Source: Anabaena sp. UHCC 0204 (GTDB taxonomy: Bacteria > Cyanobacteriota > Cyanobacteriia > Cyanobacteriales > Nostocaceae). From it: a stretch of DNA of 64,000 nucleotides. The notes below the pieces were generated by a model, which saw only the letters and a list, made by a program, of their open reading frames with translations, searched no databases and had not been told where the DNA came from. Positions 1-64,000 of the stretch are shown piece after piece (the first letter of the stretch is position 1; every line of letters begins with the position of its first letter). The translations under genes were made by a program, and so were the position numbers. The stretch is from positions 60,953 to 124,952 of the forward strand of contig NZ_VIKW01000014.1 of assembly GCF_009711975.1 (NCBI RefSeq), given 5' to 3'.

Positions 1-257
1 CCATAAGTACCGCTTCCGGCTAATACCTCACGTAAAAAACTATCTTCCCAATTGGGAGGACTAGCTGTAATGCGGTCATTTGCCATACCCAAGGATACAT
101 CTGTCAGCATACAGAAAAAGCGCGATCGCATCCCCTGTACTACCAGAAATTTACCCACCCGCATATCTTCTACACAGATATCGGGGTGTAATCTCACTTC
201 TAAACCCCCAGTCAGAGAACCTTCAATAACTGAACCTAATGGCTGTCCCAAATTCAT
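1..257 (-). CDS. N-terminus of a HerA/DUF87-type ATPase with HAS-barrel domain (runs off the window)
   Basis: The minus strand reads from an ATG at 257 off the left edge: 85 codons without a stop, beginning MNLGQPLGSVIEGSLTGG and continuing through DICVEDMRVGKFLVVQG. This matches the N-terminal beta-barrel (HAS-barrel) segment of cyanobacterial HerA-like DNA-translocating ATPases as I remember them. In that family a RecA-fold ATPase (DUF87) follows, which would lie outside the window. A heptamer repeat array lies just upstream of the start. The ATPase motifs cannot be seen here, so the family call rests on the N-terminal segment alone. Confidence 0.6.
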   Translation of the reverse strand, partial: MNLGQPLGSVIEGSLTGGLEVRLHPDICVEDMRVGKFLVVQGMRSRFFCMLTDVSLGMANDRITASPPNWEDSFLREVLAGSGTY

Positions 258-266
258 TTTAATTTT

Positions 267-336
267 GTCAGTTGTCAGTTGTCAGTTGTCAGTTGTTCGT
301 TGTTCGTTGTCAATTGTTCGTTGTCAATTGTCAATT
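267..336. repeat. Tandem heptamer array (GTCAGTT / GTTCGTT / GTCAATT), 10 units
   Basis: Ten consecutive 7-bp units: four GTCAGTT, two GTTCGTT, then GTCAATT, GTTCGTT and two GTCAATT. This is the short tandemly repeated (STRR) type common in heterocystous cyanobacteria. It separates the start of the ATPase gene from the stop codon of the GST gene; the TAA of the latter begins five bases beyond the last unit. Confidence 0.9.
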
Positions 337-338
337 AT

Positions 339-1133
339 TTAATCAATCTGAATGCTTGTTGGTGCATTTCCCACTGGTGGAGTTATTCCTGGTAATGGTT
401 TTCTAAATTGTGCGTAAATGCGATCGCGCCATGCAAAAAATGCTTCATAATCAGGATTCTCCGCGAAAATGGGCAATCCCTTCCCCCTCAGTGATACTGG
501 TAAATCCAAGTATGCACCATCAGGAAACTTTAACAGCATTGACAAACTAGCTACTGCTAAATCAGCTAAAGTTGGTTCATCACCTGTTAAATAAGGACTA
601 CCTACCAACAACTGGGTAACAATGTCCAAATCTTGTTTTAAGCTATTAATAGCAGCATTTACCGTATCTGGAGTAAAACCTACACCAAAACCCAGAACAG
701 ACAGAAAATCACTAGGAACACCTTCCAACACATTTTTGAGAATGTCTGGAGTTGACACCGGTAACAAGGACTTCCGAAAATTTGGATCTTGACTAATAGC
801 TGCAAACAGAGCCTTCCTACCCTTAACACCTATTGACTCATCAGCCCAATCTTCCAACAATAAAGTCAAAGCCCGTTTTTTCGGATCTGTCGGTATCAGC
901 GGCCGATCTGGATATTCTGAATCTAAATACTTAGCGATTTCTGTAGAATCTACAATATATCTATTTCTATCCTTTAACACTGGAACTTGTTTCTGTCCAG
1001 TCATCCGAAATAATTCTAGCTGTCCAATCCCCGGCGCAACTTCGATTTTACGATACTCTAATCCCTTATAATCAAGGATAAGACGGACTTTTTCAGAAAA
1101 TTGAGATAATTCCCACTGATATAATTCTAGCAT
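339..1133 (-). CDS. Glutathione S-transferase family protein
   Basis: A 264-residue protein with a thioredoxin-like N-terminal domain (MLELYQWELSQFSEKVRLIL, where Ser/Phe-Ser stands at the usual catalytic position) and the cis-Pro/glutathione-binding segment KQVPVLKD...IVDSTEIAKYLD at about residues 48-71. A helical C-terminal domain contains the GST signature SPYLTGDEPTLADLAVASL near residues 180-198. It probably conjugates or reduces electrophiles with glutathione in the cytoplasm; the substrate cannot be inferred. It is somewhat longer than a minimal GST because of an insert near residues 100-150. The upstream region is long and AT-rich, so it is probably transcribed alone. The stop abuts a heptamer repeat. 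Confidence 0.88.
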   Translation of the reverse strand: MLELYQWELSQFSEKVRLILDYKGLEYRKIEVAPGIGQLELFRMTGQKQVPVLKDRNRYIVDSTEIAKYLDSEYPDRPLIPTDPKKRALTLLLEDWADESIGVKGRKALFAAISQDPNFRKSLLPVSTPDILKNVLEGVPSDFLSVLGFGVGFTPDTVNAAINSLKQDLDIVTQLLVGSPYLTGDEPTLADLAVASLSMLLKFPDGAYLDLPVSLRGKGLPIFAENPDYEAFFAWRDRIYAQFRKPLPGITPPVGNAPTSIQID

Positions 1134-1657
1134 ATTTTATACTTTGCAACTTTTTTGGTTCTCAACTTCAATAATTCTATCTTCAATTTCTAGAAATTTT
1201 TTTGTTAATCAACCATTTTTTGAAATTATTTGCTGTCACTCAACTTTAATTATCCTAACAAGGGATGTTTTATATTTTCGAGCTATTTCATAGGACTTAA
1301 CTAGCGGACAAATATACTCTTAGTTTTAGATTCTCTCATATTTTAATGATGAGTCTTAACTTTCCCTCATTTTTCATAAGATGCAAATGAGGATGTTTAA
1401 GAATCCTGTATGTCTGATAATTAATGGGGGATTATAGCGATTGATATGAATGAAAATAATACAACTTTTTAACTTTTTTGACGATGCAAATTACAACTTA
1501 GCATAAAATTGCCTAATTTTACAAATATTTTCACTAATGGCGACCGACTCCTAAATTTGCAGATAGATTCATATTGACAAAATTAAAGAAATTTTCGAGT
1601 TGGCAAAATGTTATAAATCTTGATATAACTTGTAGACAATCAATACAAACAAAATTT
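1134..1657. other. Divergent intergenic region, AT-rich
   Basis: This 524-bp stretch lies between divergently transcribed GST and fasciclin genes. I see no ORF of note. One hairpin is visible at 1365-1392 (CCTCATTT / AAATGAGG, 12-nt loop). A reading frame open from a TTG at 1574 joins the fasciclin gene, but the ATG at 1658 followed by a signal peptide is the better start, so 1574-1657 is treated as leader. Promoters for both neighbours must lie here. Confidence 0.5.
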
Positions 1658-2317
1658 ATGAACGCGAATTACAGCAAATTATTGACCAGAATCACTGCAA
1701 TCATGGGATTAATTAGTGCCAGTCTTTTGATTAGTACCCCATCTCCAGCAAAAGAATTACTCAATCCCAGACCAAGTATTTTCAACGAACCGCCTTACAA
1801 TCGGGGGACAAGACCTAGTGAAACCCCACCTATCATCAAACCTACTCCTTCAGAAACAGAAATTCCTACAATCCCAACTACTCCCACCACACCCACAACA
1901 GAAACCAGGAACTTAATAGTGCTGGCTAACGCCAATGGTTCATTTAAAACCCTTATTAAAGCTTTAACAGCAGCAGGACTCACTGAAGCATTACAAGGAG
2001 ATGGTCCTTTTACTATTTTTGCTCCCACAGATGAGGCATTTGCGAAACTACCACAAGACGCAGTACAAGATTTATTAAAGCCAGAAAATAAGGAAGTATT
2101 GCTGAAGGTTCTCACCTATCATGTAGTACCTGGTAAGGTACTTTCCGGTGATTTAAAATCTGGGGAAGTGAAAAGTTTACAAGGAGATCCTATTACTGTC
2201 AAAGTTGATAATAATGGCGTTCAAGTGAATGATGCAAAGGTAACTCAGGCAGATATTCAAGGTAGCAACGGAGTTATTCATCAAATTGATAATTTGATTC
2301 TGCCACCCAGCTTATAA
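1658..2317 (+). CDS. Secreted fasciclin (FAS1) domain protein
   Basis: From the ATG at 1658 the product is 219 residues. A signal peptide comes first (MNANYSKLLTRITAIMGL, then ISASLLISTPSPAKE), suggesting export. A Pro/Thr-rich linker of repeated PTTPTT-like units follows, then a single FAS1 domain from about residue 82 (RNLIVLANANGSFKTLI) to the end. Conserved FAS1 motifs are the H1-like GPFTIFAPTDEAFAKLP, the YHVVPGKV block and the H2-like NGVIHQIDNLILPP. FAS1 proteins mediate cell-surface or extracellular adhesion; single-domain secreted forms are frequent in cyanobacteria. A longer form from TTG 1574 would bury the signal peptide, so I reject it. A strong terminator follows. Confidence 0.88.
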   Translation: MNANYSKLLTRITAIMGLISASLLISTPSPAKELLNPRPSIFNEPPYNRGTRPSETPPIIKPTPSETEIPTIPTTPTTPTTETRNLIVLANANGSFKTLIKALTAAGLTEALQGDGPFTIFAPTDEAFAKLPQDAVQDLLKPENKEVLLKVLTYHVVPGKVLSGDLKSGEVKSLQGDPITVKVDNNGVQVNDAKVTQADIQGSNGVIHQIDNLILPPSL

Positions 2318-2352
2318 ACTATCCCAGAGCGGAATTAAATTATTAACAACAA

Positions 2353-2383
2353 GATCCCCGACTTTTTAGAGAAGTCGGGGATC
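2353..2383. terminator. Bidirectional terminator between convergent genes
   Basis: A perfect 12-bp inverted repeat, GATCCCCGACTT (2353-2364) and AAGTCGGGGATC (2372-2383), with a 7-nt loop. It lies between the stop of the fasciclin gene and the stop of the convergent DUF892 gene, so it can serve both. T-tracts are short, so its strength is uncertain. Confidence 0.8.
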
Positions 2384-2396
2384 TGACTTTGGCAAT

Positions 2397-2948
2397 CTAA
2401 CGAGATTTAGCAGTGGTTTTGGTATCAGTTGTCTTTAAGTCTTGAAGTAACTGCATCATTAACGGCTCAAGCTTTTGTGCTGTTTGTTCTTCTTGGCGTA
2501 AATTTTGCTCTAACAACTGTACAACTTGGTTTTGTCCCATTTGTTCCGCAACTTTAATTAAACCACGATAACAAGCAATTTCCATTTGTTCGATCTTACA
2601 ACTACATCCTGCTAGTCCTAAGTCTACAAGTTTGGGATTATCAGCAGCTAGAAGTGCAAATTTTTGACCTTCACTAATTAAACTAGCTGCAACATCACAA
2701 GTAATCCGTTGTGGTTGTTCTCCTAAGACATTTAACACCTGTTCCAGGTTTCTAATCTGCTGTTCAGTTTCTTGAATATGTGTCTCAATCACTGCCTTCA
2801 ACTTACTATTTTGACCACATTGCCACATCATCTGCTGGGCTTCTAAAAAGCGATTTTCAGCATCGTACATGGCGTTAATTTCATAGACAAACTTTTGCTG
2901 TAAGTTGGTGATTTTTTGTGTGCCTGGACGTTCTTTCAGTTGAACCAT
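2397..2948 (-). CDS. DUF892 (YciF-type) ferritin-like protein
   Basis: A 183-residue all-helical protein. The stretch KFVYEINAMYDAENRFLEAQQMM and the later ETHIQETEQQIRNLEQVL and CKIEQMEIACYRGLIKVAEQMG segments follow the DUF892 pattern: a four-helix bundle with Glu and ExxH-like residues of ferritin-like character. Members are linked to stress responses in other bacteria; their reaction is not established. It ends in a Lys/Thr-rich tail. The gene is alone, convergent with the fasciclin gene and sharing its terminator. The start ATG at 2948 is preceded by AGGAGAAT on the minus strand, a good ribosome binding site. Confidence 0.82.
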   Translation of the reverse strand: MVQLKERPGTQKITNLQQKFVYEINAMYDAENRFLEAQQMMWQCGQNSKLKAVIETHIQETEQQIRNLEQVLNVLGEQPQRITCDVAASLISEGQKFALLAADNPKLVDLGLAGCSCKIEQMEIACYRGLIKVAEQMGQNQVVQLLEQNLRQEEQTAQKLEPLMMQLLQDLKTTDTKTTAKSR

Positions 2949-3266
2949 GATTATTCTCCTGATGGTATGAAGCTATATTTAACAGTCGTGCCAATACTTG
3001 TCAGTTAAGGAAGTTTGGGTAAAAGTGAAAAATTTGATCTATCCCTTGCCCCCTTAATCGCACAGTATTGATAGTCGTTCTATTAACCCTACGTCCACCT
3101 TGATCTATTCTCTTCATACCCAAGACACAGTATGGGGATGAAATCTGATTGTTATTTAAGTGACAAGATCACACATGGGGAATAGGGCAGAAGGAAGAGG
3201 CGAGACAATAGATTTCTTCCTAATTACGTTAAAGTAAAGATAAATTAAGAAAATGCTGTCAAATAA
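2949..3266. other. Intergenic region upstream of the NblB-like gene
   Basis: A 318-bp stretch between divergent genes. I see no repeat array, RNA gene or ORF. Both promoters presumably lie here; the segment GTTAAAGTAAAGATAAATTAAG just before 3267 is AT-rich with only a weak ribosome binding site for the downstream gene. Confidence 0.4.
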
Positions 3267-3947
3267 ATGGCTGCTCCAAGTTTAGAAGTAATTTCCGCTC
3301 AATTAGAAAGTCCAAATTTGCGCGATCGCATGGTAGCTCTTGCTAGTTTGCGCCAAGTGTCTGCTGATGATGCAGTTCCTTTAATTAAAAAAGTTTTGGA
3401 TGATGAATCTCTACAACTGCGCTCCATGGCCATATTTGCTCTTGGTATTAAAAAAACGCCGGAGTGTTATTCTATCCTGGTAAAAATTCTGGAAACAGAT
3501 CCAGACTATGGTATCCGTGCTGATGCGGCTGGTGCGTTGGGATATCTTGAGGATAATCGAGCCGTTGAAGTGCTATCACGGGCTTTCTATGAAGATACAG
3601 ACTGGTTAGTTAGGTTTAGTGCTGCTGTATCTTTAGGTAATATTAAAGACCCCCGCGCCCATGATATTCTCATCCAGGCGCTAAATAGTGAAGAAATAGT
3701 CATCCAACAAGCTGCTATTTCTGCTTTGGGAGAAATCCGCGATCTCGATTCTGTCACATATATTCTGCGCTTTGCCCAATCAGAGGATTGGTTAGTACGG
3801 CAGCGTCTTGCTGAAGCTTTAGGCAATTTACCCACTCTTAAAAGTGTCTCGGCTTTAAAATATTTAGAAAAAGATAGTCATAGTAACGTTGCTGAAGCCG
3901 CAAGGATTTCTCTACAAAGACTTGAGGAAGTAAACAATCTTAGTTGA
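3267..3947 (+). CDS. nblB: HEAT-repeat protein, NblB-like phycobilisome degradation factor
   Basis: A 226-residue protein made almost wholly of HEAT/PBS-lyase-type repeats of about 30 residues, e.g. LRDRMVALASLRQVSADDAV, LQLRSMAIFALG, YGIRADAAGALGYLEDNRAV, WLVRFSAAVSLGNIKDPRA, IVIQQAAISALGEIRD and WLVRQRLAEALGNL. Length and repeat pattern fit NblB, which in cyanobacteria is needed for phycobilisome breakdown during starvation and is related to CpcE-type lyases. The next gene downstream is a bilin lyase, which fits a phycobilisome theme, but a 517-bp gap separates them, so they are not an obvious operon. Other HEAT-repeat lyase relatives would look similar, so the symbol is tentative. Confidence 0.7.
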   Translation: MAAPSLEVISAQLESPNLRDRMVALASLRQVSADDAVPLIKKVLDDESLQLRSMAIFALGIKKTPECYSILVKILETDPDYGIRADAAGALGYLEDNRAVEVLSRAFYEDTDWLVRFSAAVSLGNIKDPRAHDILIQALNSEEIVIQQAAISALGEIRDLDSVTYILRFAQSEDWLVRQRLAEALGNLPTLKSVSALKYLEKDSHSNVAEAARISLQRLEEVNNLS

Positions 3948-3977
3948 TATTAAAGTCTCTTCCTAGTTTTTAATAAA

Positions 3978-4440
3978 TTAAGAGGAATACTCAAAATTGT
4001 GATGCAGGATAACTTCGTTTGTCAGTAACCCAGCCCTAAAGGGACTGGGCTTGCAAGAGTAATCAAGTAAGCCGTACTGACCAGACCACCCTGAGTTTAC
4101 TCTCACGGTAGCCGTTATTTGAGTCATGACACCCTGTGGATGCGTAGCTAGTCCCCTGCTCTGTCGCTTGTGATTAAACAGTTCTAAGGTCACTGGAACA
4201 GTGTTGCAAGCCTAACAAGCTCTGATAACTGGTCAAAGCTAACATTACCCCAGAAATGGGAGGCACATCGCGTGCAATACATTATGCGTACAGAGTTGGA
4301 AAATTTGAATCGGTAATTGTCCCGTTGAAAGTACATCACAAAAGTACCCCGAATTTTCCGACTCCAAGGCGGTAATAAAAAAATATTCAAAGCGGTTTTA
4401 ACCGCTTGAGTCGCTTCCCTCTCAGCACTAAAGTAACTGA
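3978..4440 (-). mobile_element. Possible decayed mobile element or structured noncoding region
   Basis: The region between the NblB-like and CpcS genes has less AT-rich composition than neighbouring spacers and two hairpins: AACCCAGCCCTAAAGGGACTGGG near 4026-4049 and the near-perfect palindrome AAGCGGTTTTAACCGCTT at 4390-4407. Minus-strand frames give two consecutive short ORFs (4390-4190 and 4193-3978) that match no domain I know. The GC-rich hairpin followed by CTTGCAAG resembles ends and guide-RNA regions of IS200/IS605-type TnpB elements in cyanobacteria, but no tnpB frame is present. It could be a remnant or an unrelated structured RNA. Confidence 0.25.
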
Positions 4441-4464
4441 GTTTCCCACTTACCGCGAGGTCTT

Positions 4465-5031
4465 ATGAACATTGAGGAATTTTTTGAGTTAAGTGCTGGT
4501 AAATGGTTTTCCCATCGTACTAGCCACCATTTGGCGTTCAAGCAGTCTGAAGACGGCAAATCAGACATTGTGATTGAGACATTAGCCGCTGATCATCCAG
4601 AAGTAATTAAACTGTGTGAACAGTATGAAATTGAACCTAGTGCTGCTTCTTGTGGTGCAAGAGTTACCTGGAACGGCACAATGGAATGGGATGAGGAAAA
4701 ACATGAAGGTTCTACGGTTTTAGCTACCATTCCCGATCGCAATAACCCAGATGAAGGTAGATTACTGAGAGAAATGGGTTACGCCGAAAAAGCACCCGTA
4801 GCTGGCAGCTATAAAATAGGCAGTGATGGCGCTTTAACTCTCACCACCGAGTATGAAACCATGTGGTCAGAAGAAAGGTTATGGTTTGCTAGTCCCAATT
4901 TGCGGATGCGAGTAAGTGTTCTCAAACGGTTTGGTGGCTTTAGTATGGCTTCCTTTACTTCCGAAATCCGCATGGGTAGTACCGCTGCATCTACAAAAGC
5001 TACTGAAGCAGCTAATTCTGCTACCAGTTAG
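4465..5031 (+). CDS. cpcS: Phycobiliprotein lyase, CpcS/CpeS family
   Basis: A 188-residue protein with the lipocalin-like CpcS/CpeS fold: [25 protein letters not shown] at the N-terminus, then [25 protein letters not shown], the [13 protein letters not shown] segment and a C-terminal strand [26 protein letters not shown]. Family members attach phycocyanobilin to Cys82-type sites of phycocyanin beta, allophycocyanin and related subunits. The sequence fits the broad-specificity group of heterocystous cyanobacteria best. The start ATG at 4465 follows GCGAGGT, a usable ribosome binding site. A MITE-like element and a heptamer array follow the stop. Subfamily assignment (cpcS versus cpeS) is uncertain. 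Confidence 0.88.
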
Positions 5032-5064
5032 GGAAGCAACGGGACAGGGGAAAATTACACAAAT

Positions 5065-5155
5065 AGGACTTACGCAAAATATCTCTGAAACCTTCTTTTC
5101 TTCGTGTTCTTCGTTCCTTCGTGGTTCGTTTCTTCGTGACTTGTGCGTAAGTCCT
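5065..5155. mobile_element. MITE-like element with AGGACTTACGCA terminal inverted repeats
   Basis: The ends are AGGACTTACGCA (5065-5076) and TGCGTAAGTCCT (5144-5155), a perfect 12-bp inverted repeat around a 67-bp interior rich in TTCGTG/TTCTTCG motifs. There is no coding potential. Short elements with this terminal sequence are frequent in cyanobacterial genomes in my experience. It lies directly downstream of the lyase gene. Confidence 0.65.
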
Positions 5156-5163
5156 GACAAAAA

Positions 5164-5191
5164 GGGAACAGGGAACAGGGAACAGGGAACA
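5164..5191. repeat. Tandem heptamer GGGAACA, 4 units
   Basis: Four perfect GGGAACA units in tandem, an STRR-type array. It lies between the MITE-like element and the ureC leader. Confidence 0.9.
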
Positions 5192-5324
5192 GATAAGAAA
5201 CACTCATTTGCACCAGTTTAAAGCTCAGTCAAAAAAAGATGTTTTTAAACATGAGTTTTTTCTGTTCCCTATTGCCCGTTCCTTATTCTCTCTGAACAGG
5301 TTCTTAATTTATGAAAGGGTGGTT

Positions 5325-7031
5325 ATGAGTTATAAAATGGATCGTCGTGCCTACGCTGAAACTTACGGACCAACTGTAGGCGATAAAATTAGATTAGCAG
5401 ACACAGAATTATTTATTGAAGTAGAACAAGACTTTACAACCTACGGCGATGAAGTGAAATTTGGTGGTGGTAAAGTTATTAGGGATGGCATGGGACAATC
5501 CCCCATCTCTAATGCTGATGGTGCTGTAGATTTAGTTATTACTAATGCTTTAATTCTTGATTGGTGGGGAATTGTTAAAGCCGATATCGGCATTAAAGAC
5601 GGCAAAATTTACAAAATTGGTAAAGCCGGAAATCCTTATATTCAAGACAATATAGATATTATTATCGGACCGGGAACTGAAGCCTTAGCAGGAGAAGGAA
5701 TGATTCTGACTGCGGGGGGAATAGATTCTCACATTCATTTTATATGTCCCCAACAAATTGAAGTAGCGATCGCCTCCGGCATTACTACAATGATCGGTGG
5801 TGGTACAGGTCCCGCTACAGGCACAAATGCCACAACTTGCACTCCTGGTCCTTGGAATATGTACCGAATGTTGCAAGCTGCTGACGCTTTCCCTGTCAAT
5901 TTAGGATTTTTAGGTAAAGGTAATACCAGCCAACCTCAAGGACTCGTAGAACAAATTGAAGCCGGGGCAATGGGGTTAAAACTCCATGAAGACTGGGGAA
6001 CGACTCCAGCCACAATTGACACCTGTCTCACCGTGGCTGATGAATATGATGTGCAGGTAGCCATTCACACTGACACCCTCAACGAAGCCGGATTTGTCGA
6101 AGATACAATTGCCGCTTTTAAACATCGTGCTATTCATACCTACCACACCGAAGGGGCAGGAGGAGGACACGCACCCGATATTATCAAAGTTTGTGGACAA
6201 AGTAACGTTTTACCATCTTCCACCAACCCCACTCGTCCTTACACCGTCAACACTCTCGATGAACATCTGGATATGTTGATGGTATGTCATCACCTTGATC
6301 CGGCAATTCCTGAAGATGTATCTTTTGCTGAGTCTCGTATCCGTAGAGAAACTATTGCGGCGGAAGATATTCTCCACGACTTAGGGGCATTTAGTATGAT
6401 TGCTTCCGATTCCCAAGCGATGGGAAGGGTTGGCGAAGTCATAATTCGTACTTGGCAGACATCACATAAAATGAAGGTACAGCGAGGAAGTCTTGCGGGC
6501 GATCGCCATGCAGATAATTTACGCGCCAAAAGATACGTTGCTAAATATACAATTAATCCAGCTATTACTCATGGTATTGCTGACTATGTAGGATCTGTGG
6601 AAGCAGGAAAATTAGCAGATTTGTGTTTGTGGAAACCTGCATTTTTTGGTGTCAAACCGGAAATTGTCATTAAAGGGGGCATGATTGCTTGGTCACAAAT
6701 GGGCGATGCTAATGCTAGTATTCCCACACCCCAGCCTGTGTATATGCGCCCCATGTTTGGTAGTTTTGCTGGTGCAAGAAACGCCACATCATTAACTTTT
6801 GTTTCTCAAGCAGCTTTGGCAAGAGACATTCCTCAACAATTAGGGTTGAAAAAATTAGCGATCGCTGTTTCAGGAACTCGGCAATTAACTAAGCGAGATA
6901 TGAAATTAAATGATGCTTTACCTCATATTGAAGTAGATCCCGAAACCTACGAAGTTCGTGCAGACGGTGAATTACTAACCTGTGAACCTGCAACAGTTTT
7001 ACCAATGGCACAAAGATACTTTTTATTTTAG
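5325..7031 (+). CDS. ureC: Urease subunit alpha
   Basis: The 568-residue product, starting at ATG 5325 ([20 protein letters not shown]), is the catalytic subunit of the nickel enzyme that hydrolyses urea to ammonia and carbamate. Visible active-site elements are SHIHF with the two metal-binding His (136, 138), the carbamylated Lys in GLKLHEDWG (219), the mobile flap [13 protein letters not shown] with its Cys and His, and the [11 protein letters not shown] block. Length is normal. The frame is open upstream to 5208, but the extension is low-complexity leader sequence and no urease has it. No ureA, ureB or accessory gene is adjacent, which is unusual because alpha is normally co-transcribed with the small subunits. 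Confidence 0.96.
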
Positions 7032-7089
7032 TCCACACAGGAAGACTTAGGGTTTGCCGAGAAAGTCATTTCGTGAGGACTAGGAGTAG

Positions 7090-7108
7090 GGGCGCAGTCC
7101 CTGCGCCC
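7090..7108. repeat. Dispersed GGGCGCAG hairpin
   Basis: Perfect 8-bp stem GGGCGCAG / CTGCGCCC with a 3-nt loop. Nearly the same hairpin occurs at 21086-21104, and a related GGGCGCACGCCC sequence near 46264. It looks like a small dispersed repeat family; here it could also terminate ureC, but it lacks a T-tract. Confidence 0.6.
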
Positions 7109-7168
7109 AGTCACTGAAGAAAAATTAGAAGCAGATCAGAATAGTCTCGAATCTGGGTTATTAAGCGT

Positions 7169-7200
7169 TGTCAATTGTCAATTATCAATTGTCAATTATT
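7169..7200. repeat. Heptamer repeat GTCAATT/ATCAATT overlapping a stop codon
   Basis: Four or so units of GTCAATT/ATCAATT. The TGA stop of the minus-strand hydrolase gene (7194-7192) lies inside a GTCAATT unit (AATTGAC on the coding strand), so the repeat supplies the stop codon. Confidence 0.8.
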
Positions 7201-8043
7201 TAAAAATTCCTTTACCTTTGTTAAATAAGTTTCTGGATCTTCCAACATCGGAAAATGTGCAGTATTAGAAATAATAGTCAACTCGACTTTATCATTTAGT
7301 GCTGCGGCTCTTTTTGCCAATTCAGCCGGAATAATAATGTCATATTCTCCCGCAATTAATAGCGTCGGCACAGTTAATTTAGCAAATTCTTGGGGCATAA
7401 AATCCGCCTGTTCTTTACTAACAGACGTGAAAATTGTTCCCAAAGCTGTTTCATAATCAGCATTAATGAAATCTTGTAAAAAAGCCTGACGTTCAGATTT
7501 GGGAATAGGACTGTGGAGAAATCTAGCCATAAACATTCTGTCAGCCAAAGGGATTTTATCTAACCATTTGGGACGAAATTTAACTACTAATCCCCCGAAT
7601 TTATAAAAAGCAGCAAAAGCCTTTTCATCATATTCAAAAATACCACTACAAGTTAAAATTCCCTTTTCCACCTTTTGAGGATAGCGGTTAAAAAACAAAG
7701 TAGCTATGGAAGCGCCCATAGAATGAGCATTAATATAAACACGCCCCAGGTGCAACCCATCTAATAAAGCTGCTAAATCCTCAGCGTAATCCTCTAATTG
7801 ATAACTTAAATTTTCAATTCCAGGGGGTTTTTCTCGGCTAAATTTAGCCTGAGAACGCCCAAAACCGCGCATATCATAGAGTAAACAATCAAAGTCATCT
7901 AATAAAGCTTCCGCCGTACTTTGCCAGTATCTAGCCGAACCCGCCCAACCATGCAAAAAAACCATCACAGGTTTAATAACATCTGATGGTTTTTTCATCC
8001 ACTCGTAATAATGCTCAACACCCCGAACGTTTATATAACTCAT
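7192..8043 (-). CDS. Alpha/beta hydrolase
   Basis: A 283-residue alpha/beta-hydrolase fold protein. The oxyanion-hole segment is VMVFLHGWAGSARYW, followed by LLYDMRGFGRSQA and the nucleophile elbow NAHSMGAS around residues 107-114. A late Asp lies in LLIAGEYDIIIPAEL and a His in NTAHFPMLEDPETY, giving the Ser-Asp-His triad. The elbow reads A-H-S-M-G, with Ala at the first position instead of the usual Gly of GxSxG, a tolerated variant. Function could be esterase, lipase or peptidase; nothing in the context decides. The gene lies downstream of clpX on the same strand, separated by heptamer repeats. Confidence 0.85.
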   Translation of the reverse strand: MSYINVRGVEHYYEWMKKPSDVIKPVMVFLHGWAGSARYWQSTAEALLDDFDCLLYDMRGFGRSQAKFSREKPPGIENLSYQLEDYAEDLAALLDGLHLGRVYINAHSMGASIATLFFNRYPQKVEKGILTCSGIFEYDEKAFAAFYKFGGLVVKFRPKWLDKIPLADRMFMARFLHSPIPKSERQAFLQDFINADYETALGTIFTSVSKEQADFMPQEFAKLTVPTLLIAGEYDIIIPAELAKRAAALNDKVELTIISNTAHFPMLEDPETYLTKVKEFLNN

Positions 8044-8074
8044 TTGTCACAAGTAAAAATTAAAATTAAAAATT

Positions 8075-8117
8075 GATAATTGTCAATTGTCAATTGTCAA
8101 TTATCAATTATCAATTA
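8075..8117. repeat. Heptamer array GTCAATT/ATCAATT abutting the clpX stop
   Basis: Consecutive GTCAATT and ATCAATT units run up to the TAA of clpX (8117-8115). The array separates clpX from the hydrolase gene and is the third case in this window of such an array touching the end of a minus-strand gene. Confidence 0.85.
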
Positions 8118-9458
8118 AGCCGATTCTGGTTTAGGTAAAGAAGACGGATGTACTAATAGTTCAGCCGTTGAACGCTTCTCAACCATTTCTCTCGTGATAG
8201 TACAGCAAGTCACATCCTTACGGGAAGGTAACTCATACATGACATCCAGCATCAACTCTTCCACAATACCTCGTAAAGCCCGCGCCCCAGTTTTCCGCCG
8301 ATAGGCTTCTTGAGCGATCGCTTTCAAAGCATCTGTTTTAAAATCTAACTGGACATTATCCATGTTTAGTAGTTTTTGGTACTGTTTCACCAAAGCACTA
8401 CGTGGCTCAGTCAAAATTGCCATCAGCGCATCCTCATCCAGAGGATCTACCACAGCCACCATAGGAATCCGCCCAATAAACTCAGGAATCATCCCAAATT
8501 TCACCAAATCATCTGGTTCGAGATGACGCAATGTATCAGCAGTTCGTTTTTCCTTACTTTGTCCTTCTCCTGGTTGGACAAAGCCTATTGACTTTTTCCC
8601 AACTCTCTGATCTACCACTTTATCTAAACCAACGAAAGCACCACCACAAACAAACAAGATATTGCTCGTATCAATTTGGATACAATCTTGATATGGGTGC
8701 TTGCGTCCGCCTTGGGGTGGGACATTAGCCACAGTCCCCTCTAACATTTTTAGTAAAGCTTGCTGTACACCTTCTCCGGAAACATCTCTAGTAATGGAGG
8801 GATTTTCGCTTTTGCGGGCGATTTTGTCAATTTCATCAATATAGATAATGCCCCGTTGAGCTTCTTCTACATCCAAATCTGCCACTTGCAACAGTCGCAA
8901 CAAGATATTTTCCACATCTTCCCCCACATACCCCGCTTCAGTTAAGGTTGTGGCATCAGCAACAGCAAAGGGAACATCCAGAATTTTGGCTAGAGTTTGC
9001 GCTAAGAGAGTTTTCCCGCAACCAGTTGGTCCAATGAGCAAGATATTAGACTTTTGTAGTTCAATAGCATCATCAGATCCCGATTTTCCACTGGCTTTAG
9101 ACTGAATCACAGCCAAGCGTTTGTAGTGATTGTAAACAGCCACAGATAGCACTTTTTTGGCTTCATCTTGGCCGATAACGTGTTCGTCTAAATATTTTTT
9201 AATCTCTCTCGGTTTAGGAATTTGATTAAACGAGAGATTAGCCGAACGGGTACGACGTTGTTTTTCAGGTGGTTCTGACTTTTGGGCTGGTTGCGCCGCC
9301 GCAGTATTGGTATCCAGCAATTCCTCATCGAGGATTTCATTACACAAGTCAACGCATTCATCGCAGATGTAGACTCCCGGACCCGCGATTAACTTACGCA
9401 CCTGCTCTTGAGACTTACCACAAAATGAACATTTTAAATGGGAGTCGTACTTAGACAT
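8115..9458 (-). CDS. clpX: ATP-dependent Clp protease ATP-binding subunit ClpX
   Basis: A 447-residue AAA+ unfoldase that feeds substrates to ClpP. The N-terminal zinc-binding domain shows CSFCGK (Cys10, Cys13) and CDECVDLC (Cys32, Cys35). The Walker A is GPTGCGKT at about 143-150, Walker [10 protein letters not shown], and the ClpP-contact loop is IGFVQPGEG, which corresponds to the IGF loop. Sensor and C-terminal small-domain motifs ([24 protein letters not shown]) are present. The gene starts 30 bp after the stop of clpP in the order tig-clpP-clpX, the conserved bacterial operon for chaperone plus protease. Confidence 0.97.
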
Positions 9459-9488
9459 ATCAGCCTCTTATTTCAGAATGGTGACGTT

Positions 9489-10166
9489 TTACCCTGCTGT
9501 GGGAAGATTTTGTCTAGAAATGACCTGATCGATCAAACCATAATTCTTCGCCTCTTCTGCTGACATAAAAAAGTCGCGTTCTGTATCAGCTTCAAGTTTT
9601 TCTAAGGGTTGACCAGTATGTTTGGCCATTAATTGATTTAACTCACCCTTAATATACAGAATTTCTCGCGCTTGAATTTCAATGTCAATGGCTTGTCCTT
9701 GAGCGCCACCAAGGGGTTGGTGAATCATAATCCGGGAGTCAGGTAAAGACATCCGCTTTCCTGGAGTTCCAGATGTTAATAAAAAGGCCCCCATGCTCGC
9801 GGCTAGTCCAAAGCAGATGGTGACAACATCGGGACGTATTTGTTGAATTGTATCATAAATTGCCATACCTGCGTAGACAGAGCCACCAGGAGAATTTATG
9901 TACAGTTGAATATCCTTTTCTGCATCTTCAGAATCGAGGAATAGTAATTGGGCAACAATAGAGTTAGCGACAACATCATCTATGGGTGTTCCCAAGAAAA
10001 TAATCCGCTCGCGTAGTAGGCGGGAGTAGATATCAAATGCTCTTTCTCCCATACCAGACTGTTCTACCACCATCGGTACGATGTTGCTAGGGCTGCTGAA
10101 ATTGCTGTTAATGCTGATGGGACTCAAGCTCGTGATTGGGTAATTTCCCGACTGCGATACAAGCAT
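9489..10166 (-). CDS. clpP: ATP-dependent Clp protease proteolytic subunit ClpP
   Basis: A 225-residue serine peptidase of the ClpP family. The catalytic triad is visible as Ser124 in GLAASMGAF, His149 in [11 protein letters not shown] and Asp198 in [10 protein letters not shown]. The [11 protein letters not shown] segment is the substrate-binding strand and glycine-rich loop. From ATG 10166 the N-terminal extension before [18 protein letters not shown] is about 32 residues; a start at the internal Met32 would give the core form, so the exact N-terminus is open and may be a processed propeptide. It lies in the tig-clpP-clpX cluster and should partner ClpX. Confidence 0.95.
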
Positions 10167-10299
10167 ACTAGAATATTTAACAATAAATGGAATCGTGAAC
10201 TCTTAACCATTATGCCTCATATAGTAGGAGTCAGGGGTAAGAGGCAGGGGAGCAGGGGGCAGGAAGCAAGGGGGAAACCCCCAAGACCGCGCTGGTTAA

Positions 10300-10330
10300 C
10301 CTGTCACCTGTCACCTGTCATCTGTCACCT
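10300..10330. repeat. Heptamer array CACCTGT, about 4 units
   Basis: Tandem CACCTGT/CATCTGT units in the 170-bp spacer between tig and clpP. The rest of the spacer is a G-rich AGGGGSAGG-type low-complexity sequence at 10236-10275. The array does not disrupt the operon order. Confidence 0.8.
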
Positions 10331-10336
10331 ATCCTA

Positions 10337-11731
10337 TTACTCAGGATTACTGGTTTCTGCTTCTGGAACTGCTGAATCTGTTTCTGCTTCTATAGCAGTT
10401 AAAGAACCTTCTGGGACTAATTCCACAGAAGAGTGTTCTAGTAACCAATCAACAATCTTTTTGGTTAAAAGTTCTTCTTCGACTACTCCACGCAGTCTAT
10501 CTTCATCCAAGTCTTGATCAGGATACTCTACCATCAACTCTGTGACTCTAGCTTGAACTTCTGCTGCTGTCACTGCGATGGATTCGCGTTTGCCAATTTC
10601 TTGTAAAGAGAGAGAACGTTTAAGACGATCTATCGCTTCAGGCTTTGATCTATCTCGCAATTGGGGAATAATATCTTGGGTAAATAGCTTTTTAACATCT
10701 ATCCCCTGCTGAGACAGCTTCATTGCTGTTTGTGTCAGCATAGCATCAACTTCTTGATCAATGAATGTTGTCGGTAAGTCTATTTCTACATAGTTGAGCA
10801 GTTCTTTTAATAAAGCTTCTTGCTGATTCTCTTTGGTTTTATCTGCGGCTTCTTTTTGATACCGTTCTTCCAAGGATGCCCGTAATTGATCTAATGTCTC
10901 AAATTCACTGACTTCTTGGGCGAAATCATCATCTAACTCTGGTAGTTCTTTGGTTTTGATTTCTTTAAGTGTGATGGTAAACAGAGCCGCTTTACCAGAT
11001 AATTCTTCGTTAGCGTAAGGATCTGGGAATTGAGCCGAGACTTCTTTGGTTTCTCCAGGGTTCATGCCCACTATACCCAAGACAAAACCGGGGATAAACT
11101 TATCTTCTTGTAACTCAACTTGAAAATCAGTTCCTTCTCCACCGGGAATTGGTTTTGGTTCGGTGTCGGGGTCTTCACCTTCTGCTTTAGCAATCACACC
11201 TTTAAAATCAATTACAGCCACATCACCAATTGCGGCTGCACGTCCTTCTACAGGGACTAATGTTGCTAATTTTGCTCTTTGTTCTTCGATGATTGTATCT
11301 ACTTGGGTAGGATCATATTTGATTTCCTCGGCTTTGGCCTCTAACCCAGTGTATTGGTTTAACTTGATTTCTGGGACTGTATCCACCGCAGCAGAAATAG
11401 TCAAAGGTTGGCCGGGGTCATAATTATTAATCAAATCATCGAAGGAAGAGCGTAATTGCGGTTGACCAATCGCGGCAATGGCTTCTTGTTTAATTGCTTG
11501 CTCAATACCTTCTTGAATTATTTCTTCCAGGGCGGCCGCCTTGACACGAGTAGTTCCGAGGCGTTGGATTAATACTTGCCGGGGTACTTTGCCTTTACGA
11601 AACCCAGGAATGTTGACGGTATTGCTTAAATTTCTAATGACTTGATCGTATTTTTGTTTGGTAATTTCCGGTGTAATTTCTATTTCTAAACCAATTTGAC
11701 TGGCGGGAAGTCTTTCCTGGGTAACTTTCAT
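10337..11731 (-). CDS. tig: Trigger factor
   Basis: A 464-residue ribosome-associated folding chaperone with peptidyl-prolyl isomerase activity. The N-terminal ribosome-binding domain carries the GFRKGKVPRQVL signature at about residues 43-54. The FKBP-type PPIase domain (AVIDFKGVI...FQVELQEDKFIPGFVLGIVGMNPGETKEV) follows, then the helical C-terminal chaperone domain. The tail is acidic and low-complexity. It is the first gene of the tig-clpP-clpX cluster. Length is normal for cyanobacterial trigger factors. Confidence 0.96.
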   Translation of the reverse strand: MKVTQERLPASQIGLEIEITPEITKQKYDQVIRNLSNTVNIPGFRKGKVPRQVLIQRLGTTRVKAAALEEIIQEGIEQAIKQEAIAAIGQPQLRSSFDDLINNYDPGQPLTISAAVDTVPEIKLNQYTGLEAKAEEIKYDPTQVDTIIEEQRAKLATLVPVEGRAAAIGDVAVIDFKGVIAKAEGEDPDTEPKPIPGGEGTDFQVELQEDKFIPGFVLGIVGMNPGETKEVSAQFPDPYANEELSGKAALFTITLKEIKTKELPELDDDFAQEVSEFETLDQLRASLEERYQKEAADKTKENQQEALLKELLNYVEIDLPTTFIDQEVDAMLTQTAMKLSQQGIDVKKLFTQDIIPQLRDRSKPEAIDRLKRSLSLQEIGKRESIAVTAAEVQARVTELMVEYPDQDLDEDRLRGVVEEELLTKKIVDWLLEHSSVELVPEGSLTAIEAETDSAVPEAETSNPE

Positions 11732-12776
11732 GCTTTGTTTCTATTTTTCTGGTATTTTTATTTACGAGTACACACAAGACGCAATTGCCTATCACCACGG
11801 GAAGCGATCGCTCACGGCTTCGGCTATCACCATTTTCAGGCGTTTCTATCTTGAATATCTCACGGTGAGGATATGCTGATCAGGCATTATTCAAATCCAA
11901 AAATGGATGATTACCTCTAGCAGATATCCAGTTTACGGCCAAAAGCAAGGCACTGAAAACTTTCTCAAAACTTGACACTCTCCTGCCTAAAGGCAAGGAA
12001 ATTCTTAAGACTTCACAGTCTTAATATCCTGTTTACACAGGTTCTCAGGCTCACCACGTTTGCCCAGTAGGGCGTAGTGATATCTCCTCAAGGTTGTTTC
12101 GGGCGTAGACTTTCCCCCAGTCCGGAGGTAGGTTTTTAATCTTGTACTGATTAAACTATCCTAACATCAGAATTAGGACTAAGTAGGTGAGTGTTAATTC
12201 AAAATGAGTTCTCTACGACTATTACACAATGACGTAAATAAGCAAATCATTCAAAATCCTTAACAAGCTTGTTCCATCTGCTTTGGGAATTTCTAATCAT
12301 GATTTTTTAATTCCGCCCTGCGGTACTAGTGGACGTAGCAAGGTATAATCTAGTTCGTGAGGCCGGCGTAAAGAAGTTAGTAGGGAGTTTCTAGTAATAT
12401 ATCCCACTGATTCAAGATAGTCGCCCTAGTTCCGGTAATATAACTTTACAATCCCAGCTGATCAAAAATATCTAAATGTTAATTTTTCTGAGTTTCCTTT
12501 TTTTGCAGCTTGTTGTATGATAGAACATTATACGGTAGTATCTTTGATTGTTATTAATAAATTGCTGTAAACTACGATATCATCTATTTTTTAACTGCAA
12601 TATAAACAAATGCGTCTCAAATTCCTCAATAATCGTCAAAAACTGAGATAAAATTCCAAAAATATTCAAATTTTATTATTTAACATCGGCTGTTGAGATC
12701 AACAACAGAGATATTTGTTTTTTTGCTTGTTCCGAAAAGAAAACGTGTTAATAACCTCTTAAAGGAGGAGTTGAGT
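11732..12776. other. Long intergenic region between tig and asd
   Basis: A 1.05-kb region between divergent genes with no supported ORF. It contains a hairpin-led block at 11970-12150 described separately, a C+G-richer stretch near 12315-12375, and an AT-rich end (12460-12690) that probably holds the asd promoter. I found no tRNA, rRNA or recognisable riboswitch. Its size and islands of higher GC suggest decayed mobile DNA or an unrecognised noncoding RNA. Confidence 0.4.
11970..12150. mobile_element. Candidate TnpB-element end/guide-RNA remnant (no tnpB)
   Basis: The block begins ACTTGACACTCTCCTGCCTAA, with the hairpin TCCTGCCT-AA-AGGCAAGGA at 11981-11999, then a C/T-rich stretch ending CAGTCCGGAGGTAGG. 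The hairpin and its flanks resemble the conserved right end of cyanobacterial IS200/IS605-family TnpB elements, which also encodes the guide RNA. No tnpB reading frame is near, so this would be a relic. The recognition is from memory of such ends, not from an alignment. Confidence 0.35.
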
Positions 12777-13799
12777 TTGTCTAAATCCTATCGTGTAGCT
12801 ATTTTGGGAGCAACGGGTGCTGTAGGCACAGAGTTGCTAGAATTACTAGAAAGCCGAAATTTTCCCCTAGCTGACCTCAAATTGTTGGCATCAGAACGCA
12901 GTGCTGGACAAAAACTAAGATTCAAAGGAGAAGATATATCAGTAGAGGCTGTCAGTAATCATTCCTTTGATCATGTAGATTTAGTCTTAGCCAGTGCTGG
13001 GGGCAGTATCTCCAAAGCTTGGGCAGGCATAGCTGTAGAAAAAGGAGGAGTGGTAATTGATAATTCCAGCGCCTTCCGCATGAACCCAGATGTACCTTTA
13101 GTAGTGCCAGAGGTAAATCCCCAAGCCGCATCTAATCATCAAGGAATTATCGCTAATCCCAACTGTACGACAATTCTGATGTCATTGGCAGTGTGGCCAT
13201 TACATCAAGTAAAACCAGTCAAAAGGATTATTGCCGCTACCTATCAATCAGCTAGTGGTGCTGGGGCAAAGGCGATGGAGGAAGTCAAAATCCAAAGTGG
13301 CGCTATACTACAAGGAAAGCAACCAGTAGCAGAGGTATTACCTTATCCGTTGGCATTTAATTTATTTCCCCATAATTCCCCTTTAACTGCTTGGGGATAT
13401 TGCGAGGAAGAAATGAAAATGGTGAACGAAACTCGCAAAATATTCGGTAATCAAGAAATCAGAATTACAGCTACTTGTGTACGAGTTCCCGTACTCCGCG
13501 CCCATTCTGAGGCAATTAATCTAGAATTTGATACACCTTTTAATCCAGATACAGCTAGAGAAATATTGAGTAAATCACCTGGTGTTAAATTAGTAGAAGA
13601 TTGGCAAAAAAATTATTTTCCGATGCCAATAGATGCCAGTGGAAAAGATGAAATTTTAGTGGGGAGAATTCGTCAGGATATTTCTCATCCTTGTGGTTTA
13701 GAATTGTGGCTATGTGGCGATCAAATCCGTAAAGGTGCAGCATTAAACGCAGTTCAAATTGCGGAGTTATTAGTAAACAAAGATTGGTTTAGTCATTAA
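12777..13799 (+). CDS. asd: Aspartate-semialdehyde dehydrogenase
   Basis: The 340-residue enzyme makes aspartate semialdehyde from aspartyl phosphate, the branch point to lysine, threonine and methionine. The NADP-binding glycine motif is VAILGATGAVGTELLELL near the N-terminus, the catalytic Cys is in ANPNCTTILM, and the late RVPVLRAHSEAINLEF contains conserved substrate residues. I chose the TTG at 12777 because AAAGGAGG lies 8 nt upstream and the protein then starts SKSYRVAILG as in its relatives. TTG 12771 is too close to the ribosome binding site and the longer frame from 12693 adds an unrelated sequence. It heads the asd-dapA-RNase J cluster. Confidence 0.95.
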   Translation: MSKSYRVAILGATGAVGTELLELLESRNFPLADLKLLASERSAGQKLRFKGEDISVEAVSNHSFDHVDLVLASAGGSISKAWAGIAVEKGGVVIDNSSAFRMNPDVPLVVPEVNPQAASNHQGIIANPNCTTILMSLAVWPLHQVKPVKRIIAATYQSASGAGAKAMEEVKIQSGAILQGKQPVAEVLPYPLAFNLFPHNSPLTAWGYCEEEMKMVNETRKIFGNQEIRITATCVRVPVLRAHSEAINLEFDTPFNPDTAREILSKSPGVKLVEDWQKNYFPMPIDASGKDEILVGRIRQDISHPCGLELWLCGDQIRKGAALNAVQIAELLVNKDWFSH

Positions 13800-13930
13800 T
13801 TTGAGGTGGGGAAATAACTGATAATTCCAATATGTGGGCGGGTTTTATATATAAATTATCAAATAGTAGCTATATTTATCTGCTAAACACGCCCATACGA
13901 CTAAAAACTGATAAATGAGGAGAAAAAAGG

Positions 13931-14815
13931 GTGGGAGATTTTGGTACAATTGTAACGGCTATGATTACGCCGTTTAAAGCAGATGGTAGTATTAACTATG
14001 ATGTGGTAGCCAAACTAGCAGATCATTTAGTTAACAACGGCACAGATGCTTTAGTGGTGTGTGGAACAACAGGGGAATCCCCTACACTGAGTTGGGATGA
14101 AGAATACCAATTATTTGTTGAGGTATTGCAAGCCGTATCGGGTAAAGCTAAAGTAATTGCTGGGTGTGGTTCTAATTACACTAAAGAAGCGATCGCCGCC
14201 ACTCAAAAAGCAGCTAAAATAGGAGTACATGGTTCTTTACAAGTAGTCCCATATTACAATAAACCGCCGCAATCTGGGTTATATCAGCACTTTCAGGCAA
14301 TAGCGCAATCCTGTCCTGACTTGCCAATGATACTATATAACATCCCCGGTCGGACTGGCCAAAACCTCAATCCAGAAACAGTAGTACGGTTATCAGAAAT
14401 TGATAATATTGTAGGAATTAAAGAAGCCAGTGGCAACTTAGATCAAGTTAGTGAAATCCGTCGCTTGACACCAAAAGAATTTCAGATTTACGCTGGGGAT
14501 GATTCTTTAACCTTACCTATGTTAGCAATAGGCGCTCAAGGTGTGATCAGCGTGGCTTCTCATTTGGTTGGTAATCAACTCCAAGAGATGATTCAAGCAT
14601 GGCAAGTAGGAAAAACTCAAATTGCTACCGACATTCATCTACAACTGTTTCCATTGTTTAAAGCTTTATTTTTAACTACAAATCCCATTCCTGTCAAAGA
14701 AGCACTAAAACTGCAAGGTTGGGAAGTAGGTTCAACTCGGCCACCCCTATGTGAAGCTGATCTGGATGTTTCTCAAAAATTAAAATCAGTCATGGAAAAG
14801 CTGAATTTAATCTAA
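13931..14815 (+). CDS. dapA: 4-hydroxy-tetrahydrodipicolinate synthase
   Basis: A 294-residue enzyme that condenses aspartate semialdehyde with pyruvate, the committed step to lysine and diaminopimelate. The Schiff-base Lys is K164 in [10 protein letters not shown], and Tyr136 ([10 protein letters not shown]) and the GTTGES pyruvate-binding motif (45-50) are present. The start is a GTG at 13931 preceded by AGGAGAAAAAAGG. It follows asd by 131 bp, consistent with co-regulation of consecutive pathway steps. Confidence 0.96.
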
Positions 14816-15052
14816 ACAGCAATAAGTAAGCGACTTATAAATAATGTGTATGAATTGTTATTTGATTGCAATTGAAACACCTGTGCTACAACTGAACCAT
14901 ATAAAAACCATTCAGTTTTAAGTCCGTTTTACGTAAACACAATTGCATAGGACTGCATAAAAGCTGAATTTAAACAGAAATTTGGTGTTTTCTTTCATAC
15001 AAGAAACCGAACTATCAACTGATTAACAACCAACAACAATCTCCAGGAGAAA

Positions 15053-16819
15053 ATGTCTAAAACCGAAACTAATCCCACTCTCAAAATTATTCCTTTGGGT
15101 GGTCTACACGAAATAGGTAAAAATACTTGCGTTTTCGAGTATGACGACGAAATTATTCTCTTAGATGCAGGATTAGCATTTCCTACAGAGGCCATGCACG
15201 GGGTAAATATTGTATTACCAGATACAACCTACCTGCGGGAAAATCGCCATAAGATTAAAGGCATGATCGTCACTCATGGTCATGAAGACCATATTGGGGG
15301 CATTGCTTTTCACTTGAAGCAATTTGATATTCCTGTGATTCATGGACCAAGACTAGCAATGGCAATGCTAGAAGGGAAATTAGAAGAAGCAGGAGTGCGC
15401 GATCGCACAGAATTAAGAACAGTCATGCCCCGCGACGTGGTAAGAATTGGTCAACATTTCTTTGCCGAATATATCCGCAACACCCACTCCATCGCTGATA
15501 GTTTTACTGTTGCTATTCATACACCATTGGGCGTAGTTATCCACACGGGAGACTTCAAAATTGATCATACTCCCGTAGATGGTGAAAAATTCGACTTACA
15601 ACGTCTAGCAGAACATGGCGAAAAAGGCGTACTCTGCTTATTGAGTGATTCCACCAACGCCGAAGTTCCCGGATTTACCCCTTCCGAACGTTCTGTTTTT
15701 CCCAACCTTGATCGAGAATTTTCCTACGCGACTGGACGCTTATTTGTCACTACCTTTGCTTCCAGTGTTCATCGCATCAACATGATTTTGCAACTAGCAA
15801 GAAAACATAATCGTGTGGTGACAGTTGTAGGGCGTTCAATGCTGAATTTAATCGCCCACGCTCGGAATTTAGGTTATATCAAATGTGAAGATAGCCTGTT
15901 CCAACCGTTGCATACTGTCCGGGGAATGCCAGATGATAGAGTGTTAATTTTAACTACTGGCTCTCAGGGTGAAAGAATGGCAGCAATGACCAGAATTGCT
16001 AACAAAGAACACCCCCATATCAAAATTCGCCAAGGAGATACAGTTGTATTCTCTGCTAACCCCATTCCCGGTAACACAATTGCAGTGGTGAACACCATTG
16101 ATAAATTGATGATTCAAGGGGCAAAAGTAGTCTATGGAAGGGATAAAGGGATTCACGTTTCCGGACATGGCTGTCAGGAAGAACAAAAGCTGATGATTGC
16201 TTTAACTCGTCCTAAGTTCTTTGTGCCATTCCACGGTGAACATCGGATGTTAGTCAAGCATTCGCAAACTGCTCAAAGTATGGGCATCCCGGCGGAAAAT
16301 ATGGTGATTATCCAAAATGGCGATGTGATAGAGTTGACAGAAAATTCTATTCGTGCTACTGCAAAAGTACCATCTGGAATTGAATTGGTAGATACTTCTA
16401 GTTCTGGCATGGTGAGTTCTCAAGTATTGCAAGAACGCCAACGCATGGCTTCAGAAGGCATGGTGACTATTGCTGCTGCCATTGATTGGAACGGTAAGCT
16501 CATGGCTAGACCAGAACTGCATATGCAAGGTGTGGTGACAAGTATCGAGCGATCGCTCTTACAGAAATGGGTACAACAGCGCCTTGAAGAAATTCTCGGT
16601 GTCCGGTGGTCAGAATTTTCTCCCCTAGAAGGACAGCCCGCAGATACAGACTGGGGTGGTTTGCAAGAAATGTTAGAACGTGAATTAGCTCGTTCTATGC
16701 GGAGAGAGTTGCAATGTCAACCTTCTTTGACTTTGTTAATGCAAATCCCGGAAGAGCCTCCTGTGAAGGTTTCTGATGGCAGAAGACGACGCACTCGTTC
16801 TACTGCTGTGGCTTCTTAA
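15053..16819 (+). CDS. rnj: Ribonuclease J
   Basis: A 588-residue metallo-beta-lactamase/beta-CASP nuclease. The zinc-binding HGHEDH motif is at residues 75-80, with later HTGDFKID and SDSTNAE (lactamase motifs) and the beta-CASP segments VVGRSMLNL and SGHGCQEEQKLMI. A C-terminal domain follows, with a basic RRRRTRS tail. RNase J combines 5'-3' exonuclease and endonuclease activity in mRNA turnover. Placement after asd-dapA is a common cyanobacterial order. The start ATG at 15053 follows CAGGAGAAA. A good terminator follows the gene. Confidence 0.95.
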   Translation: MSKTETNPTLKIIPLGGLHEIGKNTCVFEYDDEIILLDAGLAFPTEAMHGVNIVLPDTTYLRENRHKIKGMIVTHGHEDHIGGIAFHLKQFDIPVIHGPRLAMAMLEGKLEEAGVRDRTELRTVMPRDVVRIGQHFFAEYIRNTHSIADSFTVAIHTPLGVVIHTGDFKIDHTPVDGEKFDLQRLAEHGEKGVLCLLSDSTNAEVPGFTPSERSVFPNLDREFSYATGRLFVTTFASSVHRINMILQLARKHNRVVTVVGRSMLNLIAHARNLGYIKCEDSLFQPLHTVRGMPDDRVLILTTGSQGERMAAMTRIANKEHPHIKIRQGDTVVFSANPIPGNTIAVVNTIDKLMIQGAKVVYGRDKGIHVSGHGCQEEQKLMIALTRPKFFVPFHGEHRMLVKHSQTAQSMGIPAENMVIIQNGDVIELTENSIRATAKVPSGIELVDTSSSGMVSSQVLQERQRMASEGMVTIAAAIDWNGKLMARPELHMQGVVTSIERSLLQKWVQQRLEEILGVRWSEFSPLEGQPADTDWGGLQEMLERELARSMRRELQCQPSLTLLMQIPEEPPVKVSDGRRRRTRSTAVAS

Positions 16820-16846
16820 GAATTAGCTCACGCAAAGTCGCAAAGG

Positions 16847-16882
16847 CGCAAAGGTGTTTTTTAGCATCTTTGCGTTTTTTTT
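16847..16882 (+). terminator. Rho-independent terminator after RNase J gene
   Basis: Stem CGCAAAGGTG (16847-16856) with CATCTTTGCG (16865-16874), one G-T pair, an 8-nt loop, then eight Ts. It sits 27 bp after the RNase J stop and closes the asd-dapA-rnj cluster. Confidence 0.85.
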
Positions 16883-17686
16883 ATGTGATTTAAAGAACAA
16901 TCTTACGTATCCTGCAAATAATATTTAAGAAGAGTAGTTAAGCCTAGAGATAGAGTTAGACTGAAAGTGAGGGGTGTAAGAATTAGAGTTATGGTGTCAT
17001 GGAGAAAGAAGGGCGAGAGGATACCACAGCCGAAAGTTAGAGCCATCAATCAATCTAAAGGACTAGGGGCAGAGTTCAATAGCAGCATCATTGCTTGGCA
17101 GGAAAATCTAGCATAGGTAAGGTTGGAGCTAATCACCATCAGACTCAACAAAAATACAATGGTGTTGGCATCTATGTTCTAGCCAGTTTCCTGTCAATTT
17201 AGAATTCCCAAAGTTATCAACACCACAGCAGCATCAACTCAGTCCAGAAAAAACAAGTTCATTCGTAAACTGGAGTTGTAACCAAGAGCTAAAGCTAGGC
17301 AGATTCAACATAATTGACTATAAATGGCAAAATTAGTAGAAATAACTGCCTGGAGTTAGCTATTTGCAAGTATTTTACTTAATCTTGATTATTGATAATC
17401 ATGACTGTATTAAGTTATGTTACAGTTAAAAAAAATCACGTCTAAAGGCAGATGTCTTCACTAAAATTTTAACTGTGTCAAGTTATCAATAAGATTAAAT
17501 AAATACAGTATTGCTTTTGGGAAATTACGTTTAAAGTAACGTATCAATACATAGATTAAAAAGAGGCAGCAGTTCATTCCACTTTTGACAAAATTTCCGT
17601 CATAATACTGTTTTTCGATTTAGGTTCTTGTCATATTGTATATTCATCCGTAAGGTGAATACCCTCATAAGAAGAGAGGCATTACC
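16883..17686. other. Long gene-free region upstream of the Mo-nitrogenase C-domain gene
   Basis: About 800 bp with no recognisable gene. The first part (16920-17330) is less AT-rich than the usual spacers and holds a 41-codon frame from ATG 16991 that matches nothing I know, interrupted thereafter by stops; it may be a decayed gene or an RNA. The second part (17340-17660) is strongly AT-rich and probably regulatory, with imperfect repeats of AAAATTTTAACTGTGTCAAG character. Confidence 0.4.
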
Positions 17687-18064
17687 ATGAAGGTATCTAA
17701 AAATACCAGCAAAAAGATTTTCCTAGTAAGTTGGATTTCTCTACATCATGTAGACGCTGGTGAAGCTAATGTTAGTCCGTTACACAATGTTGCATCTAAA
17801 CCTCTTTGGGACTTATTTGGTCCGTTACGAAATTGGGTAGACAACTTTCAAGTAAGCGATCGCCTATTAGCTCATCGGTTGTGTAAATTCATCCCGTCTC
17901 AGTGTCCATTTGAGCGTGATGTCCAAGTATTCGGTAAAACCCTGTTTCACATTCCCCCAATGTGTAAACTTAACCCTTTGTACGAAGAAGTAGTAGGTTT
18001 ACGATTTAGAGCAATGTGCTATTTAGCTGATGCGTGTGGCGAGGACATATCACAATATTGCTAA
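17687..18064 (+). CDS. Stand-alone Mo-dependent nitrogenase C-terminal domain protein
   Basis: A 125-residue protein. Residues 40-125 (PLWDLFGPLRNWVDNFQVSD through CKFIPSQCPFERDV, HIPPMCKLNPLYEEVVGLRF and CYLADACGEDISQYC) match the small Cys-rich domain annotated as the Mo-dependent nitrogenase C-terminal domain in cyanobacteria, which also occurs as a separate protein. Seven Cys are visible in the protein, several in conserved spacing. Its biochemical role is not known. An AAGAGAGG ribosome binding site precedes the ATG. It is isolated from nif genes in this window, so a link to nitrogen fixation is only suggested by the family name. Confidence 0.8.
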   Translation: MKVSKNTSKKIFLVSWISLHHVDAGEANVSPLHNVASKPLWDLFGPLRNWVDNFQVSDRLLAHRLCKFIPSQCPFERDVQVFGKTLFHIPPMCKLNPLYEEVVGLRFRAMCYLADACGEDISQYC

Positions 18065-18100
18065 TTGCTGATTTTTGAATTACTAACAACCGACAACTAA

Positions 18101-19996
18101 CTAATTTTTTTGAAGTTGCCATTTTTGGATCGCATCCTGAGCATCTTCATAAGCGATCGTCACTTCTGGAACTAAAGCAGCGGTGGCGATTGCCGTATTA
18201 AAATCTCCTTGAGCAGCACGGCTTTTAGCTAAATCTAAGATTTTTTCACTCCATTGATTAATGGATGTTTGAGCATTCTCAAAACCTGGTTGTCCCCGTT
18301 GTATTTTTTTAGCAACTTCAATGGCGCGATTATAAGTAGATGCTTGTTCGGGAATAATCAAGGCTGTTGCTGCTTCCAGGAGAGTTTTATTACTAACATA
18401 CTGCTTGGCTTCGAGTTGCCATTTTTTAATCACACCTTGAGCTTGGGAATATAGCGGCTCTTTGTTGGTAATTAATTGAGCAGTGGCTATGGCGGTTTCG
18501 TATTGTTTTTGTTGAGCTTGTGTTTGGGCTAATTCTAAAATTAGCTGACACCAAGCCTGAATATTTTCTTGGGCTTGGGCGGATAGCGGTGAATTTGCAG
18601 GAATTTTCTGGGCTTTGGCGATCGCCATCTTCAAATCCTCTGGTTTAGTCGCCACCAGAGACATTTTTTCTAACTCTAATATGGCTTGATTCCGTTTTTT
18701 AGCATCGGGATTAAAACTAATTTGGGCGGTGCTGGAATTTTGGGTAGTGGGAAATGTTGGGGGAAATTGAGGTGGGTTAGTAGTGTTATTGGATATAGTT
18801 TTTGAGAAATTTTTAAAGCGGAAACTTTCGTGATTGCGGAGCAAAAATGTAGCAATTAACCCTACTATCACCATAGTTCCGCCACCCCAGATGATAAATT
18901 GTTGCCATACAGGTGTCTCCGTCTGACGTGAAGGATAAGTATTGGCTGTTGTCAGAGGGGGGATAAATCTGCCCCCTTGCTTCGATTCTGGAGACGTTGC
19001 TAAGGTGTGATTGCTTTCGACAAGTGATTGAGAACCTGATTCATTAATCTGGGTTTCTTGTGAAGCTATATTGTTGAGAGTTGTTTCTACTGAGGCATTT
19101 TCTGTCCACCAAGCCTTGTCTGTGGTGGTAATAAATTCACGATTTTCTAGGGGAGGTGCAGTTTGAGTGACAGCAAAATTTTCTTCTGGAAAAATGATTG
19201 CTGCTGAGTTTTCATCTAATGTCAACGGAGGTAAAATTACTGGCTGTGGAGAAGGAATAACAGTCACAGGGTTTTGGACTGGCCGCCAGTGGTGTTGACA
19301 AAGTTTGGGAGTCAGATAACTCAGATAAGCTGCTAAATCAGGGAAGTGGTATCCTTTCCCAGTATTCAAGGTTTCTAATAATGCGGCTGTGAAAAAACCA
19401 TGACCTAATTCTGTACTTTCATGGGAAAATTCTTCTGGTTGACAAGAAATAATTGCGCCCATTTGGAGTTCTTTGGCAAGTTCAATGATTTCTTGTCCTA
19501 CAGGTGCATCGGCTTGAGTCCCAAAAGCGCGGTTAATATCGAAGATGAGTAAGACATTGATGCCAGTAACTTGTAGACTTTGCATCAGCGATCGCACTTC
19601 TATACCTGTTTCGGGAACTTGATCAGGATTCCCACCGACTGGCATTAAATAATCTTGTTCTTTGTAGTTAACTCCATAGCCACTAAAGAATAACCATAAG
19701 TAGTCTTCTGGTTGCCAAAATGTCGCTGCTAATTCTTCTAGCAACGAGAGAATATTTTCTTTGTTTGGAGAGGAGGATTTTTCTCCGATAGGGGGCGAAG
19801 TATTGGTCATTAACAGGCAGTTTTCTGGTAAAAACCCTGCTTGGAACACCAAAAAATCTTTGATAGCCTCAGCGTCTGCTTGAGCGCAACTTAGAGGTTG
19901 AAATAATTCATATTGATTAATACCAATGGCGATCGCCCAGTAATTTACCATCCCGCTCTTTGTCGGTTGTTGTTTGCCAGAAATTGTTTTTAACAA
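18101..19996 (-). CDS. Caspase-fold (orthocaspase-like) membrane protein with replaced catalytic dyad
   Basis: A 631-residue protein. Residues 17-240 form a caspase-like p20 domain (YWAIAIGINQYELFQPLSCAQADA). Where active members have His in FSGHG, this one reads FFSGYG (Tyr107). Where they have DAC, it reads FDINRA (Asn155), so the His-Cys dyad is gone and it should be a pseudo-enzyme. Residues 260-360 are a low-complexity linker, a membrane helix lies at about 366-387 (FIIWGGGTMVIVGLIATFLL), and the C-terminal 200 residues contain three TPR-like repeats around AIAKAQKIP, AIATAQLIT and AIATAALVP. Start may instead be Met16. It is probably a membrane-tethered scaffold or sensor; function inferred only. 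Confidence 0.82.
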   Translation of the reverse strand: MLKTISGKQQPTKSGMVNYWAIAIGINQYELFQPLSCAQADAEAIKDFLVFQAGFLPENCLLMTNTSPPIGEKSSSPNKENILSLLEELAATFWQPEDYLWLFFSGYGVNYKEQDYLMPVGGNPDQVPETGIEVRSLMQSLQVTGINVLLIFDINRAFGTQADAPVGQEIIELAKELQMGAIISCQPEEFSHESTELGHGFFTAALLETLNTGKGYHFPDLAAYLSYLTPKLCQHHWRPVQNPVTVIPSPQPVILPPLTLDENSAAIIFPEENFAVTQTAPPLENREFITTTDKAWWTENASVETTLNNIASQETQINESGSQSLVESNHTLATSPESKQGGRFIPPLTTANTYPSRQTETPVWQQFIIWGGGTMVIVGLIATFLLRNHESFRFKNFSKTISNNTTNPPQFPPTFPTTQNSSTAQISFNPDAKKRNQAILELEKMSLVATKPEDLKMAIAKAQKIPANSPLSAQAQENIQAWCQLILELAQTQAQQKQYETAIATAQLITNKEPLYSQAQGVIKKWQLEAKQYVSNKTLLEAATALIIPEQASTYNRAIEVAKKIQRGQPGFENAQTSINQWSEKILDLAKSRAAQGDFNTAIATAALVPEVTIAYEDAQDAIQKWQLQKN

Positions 19997-20143
19997 GGGG
20001 CTTTCACCACAAAGCTAACTGATGTCTTATCGTTTAGGGAATTTTCACTTATTTCGCTCATTTGTTGTAGTTTATACAACATAAATAATTGTAAAATACT
20101 TGCACTCGATTTCCATGATCGATTATTCAGGAGCTACAAGTTT

Positions 20144-20695
20144 ATGTTCAGGATTTATACACAACAACCATTTTCGGTTATCCCCTTTTCAATTATTGGC
20201 CAAATTGGCAAAAAAATCCGGATCATTCAGAGTGGAGTTTGGTTGTTACTAGCAATTCCTTTATGGTTAACGACAGAAGCGATCGCTCCACAAGTTGTCC
20301 AAGCTTACACAGCAAGAGTAGATTTGCTGATAGAGCGATTACCGGAGGAAAGCTACGACAACGTTCTCAGGAGGGCAGAAGCAGCCGCTAGAGCAACAAC
20401 TCAACGTAGCTTTGACCAAGATATTTTGGTGACAGAAGTATCTGTGATTATTTCCGCACAAAATCAAGGAGCGATCGCACCAATTTTATCATTAGAAGTC
20501 AGTCGTCCTCAATGGAAAAAACGACCTGATCCCCAACTTTGGTCAAATTATTTCAAAACAGCACGCTTTTTATTGTTATTTGATCAAGAAATGACAACCA
20601 ATCAACCAGAAGCCGCAACTCCAGCCCCTCAAAACCCCAACCCAGAACAGCCAACTAATAATCAACCCCCCGCTGATCCGCCAGAAAAACAATAA
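20144..20695 (+). CDS. Conserved cyanobacterial hypothetical protein, exported or membrane-anchored
   Basis: A 183-residue protein I cannot assign. A hydrophobic segment at about residues 31-50 (VWLLLAIPLWLTTEAIA) after a basic stretch suggests a signal anchor. The middle (ARVDLLIERLPEESYDNVLRRAEAAARATTQRSFDQD, then TEVSVIISAQNQGAIAPIL) looks like a compact soluble domain, and the last 35 residues are Pro/Gln/Asn-rich and probably disordered. It lies between the pseudo-caspase (divergent) and rpmF (same strand). Confidence 0.6.
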   Translation: MFRIYTQQPFSVIPFSIIGQIGKKIRIIQSGVWLLLAIPLWLTTEAIAPQVVQAYTARVDLLIERLPEESYDNVLRRAEAAARATTQRSFDQDILVTEVSVIISAQNQGAIAPILSLEVSRPQWKKRPDPQLWSNYFKTARFLLLFDQEMTTNQPEAATPAPQNPNPEQPTNNQPPADPPEKQ

Positions 20696-20858
20696 TTCGG
20701 ATAAAGCAAGACAGTATAAGACTTTCAACTCTGTTACTGTTCAACTGACACTCACTATGAAAGTCTGTCACCTGTTACAATAGTCGTTTTTATAGTGCCT
20801 GATGTCAATTCATCGCTTAGAATAGGAAGGTTGTCAAGAATCACGATATACCGCTGTC

Positions 20859-21035
20859 ATGGCTGTTCCTAAGAAGAAAACATCAAAATCTAAAAGAGAT
20901 AAACGCCGCGCTACCTGGAGACATAAGGCTGTTGTGGAAGCGCGAAAAGCTATCTCCCTCGGTAAATCTATTTTGAGTGGTCGTTCTAATTTCGTTTATC
21001 CAACTGCTGAGGAAGAAGAAACCGAAGAATCATAA
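20859..21035 (+). CDS. rpmF: 50S ribosomal protein L32
   Basis: A 58-codon gene: [20 protein letters not shown], then [17 protein letters not shown], with an acidic tail EEEETEES. The [14 protein letters not shown] start and the basic first half are diagnostic for L32, a large-subunit ribosomal protein. No zinc-binding Cys pairs are present, as in the Cys-free form. It stands alone on the plus strand between a hypothetical gene and a dispersed hairpin. Confidence 0.95.
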
Positions 21036-21085
21036 GTGAAAATTCAGGAGTCAGAATAAATTTAGCTTCTGACTCTGTGAATCCT

Positions 21086-21104
21086 GGGCGCAAGCCCTGC
21101 GCCC
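21086..21104. repeat. Dispersed GGGCGCA hairpin (second copy)
   Basis: GGGCGCA / TGCGCCC stem with a 5-nt loop, followed by CCTAC. It is the same family as the hairpin at 7090-7108. It lies between the convergent stops of rpmF and the aldehyde dehydrogenase gene and may act as a terminator. Confidence 0.55.
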
Positions 21105-21123
21105 CTACAAAGTTTTTACTTCA

Positions 21124-22509
21124 TTAAATACCAAGAATTCGCCGCAAAAGTGATAATTTACCTTTATAGGGTGCGTATCGCCAATTTATATCCAAAGGAA
21201 ATGAGTTTTGTAAAACACTTTTGTAATGGGAAAAGGTATCAAAACTAGCTTTACCGTGATAGCTACCAATCCCACTATCACCCACACCCCCAAAAGGTAA
21301 GGAAGAAACACCAACCTGTAACACTGTGTCATTAATACATACTCCCCCAGACGATGTTTCCTGTAAAATCTGTTTTTGCAGGTTTTTATTTTGGGAAAAT
21401 AAATATAAAGCTAGGGGTTTTGGTCTAGAGTTAATTAAGGTAATCGCTGCATTGATATCTGTATATTCAATGATTGGTAAAATTGGTCCAAAAATCTCTT
21501 CTTGCATTACCGGATCTTCTAAAGAAACATTTTCTAGAAGTGTAGGCGCAATATAAAGTTCTTCGGATTTGGTTTCTCCACCAACAATGATTTCACCACA
21601 TTTAAGTAAATTAACTAATCTATCAAAATGTTTTTGATGAATAATTCTGGCATAATCTGGACTGATAGCTGGATTTTCACCATAAAATTCTTTTAGACAT
21701 TTTTGTAAAACATTAACTAAATCTGGTTTGATTTTTTGATCAACTATAAGATAATCAGGTGCAATACAAGTTTGTCCAGCATTAATAAATTTACCCCAAA
21801 TAATGCGTTTGGCAGTATGTTCTAGATTAATATCTGTATCTACAATACACGGACTTTTTCCCCCTAACTCCAACGTTACTGGAGTGAGATGTTTTGCAGC
21901 CGCTTCCATGACAATTTTACCAATGGCTGTACCACCAGTAAAAAAGATGTGATCGAACTTTTCCGCTAGTAACTGTTGACTGGTTTCTACTGCACCAGGG
22001 ACGACTGTAATATAGTCTGGAGGAAAGTATTTATGAATAAGTTTGATGATTAAATTAGAAGTATGAGGTGCAAGTTCTGAAGGTTTAATGATAGTACAAT
22101 TTCCCGAAGCGATCGCCCCAACTAAGGGACAAATAATTAGATAAAAAGGATAATTCCAAGGACTAATAATTAATACTATTCCCAATGGTTCTGGATATAT
22201 TTTAGCCGCATAAGGAAGAAATTCTAAAGGAACAGCAGCTTTTTTGGGTTTTGTCCAATTATTAATATGCTTGAGGGCATAATCAATTTCTTTACTAACA
22301 AAAATTTCTGTAGCATAACTTTCAAATTCTGGTTTATGTAAATCTGCTTTCAATGCTTCAATAATTGCAGCTTTATTTTCAGTTACTAATTGTTTAAGAA
22401 TCTTGAGTTGGGAAATCCGAAAAGCCACATCTTTAGTTTTACCAGTTTGGAAAAACTGCCGTTGTTTGGCGATAATATCAACAATCTTTGGTAATTCAGT
22501 AGTAATCAT
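21124..22509 (-). CDS. Aldehyde dehydrogenase (ALDH3-like)
   Basis: A 461-residue NAD(P)-dependent aldehyde dehydrogenase. The general base Glu is in VTLELGGKSP, the catalytic Cys in NAGQTCIAPDY, and the cofactor-binding stretch reads FFTGGTAIGKIVMEAA. The overall length and the ISPWNYPFYLIICPLVGAIASGN segment fit the ALDH3/fatty-aldehyde group, which in cyanobacteria oxidises fatty or apocarotenoid aldehydes. No clear C-terminal membrane anchor is seen, though the tail KGKLSLLRRILGI is amphipathic. It is probably monocistronic; plmA lies next on the same strand with a 184-bp gap. Confidence 0.92.
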   Translation of the reverse strand: MITTELPKIVDIIAKQRQFFQTGKTKDVAFRISQLKILKQLVTENKAAIIEALKADLHKPEFESYATEIFVSKEIDYALKHINNWTKPKKAAVPLEFLPYAAKIYPEPLGIVLIISPWNYPFYLIICPLVGAIASGNCTIIKPSELAPHTSNLIIKLIHKYFPPDYITVVPGAVETSQQLLAEKFDHIFFTGGTAIGKIVMEAAAKHLTPVTLELGGKSPCIVDTDINLEHTAKRIIWGKFINAGQTCIAPDYLIVDQKIKPDLVNVLQKCLKEFYGENPAISPDYARIIHQKHFDRLVNLLKCGEIIVGGETKSEELYIAPTLLENVSLEDPVMQEEIFGPILPIIEYTDINAAITLINSRPKPLALYLFSQNKNLQKQILQETSSGGVCINDTVLQVGVSSLPFGGVGDSGIGSYHGKASFDTFSHYKSVLQNSFPLDINWRYAPYKGKLSLLRRILGI

Positions 22510-22693
22510 TTCTTTATAGTGTTTCCTAATCTAATGAAGTACAAAAAATCTGCGTTTATCTGCGTTTATCTGCGGTTAATTTTTACTGCTTGTACCTCAG
22601 ACAGGAATTGTTATCAGAAAAAAGCCATAAAACCCTTTTTCCCCCTGCTCCCTGCCTTACCCCAACGACAATTTTTAACGCCAACCTTATATC

Positions 22694-23686
22694 TTAAATT
22701 AAGCCTAGTTCGCGTTTCAGTAAATTAATTGACTGAGTGCCGATATAGTTCTCACAACGAATTAGTTTAGGTGGACGAATTAGGTCTTCTAAGACTGTTT
22801 GTACAGTTGCTTGTGCTGTTGAATGACTAATTTGATCGGTGCAAAATATGATTTCTGAGCGTTTAACGATCGCGTGTAATTTATACGCATCCTTGGGCTG
22901 GGCTGTCATCACTAATAATTCATCTCCTCGTAAACCGTGAAGAATCACTTCTGTGGCTCTGAGAATCCCCGAACTGAGACTAACTATTCCTATACAACTT
23001 GATTTTGGGAGGCTTTTAACTACAGTCAGTTCTTTCGCATAGTCGTGAATATCTAAAGGAATAACACGAACTGCTTTTGGTGCAGCGATCGCTTCAACTT
23101 CGCCGATAAAATAGCGACTAGTAACTAAAGTCGCTGAGGTTGTTTGGTCTAGTACCCCGATGAGTTTTTCCATTGCTACCAGTTGGACTGGGATTTGCAG
23201 AGATTCTTCTAGTTCATCAACCATTAATTCCCCCGCCCCAATATCTTGAGATGGAGTTACTACTAACACTCTGGCACTACAGCGCAAGCGCCAGTCTACC
23301 TCTGCTAGAAATAGTTCCCTAGCTTGATTGAGGGAACAGCCTTGGCTAAGTAACTCATCTAGGGCTTGTTGGACTACTTTATAGGCTTCAGGATGTTGTT
23401 TGAGAATGGGAGACTGTGAACGGCTTCCACCTTCATGACCTTGAGCGCGGACATAGATTCCTGAACCTGCCAGACTTTCAACAAATCCTTCTTCCTCCAA
23501 CTGGCGGTAAACTTTGCTAATTGTATTGCGATGTAATCCGGTTTGCATTGCTAAAGCCCTGGTGCTAGGCAATTTATATGCAGGGGAATACTGCCCAGAA
23601 GCGATCGCAAATCGGATTTGATTAAACAGTTGGTTAGATGCGGGAATTTCACTATCTGGCTGAATACGGAATTGAATCATTACCAA
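22694..23686 (-). CDS. plmA: GntR-family regulator PlmA
   Basis: A 330-residue protein with an N-terminal GntR winged helix (SNQLFNQIRFAIASGQYSPA, LPSTRALAMQTGLHRNTISK, YRQLEEEGFVESLAGSGIYV). The long C-terminal domain has WRLRCSARVLVVTPSQDIGAGELMVDELEESLQIPVQLV and a final LIRCENYIGTQSINLLKREL. This combination is specific to PlmA, a cyanobacterial regulator first linked to plasmid maintenance in Anabaena and later to the PII-PipX network. The start could be Met1 or Met3. It is divergent from the dienelactone hydrolase gene. Confidence 0.88.
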   Translation of the reverse strand: MVMIQFRIQPDSEIPASNQLFNQIRFAIASGQYSPAYKLPSTRALAMQTGLHRNTISKVYRQLEEEGFVESLAGSGIYVRAQGHEGGSRSQSPILKQHPEAYKVVQQALDELLSQGCSLNQARELFLAEVDWRLRCSARVLVVTPSQDIGAGELMVDELEESLQIPVQLVAMEKLIGVLDQTTSATLVTSRYFIGEVEAIAAPKAVRVIPLDIHDYAKELTVVKSLPKSSCIGIVSLSSGILRATEVILHGLRGDELLVMTAQPKDAYKLHAIVKRSEIIFCTDQISHSTAQATVQTVLEDLIRPPKLIRCENYIGTQSINLLKRELGLI

Positions 23687-23964
23687 TTCTGCTCCATAAA
23701 ATTGATGATAAATGGTTATAAACTACTTGTTAAATATATTATTAATGCAATACTGTTCGGTTCAGAGGGTAAAAAAAACCTTCACCCAAACCAATTTACA
23801 ACTTTTAGGTTTTCAACCAACAAGTATTGATTATTAATGGATTAACTTTATTTGAAAAATATTACCAAAGAAGAATAGAGAAGTCAGGAGTCACCGTGTC
23901 AGAATAAATAGGAGTCCGACTGGTGGATATAACTATTATTAACTCTTCTTTGTTCCCTGATATT

Positions 23965-24705
23965 ATGACAGAGCCAGCAATAAACACGGCCACAATTCAG
24001 ATTTCTCAAAATAATTTTCACATAGATGCTTACTTAGCAAAACCAACAGCACCCGGTTCTTATCCCGGAATTGTGGTTTTACAGGAAATTTTTGGGGTTA
24101 ACGTGCATATTCGGGATGTTACAGAACGAATTGCTAAATTGGGATATGTAGCGATCGCTCCGGCACTTTTTCAACGTCAAGCTCCTGGATTTGAAACTGG
24201 TTATACCTCCCAAGATATAGAAATAGGCAGAAAATACGCCTTACAAACCACAGCCTCAGAACTGTTGAGCGATATTCAAGCAGCTATTGACTACCTGAAA
24301 ACGTTGCCCCAAGTCAAAAAAGATGGCTTTGGTTGTATTGGCTTTTGTTTTGGTGGTCATGTCGCCTATCTAGCTGCTACTTTACCAGATATTCAAGCCA
24401 CTGCATCCTTTTACGGGGCTGGGATCACAACCCGCACTCCTGGCGGTGGAAAACCCACTATTACCAGGACAGCAGACATTAAAGGCACTATTTACACCTT
24501 CTTTGGTCAGGAAGATGCCAGTATTCCCCCAGAACAGGTAGACGAAATTGCCGCCGAATTTGCAAAATATAACATTTCTCATCGTCTGTTTCGCTACGAT
24601 GGATCTGATCACGGATTTTTCTGTGACCGTCGTGCCAGTTATAATCCTAAAGCTGCGGCCGATGCTTGGGAGCAAGTCCAAAAACTTTTTAGTCAACTGG
24701 CCTGA
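23965..24705 (+). CDS. Dienelactone hydrolase family protein
   Basis: From ATG 23965 (MTEPAINTATIQIS) the product is 246 residues. The Cys nucleophile elbow is GCIGFCFGGHVAYL, an Asp lies in the FFGQEDASIPPEQ region and the His is in GSDHGFFCDRRASYNP, giving the Cys-Asp-His triad of the family. Members hydrolyse cyclic esters; the physiological substrate in cyanobacteria is not known. An in-frame GTG at 23923 would add 14 residues without recognisable similarity, so I prefer the ATG. The next gene begins 47 bp downstream on the same strand. Confidence 0.9.
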   Translation: MTEPAINTATIQISQNNFHIDAYLAKPTAPGSYPGIVVLQEIFGVNVHIRDVTERIAKLGYVAIAPALFQRQAPGFETGYTSQDIEIGRKYALQTTASELLSDIQAAIDYLKTLPQVKKDGFGCIGFCFGGHVAYLAATLPDIQATASFYGAGITTRTPGGGKPTITRTADIKGTIYTFFGQEDASIPPEQVDEIAAEFAKYNISHRLFRYDGSDHGFFCDRRASYNPKAAADAWEQVQKLFSQLA

Positions 24706-24752
24706 AAATCTCCGCCGTCTTTAGCCAGTAGTGAGTCAAAAACTACTGACAA

Positions 24753-25685
24753 ATGACAAATAACAACTTATCTGCAAAAGTCATGAATTCCGAATCTAAA
24801 CTTTCTCAAACAGCCAACTCGTCTTTTTCGATGGACGATTTTGCCAAAGCCCTGGAAAAACACGATTACCAATTTCAAAAAGGACAAGTTGTCCGAGGAA
24901 AGGTATTTCAAGTTGACCATGATGGCGCTTATGTAGATATTGGTGGCAAATCTTCTGCGTTTCTCCCCCAAGAAGAGGCTTCTTTGAGAGCAGTAACTGA
25001 TTTGTCGGAACTTTTACCGATGAATGAGGAACTAGAGTTTTTGATTATTCGGGATCAAGATGCTGAAGGTCAAGTTACCCTTTCTCGTAAACAATTAGAA
25101 GTTCGCAACATCTGGGAAAAACTGTTAGAAATGCAGGAGAATTCCCAAACGGTACAAGTGCGCGTCACTGGTGTGAATAAAGGTGGTGTCACTGTTGATC
25201 TTTTGGGTTTACGGGGATTTATTCCGCGATCGCACTTGTCCGAACGTGATAACCTAGATGCACTCAAAGGTCAAACTCTCACCGCTGGCTTTTTAGAAGT
25301 TAATAACAATACCAATAAACTCGTTCTTTCCCAACGTTTAGCAACTCGTTCTAGCAGTTTCAGTTTACTAGAACTAGGTCAATTAGTAGAAGGGAAAATT
25401 ACTGGCATTCAACCTTTTGGTGTATTCGTAGATTTAAATGGTGTCAGCGCCTTACTACACATCAAACAAGTCAGCCAAAAATTCATTGAATCTTTAGAAA
25501 AAGTCTTTCAAGTTGGTCAGCCAATTAAAGCTGTAATTATTGATTTAGATGAAGGTAAAGGTAGAGTTGCTATTTCTACCAGAGTTTTGGAAAACCACCC
25601 TGGTGAAGTTGTAGAAAATTTCGCCGAAGTGATGAGTTCAGCAGAAGCTCGTGCTAATCGTGCAGCTAATAAAAATGCTGAATAG
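24753..25685 (+). CDS. S1-domain RNA-binding protein (ribosomal protein S1 homolog)
   Basis: A 310-residue protein with three S1 OB-fold domains: about residues 43-110 (GQVVRGKVFQVDHDGAYVDI), 125-190 (QTVQVRVTGVNKGGVTVDLL) and 205-275 (GQLVEGKITGIQPFGVFVDL), then a short tail. Cyanobacteria have two short S1 proteins; this matches that size class and probably binds mRNA at the ribosome. An internal ATG (Met11) is an alternative start. It lies 47 bp after the dienelactone hydrolase gene. Confidence 0.88.
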   Translation: MTNNNLSAKVMNSESKLSQTANSSFSMDDFAKALEKHDYQFQKGQVVRGKVFQVDHDGAYVDIGGKSSAFLPQEEASLRAVTDLSELLPMNEELEFLIIRDQDAEGQVTLSRKQLEVRNIWEKLLEMQENSQTVQVRVTGVNKGGVTVDLLGLRGFIPRSHLSERDNLDALKGQTLTAGFLEVNNNTNKLVLSQRLATRSSSFSLLELGQLVEGKITGIQPFGVFVDLNGVSALLHIKQVSQKFIESLEKVFQVGQPIKAVIIDLDEGKGRVAISTRVLENHPGEVVENFAEVMSSAEARANRAANKNAE

Positions 25686-25795
25686 GTAATTGGTGACTTG
25701 CCCTGAGCGTAGCCGAAGGGTTGGTAATTGGTAATGCGGGCATTTGTCCCGTCTTCCTAGCATTAATTCATCAACTACTTTATCAACCAACATTT

Positions 25796-25827
25796 AAAAA
25801 CCCCCAAGTAATATCCCTACTTGGGGG
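25796..25827 (-). terminator. Rho-independent terminator of the tRNA-like RNA
   Basis: On the minus strand, CCCCCAAGTA (25827-25818), a 7-nt loop and TACTTGGGGG (25810-25801) form a perfect 10-bp stem followed immediately by TTTTT (25800-25796). The T-run is present only in the minus direction, so it ends the transcript that comes from the DUF7873-like gene and the tRNA-like structures, not the S1 gene on the plus strand. Confidence 0.9.
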
Positions 25828-25916
25828 TGGTAACTGAAAGTTATTAAGCTTCAGTGTTGTGTTTCACTACTTCTACCTAATTAATTTCCGGTTTCTGTAA
25901 ATTTATTCTTTAGGTC

Positions 25917-25988
25917 GTGGTGTTTTACCGCTAAACTATCGGCGAATGAATTAAAAATCACCGAACGGGATTTGAACCCGTGTCCCAC
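25917..25988 (-). ncRNA. Permuted tRNA-like domain 2
   Basis: Order on the minus strand: GTGG (25988-25985), short variable loop GAC, T-stem ACGGG-loop TTCAAAT-CCCGT, acceptor TCGGTGA (25964-25958), T73, 11-nt linker (25956-25946), acceptor TCGCCGA (25945-25939), TA, D-arm GTTT-AGCGGTA-AAAC (25936-25922), A26, CCAC (25920-25917). Acceptor pairs 7/7 with one G-T, T-stem 5/5, D-stem 4/4, anticodon stem only 4 bp. The linker has the same length as in domain 1. Confidence 0.78.
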
Positions 25989-26080
25989 TGACATTAATCT
26001 ACAGAGGTTGATGTAGGAGGTGAATTTTTAAATTTAGCTTGGAGCAATAGGTTAAATCTAAATTTGATACTAACTGTGTC

Positions 26081-26157
26081 AGGAGTGCCTTTACCATTTG
26101 GCTATCCCCCGGTTTAAATAAGTCGAGGGAGTAGGAATCGAACCTACAAATTCTCCT
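26081..26157 (-). ncRNA. Permuted tRNA-like domain 1
   Basis: Order on the minus strand: AGGAG (26157-26153, 3' strand of the anticodon stem), variable loop AATTT, T-stem GTAGG-loop TTCGATT-CCTAC, acceptor TCCCTCG, A73 (26123), 11-nt linker (26122-26112), acceptor CGGGGGA (26111-26105), TA, D-arm GCC-AAATGGTAAA-GGC (26102-26087), A26, CTCCT (26085-26081). Acceptor pairing is 7/7 (one G-T), T-stem 5/5, anticodon stem 5/5, with invariant D-loop GG and T-loop TTC. No CCA is encoded. Confidence 0.8.
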
Positions 26158-26194
26158 ATAGACACTGAAACTAAATTTGTACTCCAAATCTATT

Positions 26195-26941
26195 CTACCG
26201 GAAATTTGATGGTGCAAACAAATAACCAAAAATTGATCTTGCAACTTGGTTTTGTTGGTTGACTTCTAAACTGTTTGCTTGTTCTCTGGCAAAAATTACT
26301 TCTTGCATCAGTCTGTCTACTCTTCGCAGCAACTCATTTTGTCTAGCTTGAGAAATTGCTCCAGAAAACTTCACTGTTCGCCAATTTCCTTCAGGTATAT
26401 CTTCTGATGACTCTTTCACCTGTGCAGGATGTTCTTTTGTGGCTTCATACAGTACCACAGGTTTAACTATTCTCTTAGTTTTGGTGGTTAATTTTGGTTC
26501 AGTTGCAAAGCATTCTTGCTGCTGATCATAAACCCAAAATTCACTATTATCTAAAACTGGTAATGTGGTAACAAAGGTTTTGATATCAAGTAATTGCTTT
26601 TCTAAAAAGAGTAGATAGGAAACAGGAACTTGAGTTAAAATAGTTGTACCATCAACTACTATATCTGCTTTTGCTTGAGCGTTAGCCCAATCTTGGGTAG
26701 CACATAAATTAAATAATTCCGCACAAGCTTGTTCATATTGACTCAGCAAGTCTTCTGCTTTTATTTGTAATGTCTGATTTTCTGGAGGATAAACATAGCC
26801 ATCTTCAGCTACGGGACTAAATGTGCGGGAAATACCCTGAAACATGGGTCCTTTTTGAATTAGTTGATAAATAGTAGTTTTAGCTTTTGTGGCGTTAGAT
26901 TTCACAGTCTGTAAAACTGCTATGACTTGATTTAGTTTCAA
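26195..26941 (-). CDS. DUF7873-like protein, upstream of and overlapping the tRNA-like RNA
   Basis: A 248-residue soluble protein of unknown function. Segments KLNQVIAVLQTVKS, GISRTFSPVAEDG, ADIVVDGTTILTQVPVSYLLFLEKQLLDIKTF, LPVLDNSEFWVYD, GNWRTVKFSGAISQARQNELLRRVDRL and VIFAREQANSLEV resemble, from memory, a family widespread in actinobacteria and phages that I associate with DUF7873. It has no signal peptide or membrane helix; the C-terminal third is helical and charged. Its last codons form one arm of the outer helix of the downstream RNA, so mRNA and RNA are contiguous. A patchy family next to a tRNA mimic suggests a horizontally spread RNA-related module; the function is unknown. Confidence 0.6.
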   Translation of the reverse strand: MKLNQVIAVLQTVKSNATKAKTTIYQLIQKGPMFQGISRTFSPVAEDGYVYPPENQTLQIKAEDLLSQYEQACAELFNLCATQDWANAQAKADIVVDGTTILTQVPVSYLLFLEKQLLDIKTFVTTLPVLDNSEFWVYDQQQECFATEPKLTTKTKRIVKPVVLYEATKEHPAQVKESSEDIPEGNWRTVKFSGAISQARQNELLRRVDRLMQEVIFAREQANSLEVNQQNQVARSIFGYLFAPSNFR

Positions 26942-27175
26942 TTTTATATCCCCCTGATAAATAATTATGTATTACTATATTTCTAATGTACTACATGATT
27001 AATGGTTTGTCAAATTTATAGCCTAGATTTATCCGTGAGGTCAATCACAAATCCAAAATTGCCTGATACCAGCTTTCAAAGTTTGATGAATGAAGGCTGA
27101 GTGAATTGAGATTTCTGTTCCCTATTTATTCAAAGTCAGTTAAAATAATTAAATTGAGATATAGAACTCCTGATT

Positions 27176-29428
27176 ATGAATAATATATCACAAAATCAGT
27201 CTAACTCAGAAGCTGGTGGTGGTTTACCTGTAATTCAATATTGGGTAGAAAAAACTTTATCCCCCCAAGGGTTGAAATTATGGCAAACTCTCAATCATAA
27301 AAGTGCTTGTTTATCCTGTGCTTGGGGTACGGGTGGACAAAAAGGAGGCTTTGTAAATGAAGCGGGGGAATATTTACAACGTTGTGCAAAAAGTGTAGAA
27401 GCAATATCAGCCGAATTGCAACCAGGAATTAAACAAGATTTTTTTCAAAAATATAATATTAGTGAATTACAAAAACTGACTTCTCAAGAATGCGATAATT
27501 TAGGTAGATTAAGTTATCCTCTCATTCTCAAATCAGGTTCATCCCATTATCAACGGATTAGCTGGGAGGAAGTTTATCAAATTGCTACATCAGCCTTTAG
27601 TTTAGCACCAGAAAGAATAGCTAGTTACAGTTCTGGACGTTCATCTAATGAAGCTGCTTATTTATTACAATTATTAATGCGATCGCTTGGTAGTAATAAT
27701 CTAGCAGACTGTTCTGATTTATGTCACGCCCCCTCAACCGTTGGCTTAAAAAAAGTTTTCGGCTCAGGCACATCAATGGTAAGTTTAGAGAGCCTAAAAC
27801 ACAGTGATTGTGTGGTTTTAATTGGTTCTAACGCACCAGCAAACCATCCGCGATTGATGAACGAATTGATCCAATTGCGGTCAAGAGGCGGTAAAGTAAT
27901 TATTATTAATCCCCAAATAGAAATAGGTTTAGTTAAATTTGCCTCTCCTGCATTTCCCATCAAATCATTACTGACAGGTGGTTCAGATATATCTTCTTTA
28001 TATTTGCAACCAATTCCTGGTAGTGATGTCGCATTATTTGTGGGGTTACAAAAATCCCTCATTGAACAGAATTTAATCAAAACAAAATACCTAAAATCAT
28101 ATACAAAAGATTGGCAACAAATTATAGACTATGCCAAAAATACACCTTGGGAAAATATCACTAAAACCTGCGGTTTATCCCTAGAAGAAATCACAGCCAC
28201 AGCTTATATAATAGGTAAATCAGAAAGAGTAATTTTTGCTTGGGCTATGGGTGTAACCCAACAAGCAAACGGAGTTGATAATATATTTAGTATAGCAAAT
28301 ACAGCCTTAATTACAGGTAATGCCGGAAAAATTGGTGCGGGAACAATGCCTATTAGAGGACATTCCAACGTCCAAGGATTTGGTTCAATGGGTGTGACTG
28401 TTCACTTGCGAGCAGAAATCAAACAAGCACTATCTAAACTATTAGGAAAACCCCTCAGTGAAACACCTGGTTATCATACCCGTGATTTAATAGCAGCAGC
28501 AGAAATAGGAAAGATAGATACACTCTTTTGTTTAGGGGGAAATTTGTATGCAGCGAACCCAGATTTACAGCAAGCAAAACAAGCATTATCACAAATAGAA
28601 ACTATATTTTATATATCTACAAAACCGAACTTAGGACATTTTCACGGATTAGGAAAAACGCAAACTTTAATATTACCAGTTTTTAATAGATTTGAAAATC
28701 CTCATAAAACCACAACTGAATCAGGTAATAACTTTGTGAGGTTAAATGATGAAGGTAAAAGTCATTTACAACCCCATAATTCTGATTTGATTTCCGAAAT
28801 AGAATTAATTACAGAAATTGCTCATGGTTTACATGGTGAAAATCCGATAAATTGGCATAAATTACAAGATACAGTTTATGTGAGAGAATTAATTGCTAAA
28901 ACCATTCCTGGTTATGAAAAAATAGCTGATATTGATCAAACAAAAGAAGAATTTATCATTCCAGGACGGATTTTAGAAGAACCGAAATTTCCCACATCTG
29001 ATGGTAAAGCGCAGATGTTTGTTACACCTTTACCACAATTAACAATACCTAAAAAATCAGATTTTGGTGTTGAGGAAAATCAGCCAGGAATTGTATTGAT
29101 ATTGGGAACAGGACGCAGTTATGGACAACATAATACTGTAGTTTATCGCAGTGAAGATAAATATAGAAATATGCCCCATCGTCATTGTATTTTAATGAAT
29201 AGTTTGGATATTAAAAAAGCAGGATTTCAGGAACATCAACGAGTTATCGTTAAAGGAAATGCAGGGGAATTAGAGAATATTGAAATTATTTGTGGTGCGA
29301 TTCGTGAAGGTGTAGCTTTTATGTTTTATCCTGAAGCAAATATTTTATTTAAAGCAGAAATAGATCCAAAAAGTGGCACACCTGCCTATAAAAGAGTTCC
29401 GGTTTTTGTTTATAGTAAAACATCATAA
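27176..29428 (+). CDS. FdhF/YdeP family molybdopterin oxidoreductase
   Basis: A 750-residue molybdopterin-dependent enzyme of the formate-dehydrogenase-alpha-like YdeP group. An N-terminal Cys-containing segment (HKSACLSCAWGTGGQKGGF, about residues 42-60), the DLCHAPSTVGLKKVFGSGTS motif around 183-200, the MGVTQQANGVDNI and GNAGKIGAGTMPIRGHSNVQG cofactor motifs and the C-terminal MopB domain (LILGTGRSYGQHNTVVYRSEDKY) are present. Substrate is unknown for the group; an acid or redox stress role is reported for the E. coli relative. It is divergent from the DUF7873-like gene, with 234 bp between. Confidence 0.9.
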   Translation: MNNISQNQSNSEAGGGLPVIQYWVEKTLSPQGLKLWQTLNHKSACLSCAWGTGGQKGGFVNEAGEYLQRCAKSVEAISAELQPGIKQDFFQKYNISELQKLTSQECDNLGRLSYPLILKSGSSHYQRISWEEVYQIATSAFSLAPERIASYSSGRSSNEAAYLLQLLMRSLGSNNLADCSDLCHAPSTVGLKKVFGSGTSMVSLESLKHSDCVVLIGSNAPANHPRLMNELIQLRSRGGKVIIINPQIEIGLVKFASPAFPIKSLLTGGSDISSLYLQPIPGSDVALFVGLQKSLIEQNLIKTKYLKSYTKDWQQIIDYAKNTPWENITKTCGLSLEEITATAYIIGKSERVIFAWAMGVTQQANGVDNIFSIANTALITGNAGKIGAGTMPIRGHSNVQGFGSMGVTVHLRAEIKQALSKLLGKPLSETPGYHTRDLIAAAEIGKIDTLFCLGGNLYAANPDLQQAKQALSQIETIFYISTKPNLGHFHGLGKTQTLILPVFNRFENPHKTTTESGNNFVRLNDEGKSHLQPHNSDLISEIELITEIAHGLHGENPINWHKLQDTVYVRELIAKTIPGYEKIADIDQTKEEFIIPGRILEEPKFPTSDGKAQMFVTPLPQLTIPKKSDFGVEENQPGIVLILGTGRSYGQHNTVVYRSEDKYRNMPHRHCILMNSLDIKKAGFQEHQRVIVKGNAGELENIEIICGAIREGVAFMFYPEANILFKAEIDPKSGTPAYKRVPVFVYSKTS

Positions 29429-29438
29429 ATATCTTGTT

Positions 29439-29551
29439 ATCTCGTTCCCAGTCTCCAGACTGGGAATGCTATCAGGAGTCTCTGACTCTAGTTTAAAATA
29501 AAAGGCAGAGCCTTTTAACATTCATTCCCATACTCTGTATGGGAACGAGAT
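29439..29551. mobile_element. MITE-like inverted-repeat element
   Basis: Ends ATCTCGTTCCCA (29439-29450) and TGGGAACGAGAT (29540-29551) are perfect inverted repeats. Nested subterminal hairpins CCCAGTCTCCAGACTGGG and CCCATACTCTGTATGGG occur inside. There is no coding sequence. It lies between the oxidoreductase stop and the CRISPR array. Confidence 0.7.
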
Positions 29552-29587
29552 ATTTCTTTCATCTACTCCTGCACATATGCGAATCCC

Positions 29588-31289
29588 GTTTCAATCCCTA
29601 ATAGGGATTAGTGAAAATTGCAATATCTTTTGAGTAAATATCTGACGATTTGGCTGTAGCGGTTGTTTCAATCCCTAATAGGGATTAGTGAAAATTGCAA
29701 TTAATTTGAATAATTTAATGGAAATTGCGATCGCACGTTTCAATCCCTAATAGGGATTAGTGAAAATTGCAATGCACCGATTTTGGTGTTTGGAGTGGTC
29801 CGAATTTGAGTTTCAATCCCTAATAGGGATTAGTGAAAATTGCAATTCCTTTAATTCAGGAATCAACCTATCTTGAACTGTTTCAATCCCTAATAGGGAT
29901 TAGTGAAAATTGCAATCACCCATGAGTACATCCTAATGCAGGATTTATAACATAATGTTTCAATCCCTAATAGGGATTAGTGAAAATTGCAATTTAGTGT
30001 TACTACGGATAAATCCCAAACAAAAGAGGTTTCAATCCCTAATAGGGATTAGTGAAAATTGCAATCTCTTACGAGTATGATGATGTCCGAACTATAGCTC
30101 AGTTTCAATCCCTAATAGGGATTAGTGAAAATTGCAATAACATTTTAAAATTACTTCGCCATGAACTCATTGGTTTCAATCCCTAATAGGGATTAGTGAA
30201 AATTGCAATGCATTGTCCACCTCTTTAGCTCTTACTATTATAGTTTCAATCCCTAATAGGGATTAGTGAAAATTGCAATCTTGCTTATATAAATTCAGTA
30301 TAGTTTTATAGATTATGTTTCAATCCCTAATAGGGATTAGTGAAAATTGCAATCGTAGTTCCGCCGTCGAAATGAATCCCAAAATGTTTCAATCCCTAAT
30401 AGGGATTAGTGAAAATTGCAATTCTGTTGATATGTTTGCTATTCATGAAAAATTAAGTTTCAATCCCTAATAGGGATTAGTGAAAATTGCAATTTAGGCA
30501 GACTCTACCATTAGCTGTTTTAGTAGAGTTTCAATCCCTAATAGGGATTAGTGAAAATTGCAATTCTATCCAAATAGAGGAATTAAAATCAAAAGTCAAT
30601 AATCAGTTTCAATCCCTAATAGGGATTAGTGAAAATTGCAATTATTTTTTATGATGGCACTAAACTTATAGCCACAGTTTCAATCCCTAATAGGGATTAG
30701 TGAAAATTGCAATCTGTTTCCCAGCCTCCCCGACCTCTGGGAGGAAGGTTTCAATCCCTAATAGGGATTAGTGAAAATTGCAATATTATAGTCAGTCTTG
30801 GTGTGAGCCTTAGCGGAAGTTTCAATCCCTAATAGGGATTAGTGAAAATTGCAATAACTAAATGTAGATATCAAGCCTCATGTATTGAAAGTTTCAATCC
30901 CTAATAGGGATTAGTGAAAATTGCAATACCAAAGTTTGCGTCGAAAACCTACCCCAAGTTGTTTCAATCCCTAATAGGGATTAGTGAAAATTGCAATTTA
31001 GCTAGTGTGAGATAGTAAATAAGTCAAGGAAGTTTCAATCCCTAATAGGGATTAGTGAAAATTGCAATTATTCAAGCATTAACCAATCGAAAGCATGAGA
31101 TTACACTAGTTTCAATCCCTAATAGGGATTAGTGAAAATTGCAATACCCTTGACCATGCCAGTCACATTTTCAAACACAAAGTTTCAATCCCTAATAGGG
31201 ATTAGTGAAAATTGCAATTCAATTAAATCTGATAGAAGCCCCTCAAATGTCTGTTTCAATCCCTAATAGGGATTAGTGAAAATTGCAAT
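29588..31289 (-). CRISPR. CRISPR array, 24 repeats of 37 bp, no adjacent cas genes
   Basis: Twenty-four essentially identical 37-bp repeats (plus strand beginning GTTTCAATCCC and ending AAAATTGCAAT; internal palindrome AATCCCTAATAGGGATT) separated by 23 spacers of about 33-41 bp. The repeat ends in ATTGAAAC on the minus strand, the usual 8-nt handle of many cyanobacterial type I-D/III repeats, so transcription is probably from right to left with the leader at 31290-31690. First and last repeats are intact. No cas gene lies within about 25 kb on the left or 32 kb on the right, so processing enzymes must be encoded elsewhere. Confidence 0.98.
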
Positions 31290-31700
31290 AGCGGGGCGCT
31301 GAAAGCCTGAGTATATATAGTTTTCAAGGTTCGGTTGCGCGACTGATATCATAATAGTCCATTCCAGAAAAAGTGTCAAGAAGAAAAATAGCCGAAACTC
31401 TTACTGTGTAAGGTGCGCGAGAGTGTAGATAGAAAAAATCAGTCAAAGCCTTATGTAGATATAATTTCAGCCAAATTGAGAGAAAATGGATTTTTTACAC
31501 CCACCTCCTCGCGCACAAAACCAAAAAAAGAGTCTGATTTCGTAGTTACTCACCCCTGTTCCAAAATAAAACGGTGATCCGTCATAGCGATTTTAGAAAA
31601 TCATGAATATAAATAGTTGAGGAATATTTAAACCATGATACAACTAAATGCTTAGAACCACAAATTAACGTATAATATCACGTATTATCAACACCAAGTT
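31290..31700 (-). promoter_or_regulatory. Probable CRISPR leader
   Basis: A 411-bp gene-free region on the side where the repeat's ATTGAAAC handle predicts the leader. It contains an inverted repeat GTGCGCGAG (31413-31421) / CTCGCGCAC (31508-31516), AT-rich tracts, and the short palindrome ATAATATCACGTATTAT near 31672-31688. The right end borders the dnaE stop, so part may be the dnaE 3' region. Confidence 0.55.
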
Positions 31701-34334
31701 TTATGACAGCGGTAAACTTTCCACCTGTAACAAATCTAATCCTTGGGCAAAAATCTCATCAATAGGTAACATTTGCCCTTCTTCAGTCATAAATTTATGG
31801 TCTTTTGTAGCGCGAATAATTGCCCCATTTTCTAACAAATATTCATAAACTTCCTGTTGTCCACGATTATGCCATTGGGCAATTGATTGAGTGTAAAGCA
31901 TTCCATTACTATCAACAGTATAAACACTACATTCAACCTGTTTTTCAACAATTTCCCCAATTTGTAAAAAGCCATATTCAACAGTTAAAATTTCCGTATC
32001 ATAACTTAAACAATATTCCGCAAACTTCAACATATCCCCAAATAAATGTTCAGAAACTTGGGGTACTACACCGTTTTTTGCAGAACCATCAATAAAATTT
32101 TGCTTTTGTTTCTCCATTTCCGATACTTTCTTTTTACCCATAGCCCGACGGAGTAAATCAGCTTGTCCTAAACTATAACCAGCCATATCTTGAGCAATTT
32201 TCATAATTTGCTCTTGATAAACCATAATTCCGTAAGTTTCATTTAATATTGGTTCTAAAATTTGACTATCATATTCAATTTCCTCTCTACCATGTTTACG
32301 ATTAATAAATTTAGGAATTAGTCCTGCATCTAAAGGACCGGGGCGATAAAGTGCCAGAATAGAAGAAATATCTTCAATATTGGAAGGTTTCAAATCTCGA
32401 ACTATCTGTTTCATTCCAGAAGATTCTAATTGAAATATCCCTTCTAAATCACCAGCTTCTAATAATGAATAAGCTTTAGCGACATCTTTGGGTAAGCTGG
32501 TATGTTCACCTTTGGATAATATTTTTTGGGCTTTTCTTTCCTGTCCTGTAATTTCATCAGGATCTATACGATATCCTTTACTTTGTTCAATTAAATCAAT
32601 GGTTTTTTGAATTAGGGTTAAATTACGCAAACCCAAAAAGTCCATTTTTAATAATCCCAATGATTCCAAATCTTCCATGAAATATTGAGTAATTACAGAA
32701 CCATCATTATTGCGTTGGAGGGGAACAAGTTCATCTAATGGTTCTGCGGAAATAACCACACCAGCAGCATGAACACCAAAGGTTTTGTTAGTTCCTTCAA
32801 TTCGCATGGCCATATCAATCCAGCGCCTTACATGAGGTTCATTATCATATTTGGCTTTGAATTCTGGTTCAGGAGTTTCATCGGAAATCATCACTTTCAG
32901 CTTAGTGGGTTTACCTCGCACCACTGGAATCATTTTCGCCATTTTGTCAGATTCACCATAGGGAATATCCAACACTCTAGCCACATCTTTTAACACTGCT
33001 TTTGATGTCAGACGGTTAAAAGTAATAATTTGGGCAACTCTATCCACACCATATTTATTAGTTACATAATCAATGACTTGATCGCGTTTATCAATGCAAA
33101 AATCCGTATCAATATCAGGCATTGATTTCCGTTCAGGATTCAGGAATCTTTCAAATAGTAAACCATGATGTACGGGATCAATATTCGTAATTTTCATGGC
33201 ATAAGCTACTAAAGAACCAGCAGCAGAACCCCGTCCTGGACCAACAGGAATATTATTATCTCGTGCGAATTTGATGTAGTCCCACACTACTAAAAAGTAG
33301 GTAGAAAATCCCATCTTTTGAATCATTTTTAATTCATATTCCAATCTTTCTTTATAGACTGGATCTACTTCATTGCGAGATTTGCGATGTAATCTTTCTA
33401 AAAGTCCTTCCCAAGCAACTTCTTCTGCATAAGTATCCGCAGTATGTCCTGAAGGGATTGTGGGTGTAGGAATTTGCGGATCACCCATAATATGATAAGG
33501 TTCAACTTTATCAGCAATTTCTTCTGTTGTGGCTATGGCTTCAGCGATGACATCATCGGTTAAATGGTCACGGAATAACTGTTGCATTTCTTCGGCAGAT
33601 TTGAGGTATTCTGTGCCGCTATACCGCATTCTTTTATCTTCACTAATTAGTTTACCTGTTTGAATACAGAGTAAGGCATCATGGGATTCTACATCAAAGC
33701 AGGAGATAAAATGAGAGTCATTTGTAGCAATAAATTTAATTCCTAATTCCCGTGCAATTTTGACGATTTCTACATTCACAATTCGGTCTTCTTGTGAACC
33801 ATGATCTTGAATTTCTAAATAGAAATCTTCACCAAATACTTCTTTATACCATTTGGCAACTTTTCTGGCTGCATCTGGACGATTACTCAGAATTGCTTGG
33901 GGAATTTCTCCACCTAAACAAGCACTGGTGACTATTAAGCCTTCACGGTATTGTTTGAGTAAATCTTTGTTAATACAAGGACGGGAAAAAATGCCTTTAC
34001 CTTGTACTCCTTGGAGGTGAGAAATGGTGGTAATTTTAACTAAGTTTTTATAGCCTTGTGTGTTTTTAGCTAATACGACTTGATGATATTTAGGACGACG
34101 TTCTTGTTTGTCAATCTCACCATTGAGAATATACATTTCATTGCCAATTATTGGCTTGACGTTCTTGTTACGACAGATTTTAATCAGTTCAACTGCGCCA
34201 TACATGACACCATGATCTGTGAGGGCGATCGCTTTCATCCCTAATGCGATCGCTCTATCTACTAATTCTGGTAGTTGACTAGCCCCATCAAGCAAGCTGT
34301 AATCGCTGTGAATATGTAAAGGAACAAATGACAT
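31701..34334 (-). CDS. dnaE-N: DNA polymerase III alpha subunit, N-terminal part with split-intein N half
   Basis: An 877-residue polypeptide. Residues 1-774 are the N-terminal extein of the replicative polymerase: PHP domain from [20 protein letters not shown], polymerase active-site segment [19 protein letters not shown] and [15 protein letters not shown]. From Cys775 (KFAEY then [14 protein letters not shown]) begins the N half of the cyanobacterial DnaE split intein. The C-terminal half must be encoded elsewhere and the protein joined by trans-splicing. The domain boundary is the usual 774-residue one. The gene lies between the CRISPR leader and a kinase pseudogene. Confidence 0.97.
31704..32012 (-). 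other. DnaE split intein, N-terminal half (103 residues)
   Basis: Intein block A starts with the nucleophile Cys ([20 protein letters not shown]) and block B is [14 protein letters not shown] with the TxxH motif. The half ends [20 protein letters not shown] plus one Ser, as expected for the 102-residue class that splices with a separately encoded C half of about 35 residues. There is no homing endonuclease. Confidence 0.97.
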
Positions 34335-34378
34335 ATTAGTATTTGGTAAAGTAACGGAATTTTATATTAACAACTTGA

Positions 34379-35361
34379 TCAACCAGAAAGATCAAAAGGA
34401 GAATCTGTATCAATGGTTTCTAACTTAGATAATATTTTAGATTTAATTTTTTCATATTCTTTTTTCAACAAATTTTTACTAATCTGAGGATCTGTTGATG
34501 AATTGGAAAAACTACTAGCTTGCAGCCATTCTTGTAATCGTTCACGTTGAGCAGGTGCAATACTTGACGGCAATATATGAGTACAAGGATTAGGAGTTTC
34601 TTTGGCAAAGAATAATAAACGATATTGACCAGTATTTTGTAATAACCGCGTAATTTCTTGACCAAAACTAGTCTTGAGATCCAAATAGTAAGGCAACCAT
34701 TTAGCACCATGCTGACGGGTATAAATAACTGTAATCCATAACACTACTGGATGGGGAGAAGAAATAAATAAAAATTGATTGTAGCGAGTACAAACTAAAC
34801 GTTTTTGAATTTCTTGTTGGGGTAACATTACCCAAAGTGCGGGTAACAGATTTTTGTTGTGGTAAATAGGTTGAATAAACCAAAACTAGGATCTTGAATC
34901 ACCATAATATTACTAGGTTTAATATCACGATGAATGATTGGACAAATTTTTCCATCTACAATAATACCTTCATGAGCGCACTGTAATCCCAGCCCAATCT
35001 GTCTGGCCATGCTCAGAAATCTAGGTAAGGTCAGAATTTGCTTGCGAATTATATTACTCAAGCTTTGTCCTTGTAGATATTCCATCACATAGTATGTTTC
35101 ATTTACGCCATAATCCATCACTCGGACAATATGGATACTTTTTTGACCTAGTAAAGCGCAAGTTTTTGCTTCTCGTTCAAATCGGTCTTGCAAGCGCATT
35201 TTTTCGTTTTGGACTGATAGAGACAAAAACTTAACAGCAACGGGGACACCGCCCAACAAAGTATCCTTAGCACAATAAACTCGTCCCATTGCTCCAGTAC
35301 CAATTAGTTCTTGTATGTGGTAGCGGTTTCCGAGTAAGCGACCAATGTTGGGGTCTGACAT
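34379..35361 (-). pseudogene. Serine/threonine protein kinase gene with internal deletion and frameshift
   Basis: The first 160 residues are a Hanks-type kinase N-lobe and catalytic loop: RYHIQELIGTGAMGRVYCAKD (Gly loop), AVKFL Lys, VMEYLQGQSL hinge and IIHRDIKPSNIMV. After QDPSFG, where relatives continue into ELVKVLDFGIAK, the frame goes to LFNLFTTTKICYPHFG and stops at 34828-34830. A second frame starts in the overlapping TAATG and encodes 149 residues (LPQQEIQKRLVCTRYNQFLF) that resemble the C-terminal region of the same kinases. One extra A in the AAAAA run near 34850 would join both frames as TTTKNLLPALWVMLPQQEIQ. The DFG region and C-lobe are missing. Inactive as a kinase. Confidence 0.75.
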
Positions 35362-35740
35362 AGAAAAAATTCGACTCCAATGTTTAACAATTCAGAGGAC
35401 AATTTTGTGGGTTCTGTTTACATAGATGGGATATATTAAGAGATGAAGTCTAGATCAGACAACGGTTTCCAAGCTAATTATCCCTTTTTTGAGTAGATTT
35501 ACGCAAGATACTCAATCCTACCCATATATTTACGTAAAATTGATTAATCCGCATTGAGTACATTTCTACTACTAAAGGTTACTATACTTTTGTGCTTGAA
35601 TTAAAAGCACATTAAGGGCTGGCTTTTTGCCCACCCCATAAGAGTTACACTACATAATCAGATTTTTACCTTAGCACAAAGGAGCAGAGGCCAGTCCGCA
35701 AGGAGTAAGTGCGAAATATTCTTCTTCCTTCTGACTCCTG

Positions 35741-35872
35741 TAGGGGCGAAGCATTCAGGTGATAAATTATCGGTTTTTCCCAAGTAGGGGCGAAGCATTC
35801 GGACGATAAATTATCGGTTTTTCCCTTGTAGGGGCGAAGCATTCGGGCGATAATTTATCGGTTTTTCCCAAG
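35741..35872. repeat. Tandem repeat A, three 44-bp units
   Basis: Units begin TAGGGGCGAAGCATTCGG at 35741, 35785 and 35829, each followed by GATAAATTATCGGTTTTTCCC. The ATAAATTATCG part is itself palindromic. Units differ at only a few positions. Confidence 0.9.
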
Positions 35873-35890
35873 TTTATTTTCCGAATGCTT

Positions 35891-36025
35891 CGCCCTTACA
35901 CCGAATGCTGATGCTTCCAGCCCCCGTTAGGGATACGCCCTTACACCGAATGCTGATGCTTCCAGCCCCCGTTAGGGATACGCCCTTACACCAAATGCTG
36001 ATGCTTCCAGTCCCGTCAGGGATAC
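35891..36025. repeat. Tandem repeat B, three 45-bp units
   Basis: Units begin CGCCCTTACACCGAATGCTG at 35891, 35936 and 35981 and end CCGTTAGGGATA. The segment CCGAATGCTTCGCCC just before is the inverse of the start of repeat A (GGGCGAAGCATTCGG), so the two arrays face each other as a large imperfect inverted repeat. Confidence 0.9.
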
Positions 36026-36125
36026 GTCCCTATGATTTCTAGCCCTAAGTATATACTGAGTTTTTGCCCAAATTGAATAGGATTGTCATGGCTATGATTC
36101 ACATATTTATAAATGAGTGTAACAA

Positions 36126-36590
36126 TTATATTTGACGTTCTAGACTAGCTTCCATTGTACTGTCTAAAAAATGACCAGCAAGCAGTCCGCTTGTTAAGTA
36201 ATATTGATCGTCATTAATTCGATGCAAGGTTTCAAAACCACTACGTCTTTGACGATAGTTTCCCTCACTAGAAGTGTCATTGATTACCCAATAACGCTGC
36301 ACAATTGTCTCTGGGCAAATCCAACCTTCACCTTCTACTTGTCCTAAAGAATTATGCTGGAGCAAAAAAGTATATTGGCGTTCTCCATCATGAAGTCGTC
36401 CCTTGTATTGAAAAGAGATTTCTGCGCGATCGCTGTTCGGGAATGTTAATTTTGTAGCCATAGAGAACCAATTATCTCGATTCCAAATCACCAATGTTAA
36501 ACCTTTCAAGGGGATTGGTGGACTATTGCGTTCCAGCCAATTACCTTGCATTACCCAACGTCCTGGTTCTAATAAAAAAGTATGAGCCAC
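36126..36590 (-). CDS. Conserved cyanobacterial hypothetical, lipocalin-like beta-barrel (DUF3598-like)
   Basis: A 154-residue protein rich in beta-strand pattern. MAHTFLLEPGRWVMQGNWLE opens it; LTLVIWNRDNWFSMATKLTF, AEISFQYKGRLHDGERQYTFLLQHN and the closing GFETLHRINDDQYYLTSGLL follow. This alternation and the length suggest a small fatty-acid-binding or lipocalin-like fold related to DUF3598 and the bilin lyases. I recognise no catalytic residues. It is monocistronic, 94 bp from anmK. The role is unknown. Confidence 0.5.
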   Translation of the reverse strand: MAHTFLLEPGRWVMQGNWLERNSPPIPLKGLTLVIWNRDNWFSMATKLTFPNSDRAEISFQYKGRLHDGERQYTFLLQHNSLGQVEGEGWICPETIVQRYWVINDTSSEGNYRQRRSGFETLHRINDDQYYLTSGLLAGHFLDSTMEASLERQI

Positions 36591-36684
36591 TTGCTAAATT
36601 CCTTGTTTTCATCCAGCACAGTAAAATTTTAGAAATACGTATTACCATAGTCTTCTGAGAGAAAAAGGCGGAAATATAGCTGAG

Positions 36685-37836
36685 TTAGCTATGATTACCA
36701 TGAATTTCCCCTAAAAGCACGTCATGGGATGCTCCTGTTACAGCGGGTAAATTACCCGTAATTCCCATGTTTCGCCAGTATGCTAAAACCGCAAATGCGA
36801 TCGCTTCTTTAAAAGCGGCACTCAAGCCAAATTCATCAGTAGTTACAATCAGTATTTTCCCCAACAATAACTCTAGTCTATTTTTTAAGTAAATATTGCG
36901 ACTACCACCACCACACAATATCACCTTATGTGGCCTTCTTGTGAGAAAAGTGTCATAACTATGAACAATAGAAGCTGCTGTCAGTTCTGTAATGGTTGCT
37001 AAAAAATCTGCGGGATTGAGTTCGTAGGCTTGGGCATCTTGTAAACAATGATGCAAATAATTTATGCCAAATAACTCCCGTCCAGTAGATTTAGGGGGTG
37101 GTAAGTGGAAATATTCTTGACTTAGCCATTGTTCTACCAATGGATCGCATGGTGTCCCACTAGCTGCCCAATCACCGTTTTCATCATAGGTTTTAGCACC
37201 ATTTGTAAAATGCTCTACCGCTAAATCTAATAAACTATTACCAGGACCTGTATCCCAACCCCGAATTTGCGATAACCAATGATCACCACGGGCTGGAAGA
37301 TAAGTTACATTCCCAATCCCACCAATATTTTGAACACAACGGTCTTCATGGGGATGACTGAGTAAATAAGCATCAACTTTAGGCACAAGCGGCGCACCAT
37401 GACCACTGACAGCAATATCAGCAGTTCGGAAATTACTGATAGTAGTAATATTTGTTAAATGGGCAATTAAGTCGCCCCGTCCTAATTGGCAACTATAACC
37501 TAATTCTCCTCCTGTCTGGGGTGGCCGATGGTATACAGTTTGACCATGAGAGCCAATCAAAGTAGCCGCTTTATAACCAGCTTGAATATTTTGAGCAGCT
37601 TCAGCAAAAGCATGAGCGATCGCATCATCTATTGCGGCTAACTCTAGCATTGAGACAGCACTACCAGCCCCCAGATCCAAAATTTTTTCTCTGAGTTTAG
37701 GAGGGTAAGGATATGTTTCTCCTGCTAGTAATTCCACTTTCAGATCCAAATCCCTACCAGAAATTTCTACTAAAGCGGTATCTATCCCATCTACAGATGT
37801 ACCACTCATTAAACCAATCACGCGAGTCGGCTGCAT
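36685..37836 (-). CDS. anmK: Anhydro-N-acetylmuramic acid kinase
   Basis: A 383-residue sugar kinase that converts anhydroMurNAc from peptidoglycan turnover to MurNAc-6-phosphate. The N-terminal ATP-binding motif is [20 protein letters not shown], then [12 protein letters not shown], the catalytic-Asp segment [14 protein letters not shown] and the C-terminal [13 protein letters not shown]. Length and all motifs are typical. It lies downstream of kdpC on the same strand with a 251-bp gap, so a separate promoter is likely. Confidence 0.95.
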
Positions 37837-38087
37837 TGACTCAAATATTTTTATAGATTGTCAATGGTAGTGTAATTCATACAATTACCTATGTCAAAAC
37901 AATACTCATATTTATGAGGCTGGTGATTGGTGATAAAATCTCAGTCTTAATCCTGTTTATCCTTAAATCCTGATAGCGCAGCGTGGCGTAAGCCATTTCA
38001 GACAATTTCTTTAACTTCAGTATTTGTAGAGTGCGTTATGCGATCGCACCCTACGGATCTTTCAAATATTAAACAACTAACTAATTA

Positions 38088-38687
38088 CTAATTCCGTTGA
38101 CGATTAATATCTTGTAAATCCAGAGCATAATTTAAACGTAAAATATTCACCCCTGGTTCACCGAAAAATCCTAAAAATCTCCCATCAATATATTTAGTAA
38201 TTAAAGGAATAATCTCATCTTCTTTTATTCCCCGTGCTTGTGCTACTCTTTCTATTTGTTGTCTTGCTGCTTTCAAAGAAATATGAGGATCTAAACCAGA
38301 TCCTGATGTATAAATCAAATCAGCTAGAGGTTGTTTATTGTCATCCTGAAATTCTTCTACTTGCTGGAGAATGCGTTCCTTGAGTTCTGGATTAGTAGCC
38401 GCAAGATTACTACCCCCAGAAATACCAGTAGGTTGAGCTTTTCTACCTTGGCTATACCTAACAGCACTGGGACGACCATGAAAATAGCGATCTGATGTAA
38501 ATCCTTGACCAATCAAAGTCGAACCAATTGGTTGAGCATTGATATTTAACATCATGCTACCATTAGCTGTAAACGGGAACAGTGACTGACCTATTAGCAA
38601 TACAAAAAGAGGATATATAATCGCTGTTAATAACCAAATTACCAGAGTTATTCTGATTGCTCTGATAGCTTCTCTGATCATAGACAT
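38088..38687 (-). CDS. kdpC: Potassium-transporting ATPase subunit C
   Basis: A 199-residue membrane protein with one N-terminal membrane helix (TLVIWLLTAIIYPLFVLLIGQ) and the conserved KdpC periplasmic motifs GSTLIGQGFTSDRYFHGRPSA, GGSNLAATNPEL and SGSGLDPHIS. KdpC assists the KdpFABC high-affinity K+ pump. The gene follows kdpB by 49 bp. Confidence 0.96.
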   Translation of the reverse strand: MSMIREAIRAIRITLVIWLLTAIIYPLFVLLIGQSLFPFTANGSMMLNINAQPIGSTLIGQGFTSDRYFHGRPSAVRYSQGRKAQPTGISGGSNLAATNPELKERILQQVEEFQDDNKQPLADLIYTSGSGLDPHISLKAARQQIERVAQARGIKEDEIIPLITKYIDGRFLGFFGEPGVNILRLNYALDLQDINRQRN

Positions 38688-38736
38688 AATTTAATTTTGA
38701 ATTTAATTTTATCCGATTACTTACTCACGTAATTAT

Positions 38737-40836
38737 TTACGTTAAACCCACAAATGTGAGCATCATATCTATTAACTTAATAGCAATAAATGGTGTAATC
38801 ACCCCACCTAAGCCATAAATTAAAATATTTCGTTGGAGAAGTTGATTAGCTGTCAAAGGTCGAAACTTAATTCCCTTTAATGCTAGGGGAATCAAAGCCG
38901 GAATAATTAAAGCATTGTAAATCAGCGCCGAGAGAATAGCCGAATTGACGCTGCTTAACTTCATAATATTCAAGCTTCCTAGATTAGCAGCAGTAAACAA
39001 TACCGGAATAATCGCAAAATATTTAGCAATATCATTAGCGATCGAAAACGTCGTCAACGCCCCACGGGTAATTAACAATTGCTTACCAATACTCACCATA
39101 TCAATTAATTTGGTAGGATCAGAATCTAAATCCACCATATTCGCAGCTTCTTTAGCCGCTTGTGTTCCCGTATTCATAGCCACACCTACATTAGCCTGAG
39201 CTAAAGCAGGAGCATCATTAGTTCCATCCCCAGTCATCGCCACGATTTTTCCTTCAGCCTGTTCCCGTTGAATCACACTGATTTTGTCTTCTGGTGTAGC
39301 TTCCGCGATATATTCATCTACTCCAGCTTCTTTAGCAATCACAGAAGCCGTTATCCGGTTATCTCCCGTGAGCATAATTGTCCGCACTCCCATTCGCCGC
39401 AGTTGGTCAAATCGTTCACGGATACCCGGTTTAACAATATCCTTGAGATAGATCACACCATAAATTTTGTTATCGAGACAAACAGCTAAAGGTGTACCGC
39501 CTTGATGGGAAACTTGTTCGTAAGCAACATCTAATTCTGGGCTATCCTGTCCATGACGCGAAAGCACAAAGCCTTTAATTGCTTCTACTGCACCTTTTCG
39601 CACTTCCCTTCCTCCAGGTAAATTAGTGCCACTCATGCGCGTCTTTGCGGAAAATTCTATCCCTTGTGCCTGTTTGCGGTCTAAATCAAAATTAGCACCT
39701 AACTTTTCTGCAAGTCGGACAATAGATTTACCCTCTGGAGTATCGTCAAAAATACTAGCAGCCAAGGCCACATTAGCAATTTCTGACATTGAGTGACCAT
39801 TGATAGGGATAAACTCTTCAGCCAAACGGTTGCCCAGGGTAATTGTCCCTGTTTTGTCGAGAATGAGGGTATTTATATCTCCACAAGCTTCGATCGCTCT
39901 TCCAGAGGTAGCAATAACGTTAAATTGGGCAACTCTATCCATACCTGCAATGCCGATGGTACTCAGCAAACCACCAATAGTTGTAGGAATTAGTGCTACC
40001 AACAAAGCAATTAAAATGGAGACACTAACAGGACTATTGACATAGTAGGCAAAGGCGGGAAGAGTCGCCACTACCAATAAAAATACTAAGCTTAGAACCG
40101 CTAATAATACTGTTAAAGCAATTTCATTAGGTGTTTTGGTGCGTTCTGCTCCTTCTACTAAGGCAATCATCCGGTCAATAAAGCCTTTACCTGGTTCAGC
40201 AGTGATGCGAATAATCAGTTCATCGGAAATTATGCGCGTACCACCTGTAACTGAACTAGCAACATCTGAACCTGATTCTTTAAGAACTGGGGCAGATTCG
40301 CCCGTAATTGCCGATTCATCCACAGAAGCGACACCCATGATCACTTCACCGTCAGCAGGAATTACATCACCGGAGACTACATAGATGGTATCTCCTGGTT
40401 TCAAGCTAGTGGAAGGAACTTCTGTAATTGTGCCGTCAACGGTGATGGTTTTAGCGATCGTTTCTGATTGGGTGGAACGCAAAGTATCAGCTTGGGCTTT
40501 ACCCCGTCCCTCGGCTATGGCTTCAGCAAAGTTGCTAAATAGAACCGTCAAGAACAAAATTCCAGTTAACAAGCCATTAAACAGATGAGGGTTGTTTTGA
40601 TTTATCGGTCCAAATAATTCGGGATCAATGGTCACGAAGAAAGTAATAATTGTTCCTATCCAGACCAAAAACATCACCGGATTTTTGATGGCATATTTAG
40701 GATGTAGTTTGATAAAAGCATCCCCAATTGACCGGAAATAGAGTCCGTTGTTTGTTACCCGCGTTTTTTTACGTTTCTTGCGCCGATAACGAGAACGGGG
40801 CGATTTAGAATTAGAGGTATTTGCGGCTGAGTTCAT
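38737..40836 (-). CDS. kdpB: Potassium-transporting ATPase ATP-binding subunit
   Basis: The 699-residue P-type ATPase. The phosphorylated Asp is in LILDKTGTITLGNRLA, TGES is in DESAITGESAPVL, and the hinge reads MTGDGTNDAPALAQANVGVAM. Seven or so membrane helices are present. I chose the ATG at 40836 (MNSAANTSNSK); the frame is open for 21 more residues, but those are encoded by AT-rich repeat sequence and include the heptamer array. The start is followed by an unusually basic stretch RSRYRRKKRKKTR. It lies 73 bp after kdpA. Confidence 0.96.
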   Translation of the reverse strand: MNSAANTSNSKSPRSRYRRKKRKKTRVTNNGLYFRSIGDAFIKLHPKYAIKNPVMFLVWIGTIITFFVTIDPELFGPINQNNPHLFNGLLTGILFLTVLFSNFAEAIAEGRGKAQADTLRSTQSETIAKTITVDGTITEVPSTSLKPGDTIYVVSGDVIPADGEVIMGVASVDESAITGESAPVLKESGSDVASSVTGGTRIISDELIIRITAEPGKGFIDRMIALVEGAERTKTPNEIALTVLLAVLSLVFLLVVATLPAFAYYVNSPVSVSILIALLVALIPTTIGGLLSTIGIAGMDRVAQFNVIATSGRAIEACGDINTLILDKTGTITLGNRLAEEFIPINGHSMSEIANVALAASIFDDTPEGKSIVRLAEKLGANFDLDRKQAQGIEFSAKTRMSGTNLPGGREVRKGAVEAIKGFVLSRHGQDSPELDVAYEQVSHQGGTPLAVCLDNKIYGVIYLKDIVKPGIRERFDQLRRMGVRTIMLTGDNRITASVIAKEAGVDEYIAEATPEDKISVIQREQAEGKIVAMTGDGTNDAPALAQANVGVAMNTGTQAAKEAANMVDLDSDPTKLIDMVSIGKQLLITRGALTTFSIANDIAKYFAIIPVLFTAANLGSLNIMKLSSVNSAILSALIYNALIIPALIPLALKGIKFRPLTANQLLQRNILIYGLGGVITPFIAIKLIDMMLTFVGLT

Positions 40837-40837
40837 A

Positions 40838-40870
40838 TATTGATAATTGATAATTGATAATTGACAATAG
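40838..40870. repeat. Heptamer array TTGATAA/TTGACAA between kdpA and kdpB
   Basis: Tandem ATTGATA/ATTGACA units directly upstream of the kdpB start, an STRR-type insertion inside an operon. Confidence 0.8.
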
Positions 40871-40909
40871 GTGATTAAGAGAAATATTCTCCTCATCACC
40901 TCATTTCTT

Positions 40910-42595
40910 CTAACTACCAGCGGCGAGTTTAAAACCTTCAGCGATTGGACCTAAAGCTAAAACAGGGAAGAATGTCAAAACTCCTAAAATTAGAGTGACA
41001 CCAGCGGTAATACCAGTAAATAGTAGAGAATCTGTTTTTAAAGTCCCACGACTTTCGGCACTAGCTTGTTTTTCAGACATACTAGCAGCTAAAAGGATCA
41101 GGGCAATCATGGGGATATAACGCCCTGCAAAAATACTGACACTTGTACTTAAATTCCACCATAAAGTATCATTATTCAATCCCTCTAGGCCAGAACCATT
41201 ATTTGCTGCGGCTGAGGCGTATTCATAAACTACTTGGGAAATACCATGAAATCCTGGGTTACTAATTCCTGATAGAGATATAGGATAAGCTAAAGCTACA
41301 GCACTGGGAATTAAAATCATCATTGGATGAATTAACAGCACTACACTAGCAAGAACAATTTCTCGTTTCTCAATTTTGCGCCCAAAAATTTCCGGGGTGC
41401 GCCCTACCATCAAACCGGTAAGAAAAACGGTGAGAATCAAATAAATAAAGAGATAAGCCGTTCCTACTCCCTGTCCACCCCAAATTATTTGTAAAAATAG
41501 GTTGAATAAGGTAGAAAATATGCCATTGGGCATGAGAGAATCGTGCATTCCGTTGACAGCACCGCACATGGTGGCGGTAGTTGCAATTGCCCATAATGCA
41601 GTTTGCGCCCAGTCAAATCTGACTTCTTTACCTTCAAGATTAGGTAATTCTAATCGCAAAGCATTGTTAATCAGGGGATTTCCTTGCAATTCTCCTATGG
41701 CTGTAACTCCAATCAGGAAAACAAAGATGATAAACACCATCCAAAATAATAGCCAGCTTTGTTTAAGGTTATTGGCAAATATGCCGTAGGTGTAAATTAG
41801 AGAGGTGGGAATGGCCAACATAGCAATGATTTCGATTAAGTTAGAAGCGCCATTGGGATTTTCAAAAGGGTGAGCGGAGTTAGCTGCGAAAAAGCCACCG
41901 CCATTTTCCCCTAACATTTTGATCATTTCCCAAGATGCTACTGGACCTCTAGCTATGTACTGAATTCTCCCTTCTAAGGTTTCTACTACGAGAGTTTCGG
42001 CTAAAGTTTGGGGTACACCTGAAATAATCAGAGCGATCGCCCCAATAATAGATAAAGGTAGTAATATCCTCGTGATAGCACGGGTAAAATCAACATAAAA
42101 ATTTCCTAGTTTTCTCCCTGTCAACCCGCGGATAAAGGCTATTCCCACCACTAAACCACTAGCCGCTGAAGTAAACATCAAAAAGCCTAAAGCTGATGTT
42201 TGACTAAAATAACTAAAGGTGTTTTCTCCCGCGTAGTGCTGTTGATTGGTATTGGTCAGGAAGGAAAGAGTAGTATGTAGTAATAAATCCCATCTTATCC
42301 TCCCTAGTTTATTGGGATTCCAGGGTAGAAATTCCTGATAATAGAGGAGAGCATAAACCATACCACCCATAATTAAATTGCTGAATAGCAAGGCGCGGAT
42401 ATACTGCCAGCTACTCATATCATTTTTTTTACCCACACCTCCTAAAATGTAAATTATTGCCTCTATTGGCTTCATAACAGGATCAAGTATTGTCCTTTCT
42501 CCTAAAAAAACGCGGGCTATGTATTTTCCCAGTCTTGGGGTAATGACTATGACAATACACAGCGTTAAAGCAATTTGTAAAAAACCTTGTCCCAT
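40910..42595 (-). CDS. kdpA: Potassium-transporting ATPase K+-binding subunit
   Basis: A 561-residue polytopic protein with the four repeats of the K+-channel-like fold. Selectivity-filter-like motifs are visible: [48 protein letters not shown] and [20 protein letters not shown]. It forms the K+ pathway of KdpFABC. It is first in the order kdpA-kdpB-kdpC. I see no kdpF, kdpG, kdpD or kdpE next to it. Confidence 0.96.
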
Positions 42596-42890
42596 GTAAT
42601 TTATACTCTATTCAACTCAAGTTCTAGCCAGTCAATACTCAACAATCATGTCTAAATTAGTAGTAAATTGAATTTTTAGCAATTAGATAATTTTTATACC
42701 ATCTCAATTCATCAACATGGTATCGTTTTATCTGAATCTAGCTAAATATTTTATCCAGTATATTTTTAATTTATTTAACTACAGATCAAATATAGTTTAC
42801 TATTCAATAAAAATATGCTTTTAATTATAGTTAAGTCTACGTAGGTATATATAATTATCTAGTTATTGGTAGATTTTAGAAATAAACTAA
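42596..42890. other. AT-rich upstream region of kdpA
   Basis: 295 bp between kdpA and a co-directional hypothetical gene. It is very AT-rich, has no ORF of note, and probably holds the kdp promoter. I cannot identify a regulator site with confidence. Confidence 0.4.
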
Positions 42891-43394
42891 TTACCCCAAC
42901 TGACGATAAACTGCAAACAAGCAATCATTATATTGCTTTTCAACCTCAAGATTTGTAAACGCCCAGGCGACTTTGTATGGCTTTTGATATTCTCCTAATA
43001 TATTGATCCGGTGACAAATATCAGGAATTTTGGTCAAATATCTGTGATTTAATGGGAAATCACAAGCAAATATACCTTTAACCCTTTGTGTCGCACCTGT
43101 AGTATATTTATATTGAATCATAATTGCTACACAGTAGGTATCCTCTGATGTATGCAGAACTTGAACTAACCCATCATGACTGATATTTACTAGATGATCA
43201 GGTAATTTCAAGCCTTCGCTAGTATCTAAAGGTATATTTTGAGATTTTACCCAGTCGAGAATTTCCTGAGATTTTGCCAGTGCTAACCTTTTTTGATAAA
43301 AATATTTAATATCAACAATTGAACTAATTATCCAATATACTACTTGTACCGATAGTAATACAAATCCGCTGAATATTCTTTGTAATTTATACAT
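42891..43394 (-). CDS. Hypothetical membrane-anchored protein
   Basis: A 167-residue protein I do not recognise. Residues 6-25 (RIFSGFVLLSVQVVYWIISS) form a membrane helix; the rest is soluble, with TYCVAIMIQYKYTTGATQRV suggesting beta-strands and a Cys/His-containing segment IPDICHRINILGEY. It is divergent from the PIN toxin gene with 29 bp between starts. Confidence 0.6.
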   Translation of the reverse strand: MYKLQRIFSGFVLLSVQVVYWIISSIVDIKYFYQKRLALAKSQEILDWVKSQNIPLDTSEGLKLPDHLVNISHDGLVQVLHTSEDTYCVAIMIQYKYTTGATQRVKGIFACDFPLNHRYLTKIPDICHRINILGEYQKPYKVAWAFTNLEVEKQYNDCLFAVYRQLG

Positions 43395-43423
43395 TTTAGT
43401 TATGATTAATATGATTAAACACT

Positions 43424-43909
43424 ATGATTACACAATATATAATATATCTTGATGCTTGTTGTTTAAATCGTCCATTTGATGATCAAACGCAATCTCGTAT
43501 TTATTTAGAAGCACAGGCAGTTATGACAATTCTGAGTCAATGTCAATCAGGGACTTGGAAACTCATCAATAGTAGTGCTTTAATCGCTGAATTAAACCAA
43601 ACACCTGATATAGAAAGATTACAAAACATCAAAAAATTACTCTTTATTGCTAAAATTAAAGTTATTAATAACGCCTTCATTGAAAGCAGATCCGCTGAAC
43701 TCCAAAAATTAGGATTCTCCAGCTATGATGCCACCCACATTGCCAGTGCTGAAAGAAGTCAGGCAGATATATTTTTGACAACAGATGATAGACTTATCAA
43801 AAAATATCAAAAATATTCTCAATTAATTAACGTCAAAACTAATAACCCTGTGCAATGGCTGGCAGAAGTAATACAAGCAGAGGAAAGTAATGATGAAAAC
43901 CCAAAATGA
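43424..43909 (+). CDS. PIN-domain protein, probable toxin
   Basis: A 161-residue PIN ribonuclease fold. The acidic metal-binding residues are visible as Asp in YIIYLDACCLNRPFDD, Glu in SSALIAELNQ, Asp in FSSYDATHIAS and Asp-Asp in IFLTTDDRLIKK. The family cleaves RNA, often tRNA, as the toxin of toxin-antitoxin pairs. Its stop overlaps the start of the next small gene by 20 bp, so the two are translationally coupled. Toxin-first order is the reverse of most VapBC loci. Confidence 0.82.
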   Translation: MITQYIIYLDACCLNRPFDDQTQSRIYLEAQAVMTILSQCQSGTWKLINSSALIAELNQTPDIERLQNIKKLLFIAKIKVINNAFIESRSAELQKLGFSSYDATHIASAERSQADIFLTTDDRLIKKYQKYSQLINVKTNNPVQWLAEVIQAEESNDENPK

Positions 43910-44117
43910 AATTATCAAACAAGGCTATGATGCCTTAATTAATTCTCTGGGAGTTGCTGATACTATTCGGTTTATTCAATATTTTCATCCTGGTGAGGGA
44001 GACTATACAAAAGAACGTCATCAATGGCTAGATGAAAAAACTTTGGAAGATGTATTTATGGAAATAAAACAATTACCGGAAGACGATTTAAATCAATATG
44101 ACGAAATTATTGAATAG
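43890..44117 (+). CDS. Small acidic protein, probable antitoxin of the PIN protein
   Basis: A 75-residue acidic protein (MMKTQNEIIKQGYDALINSL, then VADTIRFIQYFHPGEGDYTK and an acidic helix to the end). I see no DNA-binding domain. The overlap with the PIN gene suggests it is the cognate antitoxin, by position rather than by family. Confidence 0.65.
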   Translation: MMKTQNEIIKQGYDALINSLGVADTIRFIQYFHPGEGDYTKERHQWLDEKTLEDVFMEIKQLPEDDLNQYDEIIE

Positions 44118-44166
44118 TTCAACTCTTGCACTAAGGAACTAAACCACCTACGATTTTAATCATAGG

Positions 44167-44238
44167 CTAATAGTTAAAGTCCACTCAAGTGGACTAAAAA
44201 ACAATCTTTAGTCTACTAAAGTAGACTTGAGCTATTAG
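44167..44238. mobile_element. MITE-like inverted repeat, 72 bp
   Basis: Ends CTAATAGTTAAAGTCCAC and GTAGACTTGAGCTATTAG pair over 18 positions with a few mismatches; AAGTCCACTCAAGTGGACT and AGTCTACTAAAGTAGACTT form internal hairpins. It lies directly after the antitoxin gene. It is followed at 44240-44257 by the perfect palindrome CAGGGAATTAATTCCCTG, a possible terminator. Confidence 0.6.
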
Positions 44239-44298
44239 ACAGGGAATTAATTCCCTGGTATATTCATGATTGTTAATCCGATTACATTATGAATGTAA

Positions 44299-44550
44299 TC
44301 AAAAACTATGTAAATTACTCTCAGAATATCCAACACCAACAAATGCAGGAGTAGATGTAGCTTGCTTATCACTCAATTCTAGCAAAGCTTCATTACAACG
44401 TTCCGCAATTTCTGGATATTTATTAGCATACCATCCCAGTGGTGTGACAATACAAGGATCACTAATATCAAAACCCAACTTAATGAGTTCTTCAGTTTCT
44501 TTAATTGCCAGATTGAAGATAGCATTAAGGTCTACAAATGGTTCAGACAT
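44299..44550 (-). CDS. Small hypothetical protein downstream of the putative endonuclease
   Basis: An 83-residue protein (MSEPFVDLNAIFNLAIKETE, then ELIKLGFDISDPCIVTPLGW and an Ala/Glu-rich helix). I do not recognise it. It begins 16 bp after the stop of the putative restriction enzyme on the same strand, so it is probably co-transcribed and may belong to the restriction-modification locus. Confidence 0.55.
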   Translation of the reverse strand: MSEPFVDLNAIFNLAIKETEELIKLGFDISDPCIVTPLGWYANKYPEIAERCNEALLELSDKQATSTPAFVGVGYSESNLHSF

Positions 44551-44566
44551 ATTTAAAACCTTTCTA

Positions 44567-45088
44567 TTATTCTTGTGCTAGTCGCTGAACATAAGCGATA
44601 ATTTCTGCTTTATTTATTATAGCTGATGGAGGAACAAGCCAACTAGGATAAAGATATACTTTCCGAGCTAACTGACGAGTTTTTCTACTATCTACTGATG
44701 TACCCCAACGATCTGGATAAATAAACCAACGGGTACTTAACCTACTAGGAGAAATAGCACCCCATGACATTCCATTAACTAAACAAAACCAAATAATAGC
44801 AGCAGGTGGATTTACCCATTGCTTACTTTCTACCTCTCCACACATCCAACCTTGATAACCAAAAGGTAGGATTCTTGGATTTTCCACTAAACCAGAAACA
44901 CTCTTGACTGAGATCCAAAATAGCTGACGCTGATTATCACTGCTATATATTGGAATATCTTCATCAGTACCAAATTCTGTTATTCTTGATTCACCAGCAT
45001 TGATACCACGATTTATTAACCCTTTACGAACTATTTCAACTGCCCGTTTTCCTTCAGCTAAGAACTTTTCCCAATCGGATGAAGACAT
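44567..45088 (-). CDS. Putative restriction endonuclease of the adjacent methyltransferase
   Basis: A 173-residue protein without a family I can name with confidence. The stretch ESRITEFGTDEDIPIYSSDN followed by QRQLFWISVKSVSG has the D...(I/V)xK pattern of PD-(D/E)XK nucleases, and the protein is divergent from a cytosine-C5 methyltransferase with 48 bp between starts, a normal arrangement for type II systems. Assignment as the nuclease therefore rests on context and a weak motif. Confidence 0.5.
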   Translation of the reverse strand: MSSSDWEKFLAEGKRAVEIVRKGLINRGINAGESRITEFGTDEDIPIYSSDNQRQLFWISVKSVSGLVENPRILPFGYQGWMCGEVESKQWVNPPAAIIWFCLVNGMSWGAISPSRLSTRWFIYPDRWGTSVDSRKTRQLARKVYLYPSWLVPPSAIINKAEIIAYVQRLAQE

Positions 45089-45136
45089 AATAATATTTAA
45101 TTAATTCAGCAAAAACAACATCATTTTATCTTACCA

Positions 45137-46258
45137 ATGAATGAGACTATTTCCATCTTCTCTTTTTTCTCCGGGTCAGGTTTACTCGATTTAGGCTTTG
45201 AAACCACAGGTTATAAAATCGCCTATGTCAACGAAATCTTCCCCCCTTTCATGTCCGCATATCGCTATTCACGGGAAAAACTCAACCTCCCACAACCTGA
45301 ATATGGATATCATGAAGGTGAAGCCGCAGACGTAAGTAAATTAATAGCAGGAATACCAGCAAAAAGATTAAATGAATTAGTCAAAGATTCCCGTAAATCA
45401 AATCATATAATTGGCTTTATTGGTGGTCCACCCTGTCCAGATTTTTCTATTGGTGGCAAAAACAAAGGACATTTAGGTGATAATGGTAAACTCTCATCTG
45501 CTTATATTGAATTAATTTGTCAAAACTTACCAGATTTCTTTTTATTTGAAAATGTCAAAGGTTTGTGGAGAACAACAAAACACCGTTTATTTTTTGAAGA
45601 ACTAAAAATCAAATTACAAAAATCTGGTTATATCTTAACAGAACGTTTAATTAATTCAATTGAATACGCTGTACCTCAAGATAGAGATAGAATTATTTTA
45701 CTTGGCTTTAAAGATAATTTTCTCAAAGACATGAAAATCAAAGATGATTTTACCTTTCCTTGGGAAAAATATATTTTATATCCTCAAAATCAAGTGTTTA
45801 CTTATCCTTGGAATAAGTGCGAACCATTTCAAGAAGATTCTATAATTCCTTGTCCTGAAAATATTCCTCAACAACTCACCGTTGAATATTGGTTTAGAAA
45901 AAATAACGTCCTAAATCATCCTAATGCTAAACACCATTTTCAACCAAGAGCAGGTAAAATTAAATTTGCTACTATTGCCGAAGGAGATGATTCTAAAAAG
46001 TCATTTAAACGTCTCCATAGATGGCGTTATTCTCCCACGGCTTGTTATGGTAATAACGAAGTACATTTACATCCTTACAAAATTAGACGTATTTCTGTAG
46101 CGGAAGCATTAGCTATTCAATCTTTACCTGCTAATTTTTCACTACCAGAAAATATGTCACTTACTAATATGTTTAAAACTGTTGGTAATGGTGTTCCATA
46201 CTTAGCAGCTAAGGCATTAGCACAAACTATTCTTGACTTTTTAAATACTGACTTGTAA
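45137..46258 (+). CDS. DNA (cytosine-5) methyltransferase
   Basis: A 373-residue C5 methyltransferase. Motif I is SIFSFFSGSGLLDLGFE, motif IV IGGPPCPDFSIGGKN with the catalytic Cys, motif VI FLFENVKGLW, motif VIII PQDRDRIILLGF, and motifs IX-X end with KTVGNGVPYLAAKALAQ. Motif IV has Pro after Cys, where Gln is common. The target-recognition region (about 215-300) is short and unfamiliar, so specificity is unknown. The partner is probably the divergent gene upstream. Confidence 0.93.
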   Translation: MNETISIFSFFSGSGLLDLGFETTGYKIAYVNEIFPPFMSAYRYSREKLNLPQPEYGYHEGEAADVSKLIAGIPAKRLNELVKDSRKSNHIIGFIGGPPCPDFSIGGKNKGHLGDNGKLSSAYIELICQNLPDFFLFENVKGLWRTTKHRLFFEELKIKLQKSGYILTERLINSIEYAVPQDRDRIILLGFKDNFLKDMKIKDDFTFPWEKYILYPQNQVFTYPWNKCEPFQEDSIIPCPENIPQQLTVEYWFRKNNVLNHPNAKHHFQPRAGKIKFATIAEGDDSKKSFKRLHRWRYSPTACYGNNEVHLHPYKIRRISVAEALAIQSLPANFSLPENMSLTNMFKTVGNGVPYLAAKALAQTILDFLNTDL

Positions 46259-46373
46259 GAATAAGGGCGCACGCCCTGTGCCACTACTGTCTCACTTCTC
46301 CTGTATGTGGTTTAATATATAAGAAATACTTTAATTTTCATAAAGTTTAATAAACACTACACCAGAAAAACAA

Positions 46374-47063
46374 ATGATGGCAGCAGACTATCCCAATATT
46401 GATATCGCGCCATTTATAGACCACTCTCTGCTGTTACCAATAGCTACGCCAGAGCAGATTAGTCAATGGTGCGACGAAGCATATAGATTTAACTTTGCAG
46501 CAGTTTGTGTAAATCCCTGCTATGTCAAGCAAGTAGTAGAGCTACTTCATAACAAAAATCCTCACGTTTGTACGGTAATTGGCTTTCCCAATGGTGCAAC
46601 GACTTCAGCGGTTAAGTTGTATGAAGCTAAAGAAGCAGTAGACAATGGTGCTACTGAGTTAGATGTAGTCATTAATTTAGGATGGTTAAAAGCCGGTAAA
46701 ACAGAGGAAGTTCACCGGGAAATTGCTACAATTTGTGAAGAAGCTGGACAGCCTGTAAAGGTGATTCTCGAAACCAACCTGCTCACAGATATGGAAAAAC
46801 AAATAGCTGCGGAACTTGCCATGGATGCGGGTGCAGCGTTCTTAAAGACCAGTACAGGTTGGAATGGTGGCGCAACTGTAGCAGATGTTAAGCTTTTAAA
46901 GGAAATAGCAAAAGATCGGGTAGGAATCAAAGCATCAGGAGGTATTCGCACTCACAACGAAGCCTTAGATTTAATTATGGCTGGTGCTACTCGATTAGGT
47001 ACATCTCGCGCGATAGATTTACTGCGTCAACGCAATAACCCAGAAAAAGAAATGAGTGAGTAG
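46374..47063 (+). CDS. deoC: Deoxyribose-phosphate aldolase
   Basis: A 229-residue class I aldolase that cleaves deoxyribose-5-phosphate to acetaldehyde and glyceraldehyde-3-phosphate. The Schiff-base Lys is in [14 protein letters not shown], a second Lys is in [15 protein letters not shown], and the N-terminal FIDHSLLLP is typical. Start is ATG 46374 or the next ATG at 46377. It leads the deoC-recO-MFS group, a cluster seen in other Nostocales. Confidence 0.95.
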
Positions 47064-47133
47064 TCATTTGTTTGTTGTCAGTTGTTTTTCCCTTACTACT
47101 GACCACTGACTACTGACTCACCACTGACTAAAA

Positions 47134-48057
47134 ATGAGTAAAACCTACAAAGCAATTGGCATTAATCTCAAAACTCAGGCGATCGGCGAATCAGATAAGA
47201 TAGTCACAATTTTAACTCATGAATTTGGGTTAATTCGGGCGATCGCTCCGGGAACTCGTAAACAAAACTCCAGCTTGGGCGGGAGAATGGGGATATTTGT
47301 CATCAATGAATTACTAATTTCCCCCGGTAGAAATCTCGATAGAATTACTCAAGCTGAAACTATAAAAACTTATTCTGGTCTATCTAAAGATTTAGGTAAA
47401 TTAGCTGCTAGTCAATATTTAGCTGAAATAGTCTTGTGTCAAGCTTTAAGCGAACAACCCCAAATAGAACTTTATGAATTATTTAATGAACATCTCCAGC
47501 GGTTAGAAAGTATCCCCAAAACAGAAATAAAAGCTGTAATTGCTCATCTAGTCCAAGGTGTATTCCACCTTTTAGGATTAGCAGGACTCACCCCCCAAGT
47601 AGAATTTTGCGGCTTAACCCAGCGTCTTTTAACTCCAGACTGGACAAATCCCCACTGGCAAGTAGGATTTAGTATTCCCACTGGTGGGATAATTTGCTTA
47701 GATGCTTGGAAAAGCTTGCGAAAAAAAATAGAGCAGGAGAAATGGGAAAATGGAGAGACGGAAGCCAGAAAAAACATAAATTTTCCTGATTCCTCAACCT
47801 CTAACCCCAGCTATGAAACAGTTTTTCACCAGCAGGAGTTACCAATTATTTCTCGTCGTTTGAATGGGAAAGAACTGCTTATGCTTCAACATCTGTCGGA
47901 AACAGAGATAATACAAATAGATTCAGCCGATTATTCTGGCTGGTTATCTGTTGAGCAAATTTTGCGTCAGTATGTCCAGTATCATTTTGGACAACCTATT
48001 CGCTCTGCCACTTTGATTGATTCTTATTTTGCCGCTAACCATGATGCAATCGTCTGA
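47134..48057 (+). CDS. recO: DNA repair protein RecO
   Basis: A 307-residue recombination mediator. The N-terminal OB fold is [20 protein letters not shown] through [21 protein letters not shown]; the helical domain and EFCGLTQRL / GGIICLDAW follow. RecO helps load RecA on SSB-coated single strands. It ends 17 bp inside the following MFS gene. There are no zinc-finger Cys pairs, as in many cyanobacterial members. Confidence 0.92.
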
Positions 48058-49648
48058 TTTAGATAGAAAAAGCCGGTCTCTTTCACCTAGCCAAGCTAAA
48101 AAAAAGCATACAGCATCAGATCATAATGTTGCTTCTCCACCTAAACTTAGTCATATTCATAATCCAGAAATGTCATCACCGGATGTTTCTCAAGATGAAA
48201 CTTGTACATCAGAAATAGAATCGGATCAATCATTAAAAATTACACAGACAAATGGCAATATTAATGGCGTTCAAGATGTTTTAACACCAGAAAAGATGCC
48301 ATTTACAGATGCTGGTGATGGTGGACAAGCCACATCGGAAAAAAATAAACAAGCGGGTTTTTTACCTGTATTAAAAAATCCGAATTTTCTGGCTCTTTGG
48401 GCAGGTCAAGTTTTCTGTCAACTAGCAGATAAGGTTTATTTAGTATTAATGATTGCTTTGATTAACAGCCAATTTCAAGCTAGTGATCAGAGTATTAGTG
48501 GTTGGGTTTCGGCTTTAATGATGGCATTTACGATTCCAGCAGTTCTCTTTGGTTCTGTAGCCGGGGTTTTTGTAGATCGCTGGTCAAAAAAAGTCGTATT
48601 GGTAGCATCAAATATTTGGCGCGGTATTCTGGTTTTGGTAATTCCTCCTCTACTTTGGTTAACCCATGGTTGGCGGCCTGTGGGAGTTTTACCAGTAGGT
48701 TTTTTGATTATTTTAGGTGTGACTTTTTTGGTTTCTACCTTAACCCAATTTTTCGCCCCCGCCGAACAATCAGCTATTCCTTTAGTGGTGCGAGAAGAGG
48801 ATTTGCTTTCGGCTAATTCTCTCTACACAACGACAATGATGGCTTCTTTGATTATAGGTTTTGCCGTAGGTGAACCAGTTTTAGCATTAGCCGATGGACT
48901 CTGGTCACAATTAGGTGGTAGTGGTGGACTGGGTAAGGAAATTTTGGTTGGTGGTAGTTATGCGATCGCTGGACTAATATTATTACTACTGCAAACTAAA
49001 GAAAAACCCCACCCCCCAGAAACAGAATTTCCTCATGTTTTCTCTGACTTGCGCGACGGGTTTAGTTATCTCAAAGCGAATAATCAACTCCGCAATGCTT
49101 TATTACAACTAATTATCTTATTTTCTGTCTTTGCCGCCCTTACTGTTCTCGCAGTTCGCATGGCAGAAATTATTCCTAATCTGAAAGCTTCTCAATTCGG
49201 CTTTTTACTAGCATCTGGTGGTGTGGGTATGGCTGGAGGAGCAACAATTCTTGGTCAATTTGGCCAGCGTTTTTCCTATAAACAACTCAGTTTTTGGGGT
49301 TGTTTAGGAATGACAGGCTCTTTAATCGGTTTATCTCTATTCACTACCCAACTCTTACCAGTGCTGCTATTCATCGCCCTTATGGGAGTATTTGGCGCTC
49401 TAGTCGGTATACCTATGCAAACCGTCATCCAAACCGAAACACCCGCAGCTATGCGAGGTAAAGTCTTTGGACTACAAAATAATGTGATTAATATTGCTCT
49501 CTCTCTCCCCTTGGCTTTAGCTGGTGTAGCGGAAACTTTTGTGGGATTAAAAGTAGTATTTTTTACCTTGGCTGCCATCGTCTTATGCGGGGGTCTCTTT
49601 ACCTGGTATAGCCGAAATCATGATTCAGCAGTTAATCATCAAGAATAA
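48041..49648 (+). CDS. MFS transporter with long polar N-terminal extension
   Basis: From ATG 48041 the product is 535 residues. About 105 residues are a Ser/Thr/Asp/Gln-rich disordered tail; then [20 protein letters not shown] begins a typical 12-helix major facilitator domain with the loop motif [11 protein letters not shown] and late [20 protein letters not shown]. The substrate is unknown; relatives are annotated as efflux pumps. It overlaps recO by 17 bp. A frame start at 48017 is possible but less likely. Confidence 0.88.
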
Positions 49649-50019
49649 AACTCTGTAGTGGCAGAATTTTGACGATCAATTCAGGTTCTAAGCACTTAGG
49701 CAGTTACTATCATTCTAGGAAGTTATCATCTGGTAAATAATCAACAACTGTATCTAACTATCGGCTTTCATGGTAAAATTAGTCCAGCAAGATGTAAAAT
49801 ACTTGCTGGGGATCAACTAAATAATCAGTATCTAAGTTGTGATTAATTTATACAGTTCATAACTTATTAACATTATCAATAAATTTATTTACTGAGTTTC
49901 GCCATTACTGTCATTTAAAAACATCTGAGCTTTTGTCATTCACAAAAATTCAGCAATCACAACAGCATAATAAAAACAGTATTGTTTACACTCGCTTTTC
50001 TTTCATAGATAACCAAAGA
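49649..50019. other. Intergenic region upstream of the glycosyltransferase
   Basis: About 370 bp, AT-rich, with no repeats or RNA genes seen. A frame is open from TTG 49933 into the glycosyltransferase but has no resemblance to it before Met 50020. Confidence 0.4.
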
Positions 50020-51168
50020 ATGCGTATAGCTTGGATTGGAAAAAAAACACCCTTTTGTGGTAACGTCACCTACAGTCGAGAAATTACCAACGGATTGCTA
50101 GACAGGGAACATGAGGTTAGTTTTCTCCACTTTACTCAAGAAGAACCAACCAAAGACAATTGGCCTAATTGTCAAGAAGTTCCTTTACCATTTATTTACA
50201 AGTCCCAGGTTTACACAATTCCCTCTTTCAAAGCTACTAAAGTTCTGAAAGACTCTCTTAGGGAAATTAAGCCTGATATAGTTCATGCTTCTCTGACTCT
50301 ATCAACTTTAGATTTTGTCTTACCAGAAATTTGTGAAGAATTAAATTTGCCCCTCATTGCAACTTTTCACACTCCATTTGCAGGGAAAGGCGCAAAATTA
50401 ATATCTAGTACCCAACTTCTAGCTTATCAACTCTACGCTCCTTTTTTGGATCACTACGATCGCGTCATTATCTTTTCCCAAATTCAGCGGGAATTATTAT
50501 CAAGCATGGGTGTTGGGGAAAGTAAAATTGCTGTCATTCCTAATGGTGTAGATACTGTCAAATATTCTCCTGGTATTTCCCATATTAAGGCCGAATTTGG
50601 GGCAGATCGTTTGTTTGTTTATCAAGGGAGAATTGCTCCAGAGAAAAACGTTGAATCTCTCTTGCGTGCTTGGAAACAATCAGACATGGAACCTAATACC
50701 AAATTACTGATTGTCGGTGATGGACCATTAAAGCCTTCTTTGGAATCGTTTTATGGGCGAGAATATGGCATCATCTGGTTAGGATTTATCGCTGACGAAA
50801 ATCGCCGCATCGAAATTTTGCGGGGTGCAGATGTGTTTATTTTACCCTCTTTAGTAGAAGGTTTATCCTTGTCTCTATTAGAGGCTATGTCCTGCGGTTT
50901 AGCTTGTTTAGCTACTGATGTTGGTGCAGACGGGGAAGTTTTAGAAAAAGGGGCAGGTGTTGTAATTAATACAAGCAGTGTGCGATCGCAACTCAGAACC
51001 CTGTTACCACTATTCCAAGATCATCCAGAGTTAACAACATTGTTGGGAGAAAAAGCCAGAAATCGCGTATTAGAACGTTATACCCTCAGTGATAATATTA
51101 CTCAACTAGAAGAGCTTTATAGCCAAGTTCTAGCACAACGACCTTTGACACTAAGTTGGGGTAGTTAA
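50020..51168 (+). CDS. Family 4 glycosyltransferase, possibly digalactosyldiacylglycerol synthase (DgdA-like)
   Basis: A 382-residue GT-B glycosyltransferase. The N-terminal domain opens MRIAWIGKKTPFCGNVTYSR, then PFIYKSQVYTIPSFKATKV and IATFHTPFAGKGAKLISS. The C-terminal nucleotide-sugar domain shows FVYQGRIAPEKNVESLL and the EX7E-type PSLVEGLSLSLLEAMSCGLA. The sequence resembles, from memory, the cyanobacterial DgdA that makes the thylakoid lipid DGDG. The start at ATG 50020 fits the domain. The DgdA assignment is uncertain. Confidence 0.75.
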   Translation: MRIAWIGKKTPFCGNVTYSREITNGLLDREHEVSFLHFTQEEPTKDNWPNCQEVPLPFIYKSQVYTIPSFKATKVLKDSLREIKPDIVHASLTLSTLDFVLPEICEELNLPLIATFHTPFAGKGAKLISSTQLLAYQLYAPFLDHYDRVIIFSQIQRELLSSMGVGESKIAVIPNGVDTVKYSPGISHIKAEFGADRLFVYQGRIAPEKNVESLLRAWKQSDMEPNTKLLIVGDGPLKPSLESFYGREYGIIWLGFIADENRRIEILRGADVFILPSLVEGLSLSLLEAMSCGLACLATDVGADGEVLEKGAGVVINTSSVRSQLRTLLPLFQDHPELTTLLGEKARNRVLERYTLSDNITQLEELYSQVLAQRPLTLSWGS

Positions 51169-51473
51169 GCAGACATTCAACATATTATAATTATGGCTGA
51201 CACTACTCTATCAGCCAGCCCGATTGAGAATTACTGATCACATCTTTCTCTCTGCTTCTATGGGGGAAAGATTTTTATTGTAGATTTAACTACTAAAATC
51301 CCAGTTTTTTATAAATCACATTTAATACATTTTGTCAATTCGTAATTTCTGTTACTTTACAAAATTTAAGATTGCCGTTACATTGCTTTACATAGCAGAT
51401 AAGTTCATAATAAACATTTTTAACTTATCTCTCAACAGCGACTAATTAACAAATTATCTTGGAGATTCCGACT
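51169..51473. other. Upstream region of the OCP gene
   Basis: About 305 bp with a possible hairpin in GATTTAACTACTAAAATC near 51282-51299 and AT-rich tracts. The OCP promoter must lie here. The stretch CTTGGAGATTCCGACTGTGG just before the coding sequence contains the ribosome binding site GGAG. Confidence 0.4.
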
Positions 51474-52442
51474 GTGGCTTTAACTATCCAGTCTGCTCAA
51501 ACTATTTTTTCTAATACTCAAGTTCCTAGTCCCATTCCCGCAACCATAGCATTATTCGATCAACTTAACGTTGACGATCAACTAGCTTATCTTTGGTATG
51601 CTTATACTGAAATGGGTAAGACCATTACTCCCGCAGCACCAGGAGCAGCACGTTTACAACTAGCAGACAGTTTGCTGACTCAAATTAAGCAAATGACACG
51701 CGAAGATCAAACCAAAGTCATGCGGGATTTAGCCAGCCGTGCTGATACTCCTATCAGCCGTTCCTATGGTTTCTTTAGCGTTAATACCAAACTCGCTTTT
51801 TGGTATGAGTTAGGAGAATTGATGAAACAGGGAATCGTTACTCCCATTCCAGTTGGTTATCAAATGTCTCCTGGTGTAAGATTTGTGTTAGAAGCTACAC
51901 AAAAGCTTGATCAAGGTCAGCAAATTACCGTATTACGGAATACCGTAGTAAATATGGGCTTTGATACTTCTGAATTAGGTCCAAGCAGTTACCCCAAAGA
52001 ATCTACAGAACCTGCTTTCCAACGGACAACCCCAGTTATTTCCTCAGTTAAAATTGACGGGATTACAGAACCCGCTGTATTAGGCTACATTGAAGCCATG
52101 AATGCAGATAAATTTGATGATGCGATCGCCCTATTCACTAACGACGGTGCGCTACAACCACCATTTCAAAAGCCAATTGTAGGACCAGAAGCGATCGCTA
52201 AATATATGCGTGAAGAAGCACAAGGACTTAACATGATGCCACAACAAGGTATTTGTGAAGTTCAACCAGACGGTTCTAAGCAACTAAAAATCACAGGGAT
52301 AGTGCAAACTCCTTGGTTTGGTGTCACAGTCGGTATGAATATTTCTTGGCGCTTTTTAATCAATCCCGATGGAAAAATCTTCTTTGTAGCCATTGATATG
52401 CTTGCATCTCCTCAAGAACTAATGAACCTACGTCGAGTTTAA
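51474..52442 (+). CDS. Orange carotenoid protein
   Basis: A 322-residue photoprotective carotenoid-binding protein that quenches phycobilisomes under strong light. The N-terminal all-helical domain has Trp41 and Tyr44 (LWYAYTEMGKT), Trp110 and Arg155 (ITVLRNTVVNMGF); the C-terminal NTF2-like domain has Tyr205 (LGYIEAMNA), Glu248, Trp281 and Trp292 (NISWRF). These correspond to carotenoid and salt-bridge residues of the Synechocystis protein. Start is a GTG at 51474 (MALTIQSAQTIF) with GGAG 9 nt upstream; the frame is open from TTG 51459 but adds only five residues. No frp gene lies nearby; OCP subfamily not assigned. Confidence 0.94.
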   Translation: MALTIQSAQTIFSNTQVPSPIPATIALFDQLNVDDQLAYLWYAYTEMGKTITPAAPGAARLQLADSLLTQIKQMTREDQTKVMRDLASRADTPISRSYGFFSVNTKLAFWYELGELMKQGIVTPIPVGYQMSPGVRFVLEATQKLDQGQQITVLRNTVVNMGFDTSELGPSSYPKESTEPAFQRTTPVISSVKIDGITEPAVLGYIEAMNADKFDDAIALFTNDGALQPPFQKPIVGPEAIAKYMREEAQGLNMMPQQGICEVQPDGSKQLKITGIVQTPWFGVTVGMNISWRFLINPDGKIFFVAIDMLASPQELMNLRRV

Positions 52443-52450
52443 TCAAATCA

Positions 52451-52498
52451 GGAGGCTGTTAAAAATCAAGTTTGCATTGATATATTTATACAGCCTCC
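52451..52498. repeat. Inverted repeat after the OCP gene
   Basis: GGAGGCTGT (52451-52459) and ACAGCCTCC (52490-52498) form a 9-bp stem with a 30-nt loop. No T-tract follows. It may be a weak terminator or a small mobile element end. Confidence 0.45.
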
Positions 52499-52608
52499 CA
52501 ATTATAAGAAGAAAACGCCATTGACAACGGATAAAAAACTTGTTATCATAGTATTGACGAGGAAGAACTAGCTCAAGCGCATAAGCAAGCTATGAAGTAT
52601 CAAGCTAA

Positions 52609-53058
52609 ATGAAAACAGCTATTGAGATCAACAAATTATATGAGTCTAATTACTCACAATGGTTAGAGGAGACAATTGAAAGTCTCAAATCTCGCCAATT
52701 AGGGGAGATTGACTATGATAACTTAATAGCAGAATTAGAAGAATTGGCGAAAACCGAAAAAAGACGCGTAAGAAGTTTATTAGAACAAATTATTAGACAT
52801 TTACTACTTTATCAAAACTGGCATATAGAAAAGCCCAGAAATGCTAACCATTGGGCTGCGGAAATTATTAGTTTTCGTAATCAAATTAATGAAGAATTAA
52901 CCAGTAACTTACGCAACCATTTAGCAGAAAATATCAATCTCATTTACAGCAATGCCTTAGATTATGTTAAAGCCAAAACCAAACTTACCAACTTACCAGA
53001 AATCTGTCCTTACACCTTAGATCAGATTTTAGATAAAAACTGGTTGCCTTCATCTTAA
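52609..53058 (+). CDS. DUF29 family protein
   Basis: A 149-residue helical protein (NKLYESNYSQWLEETIESLK, then LGEIDYDNLIAELEELAKTEK and LLEQIIRHLLLYQNWHIEKP). This is the DUF29 signature, common in cyanobacteria in many copies; its function is unknown. The context gives no hint. Confidence 0.85.
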   Translation: MKTAIEINKLYESNYSQWLEETIESLKSRQLGEIDYDNLIAELEELAKTEKRRVRSLLEQIIRHLLLYQNWHIEKPRNANHWAAEIISFRNQINEELTSNLRNHLAENINLIYSNALDYVKAKTKLTNLPEICPYTLDQILDKNWLPSS

Positions 53059-53091
53059 AATCTTACTTTTGTGCCTTTGCATGAAGTAAAT

Positions 53092-53871
53092 TCAATTATG
53101 CCCCAAACTCGTAGATTGTTCATAAACCTTCTTCAAAGTATTCACATCACGTGCAGAAATAAGCGGTGGATTGCGAACTTGAGCAAAATACATAGTATCA
53201 GTTTCTAGAAGACTATGCCCCCAAATTCCTAAAGCATGGCCAAGTTCATGACGTGCTGCTGATAAGACATAATCACCAGTTTGACTAGGACTCAATAGAA
53301 TTGTGAAACGGTGAAATAAAATATTATTGAAATTATATAAATCATAACTAGCTAAAGCCGAACGCGCCCTAAGTATTTTCCTATTAGGATCAAGTTGCAA
53401 AGGAGGTGCTTTGCGAATAATGATAATATCTGCAATATCAGATGTTTTCACTATCTGCAAAGGTAAATAAATACTCCATTCTTGCACTGCTTCTAAAACA
53501 CTACTAACCCATAGTTGCGATTGTTTTTCACTAATATTTGTTGGTGTTTCTATCTTCACTTTTATGGGAAAAATTGACCAAATTAAATAGCCAACTTTCG
53601 TAGATTTGATTTGATCAAAATAATCACCACTATTTGTTGGATCTTGCCATTGTGCCAAAGTTGGTGGTAAAGAATGGGGTTTTTGGATAATAGGTAGAGA
53701 GTTTCTTCCCTGTTCCGGCAAAACCGCATCAACTGGAAAATTACTCAAAATAACTAGCAGTCCTGTACTTATCGCTAAAGTCAGAACTGCTACTTGTAGT
53801 GAGCGAAATTGAACTATTAACCGTCGCCAAAATAGTTGATTTTGGGTGATCTTCCCCATGTTCGTTTTCAA
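53092..53871 (-). CDS. Matrixin-like zinc metalloprotease
   Basis: A 259-residue protein with an N-terminal membrane helix (SLQVAVLTLAISTGLLVILS, about residues 24-43) and a C-terminal domain whose zinc site is ARHELGHALGIWGHSLLETD, i.e. HExxHxxGxxGH, followed by DTMYFAQV with a Met-turn. Members degrade extracellular or periplasmic proteins. It is exported or membrane-anchored. Start is Met1 or Met5. It lies immediately downstream of secG on the same strand (53872 boundary), so it may be co-transcribed. Confidence 0.85.
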   Translation of the reverse strand: MKTNMGKITQNQLFWRRLIVQFRSLQVAVLTLAISTGLLVILSNFPVDAVLPEQGRNSLPIIQKPHSLPPTLAQWQDPTNSGDYFDQIKSTKVGYLIWSIFPIKVKIETPTNISEKQSQLWVSSVLEAVQEWSIYLPLQIVKTSDIADIIIIRKAPPLQLDPNRKILRARSALASYDLYNFNNILFHRFTILLSPSQTGDYVLSAARHELGHALGIWGHSLLETDTMYFAQVRNPPLISARDVNTLKKVYEQSTSLGHN

Positions 53872-54105
53872 TTATTTGGGCAACCAGTTAGCACTTAAAA
53901 CCACAGTTAGACCCAGAAAAACAACCGTTAATGCCCAAGTAACTCGATTTAAAGTATTTTCGGCACTCTTGGTGCTGCTAAATAATTGCGCTTGTCCACC
54001 AATAGCACCAATCCCATCACCTTTAGGACTATGCAGCAAGACGAGAACAATTAAACCCAGAGCAGAAAACGCCCAAATACCTTGTACGATGCTAGTAATT
54101 GTCAT
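53872..54105 (-). CDS. secG: Preprotein translocase subunit SecG
   Basis: A 77-residue protein with two membrane helices (IVQGIWAFSALGLIVLVLLH and RVTWALTVVFLGLTVVLSAN) and the conserved SPKGDGIGAIGGQAQLFSST loop. It stimulates SecYEG-dependent export. I chose the ATG at 54105 (MTITSIVQGIW); the frame is open 21 codons further, without family similarity. It is followed directly by the protease gene and preceded by gpmI, the usual gpmI-secG order. Confidence 0.93.
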   Translation of the reverse strand: MTITSIVQGIWAFSALGLIVLVLLHSPKGDGIGAIGGQAQLFSSTKSAENTLNRVTWALTVVFLGLTVVLSANWLPK

Positions 54106-54194
54106 ATTAGAAATCTTGATTATAACAAATTTTACACAATTGTAACTAAGAAAACAGTTAACTATCAAAAGTTAACTGTTAACTCAAGTATATT

Positions 54195-55793
54195 TTACAA
54201 ACCTACTTGTACAGGAGTACGAGTTAGTTGTACATCATATTCTGCCGCTTTAAGTAATGATCGCCCTGTCATTTCTTCTGGTTGGGATATCTGTAAAATA
54301 TCCAGAATAGTCGGGGCAATATCGGCTAATTTGCCATCATTTCTCAACCGTACATCTGTACCATATCCAGGAATTTTAGCTTTTTCGCCTTCTACCAAAA
54401 TTAAAGGAACTGGATTAGTAGTATGCGCTGTCCAAGGATGACCACCTTCATCTAGCATATATTCAGCGTTGCCATGATCAGCCGTAATAATTGCTGTACC
54501 ACCAGCTTTACCAATAGCGTCAATGAGACGACCTAAGCATTTATCTACTGTTTCAATCGCTGTTACAGTAGCTGGAATTTGTCCCGTATGCCCTACCATG
54601 TCTGGGTTAGCATAGTTCATCACAACTAGGGAGTAGATGCCCTTTTTAATAGCAGCGATCGCCACATCTGTTACAGCTTGTGCTGACATTGACGGGGCTT
54701 GATCATAAGTCGCTACCATTGGACTACTGACTAATTCCCGGTCTTCTCCCACACAAGGGTCTTCCAGTCCCCCATTAAAGAAATAGGTGACATGAGCGTA
54801 TTTTTCAGTTTCGGCTGTTCTAAACTGCTTTAAACCACGATTAGCGATAACTTCACCCAGAATATTACTCAGATTTTGCGGCGCAAAAGCCACAGAAACA
54901 GGTAATTCTGGATCATACTGGGTAAAAGTTACAAAAGAAAGGGGTTGAATTTTCTCTCTTTCAAACCCGTTGAAAGTGTTACTGACAAAAGCTTGAGTTA
55001 GTTCTCTAGCACGGTCGGGGCGGAAATTAAAAAATATGACCCCATCTCCAGATTCTACCGCGCCTGGTTGCAGACGGACTGGAACAATAAACTCATCAGT
55101 CACACCTTGAGCGTAAGATGCTTGCAATAGCTCTACAGATGTAAGTCCATTGCCCGCACTATCTGTTGTCATCACATCGTAAGCGCGTTGGACTCGATCC
55201 CAACGGTTATCACGATCCATGGCATAATAGCGACCGCTGATAGTGGAGATCGCCCCAATTCCAATATGATCTATATAGTCTTCCAATTGATGAATGACAT
55301 TAATAGCATCTGTCGGTTTGGTGTCACGGCCATCAGTAATGGCGTGGATACAAACTTGTGAAAGTTGCTGTTCCTTTGCTAAGTCAAGTAGTCCAAATAG
55401 ATGGGTAATATGGGAATGCACCCCGCCATCAGAACAAAGCCCCACTAGATGTAACTTGCCATTAGCTGAACGGACTTCTTGGCAAATTTTGACAAGGGCT
55501 GGATTTGCGGCTAAAGAACCGTCTTCTACAGCATCTGAGATGCGTACCAGTTCTTGGGGTACGACTCGACCAGCGCCAATGTTCAAATGACCAACTTCCG
55601 AGTTGCCCATTTGACCTTCTGGCAACCCTACGGCTTTTCCTGATGTGCGAATGAGGGTGTGGGGATAGACTGCCCATAAACTGTCCATAATTGGCGTTTT
55701 GGCAGCGGTAATTGCGTTTCCTCGCTTTTCCTCACAGTAGCCCCATCCATCTAGAATGACTAGCACCACAGGAGCAACAGGTGCTTTGGTCAT
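54195..55793 (-). CDS. gpmI: 2,3-bisphosphoglycerate-independent phosphoglycerate mutase
   Basis: A 532-residue manganese enzyme of glycolysis and carbon metabolism. The N-terminal VVLVILDGWGYCE and the Ser nucleophile in GQMGNSEVGHLNIGAGRVV, the GVTDEFIVP region, NMVGHTG-like YANPDMVGHTGQ and the metal site IITADHGNAEYM with TTNPVPLILV are all present. Start ATG 55793 (MTKAPVAPV) is preferred; the frame is open to 55847 without similarity. It is followed by secG after 89 bp. Confidence 0.96.
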   Translation of the reverse strand: MTKAPVAPVVLVILDGWGYCEEKRGNAITAAKTPIMDSLWAVYPHTLIRTSGKAVGLPEGQMGNSEVGHLNIGAGRVVPQELVRISDAVEDGSLAANPALVKICQEVRSANGKLHLVGLCSDGGVHSHITHLFGLLDLAKEQQLSQVCIHAITDGRDTKPTDAINVIHQLEDYIDHIGIGAISTISGRYYAMDRDNRWDRVQRAYDVMTTDSAGNGLTSVELLQASYAQGVTDEFIVPVRLQPGAVESGDGVIFFNFRPDRARELTQAFVSNTFNGFEREKIQPLSFVTFTQYDPELPVSVAFAPQNLSNILGEVIANRGLKQFRTAETEKYAHVTYFFNGGLEDPCVGEDRELVSSPMVATYDQAPSMSAQAVTDVAIAAIKKGIYSLVVMNYANPDMVGHTGQIPATVTAIETVDKCLGRLIDAIGKAGGTAIITADHGNAEYMLDEGGHPWTAHTTNPVPLILVEGEKAKIPGYGTDVRLRNDGKLADIAPTILDILQISQPEEMTGRSLLKAAEYDVQLTRTPVQVGL

Positions 55794-55863
55794 AGTAAAA
55801 TTGCCCTTTACTTTTTGTAATACTCGAATGATACCATTGCTAACCACCTCTGGAGGTTAAATT

Positions 55864-56640
55864 CTACTGATTAATTTCTGATTTCTCGCTGGTTATAATG
55901 TTCCATCCAATCATAACGGCTTTTGTCGCTACCAGTAAAGATTGTGTAAAAGCAGCATATCCAGTTGGATAGACAGTTTTGATTATTGCTAAATCAATCT
56001 GTTTACCCAAGTTCCAGCGAATTTCTAGCGGACGCTGATTGCTAGTATCTTCAGACAAATACGTTGATTTGGCAATTGCATTCTCCAAAATATCTTTTGT
56101 ATTGTCTAAATCCTCTAAATTTTTCAGTTCTTCCAACTCTACACCTAAAATAGTTGAAACAGTCTGAGTATCAGCCAGCAACCACGTCTCGAAATTTCTA
56201 ATTGCTAAACCTCCAGCAGAGCGATCGCTAATTGCTTTTTCGTTAATATCTAAATGATTATCACGAATTTTATTTAAAGCTCGTTCCAAATCAATTTGTC
56301 TTTGCTCTAGTTTATCATCTGCATCAACCACAATGAGGATCATATCTATCTCTTCTGGCTTCCATAAAATAACAATTTGTGCTAGATATTTAGGATCTAA
56401 AATAGAGTGTCCAGTTCGTAAAGTAAGTTTTTGCCTTTCTTTAAATGATGGATGTCTTTGGATAAAATCACAATCAGGCAATCCAGCATTTTCTAGTTCG
56501 CGTCTAATTAAAGTATGCAGTGCGCCTTCATTTGTTCTTTCAATTACTTTCCCGCCATCTTCTGGTTTAATATAAGGAATACTTGCGCCCAATTCTGCTT
56601 CCCCTTCAGCAATTAGTCCAATCCGAATTCGACGGCTCAT
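55864..56640 (-). CDS. TOPRIM-like (DUF4276-type) protein coupled to an AAA ATPase
   Basis: A 258-residue protein from ATG 56640 (MSRRIRIGLIAEGEAELGAS). The Glu in GLIAEGEAE and the Asp pair in MILIVVDADDKLEQ are the TOPRIM acidic residues as found in DUF4276 and OLD-family nucleases. The ATG overlaps the stop of the upstream ATPase gene in ATGA, so the two are translationally coupled. Such pairs of an AAA ATPase with a TOPRIM-like partner are common in phage-defence loci; a role in defence is inferred. The C-terminal half (CTxS-type helices) is unassigned. Confidence 0.72.
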   Translation of the reverse strand: MSRRIRIGLIAEGEAELGASIPYIKPEDGGKVIERTNEGALHTLIRRELENAGLPDCDFIQRHPSFKERQKLTLRTGHSILDPKYLAQIVILWKPEEIDMILIVVDADDKLEQRQIDLERALNKIRDNHLDINEKAISDRSAGGLAIRNFETWLLADTQTVSTILGVELEELKNLEDLDNTKDILENAIAKSTYLSEDTSNQRPLEIRWNLGKQIDLAIIKTVYPTGYAAFTQSLLVATKAVMIGWNIITSEKSEINQ

Positions 56641-57767
56641 TCTGGATTGCCTCCAAACACATTTGTAAACCAAAGTTCACCCAATGCCCCATCATAAGCT
56701 TCTAAAGCTTTTTGAAACCGGACAGAATCTATGGGTAATTGATGAACTTGAGTTTTACCTTCTTTGTCTAACTCAACAGCACGCACTTGATGGGGTTCAA
56801 CATAATTTAACAACACAGGAGAATGGGTTGTAATTAAAACCTGCACAGGTTTTCCAGTTATTCCTTCGGTGGAAACAATTTTTAGCAACTCCATCATTTT
56901 GTGCAGTAACCAAGGATGAACTCCATTTTCTATTTCTTCAAAGCAAATAATACTTGGAGTATTTTCTTGATACAGTGCAGTTAGAAAAGCCAAAATTCTT
57001 AATGTTCCATCTGATATATCAGATGCAGGAATATGATGTTCTGAATATCTATCAACCAATTCTAGTGAAAAGGTTTGATTCTCTCCACGAGGCAATACAA
57101 TTTTTTTTATATTAGGAACAAGCTTTGTTAAACGCTCTTGCAATTCATCGAAACCTTCACGATTCGCCAGCAAAATATCAAGTAAAGCATAGGCAATTCC
57201 TTGACCATTTTTGTCCATCTTGCCATTTGATAGAGTTGTAATAGAGATAGCAATTGGAGCAAAATCGTAAATATTAACTCTTCTTAGGGCATTATATAGG
57301 GGAGAATCTAGAAATTGATTAGAAACTAAAAATTCTCTTAATGGGCTTGTATATCTATCTACTATAGTATTAGTATTTTCAATATTTTTTAATTCAACAA
57401 CTTGCTCAGAATAATCAAAATAAACTCCTAATTCAACAATATTTTCAGATTTTTTAGAAAAATTTTCTGCTGACGGAAGGGTGCTAATCTGAAATCTAAA
57501 AAAGTCTGGTTTTCCATGCCAAAATTTAGATTCAATGCTCTGCTCATTCTTAAGTACAACTTCTAAAGACTCTGAAAAACGACGTATAATTCTCTTATGA
57601 TCTGTATTAATTACCAGCCTTTGAATAAAATCAGACAATACAGCCAAAGCTTCACAAATATTAGATTTACCAGAACCATTAGGACCAATGAATACAGTCA
57701 GTGGTTCTAAATCCACTTCTGTATCAAAAAGGCTTTTGTAGTGTTGAATTCTTAGTTTAGATAACAT
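56637..57767 (-). CDS. AAA ATPase (AAA_21/OLD-like) of a putative defence pair
   Basis: A 376-residue ABC/SMC-like ATPase. Walker A is VFIGPNGSGKSNICEA (residues 28-35), Walker B SIICFEEIENGVHPWLL and the H-loop LITTHSPVLLNYVEP. A region before Walker B (ASDISDGTLRILAFL) holds the signature-like motif. This architecture is that of AAA_21 proteins of overcoming-lysogenization-defect type systems. It precedes and overlaps the TOPRIM-like gene by 4 bp. I infer a two-gene nuclease or abortive-infection system; no direct sequence proof of activity is available. Confidence 0.82.
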   Translation of the reverse strand: MLSKLRIQHYKSLFDTEVDLEPLTVFIGPNGSGKSNICEALAVLSDFIQRLVINTDHKRIIRRFSESLEVVLKNEQSIESKFWHGKPDFFRFQISTLPSAENFSKKSENIVELGVYFDYSEQVVELKNIENTNTIVDRYTSPLREFLVSNQFLDSPLYNALRRVNIYDFAPIAISITTLSNGKMDKNGQGIAYALLDILLANREGFDELQERLTKLVPNIKKIVLPRGENQTFSLELVDRYSEHHIPASDISDGTLRILAFLTALYQENTPSIICFEEIENGVHPWLLHKMMELLKIVSTEGITGKPVQVLITTHSPVLLNYVEPHQVRAVELDKEGKTQVHQLPIDSVRFQKALEAYDGALGELWFTNVFGGNPE

Positions 57768-57877
57768 CTGTTTGAAAGTAAATTAGCTCTTGCGTTGTTT
57801 TTATGGTGACTTGAGGATTGATTATAACATTAGATATATTATACGCACTGTTAGACACATTTTTAATAATTGCCTAT

Positions 57878-57896
57878 TATAGCACCAAGTGCTATA
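57878..57896 (+). promoter_or_regulatory. Operator/promoter of the HigBA-type toxin-antitoxin pair
   Basis: A perfect 8-bp palindrome TATAGCAC-CAA-GTGCTATA, with TATACT (57893-57898) overlapping its right arm as a likely -10 box. Toxin-antitoxin promoters are typically autorepressed at such sites, so the HTH antitoxin encoded just downstream is the likely repressor. Confidence 0.65.
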
Positions 57897-57917
57897 CTTT
57901 AGTTAAAGGAAACTAAT

Positions 57918-58319
57918 ATGGCAATGGCAATCTACAAAACCCGATGGTTTAACCGTTGGGCAAAAGATCAGAAGTTAAATGATTCTAGTCTGTGTAATGC
58001 TGTTACAGAAATGGTAGCAGGTCTTTACGAAGCAGATATAGGAGGTGGACTATTTAAAAAACGCATTGCCCGTTCTGGAAAAGGAAAGAGGGCTGGTTTC
58101 CGTACATTGGTTGCTACTAACAAGGAAGATAGCTGGTTTTTTGTGTTTGGGTTTCCAAAAAACGAGCGTAGCAATATTGATCAGGATGAAAAAGAAGCCT
58201 TGAAAAAACTGTCATCAGAACTGCTGTCTTTAACAGCAGAGGCTATTGAAACAGCAAAATTGAAAGATGAATTAATAGAGGTAATCTGTAATGAGGAAAA
58301 AGAAGTCAGCTATTCTTGA
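57918..58319 (+). CDS. RelE/HigB-like toxin
   Basis: A 133-residue protein of the RelE/HigB-type nuclease group: MAMAIYKTRWFNRWAKDQKL, then NAVTEMVAGLYEADIGGGLF and KKRIARSGKGKRAGFRTLVA with the basic residues typical of the ribosome-dependent nuclease fold, and SWFFVFGFPKNERSNI. The start is ATG 57918, 22 bp after the operator palindrome. It overlaps the following antitoxin gene by 29 bp. Toxin-first order is the HigBA type. Confidence 0.82.
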   Translation: MAMAIYKTRWFNRWAKDQKLNDSSLCNAVTEMVAGLYEADIGGGLFKKRIARSGKGKRAGFRTLVATNKEDSWFFVFGFPKNERSNIDQDEKEALKKLSSELLSLTAEAIETAKLKDELIEVICNEEKEVSYS

Positions 58320-58608
58320 GGCTGTTCACGAAACTGCCATAGGACTATACAAGGCTGGTGTAATGAGTCAAGTTACGTTACGCGAATTTGATAGCTTGTG
58401 TTTACCTCCAATTGAACCGCTAGAACCTCAACAAATTAAGCAACTTCGTGAATCTTTTAATGTAAGCCAATCTGTGTTTGCTGCTATTTTAAACATCAGT
58501 TCATCAACTGTTCAAAAATGGGAAATTGGGCAAAAACGACCTACAGGCGCGGCTCTTAAATTACTGCATTTAGTCCGTGAAAAAGGGTTGGAAAGTTTAA
58601 TTTATTAA
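58291..58608 (+). CDS. HTH antitoxin of the HigA/NadS type
   Basis: A 105-residue protein with an N-terminal toxin-binding segment and a helix-turn-helix in QQIKQLRESFNVSQSVFAAI LNISSSTVQKWEIGQKRPTG. It should neutralise the preceding RelE/HigB-like toxin and repress their shared promoter through the palindrome at 57878-57896. Confidence 0.82.
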   Translation: MRKKKSAILEAVHETAIGLYKAGVMSQVTLREFDSLCLPPIEPLEPQQIKQLRESFNVSQSVFAAILNISSSTVQKWEIGQKRPTGAALKLLHLVREKGLESLIY

Positions 58609-58699
58609 TCTAACCTGATAACCTAATTGCCAAATAAGTAAGAAATTGCGGTTTCCAACAGCCAGAATAATCTTTATTTAATCAGCAAGAAAAATAATA

Positions 58700-59320
58700 A
58701 TGGTACAATCAGCCCTAAAACTAATCACAGTTAATGAATTTATTACTCAGTATGGCGACAATGAGAGCTATGAACTTATTGATGGGGAATTAATAGAGAT
58801 GGAACCAACAGGACCTCATGAACAGGTATCATCTTTAATTGGGCGAAAACTGAATGTAGAAATTGATCATCAAGACTTACCATACTTTATCCCCCATCGC
58901 TGCTTGATCAAATTATTGGGAACAAACACAGCCTTTCGTCCCGATGTGATCGTATTAGACCAAACCCAATTAATCAATGAACCATTATGGCAACGAGAAC
59001 CTGTAATTACATCAGGAAAATCAATTAAACTAATTGCTGAAGTCGTCAGTACAAACTGGCAAAATGATTATGCTCGCAAAATTGAAGATTACGCCCTATT
59101 AGCTGTTCCTGAATATTGGATTGTAGATTATTTAGGCATTGGTGGTAGAGAATATCTTGGCAAAATCAAGCAGCCAACAGTGACAATTTGTAAATTAGTA
59201 GAAGACGAGTATCAAAAGCGATTGTTTCAAAACAATGATCAACTCGTTTCCTCAATTTTTCCCAACTTGCAACTAACAGCAAAACAAGTCTTTGCGTCCG
59301 GGAGTGTTGTGGCTATGTAA
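58700..59320 (+). CDS. Uma2 family (DUF820) putative endonuclease
   Basis: A 206-residue PD-(D/E)XK-fold protein of the Uma2 family, abundant in cyanobacteria. Motifs are YELIDGELIEMEPTGPHEQV, the acidic FRPDVIVLDQTQ and the IKLIAEVVSTNWQNDYARKI / EYWIVDYLG region with catalytic Asp, Glu and Lys. It is often linked to mobile DNA; its physiological target is unknown. It follows the toxin-antitoxin pair. Confidence 0.88.
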   Translation: MVQSALKLITVNEFITQYGDNESYELIDGELIEMEPTGPHEQVSSLIGRKLNVEIDHQDLPYFIPHRCLIKLLGTNTAFRPDVIVLDQTQLINEPLWQREPVITSGKSIKLIAEVVSTNWQNDYARKIEDYALLAVPEYWIVDYLGIGGREYLGKIKQPTVTICKLVEDEYQKRLFQNNDQLVSSIFPNLQLTAKQVFASGSVVAM

Positions 59321-59475
59321 TTTCTCTTGTAATACTAATTTTACCTGAGACTGCACAGAATAATAATCATCCATATTTATCTGTGTTTATCTGCGTTTAT
59401 CTGCGGTCAATAATTCTTAAAAAATAGGTGACAGAAAGCCAGAATCACAATCAGTCACCCATCTGCCAATATTAC

Positions 59476-61170
59476 TTATTTCTGCTTTGCTCCAGCCTTT
59501 GCAGCTTTCGCAGCTTTTTTCGCAGCTTTTTCGGCTTCTGCTGCGGCTAACTTAGCTTGTTCTTTTTCTTCAGCAATCTTATCCAGATAATAGTGATAAT
59601 CTCCTAAATAAACGCGGAATTCACCATCACGAATTTCGACAATTTTGTTAGCTACTTGAGAGATAAAATAACGGTCATGGGAAACTACGATCGCTGTACC
59701 GTCATAGTTTTGTAAAGCCTCTTCCATCATTTCCTTTGCAGGAATATCTAAGTGGTTGGTAGGCTCATCTAGAATGATTAAATTGGCAGGACGTAAAAGC
59801 ATTTTTGCTAATGCTAACCGAGCTTTTTCACCCCCACTTAATGCCCCAACTTTCTTAAATACGGTATCACCAGTAAAGAGGAATCTTCCTAACAGTGTGC
59901 GGACTTCTTCATTTGTCCAATCAGGAACTTCATCATGAATAGTTTCCATGACGGTTTTATTTAAATCTAACGCTTCCGCTTGGTTTTGCTCAAAGTAACC
60001 AGGAATAACGTTGTGATCACCTAATTTAACAGTCCCTTCTGTAGGTGGTTCAGCACCCATAATGATTTTTAACAGTGTAGACTTACCTGCACCATTAGGA
60101 CCAAGGAATGCAATTCTATCTCCTCTTTCTACTAGAAGATTGGCTGATAAAAACAGAATTTTATCCCCATAAATATGGGTAAAATCTTTAATTTCTACCA
60201 CTTCTCTACCGCTACGACTGGCATCCGGAAAGCGGAAATGTAGCGTTCTCATTCCTCCCGTAGGTGCTTGGATGCGTTCGATTTTATCTAGTTGCTTTTC
60301 TCTACTTTTTGCTTGGGTACTGCGGGTAGCACTGGCGCGGAATTTATCTACAAATGCTTGTTGTTTTTCTAGTTCTTTTTGCTGACGTTCATAAGCATTC
60401 AGTTGTGCTGATTGATTTTCGGCTTTTTGTTGGAGGTAAGCAGAATAGTTCCCAAGATATGTACTAGAAACACCCCTTTCAGTTTCCACAATTTGGTTAC
60501 AGAGTCGGTCAAGAAATTCCCGGTCATGGGAAACTATTACCATTGGGGTAGTTAAACCTCTCAAGTAATTTTCTAACCATTCGATAGTTTCTAAATCTAA
60601 GTGGTTTGTCGGTTCATCCAGTAGTAATAAGTCGGGTTTTTGCAGGAGAATTTTCCCTAAACTCATCCGCATTTGCCAACCACCGGAAAAGGCACTAACT
60701 AGGCGATCGCTATCTTCTAGTTGAAATCCCATTTCTGGTAAAATTTTACCGATGCGAGCGTCTAAACCATATCCGTCTAAAGCTTCAAACTGACGCTGCA
60801 ACCGATCTAACTGATGTATTAGTTCATCTAACTCTTCTGGATTAGCACTTTCCATCTCGTGGGGTATCCGAGATAAAGCCATCTGCACTTCATTAGCTTC
60901 TTTAAATACAGTCCAAAATTCTTCTCTGACTGTACGGGTCGGGTCAACCTCAAACTCTTGGTTAAGATAAGCTATGTGTAAGCTGGCAGGGCGAATAATT
61001 TCCCCAGCAGTGGGTTCAATCTCCCCAGAGATAATTTTTAATTGGGTGGATTTTCCCGCACCGTTAACGCCAACTAAACCAATGCGATCACCTGGTTTGA
61101 CTTCCCAGTTGATATCTTTAAGAATTTCGCCTGTAGGATAAATTTTACTGATATGTTCTAGTCGCAGCAT
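59476..61170 (-). CDS. ABC-F family ATPase
   Basis: A 564-residue soluble protein with two ABC domains. First Walker A is GLVGVNGAGKSTQLKIISGE, signature VSAFSGGWQMRMSLGKIL, Walker B LLLLDEPTNHLD. Second set: AFLGPNGAGKSTLLKIIMGA, VGALSGGEKARLALAKML and LIILDEPTNHLD. A linker lies between (STQAKSREKQLDKIERI). ABC-F proteins act on the ribosome as translation or antibiotic-protection factors. The C-terminus is a coiled-coil of Lys/Ala/Glu repeats. ATG 61170 (MLRLEHISKIYPTG) is preferred to the upstream start at 61230. Confidence 0.93.
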   Translation of the reverse strand: MLRLEHISKIYPTGEILKDINWEVKPGDRIGLVGVNGAGKSTQLKIISGEIEPTAGEIIRPASLHIAYLNQEFEVDPTRTVREEFWTVFKEANEVQMALSRIPHEMESANPEELDELIHQLDRLQRQFEALDGYGLDARIGKILPEMGFQLEDSDRLVSAFSGGWQMRMSLGKILLQKPDLLLLDEPTNHLDLETIEWLENYLRGLTTPMVIVSHDREFLDRLCNQIVETERGVSSTYLGNYSAYLQQKAENQSAQLNAYERQQKELEKQQAFVDKFRASATRSTQAKSREKQLDKIERIQAPTGGMRTLHFRFPDASRSGREVVEIKDFTHIYGDKILFLSANLLVERGDRIAFLGPNGAGKSTLLKIIMGAEPPTEGTVKLGDHNVIPGYFEQNQAEALDLNKTVMETIHDEVPDWTNEEVRTLLGRFLFTGDTVFKKVGALSGGEKARLALAKMLLRPANLIILDEPTNHLDIPAKEMMEEALQNYDGTAIVVSHDRYFISQVANKIVEIRDGEFRVYLGDYHYYLDKIAEEKEQAKLAAAEAEKAAKKAAKAAKAGAKQK

Positions 61171-61787
61171 GAAGCGTCTCGTAGGTAGAGGATAGTGGGG
61201 CAAAGCTAACGCCGTATACAATCTTAACAAAATTTAACGCCATATTTACAAATTTTTGACTATAAAAATAAATTCTCTCCTAGACAAGTCGTAACTGATA
61301 GCAATTTTCGTCAAATATAGAATCTATTCTTAAATTTCCTCTAGGGCATCTGGGTAATCATAAAAAATATGTAGTAAATTTACATAAAAAATTCTCTCCC
61401 CACCCATATTTTGCCTTTATTTTTTCAGCGATCGCTAATCAGCATTACAGATAACAATTAAGACATTATTTAAACTATTAGCTATAGTAGCTTTTTCGCA
61501 TTTTCTGTTTATTATGCTCTTTTTTGATTAAATAATTTATTTATCAGCAATTATAGCTGCTATCTTTTCTTTTATTTGTTTAATGCTTACTGATTCTCAA
61601 TTTATTTGTCATTTAATCAATAAACTCATTCTAAATTTGATTGAGTATTGAGATAGCAAGGTAACAATAATTAACATCTCAAATTAATAAAAATAGCCGA
61701 AAATATATCCTGCCAGGTTGACAATTTCTACCGTTATATTATAAAGAATTATCTTGGTGAACCCGGATAGTCGTTAGAAAGGAAACT
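61171..61787. other. AT-rich intergenic region
   Basis: About 617 bp between divergent genes. It is very AT-rich and contains no repeat array, hairpin of note or ORF. It probably holds both promoters; I see nothing else. Confidence 0.4.
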
Positions 61788-63980
61788 ATGCACATAGTTA
61801 TTCTCGTTCTAGTTGAGGTACTAATTGTTATTGGACTGTCACGACTTGTAGGATTGGGATTTAAATCAATTAAACAACCATTGGTAATTGGTGAGATTTT
61901 TGCTGGCATCATGCTAGGTCCATCATTATTGGGTTTAATTGCCCCCCATCTGGCAACTAACCTGTTTCCACCAGAAACAATGCCTTTTTTGAATGTTTTA
62001 TCGCAAATAGGGCTAATATTTTTCATGTTTCTGATTGGTTTGGAATTAAATCCCAAATATCTGAGGAATAACTTAAAAACTGCTATTTTCATTTCCAATC
62101 TCAGCATCATCATTCCCTTTGCTTCCGCATTTGTTTTATCTTTACTGCTTTATCCTTTAGTTGCTCATAACAATGTCAACTTTATTCCTTTTGCCTTATT
62201 CTTCGGTGCAGCCATGTCAATTACTGCCTTTCCTGTATTGGCAAGAATTATTACCGAAAATAACTTACAGGGAACTCGTTTAGGATCATTAGCCTTAACT
62301 TGTGCAGCAGTGGATGATATCACAGCCTGGTGTATTTTAGCCGTAGCGATCGCTGTTGCTCGTCATGGTGATATGGATCAACAAGCTATTTTCATCATTA
62401 TTAAAAGCCTGATTTATATGGGCTTTATGTTCACAGTTGGACGATGGTTTCTTCAACTTCTTAGCACTTATCATCGCCGGGCTGGCCGATTAAGTCAACT
62501 TCTTCTAGCTGTAATTTATATGGGAGTTGTTGCTTCTGCCTTAATCACTGAATTTATCGGCATTCATCTCATTTTTGGCGCATTCTTATTAGGAGCAGTC
62601 ATGCCAAAAGATGCAGAATTAGTCAGAGAATTAGCTGTCAAAACTGAAGATTTTGTCCTCATATTTCTTTTACCAATATTCTTTGCCTACAGTGGTTTAA
62701 AAACAGATATTACTCTCCTGGACCGTCCTAAATTGTGGCTATTATCTGCCTTAATTTTATTATTAGCGATCGCAGGTAAATTTATTGGTGCTTATGTAGC
62801 TGCTCGCCTTAGTGGCATTAATAAAAAAGAAGCTTCAGCCATTGGTTGGTTAATGAATACTCGCGGTTTAACTGAATTAATCGTCTTGAATATTGGATTA
62901 GAGTTAAACGTCATTACACCTTTACTTTTTACCATGTTAGTAATTATGGCTTTGGTGACAACATTTATGACTTCACCATTGCTGGAATTGACATATCCTA
63001 AACGCCTAATCAGATTAGATGTCATTGAACCAGAAGCAGAAAAACCACCAAAAACAACACCAGAAATTCACGAACCTTACATTAATCAATATCGAATTTT
63101 AGTCCCAGTCGCTAATCCTAGTACACAAAAGGGTCTGTTACAATTAGCCACAGCGATCGCTATCAACTACCGACAACCTGCTATTGTTTATCCCCTCAGC
63201 TTAATTGAACTGGAAGAAAACTATGGCTTTGAGAATACCCCCACCGAAGCCAACCGACTCATTACCGAACGTCGTCAAAAACTAGAAGAATTAATTAATA
63301 CCCTAGAACCACCAGAAACCCGATCCTATATCCATCCTATCGTCCGCATATCTAGCAATGTCGCTAGAGAAACAGCGCAGATAGCCAAAATTGAACAACC
63401 AGATTTAGTTCTCGTTGGCTGGCATCGTCCAGCTTTTAGCAACAATCGTTTAGGGGGAAGAGTCGGACAAATTCTCAGCACCGCACCAGTAGATGTAGCC
63501 GTATTTATAGATAAAGGTGGCAATCTTCTCCAAAGTTTATTAGTTCCTTACTCTGGGAACATTCATGACGATTTAGCACTAATTATTGCGTTGAGAATGC
63601 TGATTAACTGTGATATTTGTATGTTACAAGTTTTACAGGTATTTACAAGTGATTATATTCAAGACGAATTAAGTTACGAACTGAACGCCATGATTGAGCA
63701 ATTACCGAGAAGTGTACGCGATCGCATTGAAATCAAAACCGTTACATCCCCAGAACCAATGAAAACCGTAGTTGCAGCCTCGGAAAATGTTGATCTCACT
63801 ATTATCGGTACAAGTCGCGTTTGGGGAATTGAACGCCAAACACTAGGAAGATACACAGATCAACTCGCTATCCAATGTCGTTCTTCACTAATCATTACCC
63901 GTCGCTACAGTCAAGTTACCTCACATCTTGCTTCCCTTCTACCAGCAGTTAATACCCCAGAAGCAATTTGTAATTCATAA
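61788..63980 (+). CDS. CPA2 cation:proton antiporter with C-terminal USP-like domains
   Basis: A 730-residue protein. The first 410 residues hold about 12 membrane helices of the monovalent cation:proton antiporter-2 family, including the ion-binding TCAAVDDITAWCILAVAIAV with its DD pair and GLELNPKYLRNNLKTA / NTRGLTELIVLNIGLELN motifs. The soluble C-terminal 320 residues contain two universal-stress-protein-like domains (YRILVPVANPSTQKGLLQLA and NLLQSLLVPYSGNIHDDLAL; ATP-loop-like TIIGTSRVWG). It probably exports Na+ or K+ and is regulated by nucleotide binding. Stop is 20 bp from the window end. Confidence 0.92.
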   Translation: MHIVILVLVEVLIVIGLSRLVGLGFKSIKQPLVIGEIFAGIMLGPSLLGLIAPHLATNLFPPETMPFLNVLSQIGLIFFMFLIGLELNPKYLRNNLKTAIFISNLSIIIPFASAFVLSLLLYPLVAHNNVNFIPFALFFGAAMSITAFPVLARIITENNLQGTRLGSLALTCAAVDDITAWCILAVAIAVARHGDMDQQAIFIIIKSLIYMGFMFTVGRWFLQLLSTYHRRAGRLSQLLLAVIYMGVVASALITEFIGIHLIFGAFLLGAVMPKDAELVRELAVKTEDFVLIFLLPIFFAYSGLKTDITLLDRPKLWLLSALILLLAIAGKFIGAYVAARLSGINKKEASAIGWLMNTRGLTELIVLNIGLELNVITPLLFTMLVIMALVTTFMTSPLLELTYPKRLIRLDVIEPEAEKPPKTTPEIHEPYINQYRILVPVANPSTQKGLLQLATAIAINYRQPAIVYPLSLIELEENYGFENTPTEANRLITERRQKLEELINTLEPPETRSYIHPIVRISSNVARETAQIAKIEQPDLVLVGWHRPAFSNNRLGGRVGQILSTAPVDVAVFIDKGGNLLQSLLVPYSGNIHDDLALIIALRMLINCDICMLQVLQVFTSDYIQDELSYELNAMIEQLPRSVRDRIEIKTVTSPEPMKTVVAASENVDLTIIGTSRVWGIERQTLGRYTDQLAIQCRSSLIITRRYSQVTSHLASLLPAVNTPEAICNS

Positions 63981-64000
63981 TTTTTGCCAATTCCTCTTTA

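Follow-up and report, generated by a model that had tools for sequence, protein, structure and literature searches.

The 64-kb stretch of Anabaena DNA analysed here (the window) carries on its minus strand a gene for a DUF7873 protein and, starting 8 nt 3' of the stop codon of that gene, a predicted structured RNA with two permuted tRNA-like domains (Table 1). In both domains the parts follow one another in the order T arm, acceptor 3' strand, linker, acceptor 5' strand, D arm. Two domains of this kind, with the T half before the D half on the minus strand, had been claimed in a sequence-only reading of the window, and both were located by a descriptor scan of the two strands, which gave each a score of 40 and reached 30 nowhere else in the 64 kb; no score of 36 or more was obtained in 40 Markov-resampled copies of the window. 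The pairing given for domain 1 was correct, with 7/7 pairs in the acceptor stem (one of them G-U) and 5/5 in the anticodon stem, while its acceptor linker, put at 11 nt, has 12 nt when the discriminator is included. Folding of positions 26195-25795 as a single sequence gave a z score of -4.15 against dinucleotide shuffles, with both acceptor stems present. An outer stem AAATTTCCGGT/ACCGGAAATT around both domains was considered and rejected, being unsupported in relatives and having as its 5' part the coding end of DUF7873. Elsewhere the window holds a HEARO RNA (RF02033; 4021-4248, plus strand, 132.7 bits), a match to the 5' ureB sRNA family (RF02514; 5479-5766, minus strand, 106.7 bits) and, fairly near the RNA unit, a CRISPR array with 24 CRISPR-DR5 repeats at threshold (29588-31289, minus strand).

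Table 1. Parts of the DUF7873-RNA unit in the 64-kb window, with the basis of each assignment
Feature	Position	Strand	Basis or remark
DUF7873 (PF25283) protein gene, 248 aa, directly 5' of the RNA	26195..26941	-	Pfam E 3.1e-99, 332 bits; stop codon 26197-26195
Predicted structured RNA, whole (P1 to terminator end)	25795..26186	-	about 390 nt; consensus fold and covariation
P1 5' strand TGGAGTA, around domain 1	26180..26186	-	consensus helix 1; 96.9% of cells paired
P1 3' strand TGCTCCA	26040..26046	-	consensus helix 1
Domain 1 anticodon-stem extension, 5' strand GTGTC	26161..26165	-	sequence and single-sequence fold; absent from RNAalifold consensus
Domain 1 anticodon-stem extension, 3' strand GACAC	26076..26080	-	sequence and single-sequence fold; absent from RNAalifold consensus
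Permuted tRNA-like domain 1, 3-bp D stem type	26081..26157	-	descriptor scan, strand pairing, consensus fold
Domain 1 anticodon-stem 3' strand AGGAG	26157-26153	-	
Domain 1 variable region AATTT	26152-26148	-	
Domain 1 T arm GTAGG-TTCGATT-CCTAC	26147-26131	-	
Domain 1 acceptor 3' strand TCCCTCG	26124..26130	-	consensus helix 3; 100% paired, two-sided change in 6/7 pairs
Domain 1 acceptor linker ACTTATTTAAAC	26112..26123	-	sequence; family linker pattern; 12 nt including discriminator
Domain 1 acceptor 5' strand CGGGGGA	26105..26111	-	consensus helix 3; TA next, before D arm
Domain 1 D arm GCC-AAATGGTAAA-GGC	26102-26087	-	A at 26086 next
Domain 1 anticodon-stem 5' strand CTCCT	26085-26081	-	
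Permuted tRNA-like domain 2, 4-bp D stem type GTTT/AAAC	25916..25989	-	descriptor scan, strand pairing, consensus fold
Domain 2 acceptor 3' strand TCGGTGA	25958..25964	-	consensus helix 9; two-sided change in 7/7 pairs
Domain 2 acceptor 5' strand TCGCCGA	25939..25945	-	consensus helix 9
Domain 2 basal helix, 5' strand CTGTAGATTAA	25994..26004	-	consensus helix 6; two-sided change in 9/11 pairs
Domain 2 basal helix, 3' strand	25895..25906	-	consensus helix 6
Terminator-like hairpin	25800..25828	-	family loop often like NGGNYAN

A DUF7873 match was present in 12 of 100 genomes, the Anabaena genome itself included, and nine of the genes were near full length. At least one permuted domain lay directly downstream of each of these nine, and two were found by the descriptor at six. 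The best 80 of 502 confirmed relatives in a scan of named genomes came from cyanobacteria, Streptomyces and other actinobacteria, Chloroflexi, a planctomycete and a deltaproteobacterium; further loci were contributed by viral contigs (71), phage records (73, of which 50 cover at least 80% of the protein) and plasmids (4). The closest kin of the window protein among the matches listed, 84-90% identical, are in Cylindrospermum, Nostoc, Scytonematopsis and Trichormus. Across 164 DUF7873 loci (L033-L196, with L039 the window itself and with near-duplicates such as L038/L049, L037/L050 and L126/L127), the descriptor at a score of at least 34 found one or more domains on the DUF7873 strand within 1.1 kb downstream in 142, two of them in 76 and one in 66, and gave two hits elsewhere. 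It found no domain in 22 loci, six of which are gene fragments or cut ends (L042-L045, L058, L194); the other 16 are L052, L073, L080, L100, L123, L129, L130, L132, L133, L137, L138, L173, L175, L180, L192 and L195, among them the deltaproteobacterial L080 and the cyanobacterial L052 and L100. No RNA was seen downstream of 4723 in L052, and domain 1 is apparently missing downstream of 4735 in L100. Nine of the 73 phage records were examined at a descriptor score of at least 33: Pseudanabaena phage Pam2, Rhodococcus phage NiceHouse, Gordonia phages Phendrix and Ronaldo, Arthrobacter phage Mimi, two Rhizobium phages, one Klebsiella phage and one Vibrio phage. Each of the nine carries at least one domain, with two in three of them, and several of the units sit amid annotated tRNA genes. 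The permuted-domain RNA is thus not confined to one cyanobacterium and occurs in other bacteria and in phages.

A conserved neighbour gene may stand beside the unit. As a third member it was sought by clustering open frames of at least 80 codons from 151 loci, and was rejected: beyond the three largest clusters, none held more than 11 loci. DUF7873 itself was recovered in just 82 of the 151, because longer spurious frames displaced it in GC-rich loci, and the next two clusters, of 54 and 25 loci, overlap the DUF7873 position. What we take to be an RtcB-like RNA ligase is encoded near the unit in four viral contigs (L189, 6887-8026, and three others).

To measure acceptor pairing across the family, domains were anchored on the T arm and the D arm alone, so that their choice was independent of the pairing under test. 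In 157 loci with sufficient downstream sequence (the six gene fragments or cut ends excluded), 226 anchor pairs were obtained, with two in 81 loci, three in 3, one in 55 and none in 18. Taken in permuted order, the acceptor strands form 7/7 pairs in 197 of the 226 domains, six in 12 and fewer in 17; when distinct strand combinations are counted once, 111 of 136 have all seven, and random re-pairing of the strands gives 7/7 in 3.1%. Each of the seven positions shows all four Watson-Crick pairs. The conventional order, in which D half 1 faces T half 2, had been read as yielding no acceptor stem, and this was borne out: a hand count gave 3/7 pairs in the window, and 7/7 pairs were found in none of 81 loci. 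At one viral locus (L131) the tRNA model did align to D half 1 paired with T half 2, the conventional order, with 29.0 bits, which equals the cut-off, and an E value of 0.055.

The remainder of the fold was examined in a MAFFT alignment of 14 cyanobacterial RNAs, from which RNAalifold, run without constraint, produced a consensus that contains the acceptor stems, T arms and D arms of both domains together with P1 around domain 1, the anticodon stem and long basal helix of domain 2, and one further helix. The domain 1 anticodon stem is absent from this consensus. Two-sided changes occur in 40 of the 60 consensus pairs. The consensus structure pairs 97.1% of cells, as against 39-47% in slid versions, a control that somewhat favours it because it was derived from the same alignment; none of 500 shuffles reached any of the observed measures, a comparison in which related sequences can exceed shuffles. 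Anticodon stems were also counted in the wider family with the variable region held at fixed length. With 5 nt, 4-5 of 5 pairs form in 51 of 122 domains of the domain 1 type (3-bp D stem), against 10.9% when shuffled; with 4 nt, the same holds in 43 of 104 domains with a 4-bp D stem, against 18.6%.

A genome of the same genus (G014) holds a 97% copy of the RNA, the sole match among 59 relatives. From the window to this copy, the domain 2 acceptor changes on both sides from G3-U70 to C3-G70, and A7-U66 becomes G7-U66. The copy (L002, G014:C86:74264-74523) lacks both the 5' part of the RNA and DUF7873, which has no match in G014, and its homology to the window begins at ATAGGAG; it is therefore probably a truncated remnant left by a deletion. 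Covariation in homologs, whose absence the sequence-only reading had named as one result that would refute it, is present both in the acceptor strands and in the consensus pairs, and the permuted tRNA shape, closed at its acceptor end, is real and under selection. Adjoining halves in the tandem tRNA arrays of some cyanobacterial genomes do mimic the permuted order (L249), which is what a reading of the domains as chance or decayed tRNA remnants would draw upon; given the covariation, the conservation across phyla and the consensus-structure statistics that refute it, such an origin is scarcely credible.

The acceptor linker was surveyed in 186 distinct domains beside DUF7873, typed by the length of the D stem and not by place (type 1, 3 bp; type 2, 4 bp). 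Linker lengths range from 4 to 91 nt with a mode of 7, and are at most 8 nt in 92 of the 186, at most 13 nt in 139 and 4-5 nt in 10. A base pattern emerges from the 176 domains with linkers of at least 6 nt, and is nearly identical in 200 domains that include a few from elsewhere. At the first base, type 1 domains (n=98) have A in 81% of cases and type 2 domains (n=78) have U or G in 95%; the second base is C in 83% and 85%, the third C or U in 85% and 91%, and the fourth A in 44% and 49% of types 1 and 2, respectively. The last three bases tend to Y-R-U before G1 (Y 90%/98%, R 82%/88%, U 49%/67%), and CCA follows the discriminator in 30/108 type 1 and 28/78 type 2 domains. To judge by these base frequencies, the linker looks like an encoded tRNA 3' end (N-C-C/U start) followed by a pre-tRNA leader. 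The two window linkers, ACTTATTTAAAC and TTTTTAATTCAT, both of 12 nt, match the family pattern in part.

Linkers that begin like NCCA and end like a pre-tRNA leader in many relatives, next to permuted halves with paired acceptor strands, are what would be expected of permuted tRNA genes, whose halves would join at the anticodon loop and whose acceptor end would then be opened to give two working tRNAs. Known permuted tRNAs are joined via a BHB motif before being opened by RNase P and tRNase Z, as described in an excerpt of PMC3978253. The shape that the sequence-only reading described, a tRNA opened at its anticodon loop and closed at its acceptor end, stands; its extension to a permuted tRNA gene does not, and we regard that origin as most improbable. 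The anticodon loop is lacking and, as had been read, no U33-anticodon loop can be built: the outer strands pair onward into helices, in the consensus for domain 2 and in the single-sequence fold for domain 1. The tRNA-splicing endonuclease PF01974 was not found in the genome, while the four archaeal genomes among 14 controls match it. Linkers no longer than 8 nt are present in 92 of the 186 domains and linkers of 4-5 nt in ten, and the acceptor stem sequences vary freely. The genome also has 39 ordinary tRNA genes (from 41 matches, with 150 of 407 candidates scored), among which Ile-GAT, Leu-TAA and Ala-TGC genes were not found. ARAGORN reported zero tRNAs in the window. G3-U70 is the alanine identity pair; it is not a family feature, pair 3 being G-U in 14 domains out of 226, although window domain 1 has it. 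The tmRNA covariance model gave no match at the gathering level in the window or in 18 loci, and only fragments of 7-15 bits at a loose threshold.

No Rfam 15 family matched the RNA at the gathering threshold in the window or in 18 loci. At a loose threshold, YrlA (RF02553) was the top match for the window, lying over domain 1 with 24.8 bits and an E value of 0.0065, and it matched at domain 2 in five of eight other loci with 27.6-35.6 bits (none in L038, L040 and L139). These scores of 24.8-35.6 bits compare with a gathering score of 69, and likely Y RNAs beside the TROVE gene of G014 score similarly low: the weak YrlA matches there, among tRNAs, have 26.4 bits (L005, 2123-2222) and 25.5 bits (2271-2388, both minus strand). 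Two further cyanobacterial loci carry single permuted domains with Y-RNA-like stems on the minus strand, near 1479-1579 in L248 and 1509-1568 in L250, with YrlA scores of 37.7 and 30.9 bits. The module order, which is that of YrlA, and these sub-threshold matches would fit a tandem Y RNA, that is, a doubled YrlA bound by Ro60 (Rsr). We consider this distinctly improbable, since a TROVE match is present in only three of the nine genomes with near-full-length DUF7873, one of them being an 83-aa open frame, and Ro60 was rejected as an obligate partner on this count. The Ro60/TROVE gene of the Anabaena genome itself is on another contig (L244, G000:C77:44000-50500; gene at 3556-5199), beside tRNA-fold RNAs of its own. 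There, the gene flanks (L244, 2600-5400) hold several such RNAs in conventional order, in which a CTTGCCT..AGGCCGA hairpin followed by GGGTTATCG takes the place of the anticodon arm. These are presumably Y RNAs, and CUUG/CCGA presumably a Ro-binding motif.

The RNA has a further regularity outside its tRNA-like domains. In 76 RNAs a 6-nt period is found in the tract before domain 1 and in the tract between the domains, with z scores of 16.4 and 14.2 at lag 6 and of 9.8 and 4.5 at lag 12, and of only 3.7 after domain 2; the control consisted of mononucleotide shuffles, and the sequences are related to each other. A protein whose binding unit spans 6 nt would fit such a period, with DUF7873 as the obvious candidate. 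In the hairpin 3' of domain 2, a 7-nt loop was seen in 65 of the 141 hairpins picked (AGGCTAC, CGGCTAC, TGGACAT, CGGATAT and AGGATAC, for example).

The AlphaFold model of DUF7873 (pLDDT 93.6, pTM 0.68) consists of long helices and a long beta hairpin (residues 150-165 and 174-189), at whose tip A167, T168, H171, P172 and A173 are near-invariant and Q174 is invariant. Fold comparison yielded no convincing match, and the composition of the window protein is not basic, with 26 K/R against 28 D/E; because of both, the proposed RNA binding by DUF7873 rests on its linkage to the RNA. The DUF7873 gene of Chamaesiphon (L057, 4001-4726) has one in-frame stop, and the D loop of the downstream domain 1 has a hairpin-like insert.

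On balance, we lean towards the view that the conserved element of about 390 nt 3' of DUF7873 is a tRNA-mimic RNA that acts with DUF7873 and is bound by tRNA-handling enzymes, rather than a pair of tRNA genes. The element would be transcribed with DUF7873 or processed from the DUF7873 3' UTR, and would end at the terminator. DUF7873 would bind the RNA, perhaps along the 6-nt-repeat tracts before domain 1 and between the domains. In each domain the T arm would stack on the closed acceptor helix, displaying an intact D-loop/T-loop elbow and a tRNA-like linker start, and could thereby recruit or hold enzymes for which elbow and acceptor end count but their sequence does not, such as RNase P, tRNase Z, the CCA-adding enzyme or, as reported for YrlA, PNPase. 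Because the acceptor stems vary freely yet stay paired, shape-reading enzymes are more plausible partners than one fixed aminoacyl-tRNA synthetase. The DUF7873-RNA particle would then act in trans, offering a pair of tRNA elbows whose acceptor ends are closed or processed, and its location amid phage tRNA genes would be in keeping with a part in the maturation, repair or decoying of tRNAs.

The same position, with the RNA so close behind the stop codon and, at each of the 142 loci where a hit lies nearby, downstream of the gene and in the same orientation, would also be expected of a cis-acting 3' UTR element that stays part of the DUF7873 mRNA and governs how stable the message is or how it is translated, for example through an RNase P cut or binding of its own product. 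This is unlikely, as the size of the RNA and its two elaborate tRNA mimics seem to go beyond the usual needs of cis control. The linker pattern and the CCA after the discriminator point in another direction, towards a multi-piece RNA. Both acceptor loops would be opened by RNase P and tRNase Z, and the three resulting pieces would stay together through base pairing, with two ends that are free and NCCA-like; processing of this kind is the presumed fate of the permuted tmRNA precursor (PMC3985003). We judge this rather unlikely in view of the ten domains with linkers of 4-5 nt, the lack of a conserved aminoacylation identity in the acceptor stem and the incomplete match of the window linkers to the pattern. 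A broader proposal, decidedly unlikely, is a two-headed RNP of three pieces, with acceptor loops opened by RNase P and tRNase Z, free NCCA ends and DUF7873 as scaffold, which would be used by bacteria and carried by phages in tRNA clusters to seize the host tRNA machinery or ribosome.

The unit combines a predicted noncoding RNA that appears not to have been catalogued with a protein family dedicated to it, and is common to phages and to bacteria of the cyanobacteria, actinobacteria and Chloroflexi. A role can now be predicted for the DUF7873 family, as can a gene in the unannotated gaps that adjoin DUF7873 in phage genomes. The presence of two tRNA mimics in a single molecule also provides a direct test of the purpose of permuted tRNA mimicry, known from YrlA, where Ro60 is absent. 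No paper describing the RNA element was found by title or abstract in the open-licence literature, nor any on DUF7873 in open-licence full text. The permuted module is already known from YrlA; its doubled form in an RNA partnered with DUF7873 seems not to have been described.

Among known systems, the circularly permuted tRNA genes of algae and archaea likewise have the 3' half before the 5' half and acceptor ends joined by a linker. Set against the account of them in the excerpt of PMC3978253, the RNA here has no anticodon and no splicing endonuclease, no joining site was seen in it by eye, and its outer strands run into helices. The permuted two-piece tmRNA, as far as the consulted part of PMC3985003 describes it, shares the acceptor-end permutation of a tRNA-like domain within a longer bacterial RNA; the RNA here has two such domains, with D stems. 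The tRNA-fold RNAs that flank Ro60 in this genome (C77, L244) resemble it in having a tRNA body with the anticodon arm replaced, and differ in their conventional order and their CTTGCCT..AGGCCGA hairpin. In build the RNA here also resembles YrlA, in which, by the Rfam consensus and an excerpt of PMC8394870, a T arm, a closed acceptor hairpin and a D arm stand on a stem that replaces the anticodon loop. According to the same excerpt, YrlA is bound by Rsr via its basal stem and by PNPase via its tRNA-like domain, is modified by DusA and TruB, and has a single domain in 90-150 nt, as against two domains in about 390 nt here. In contrast to YrlA, the present RNA is linked to DUF7873 and not to Ro60, and it has P1 and other scaffold helices as well as NCC-like linker starts.
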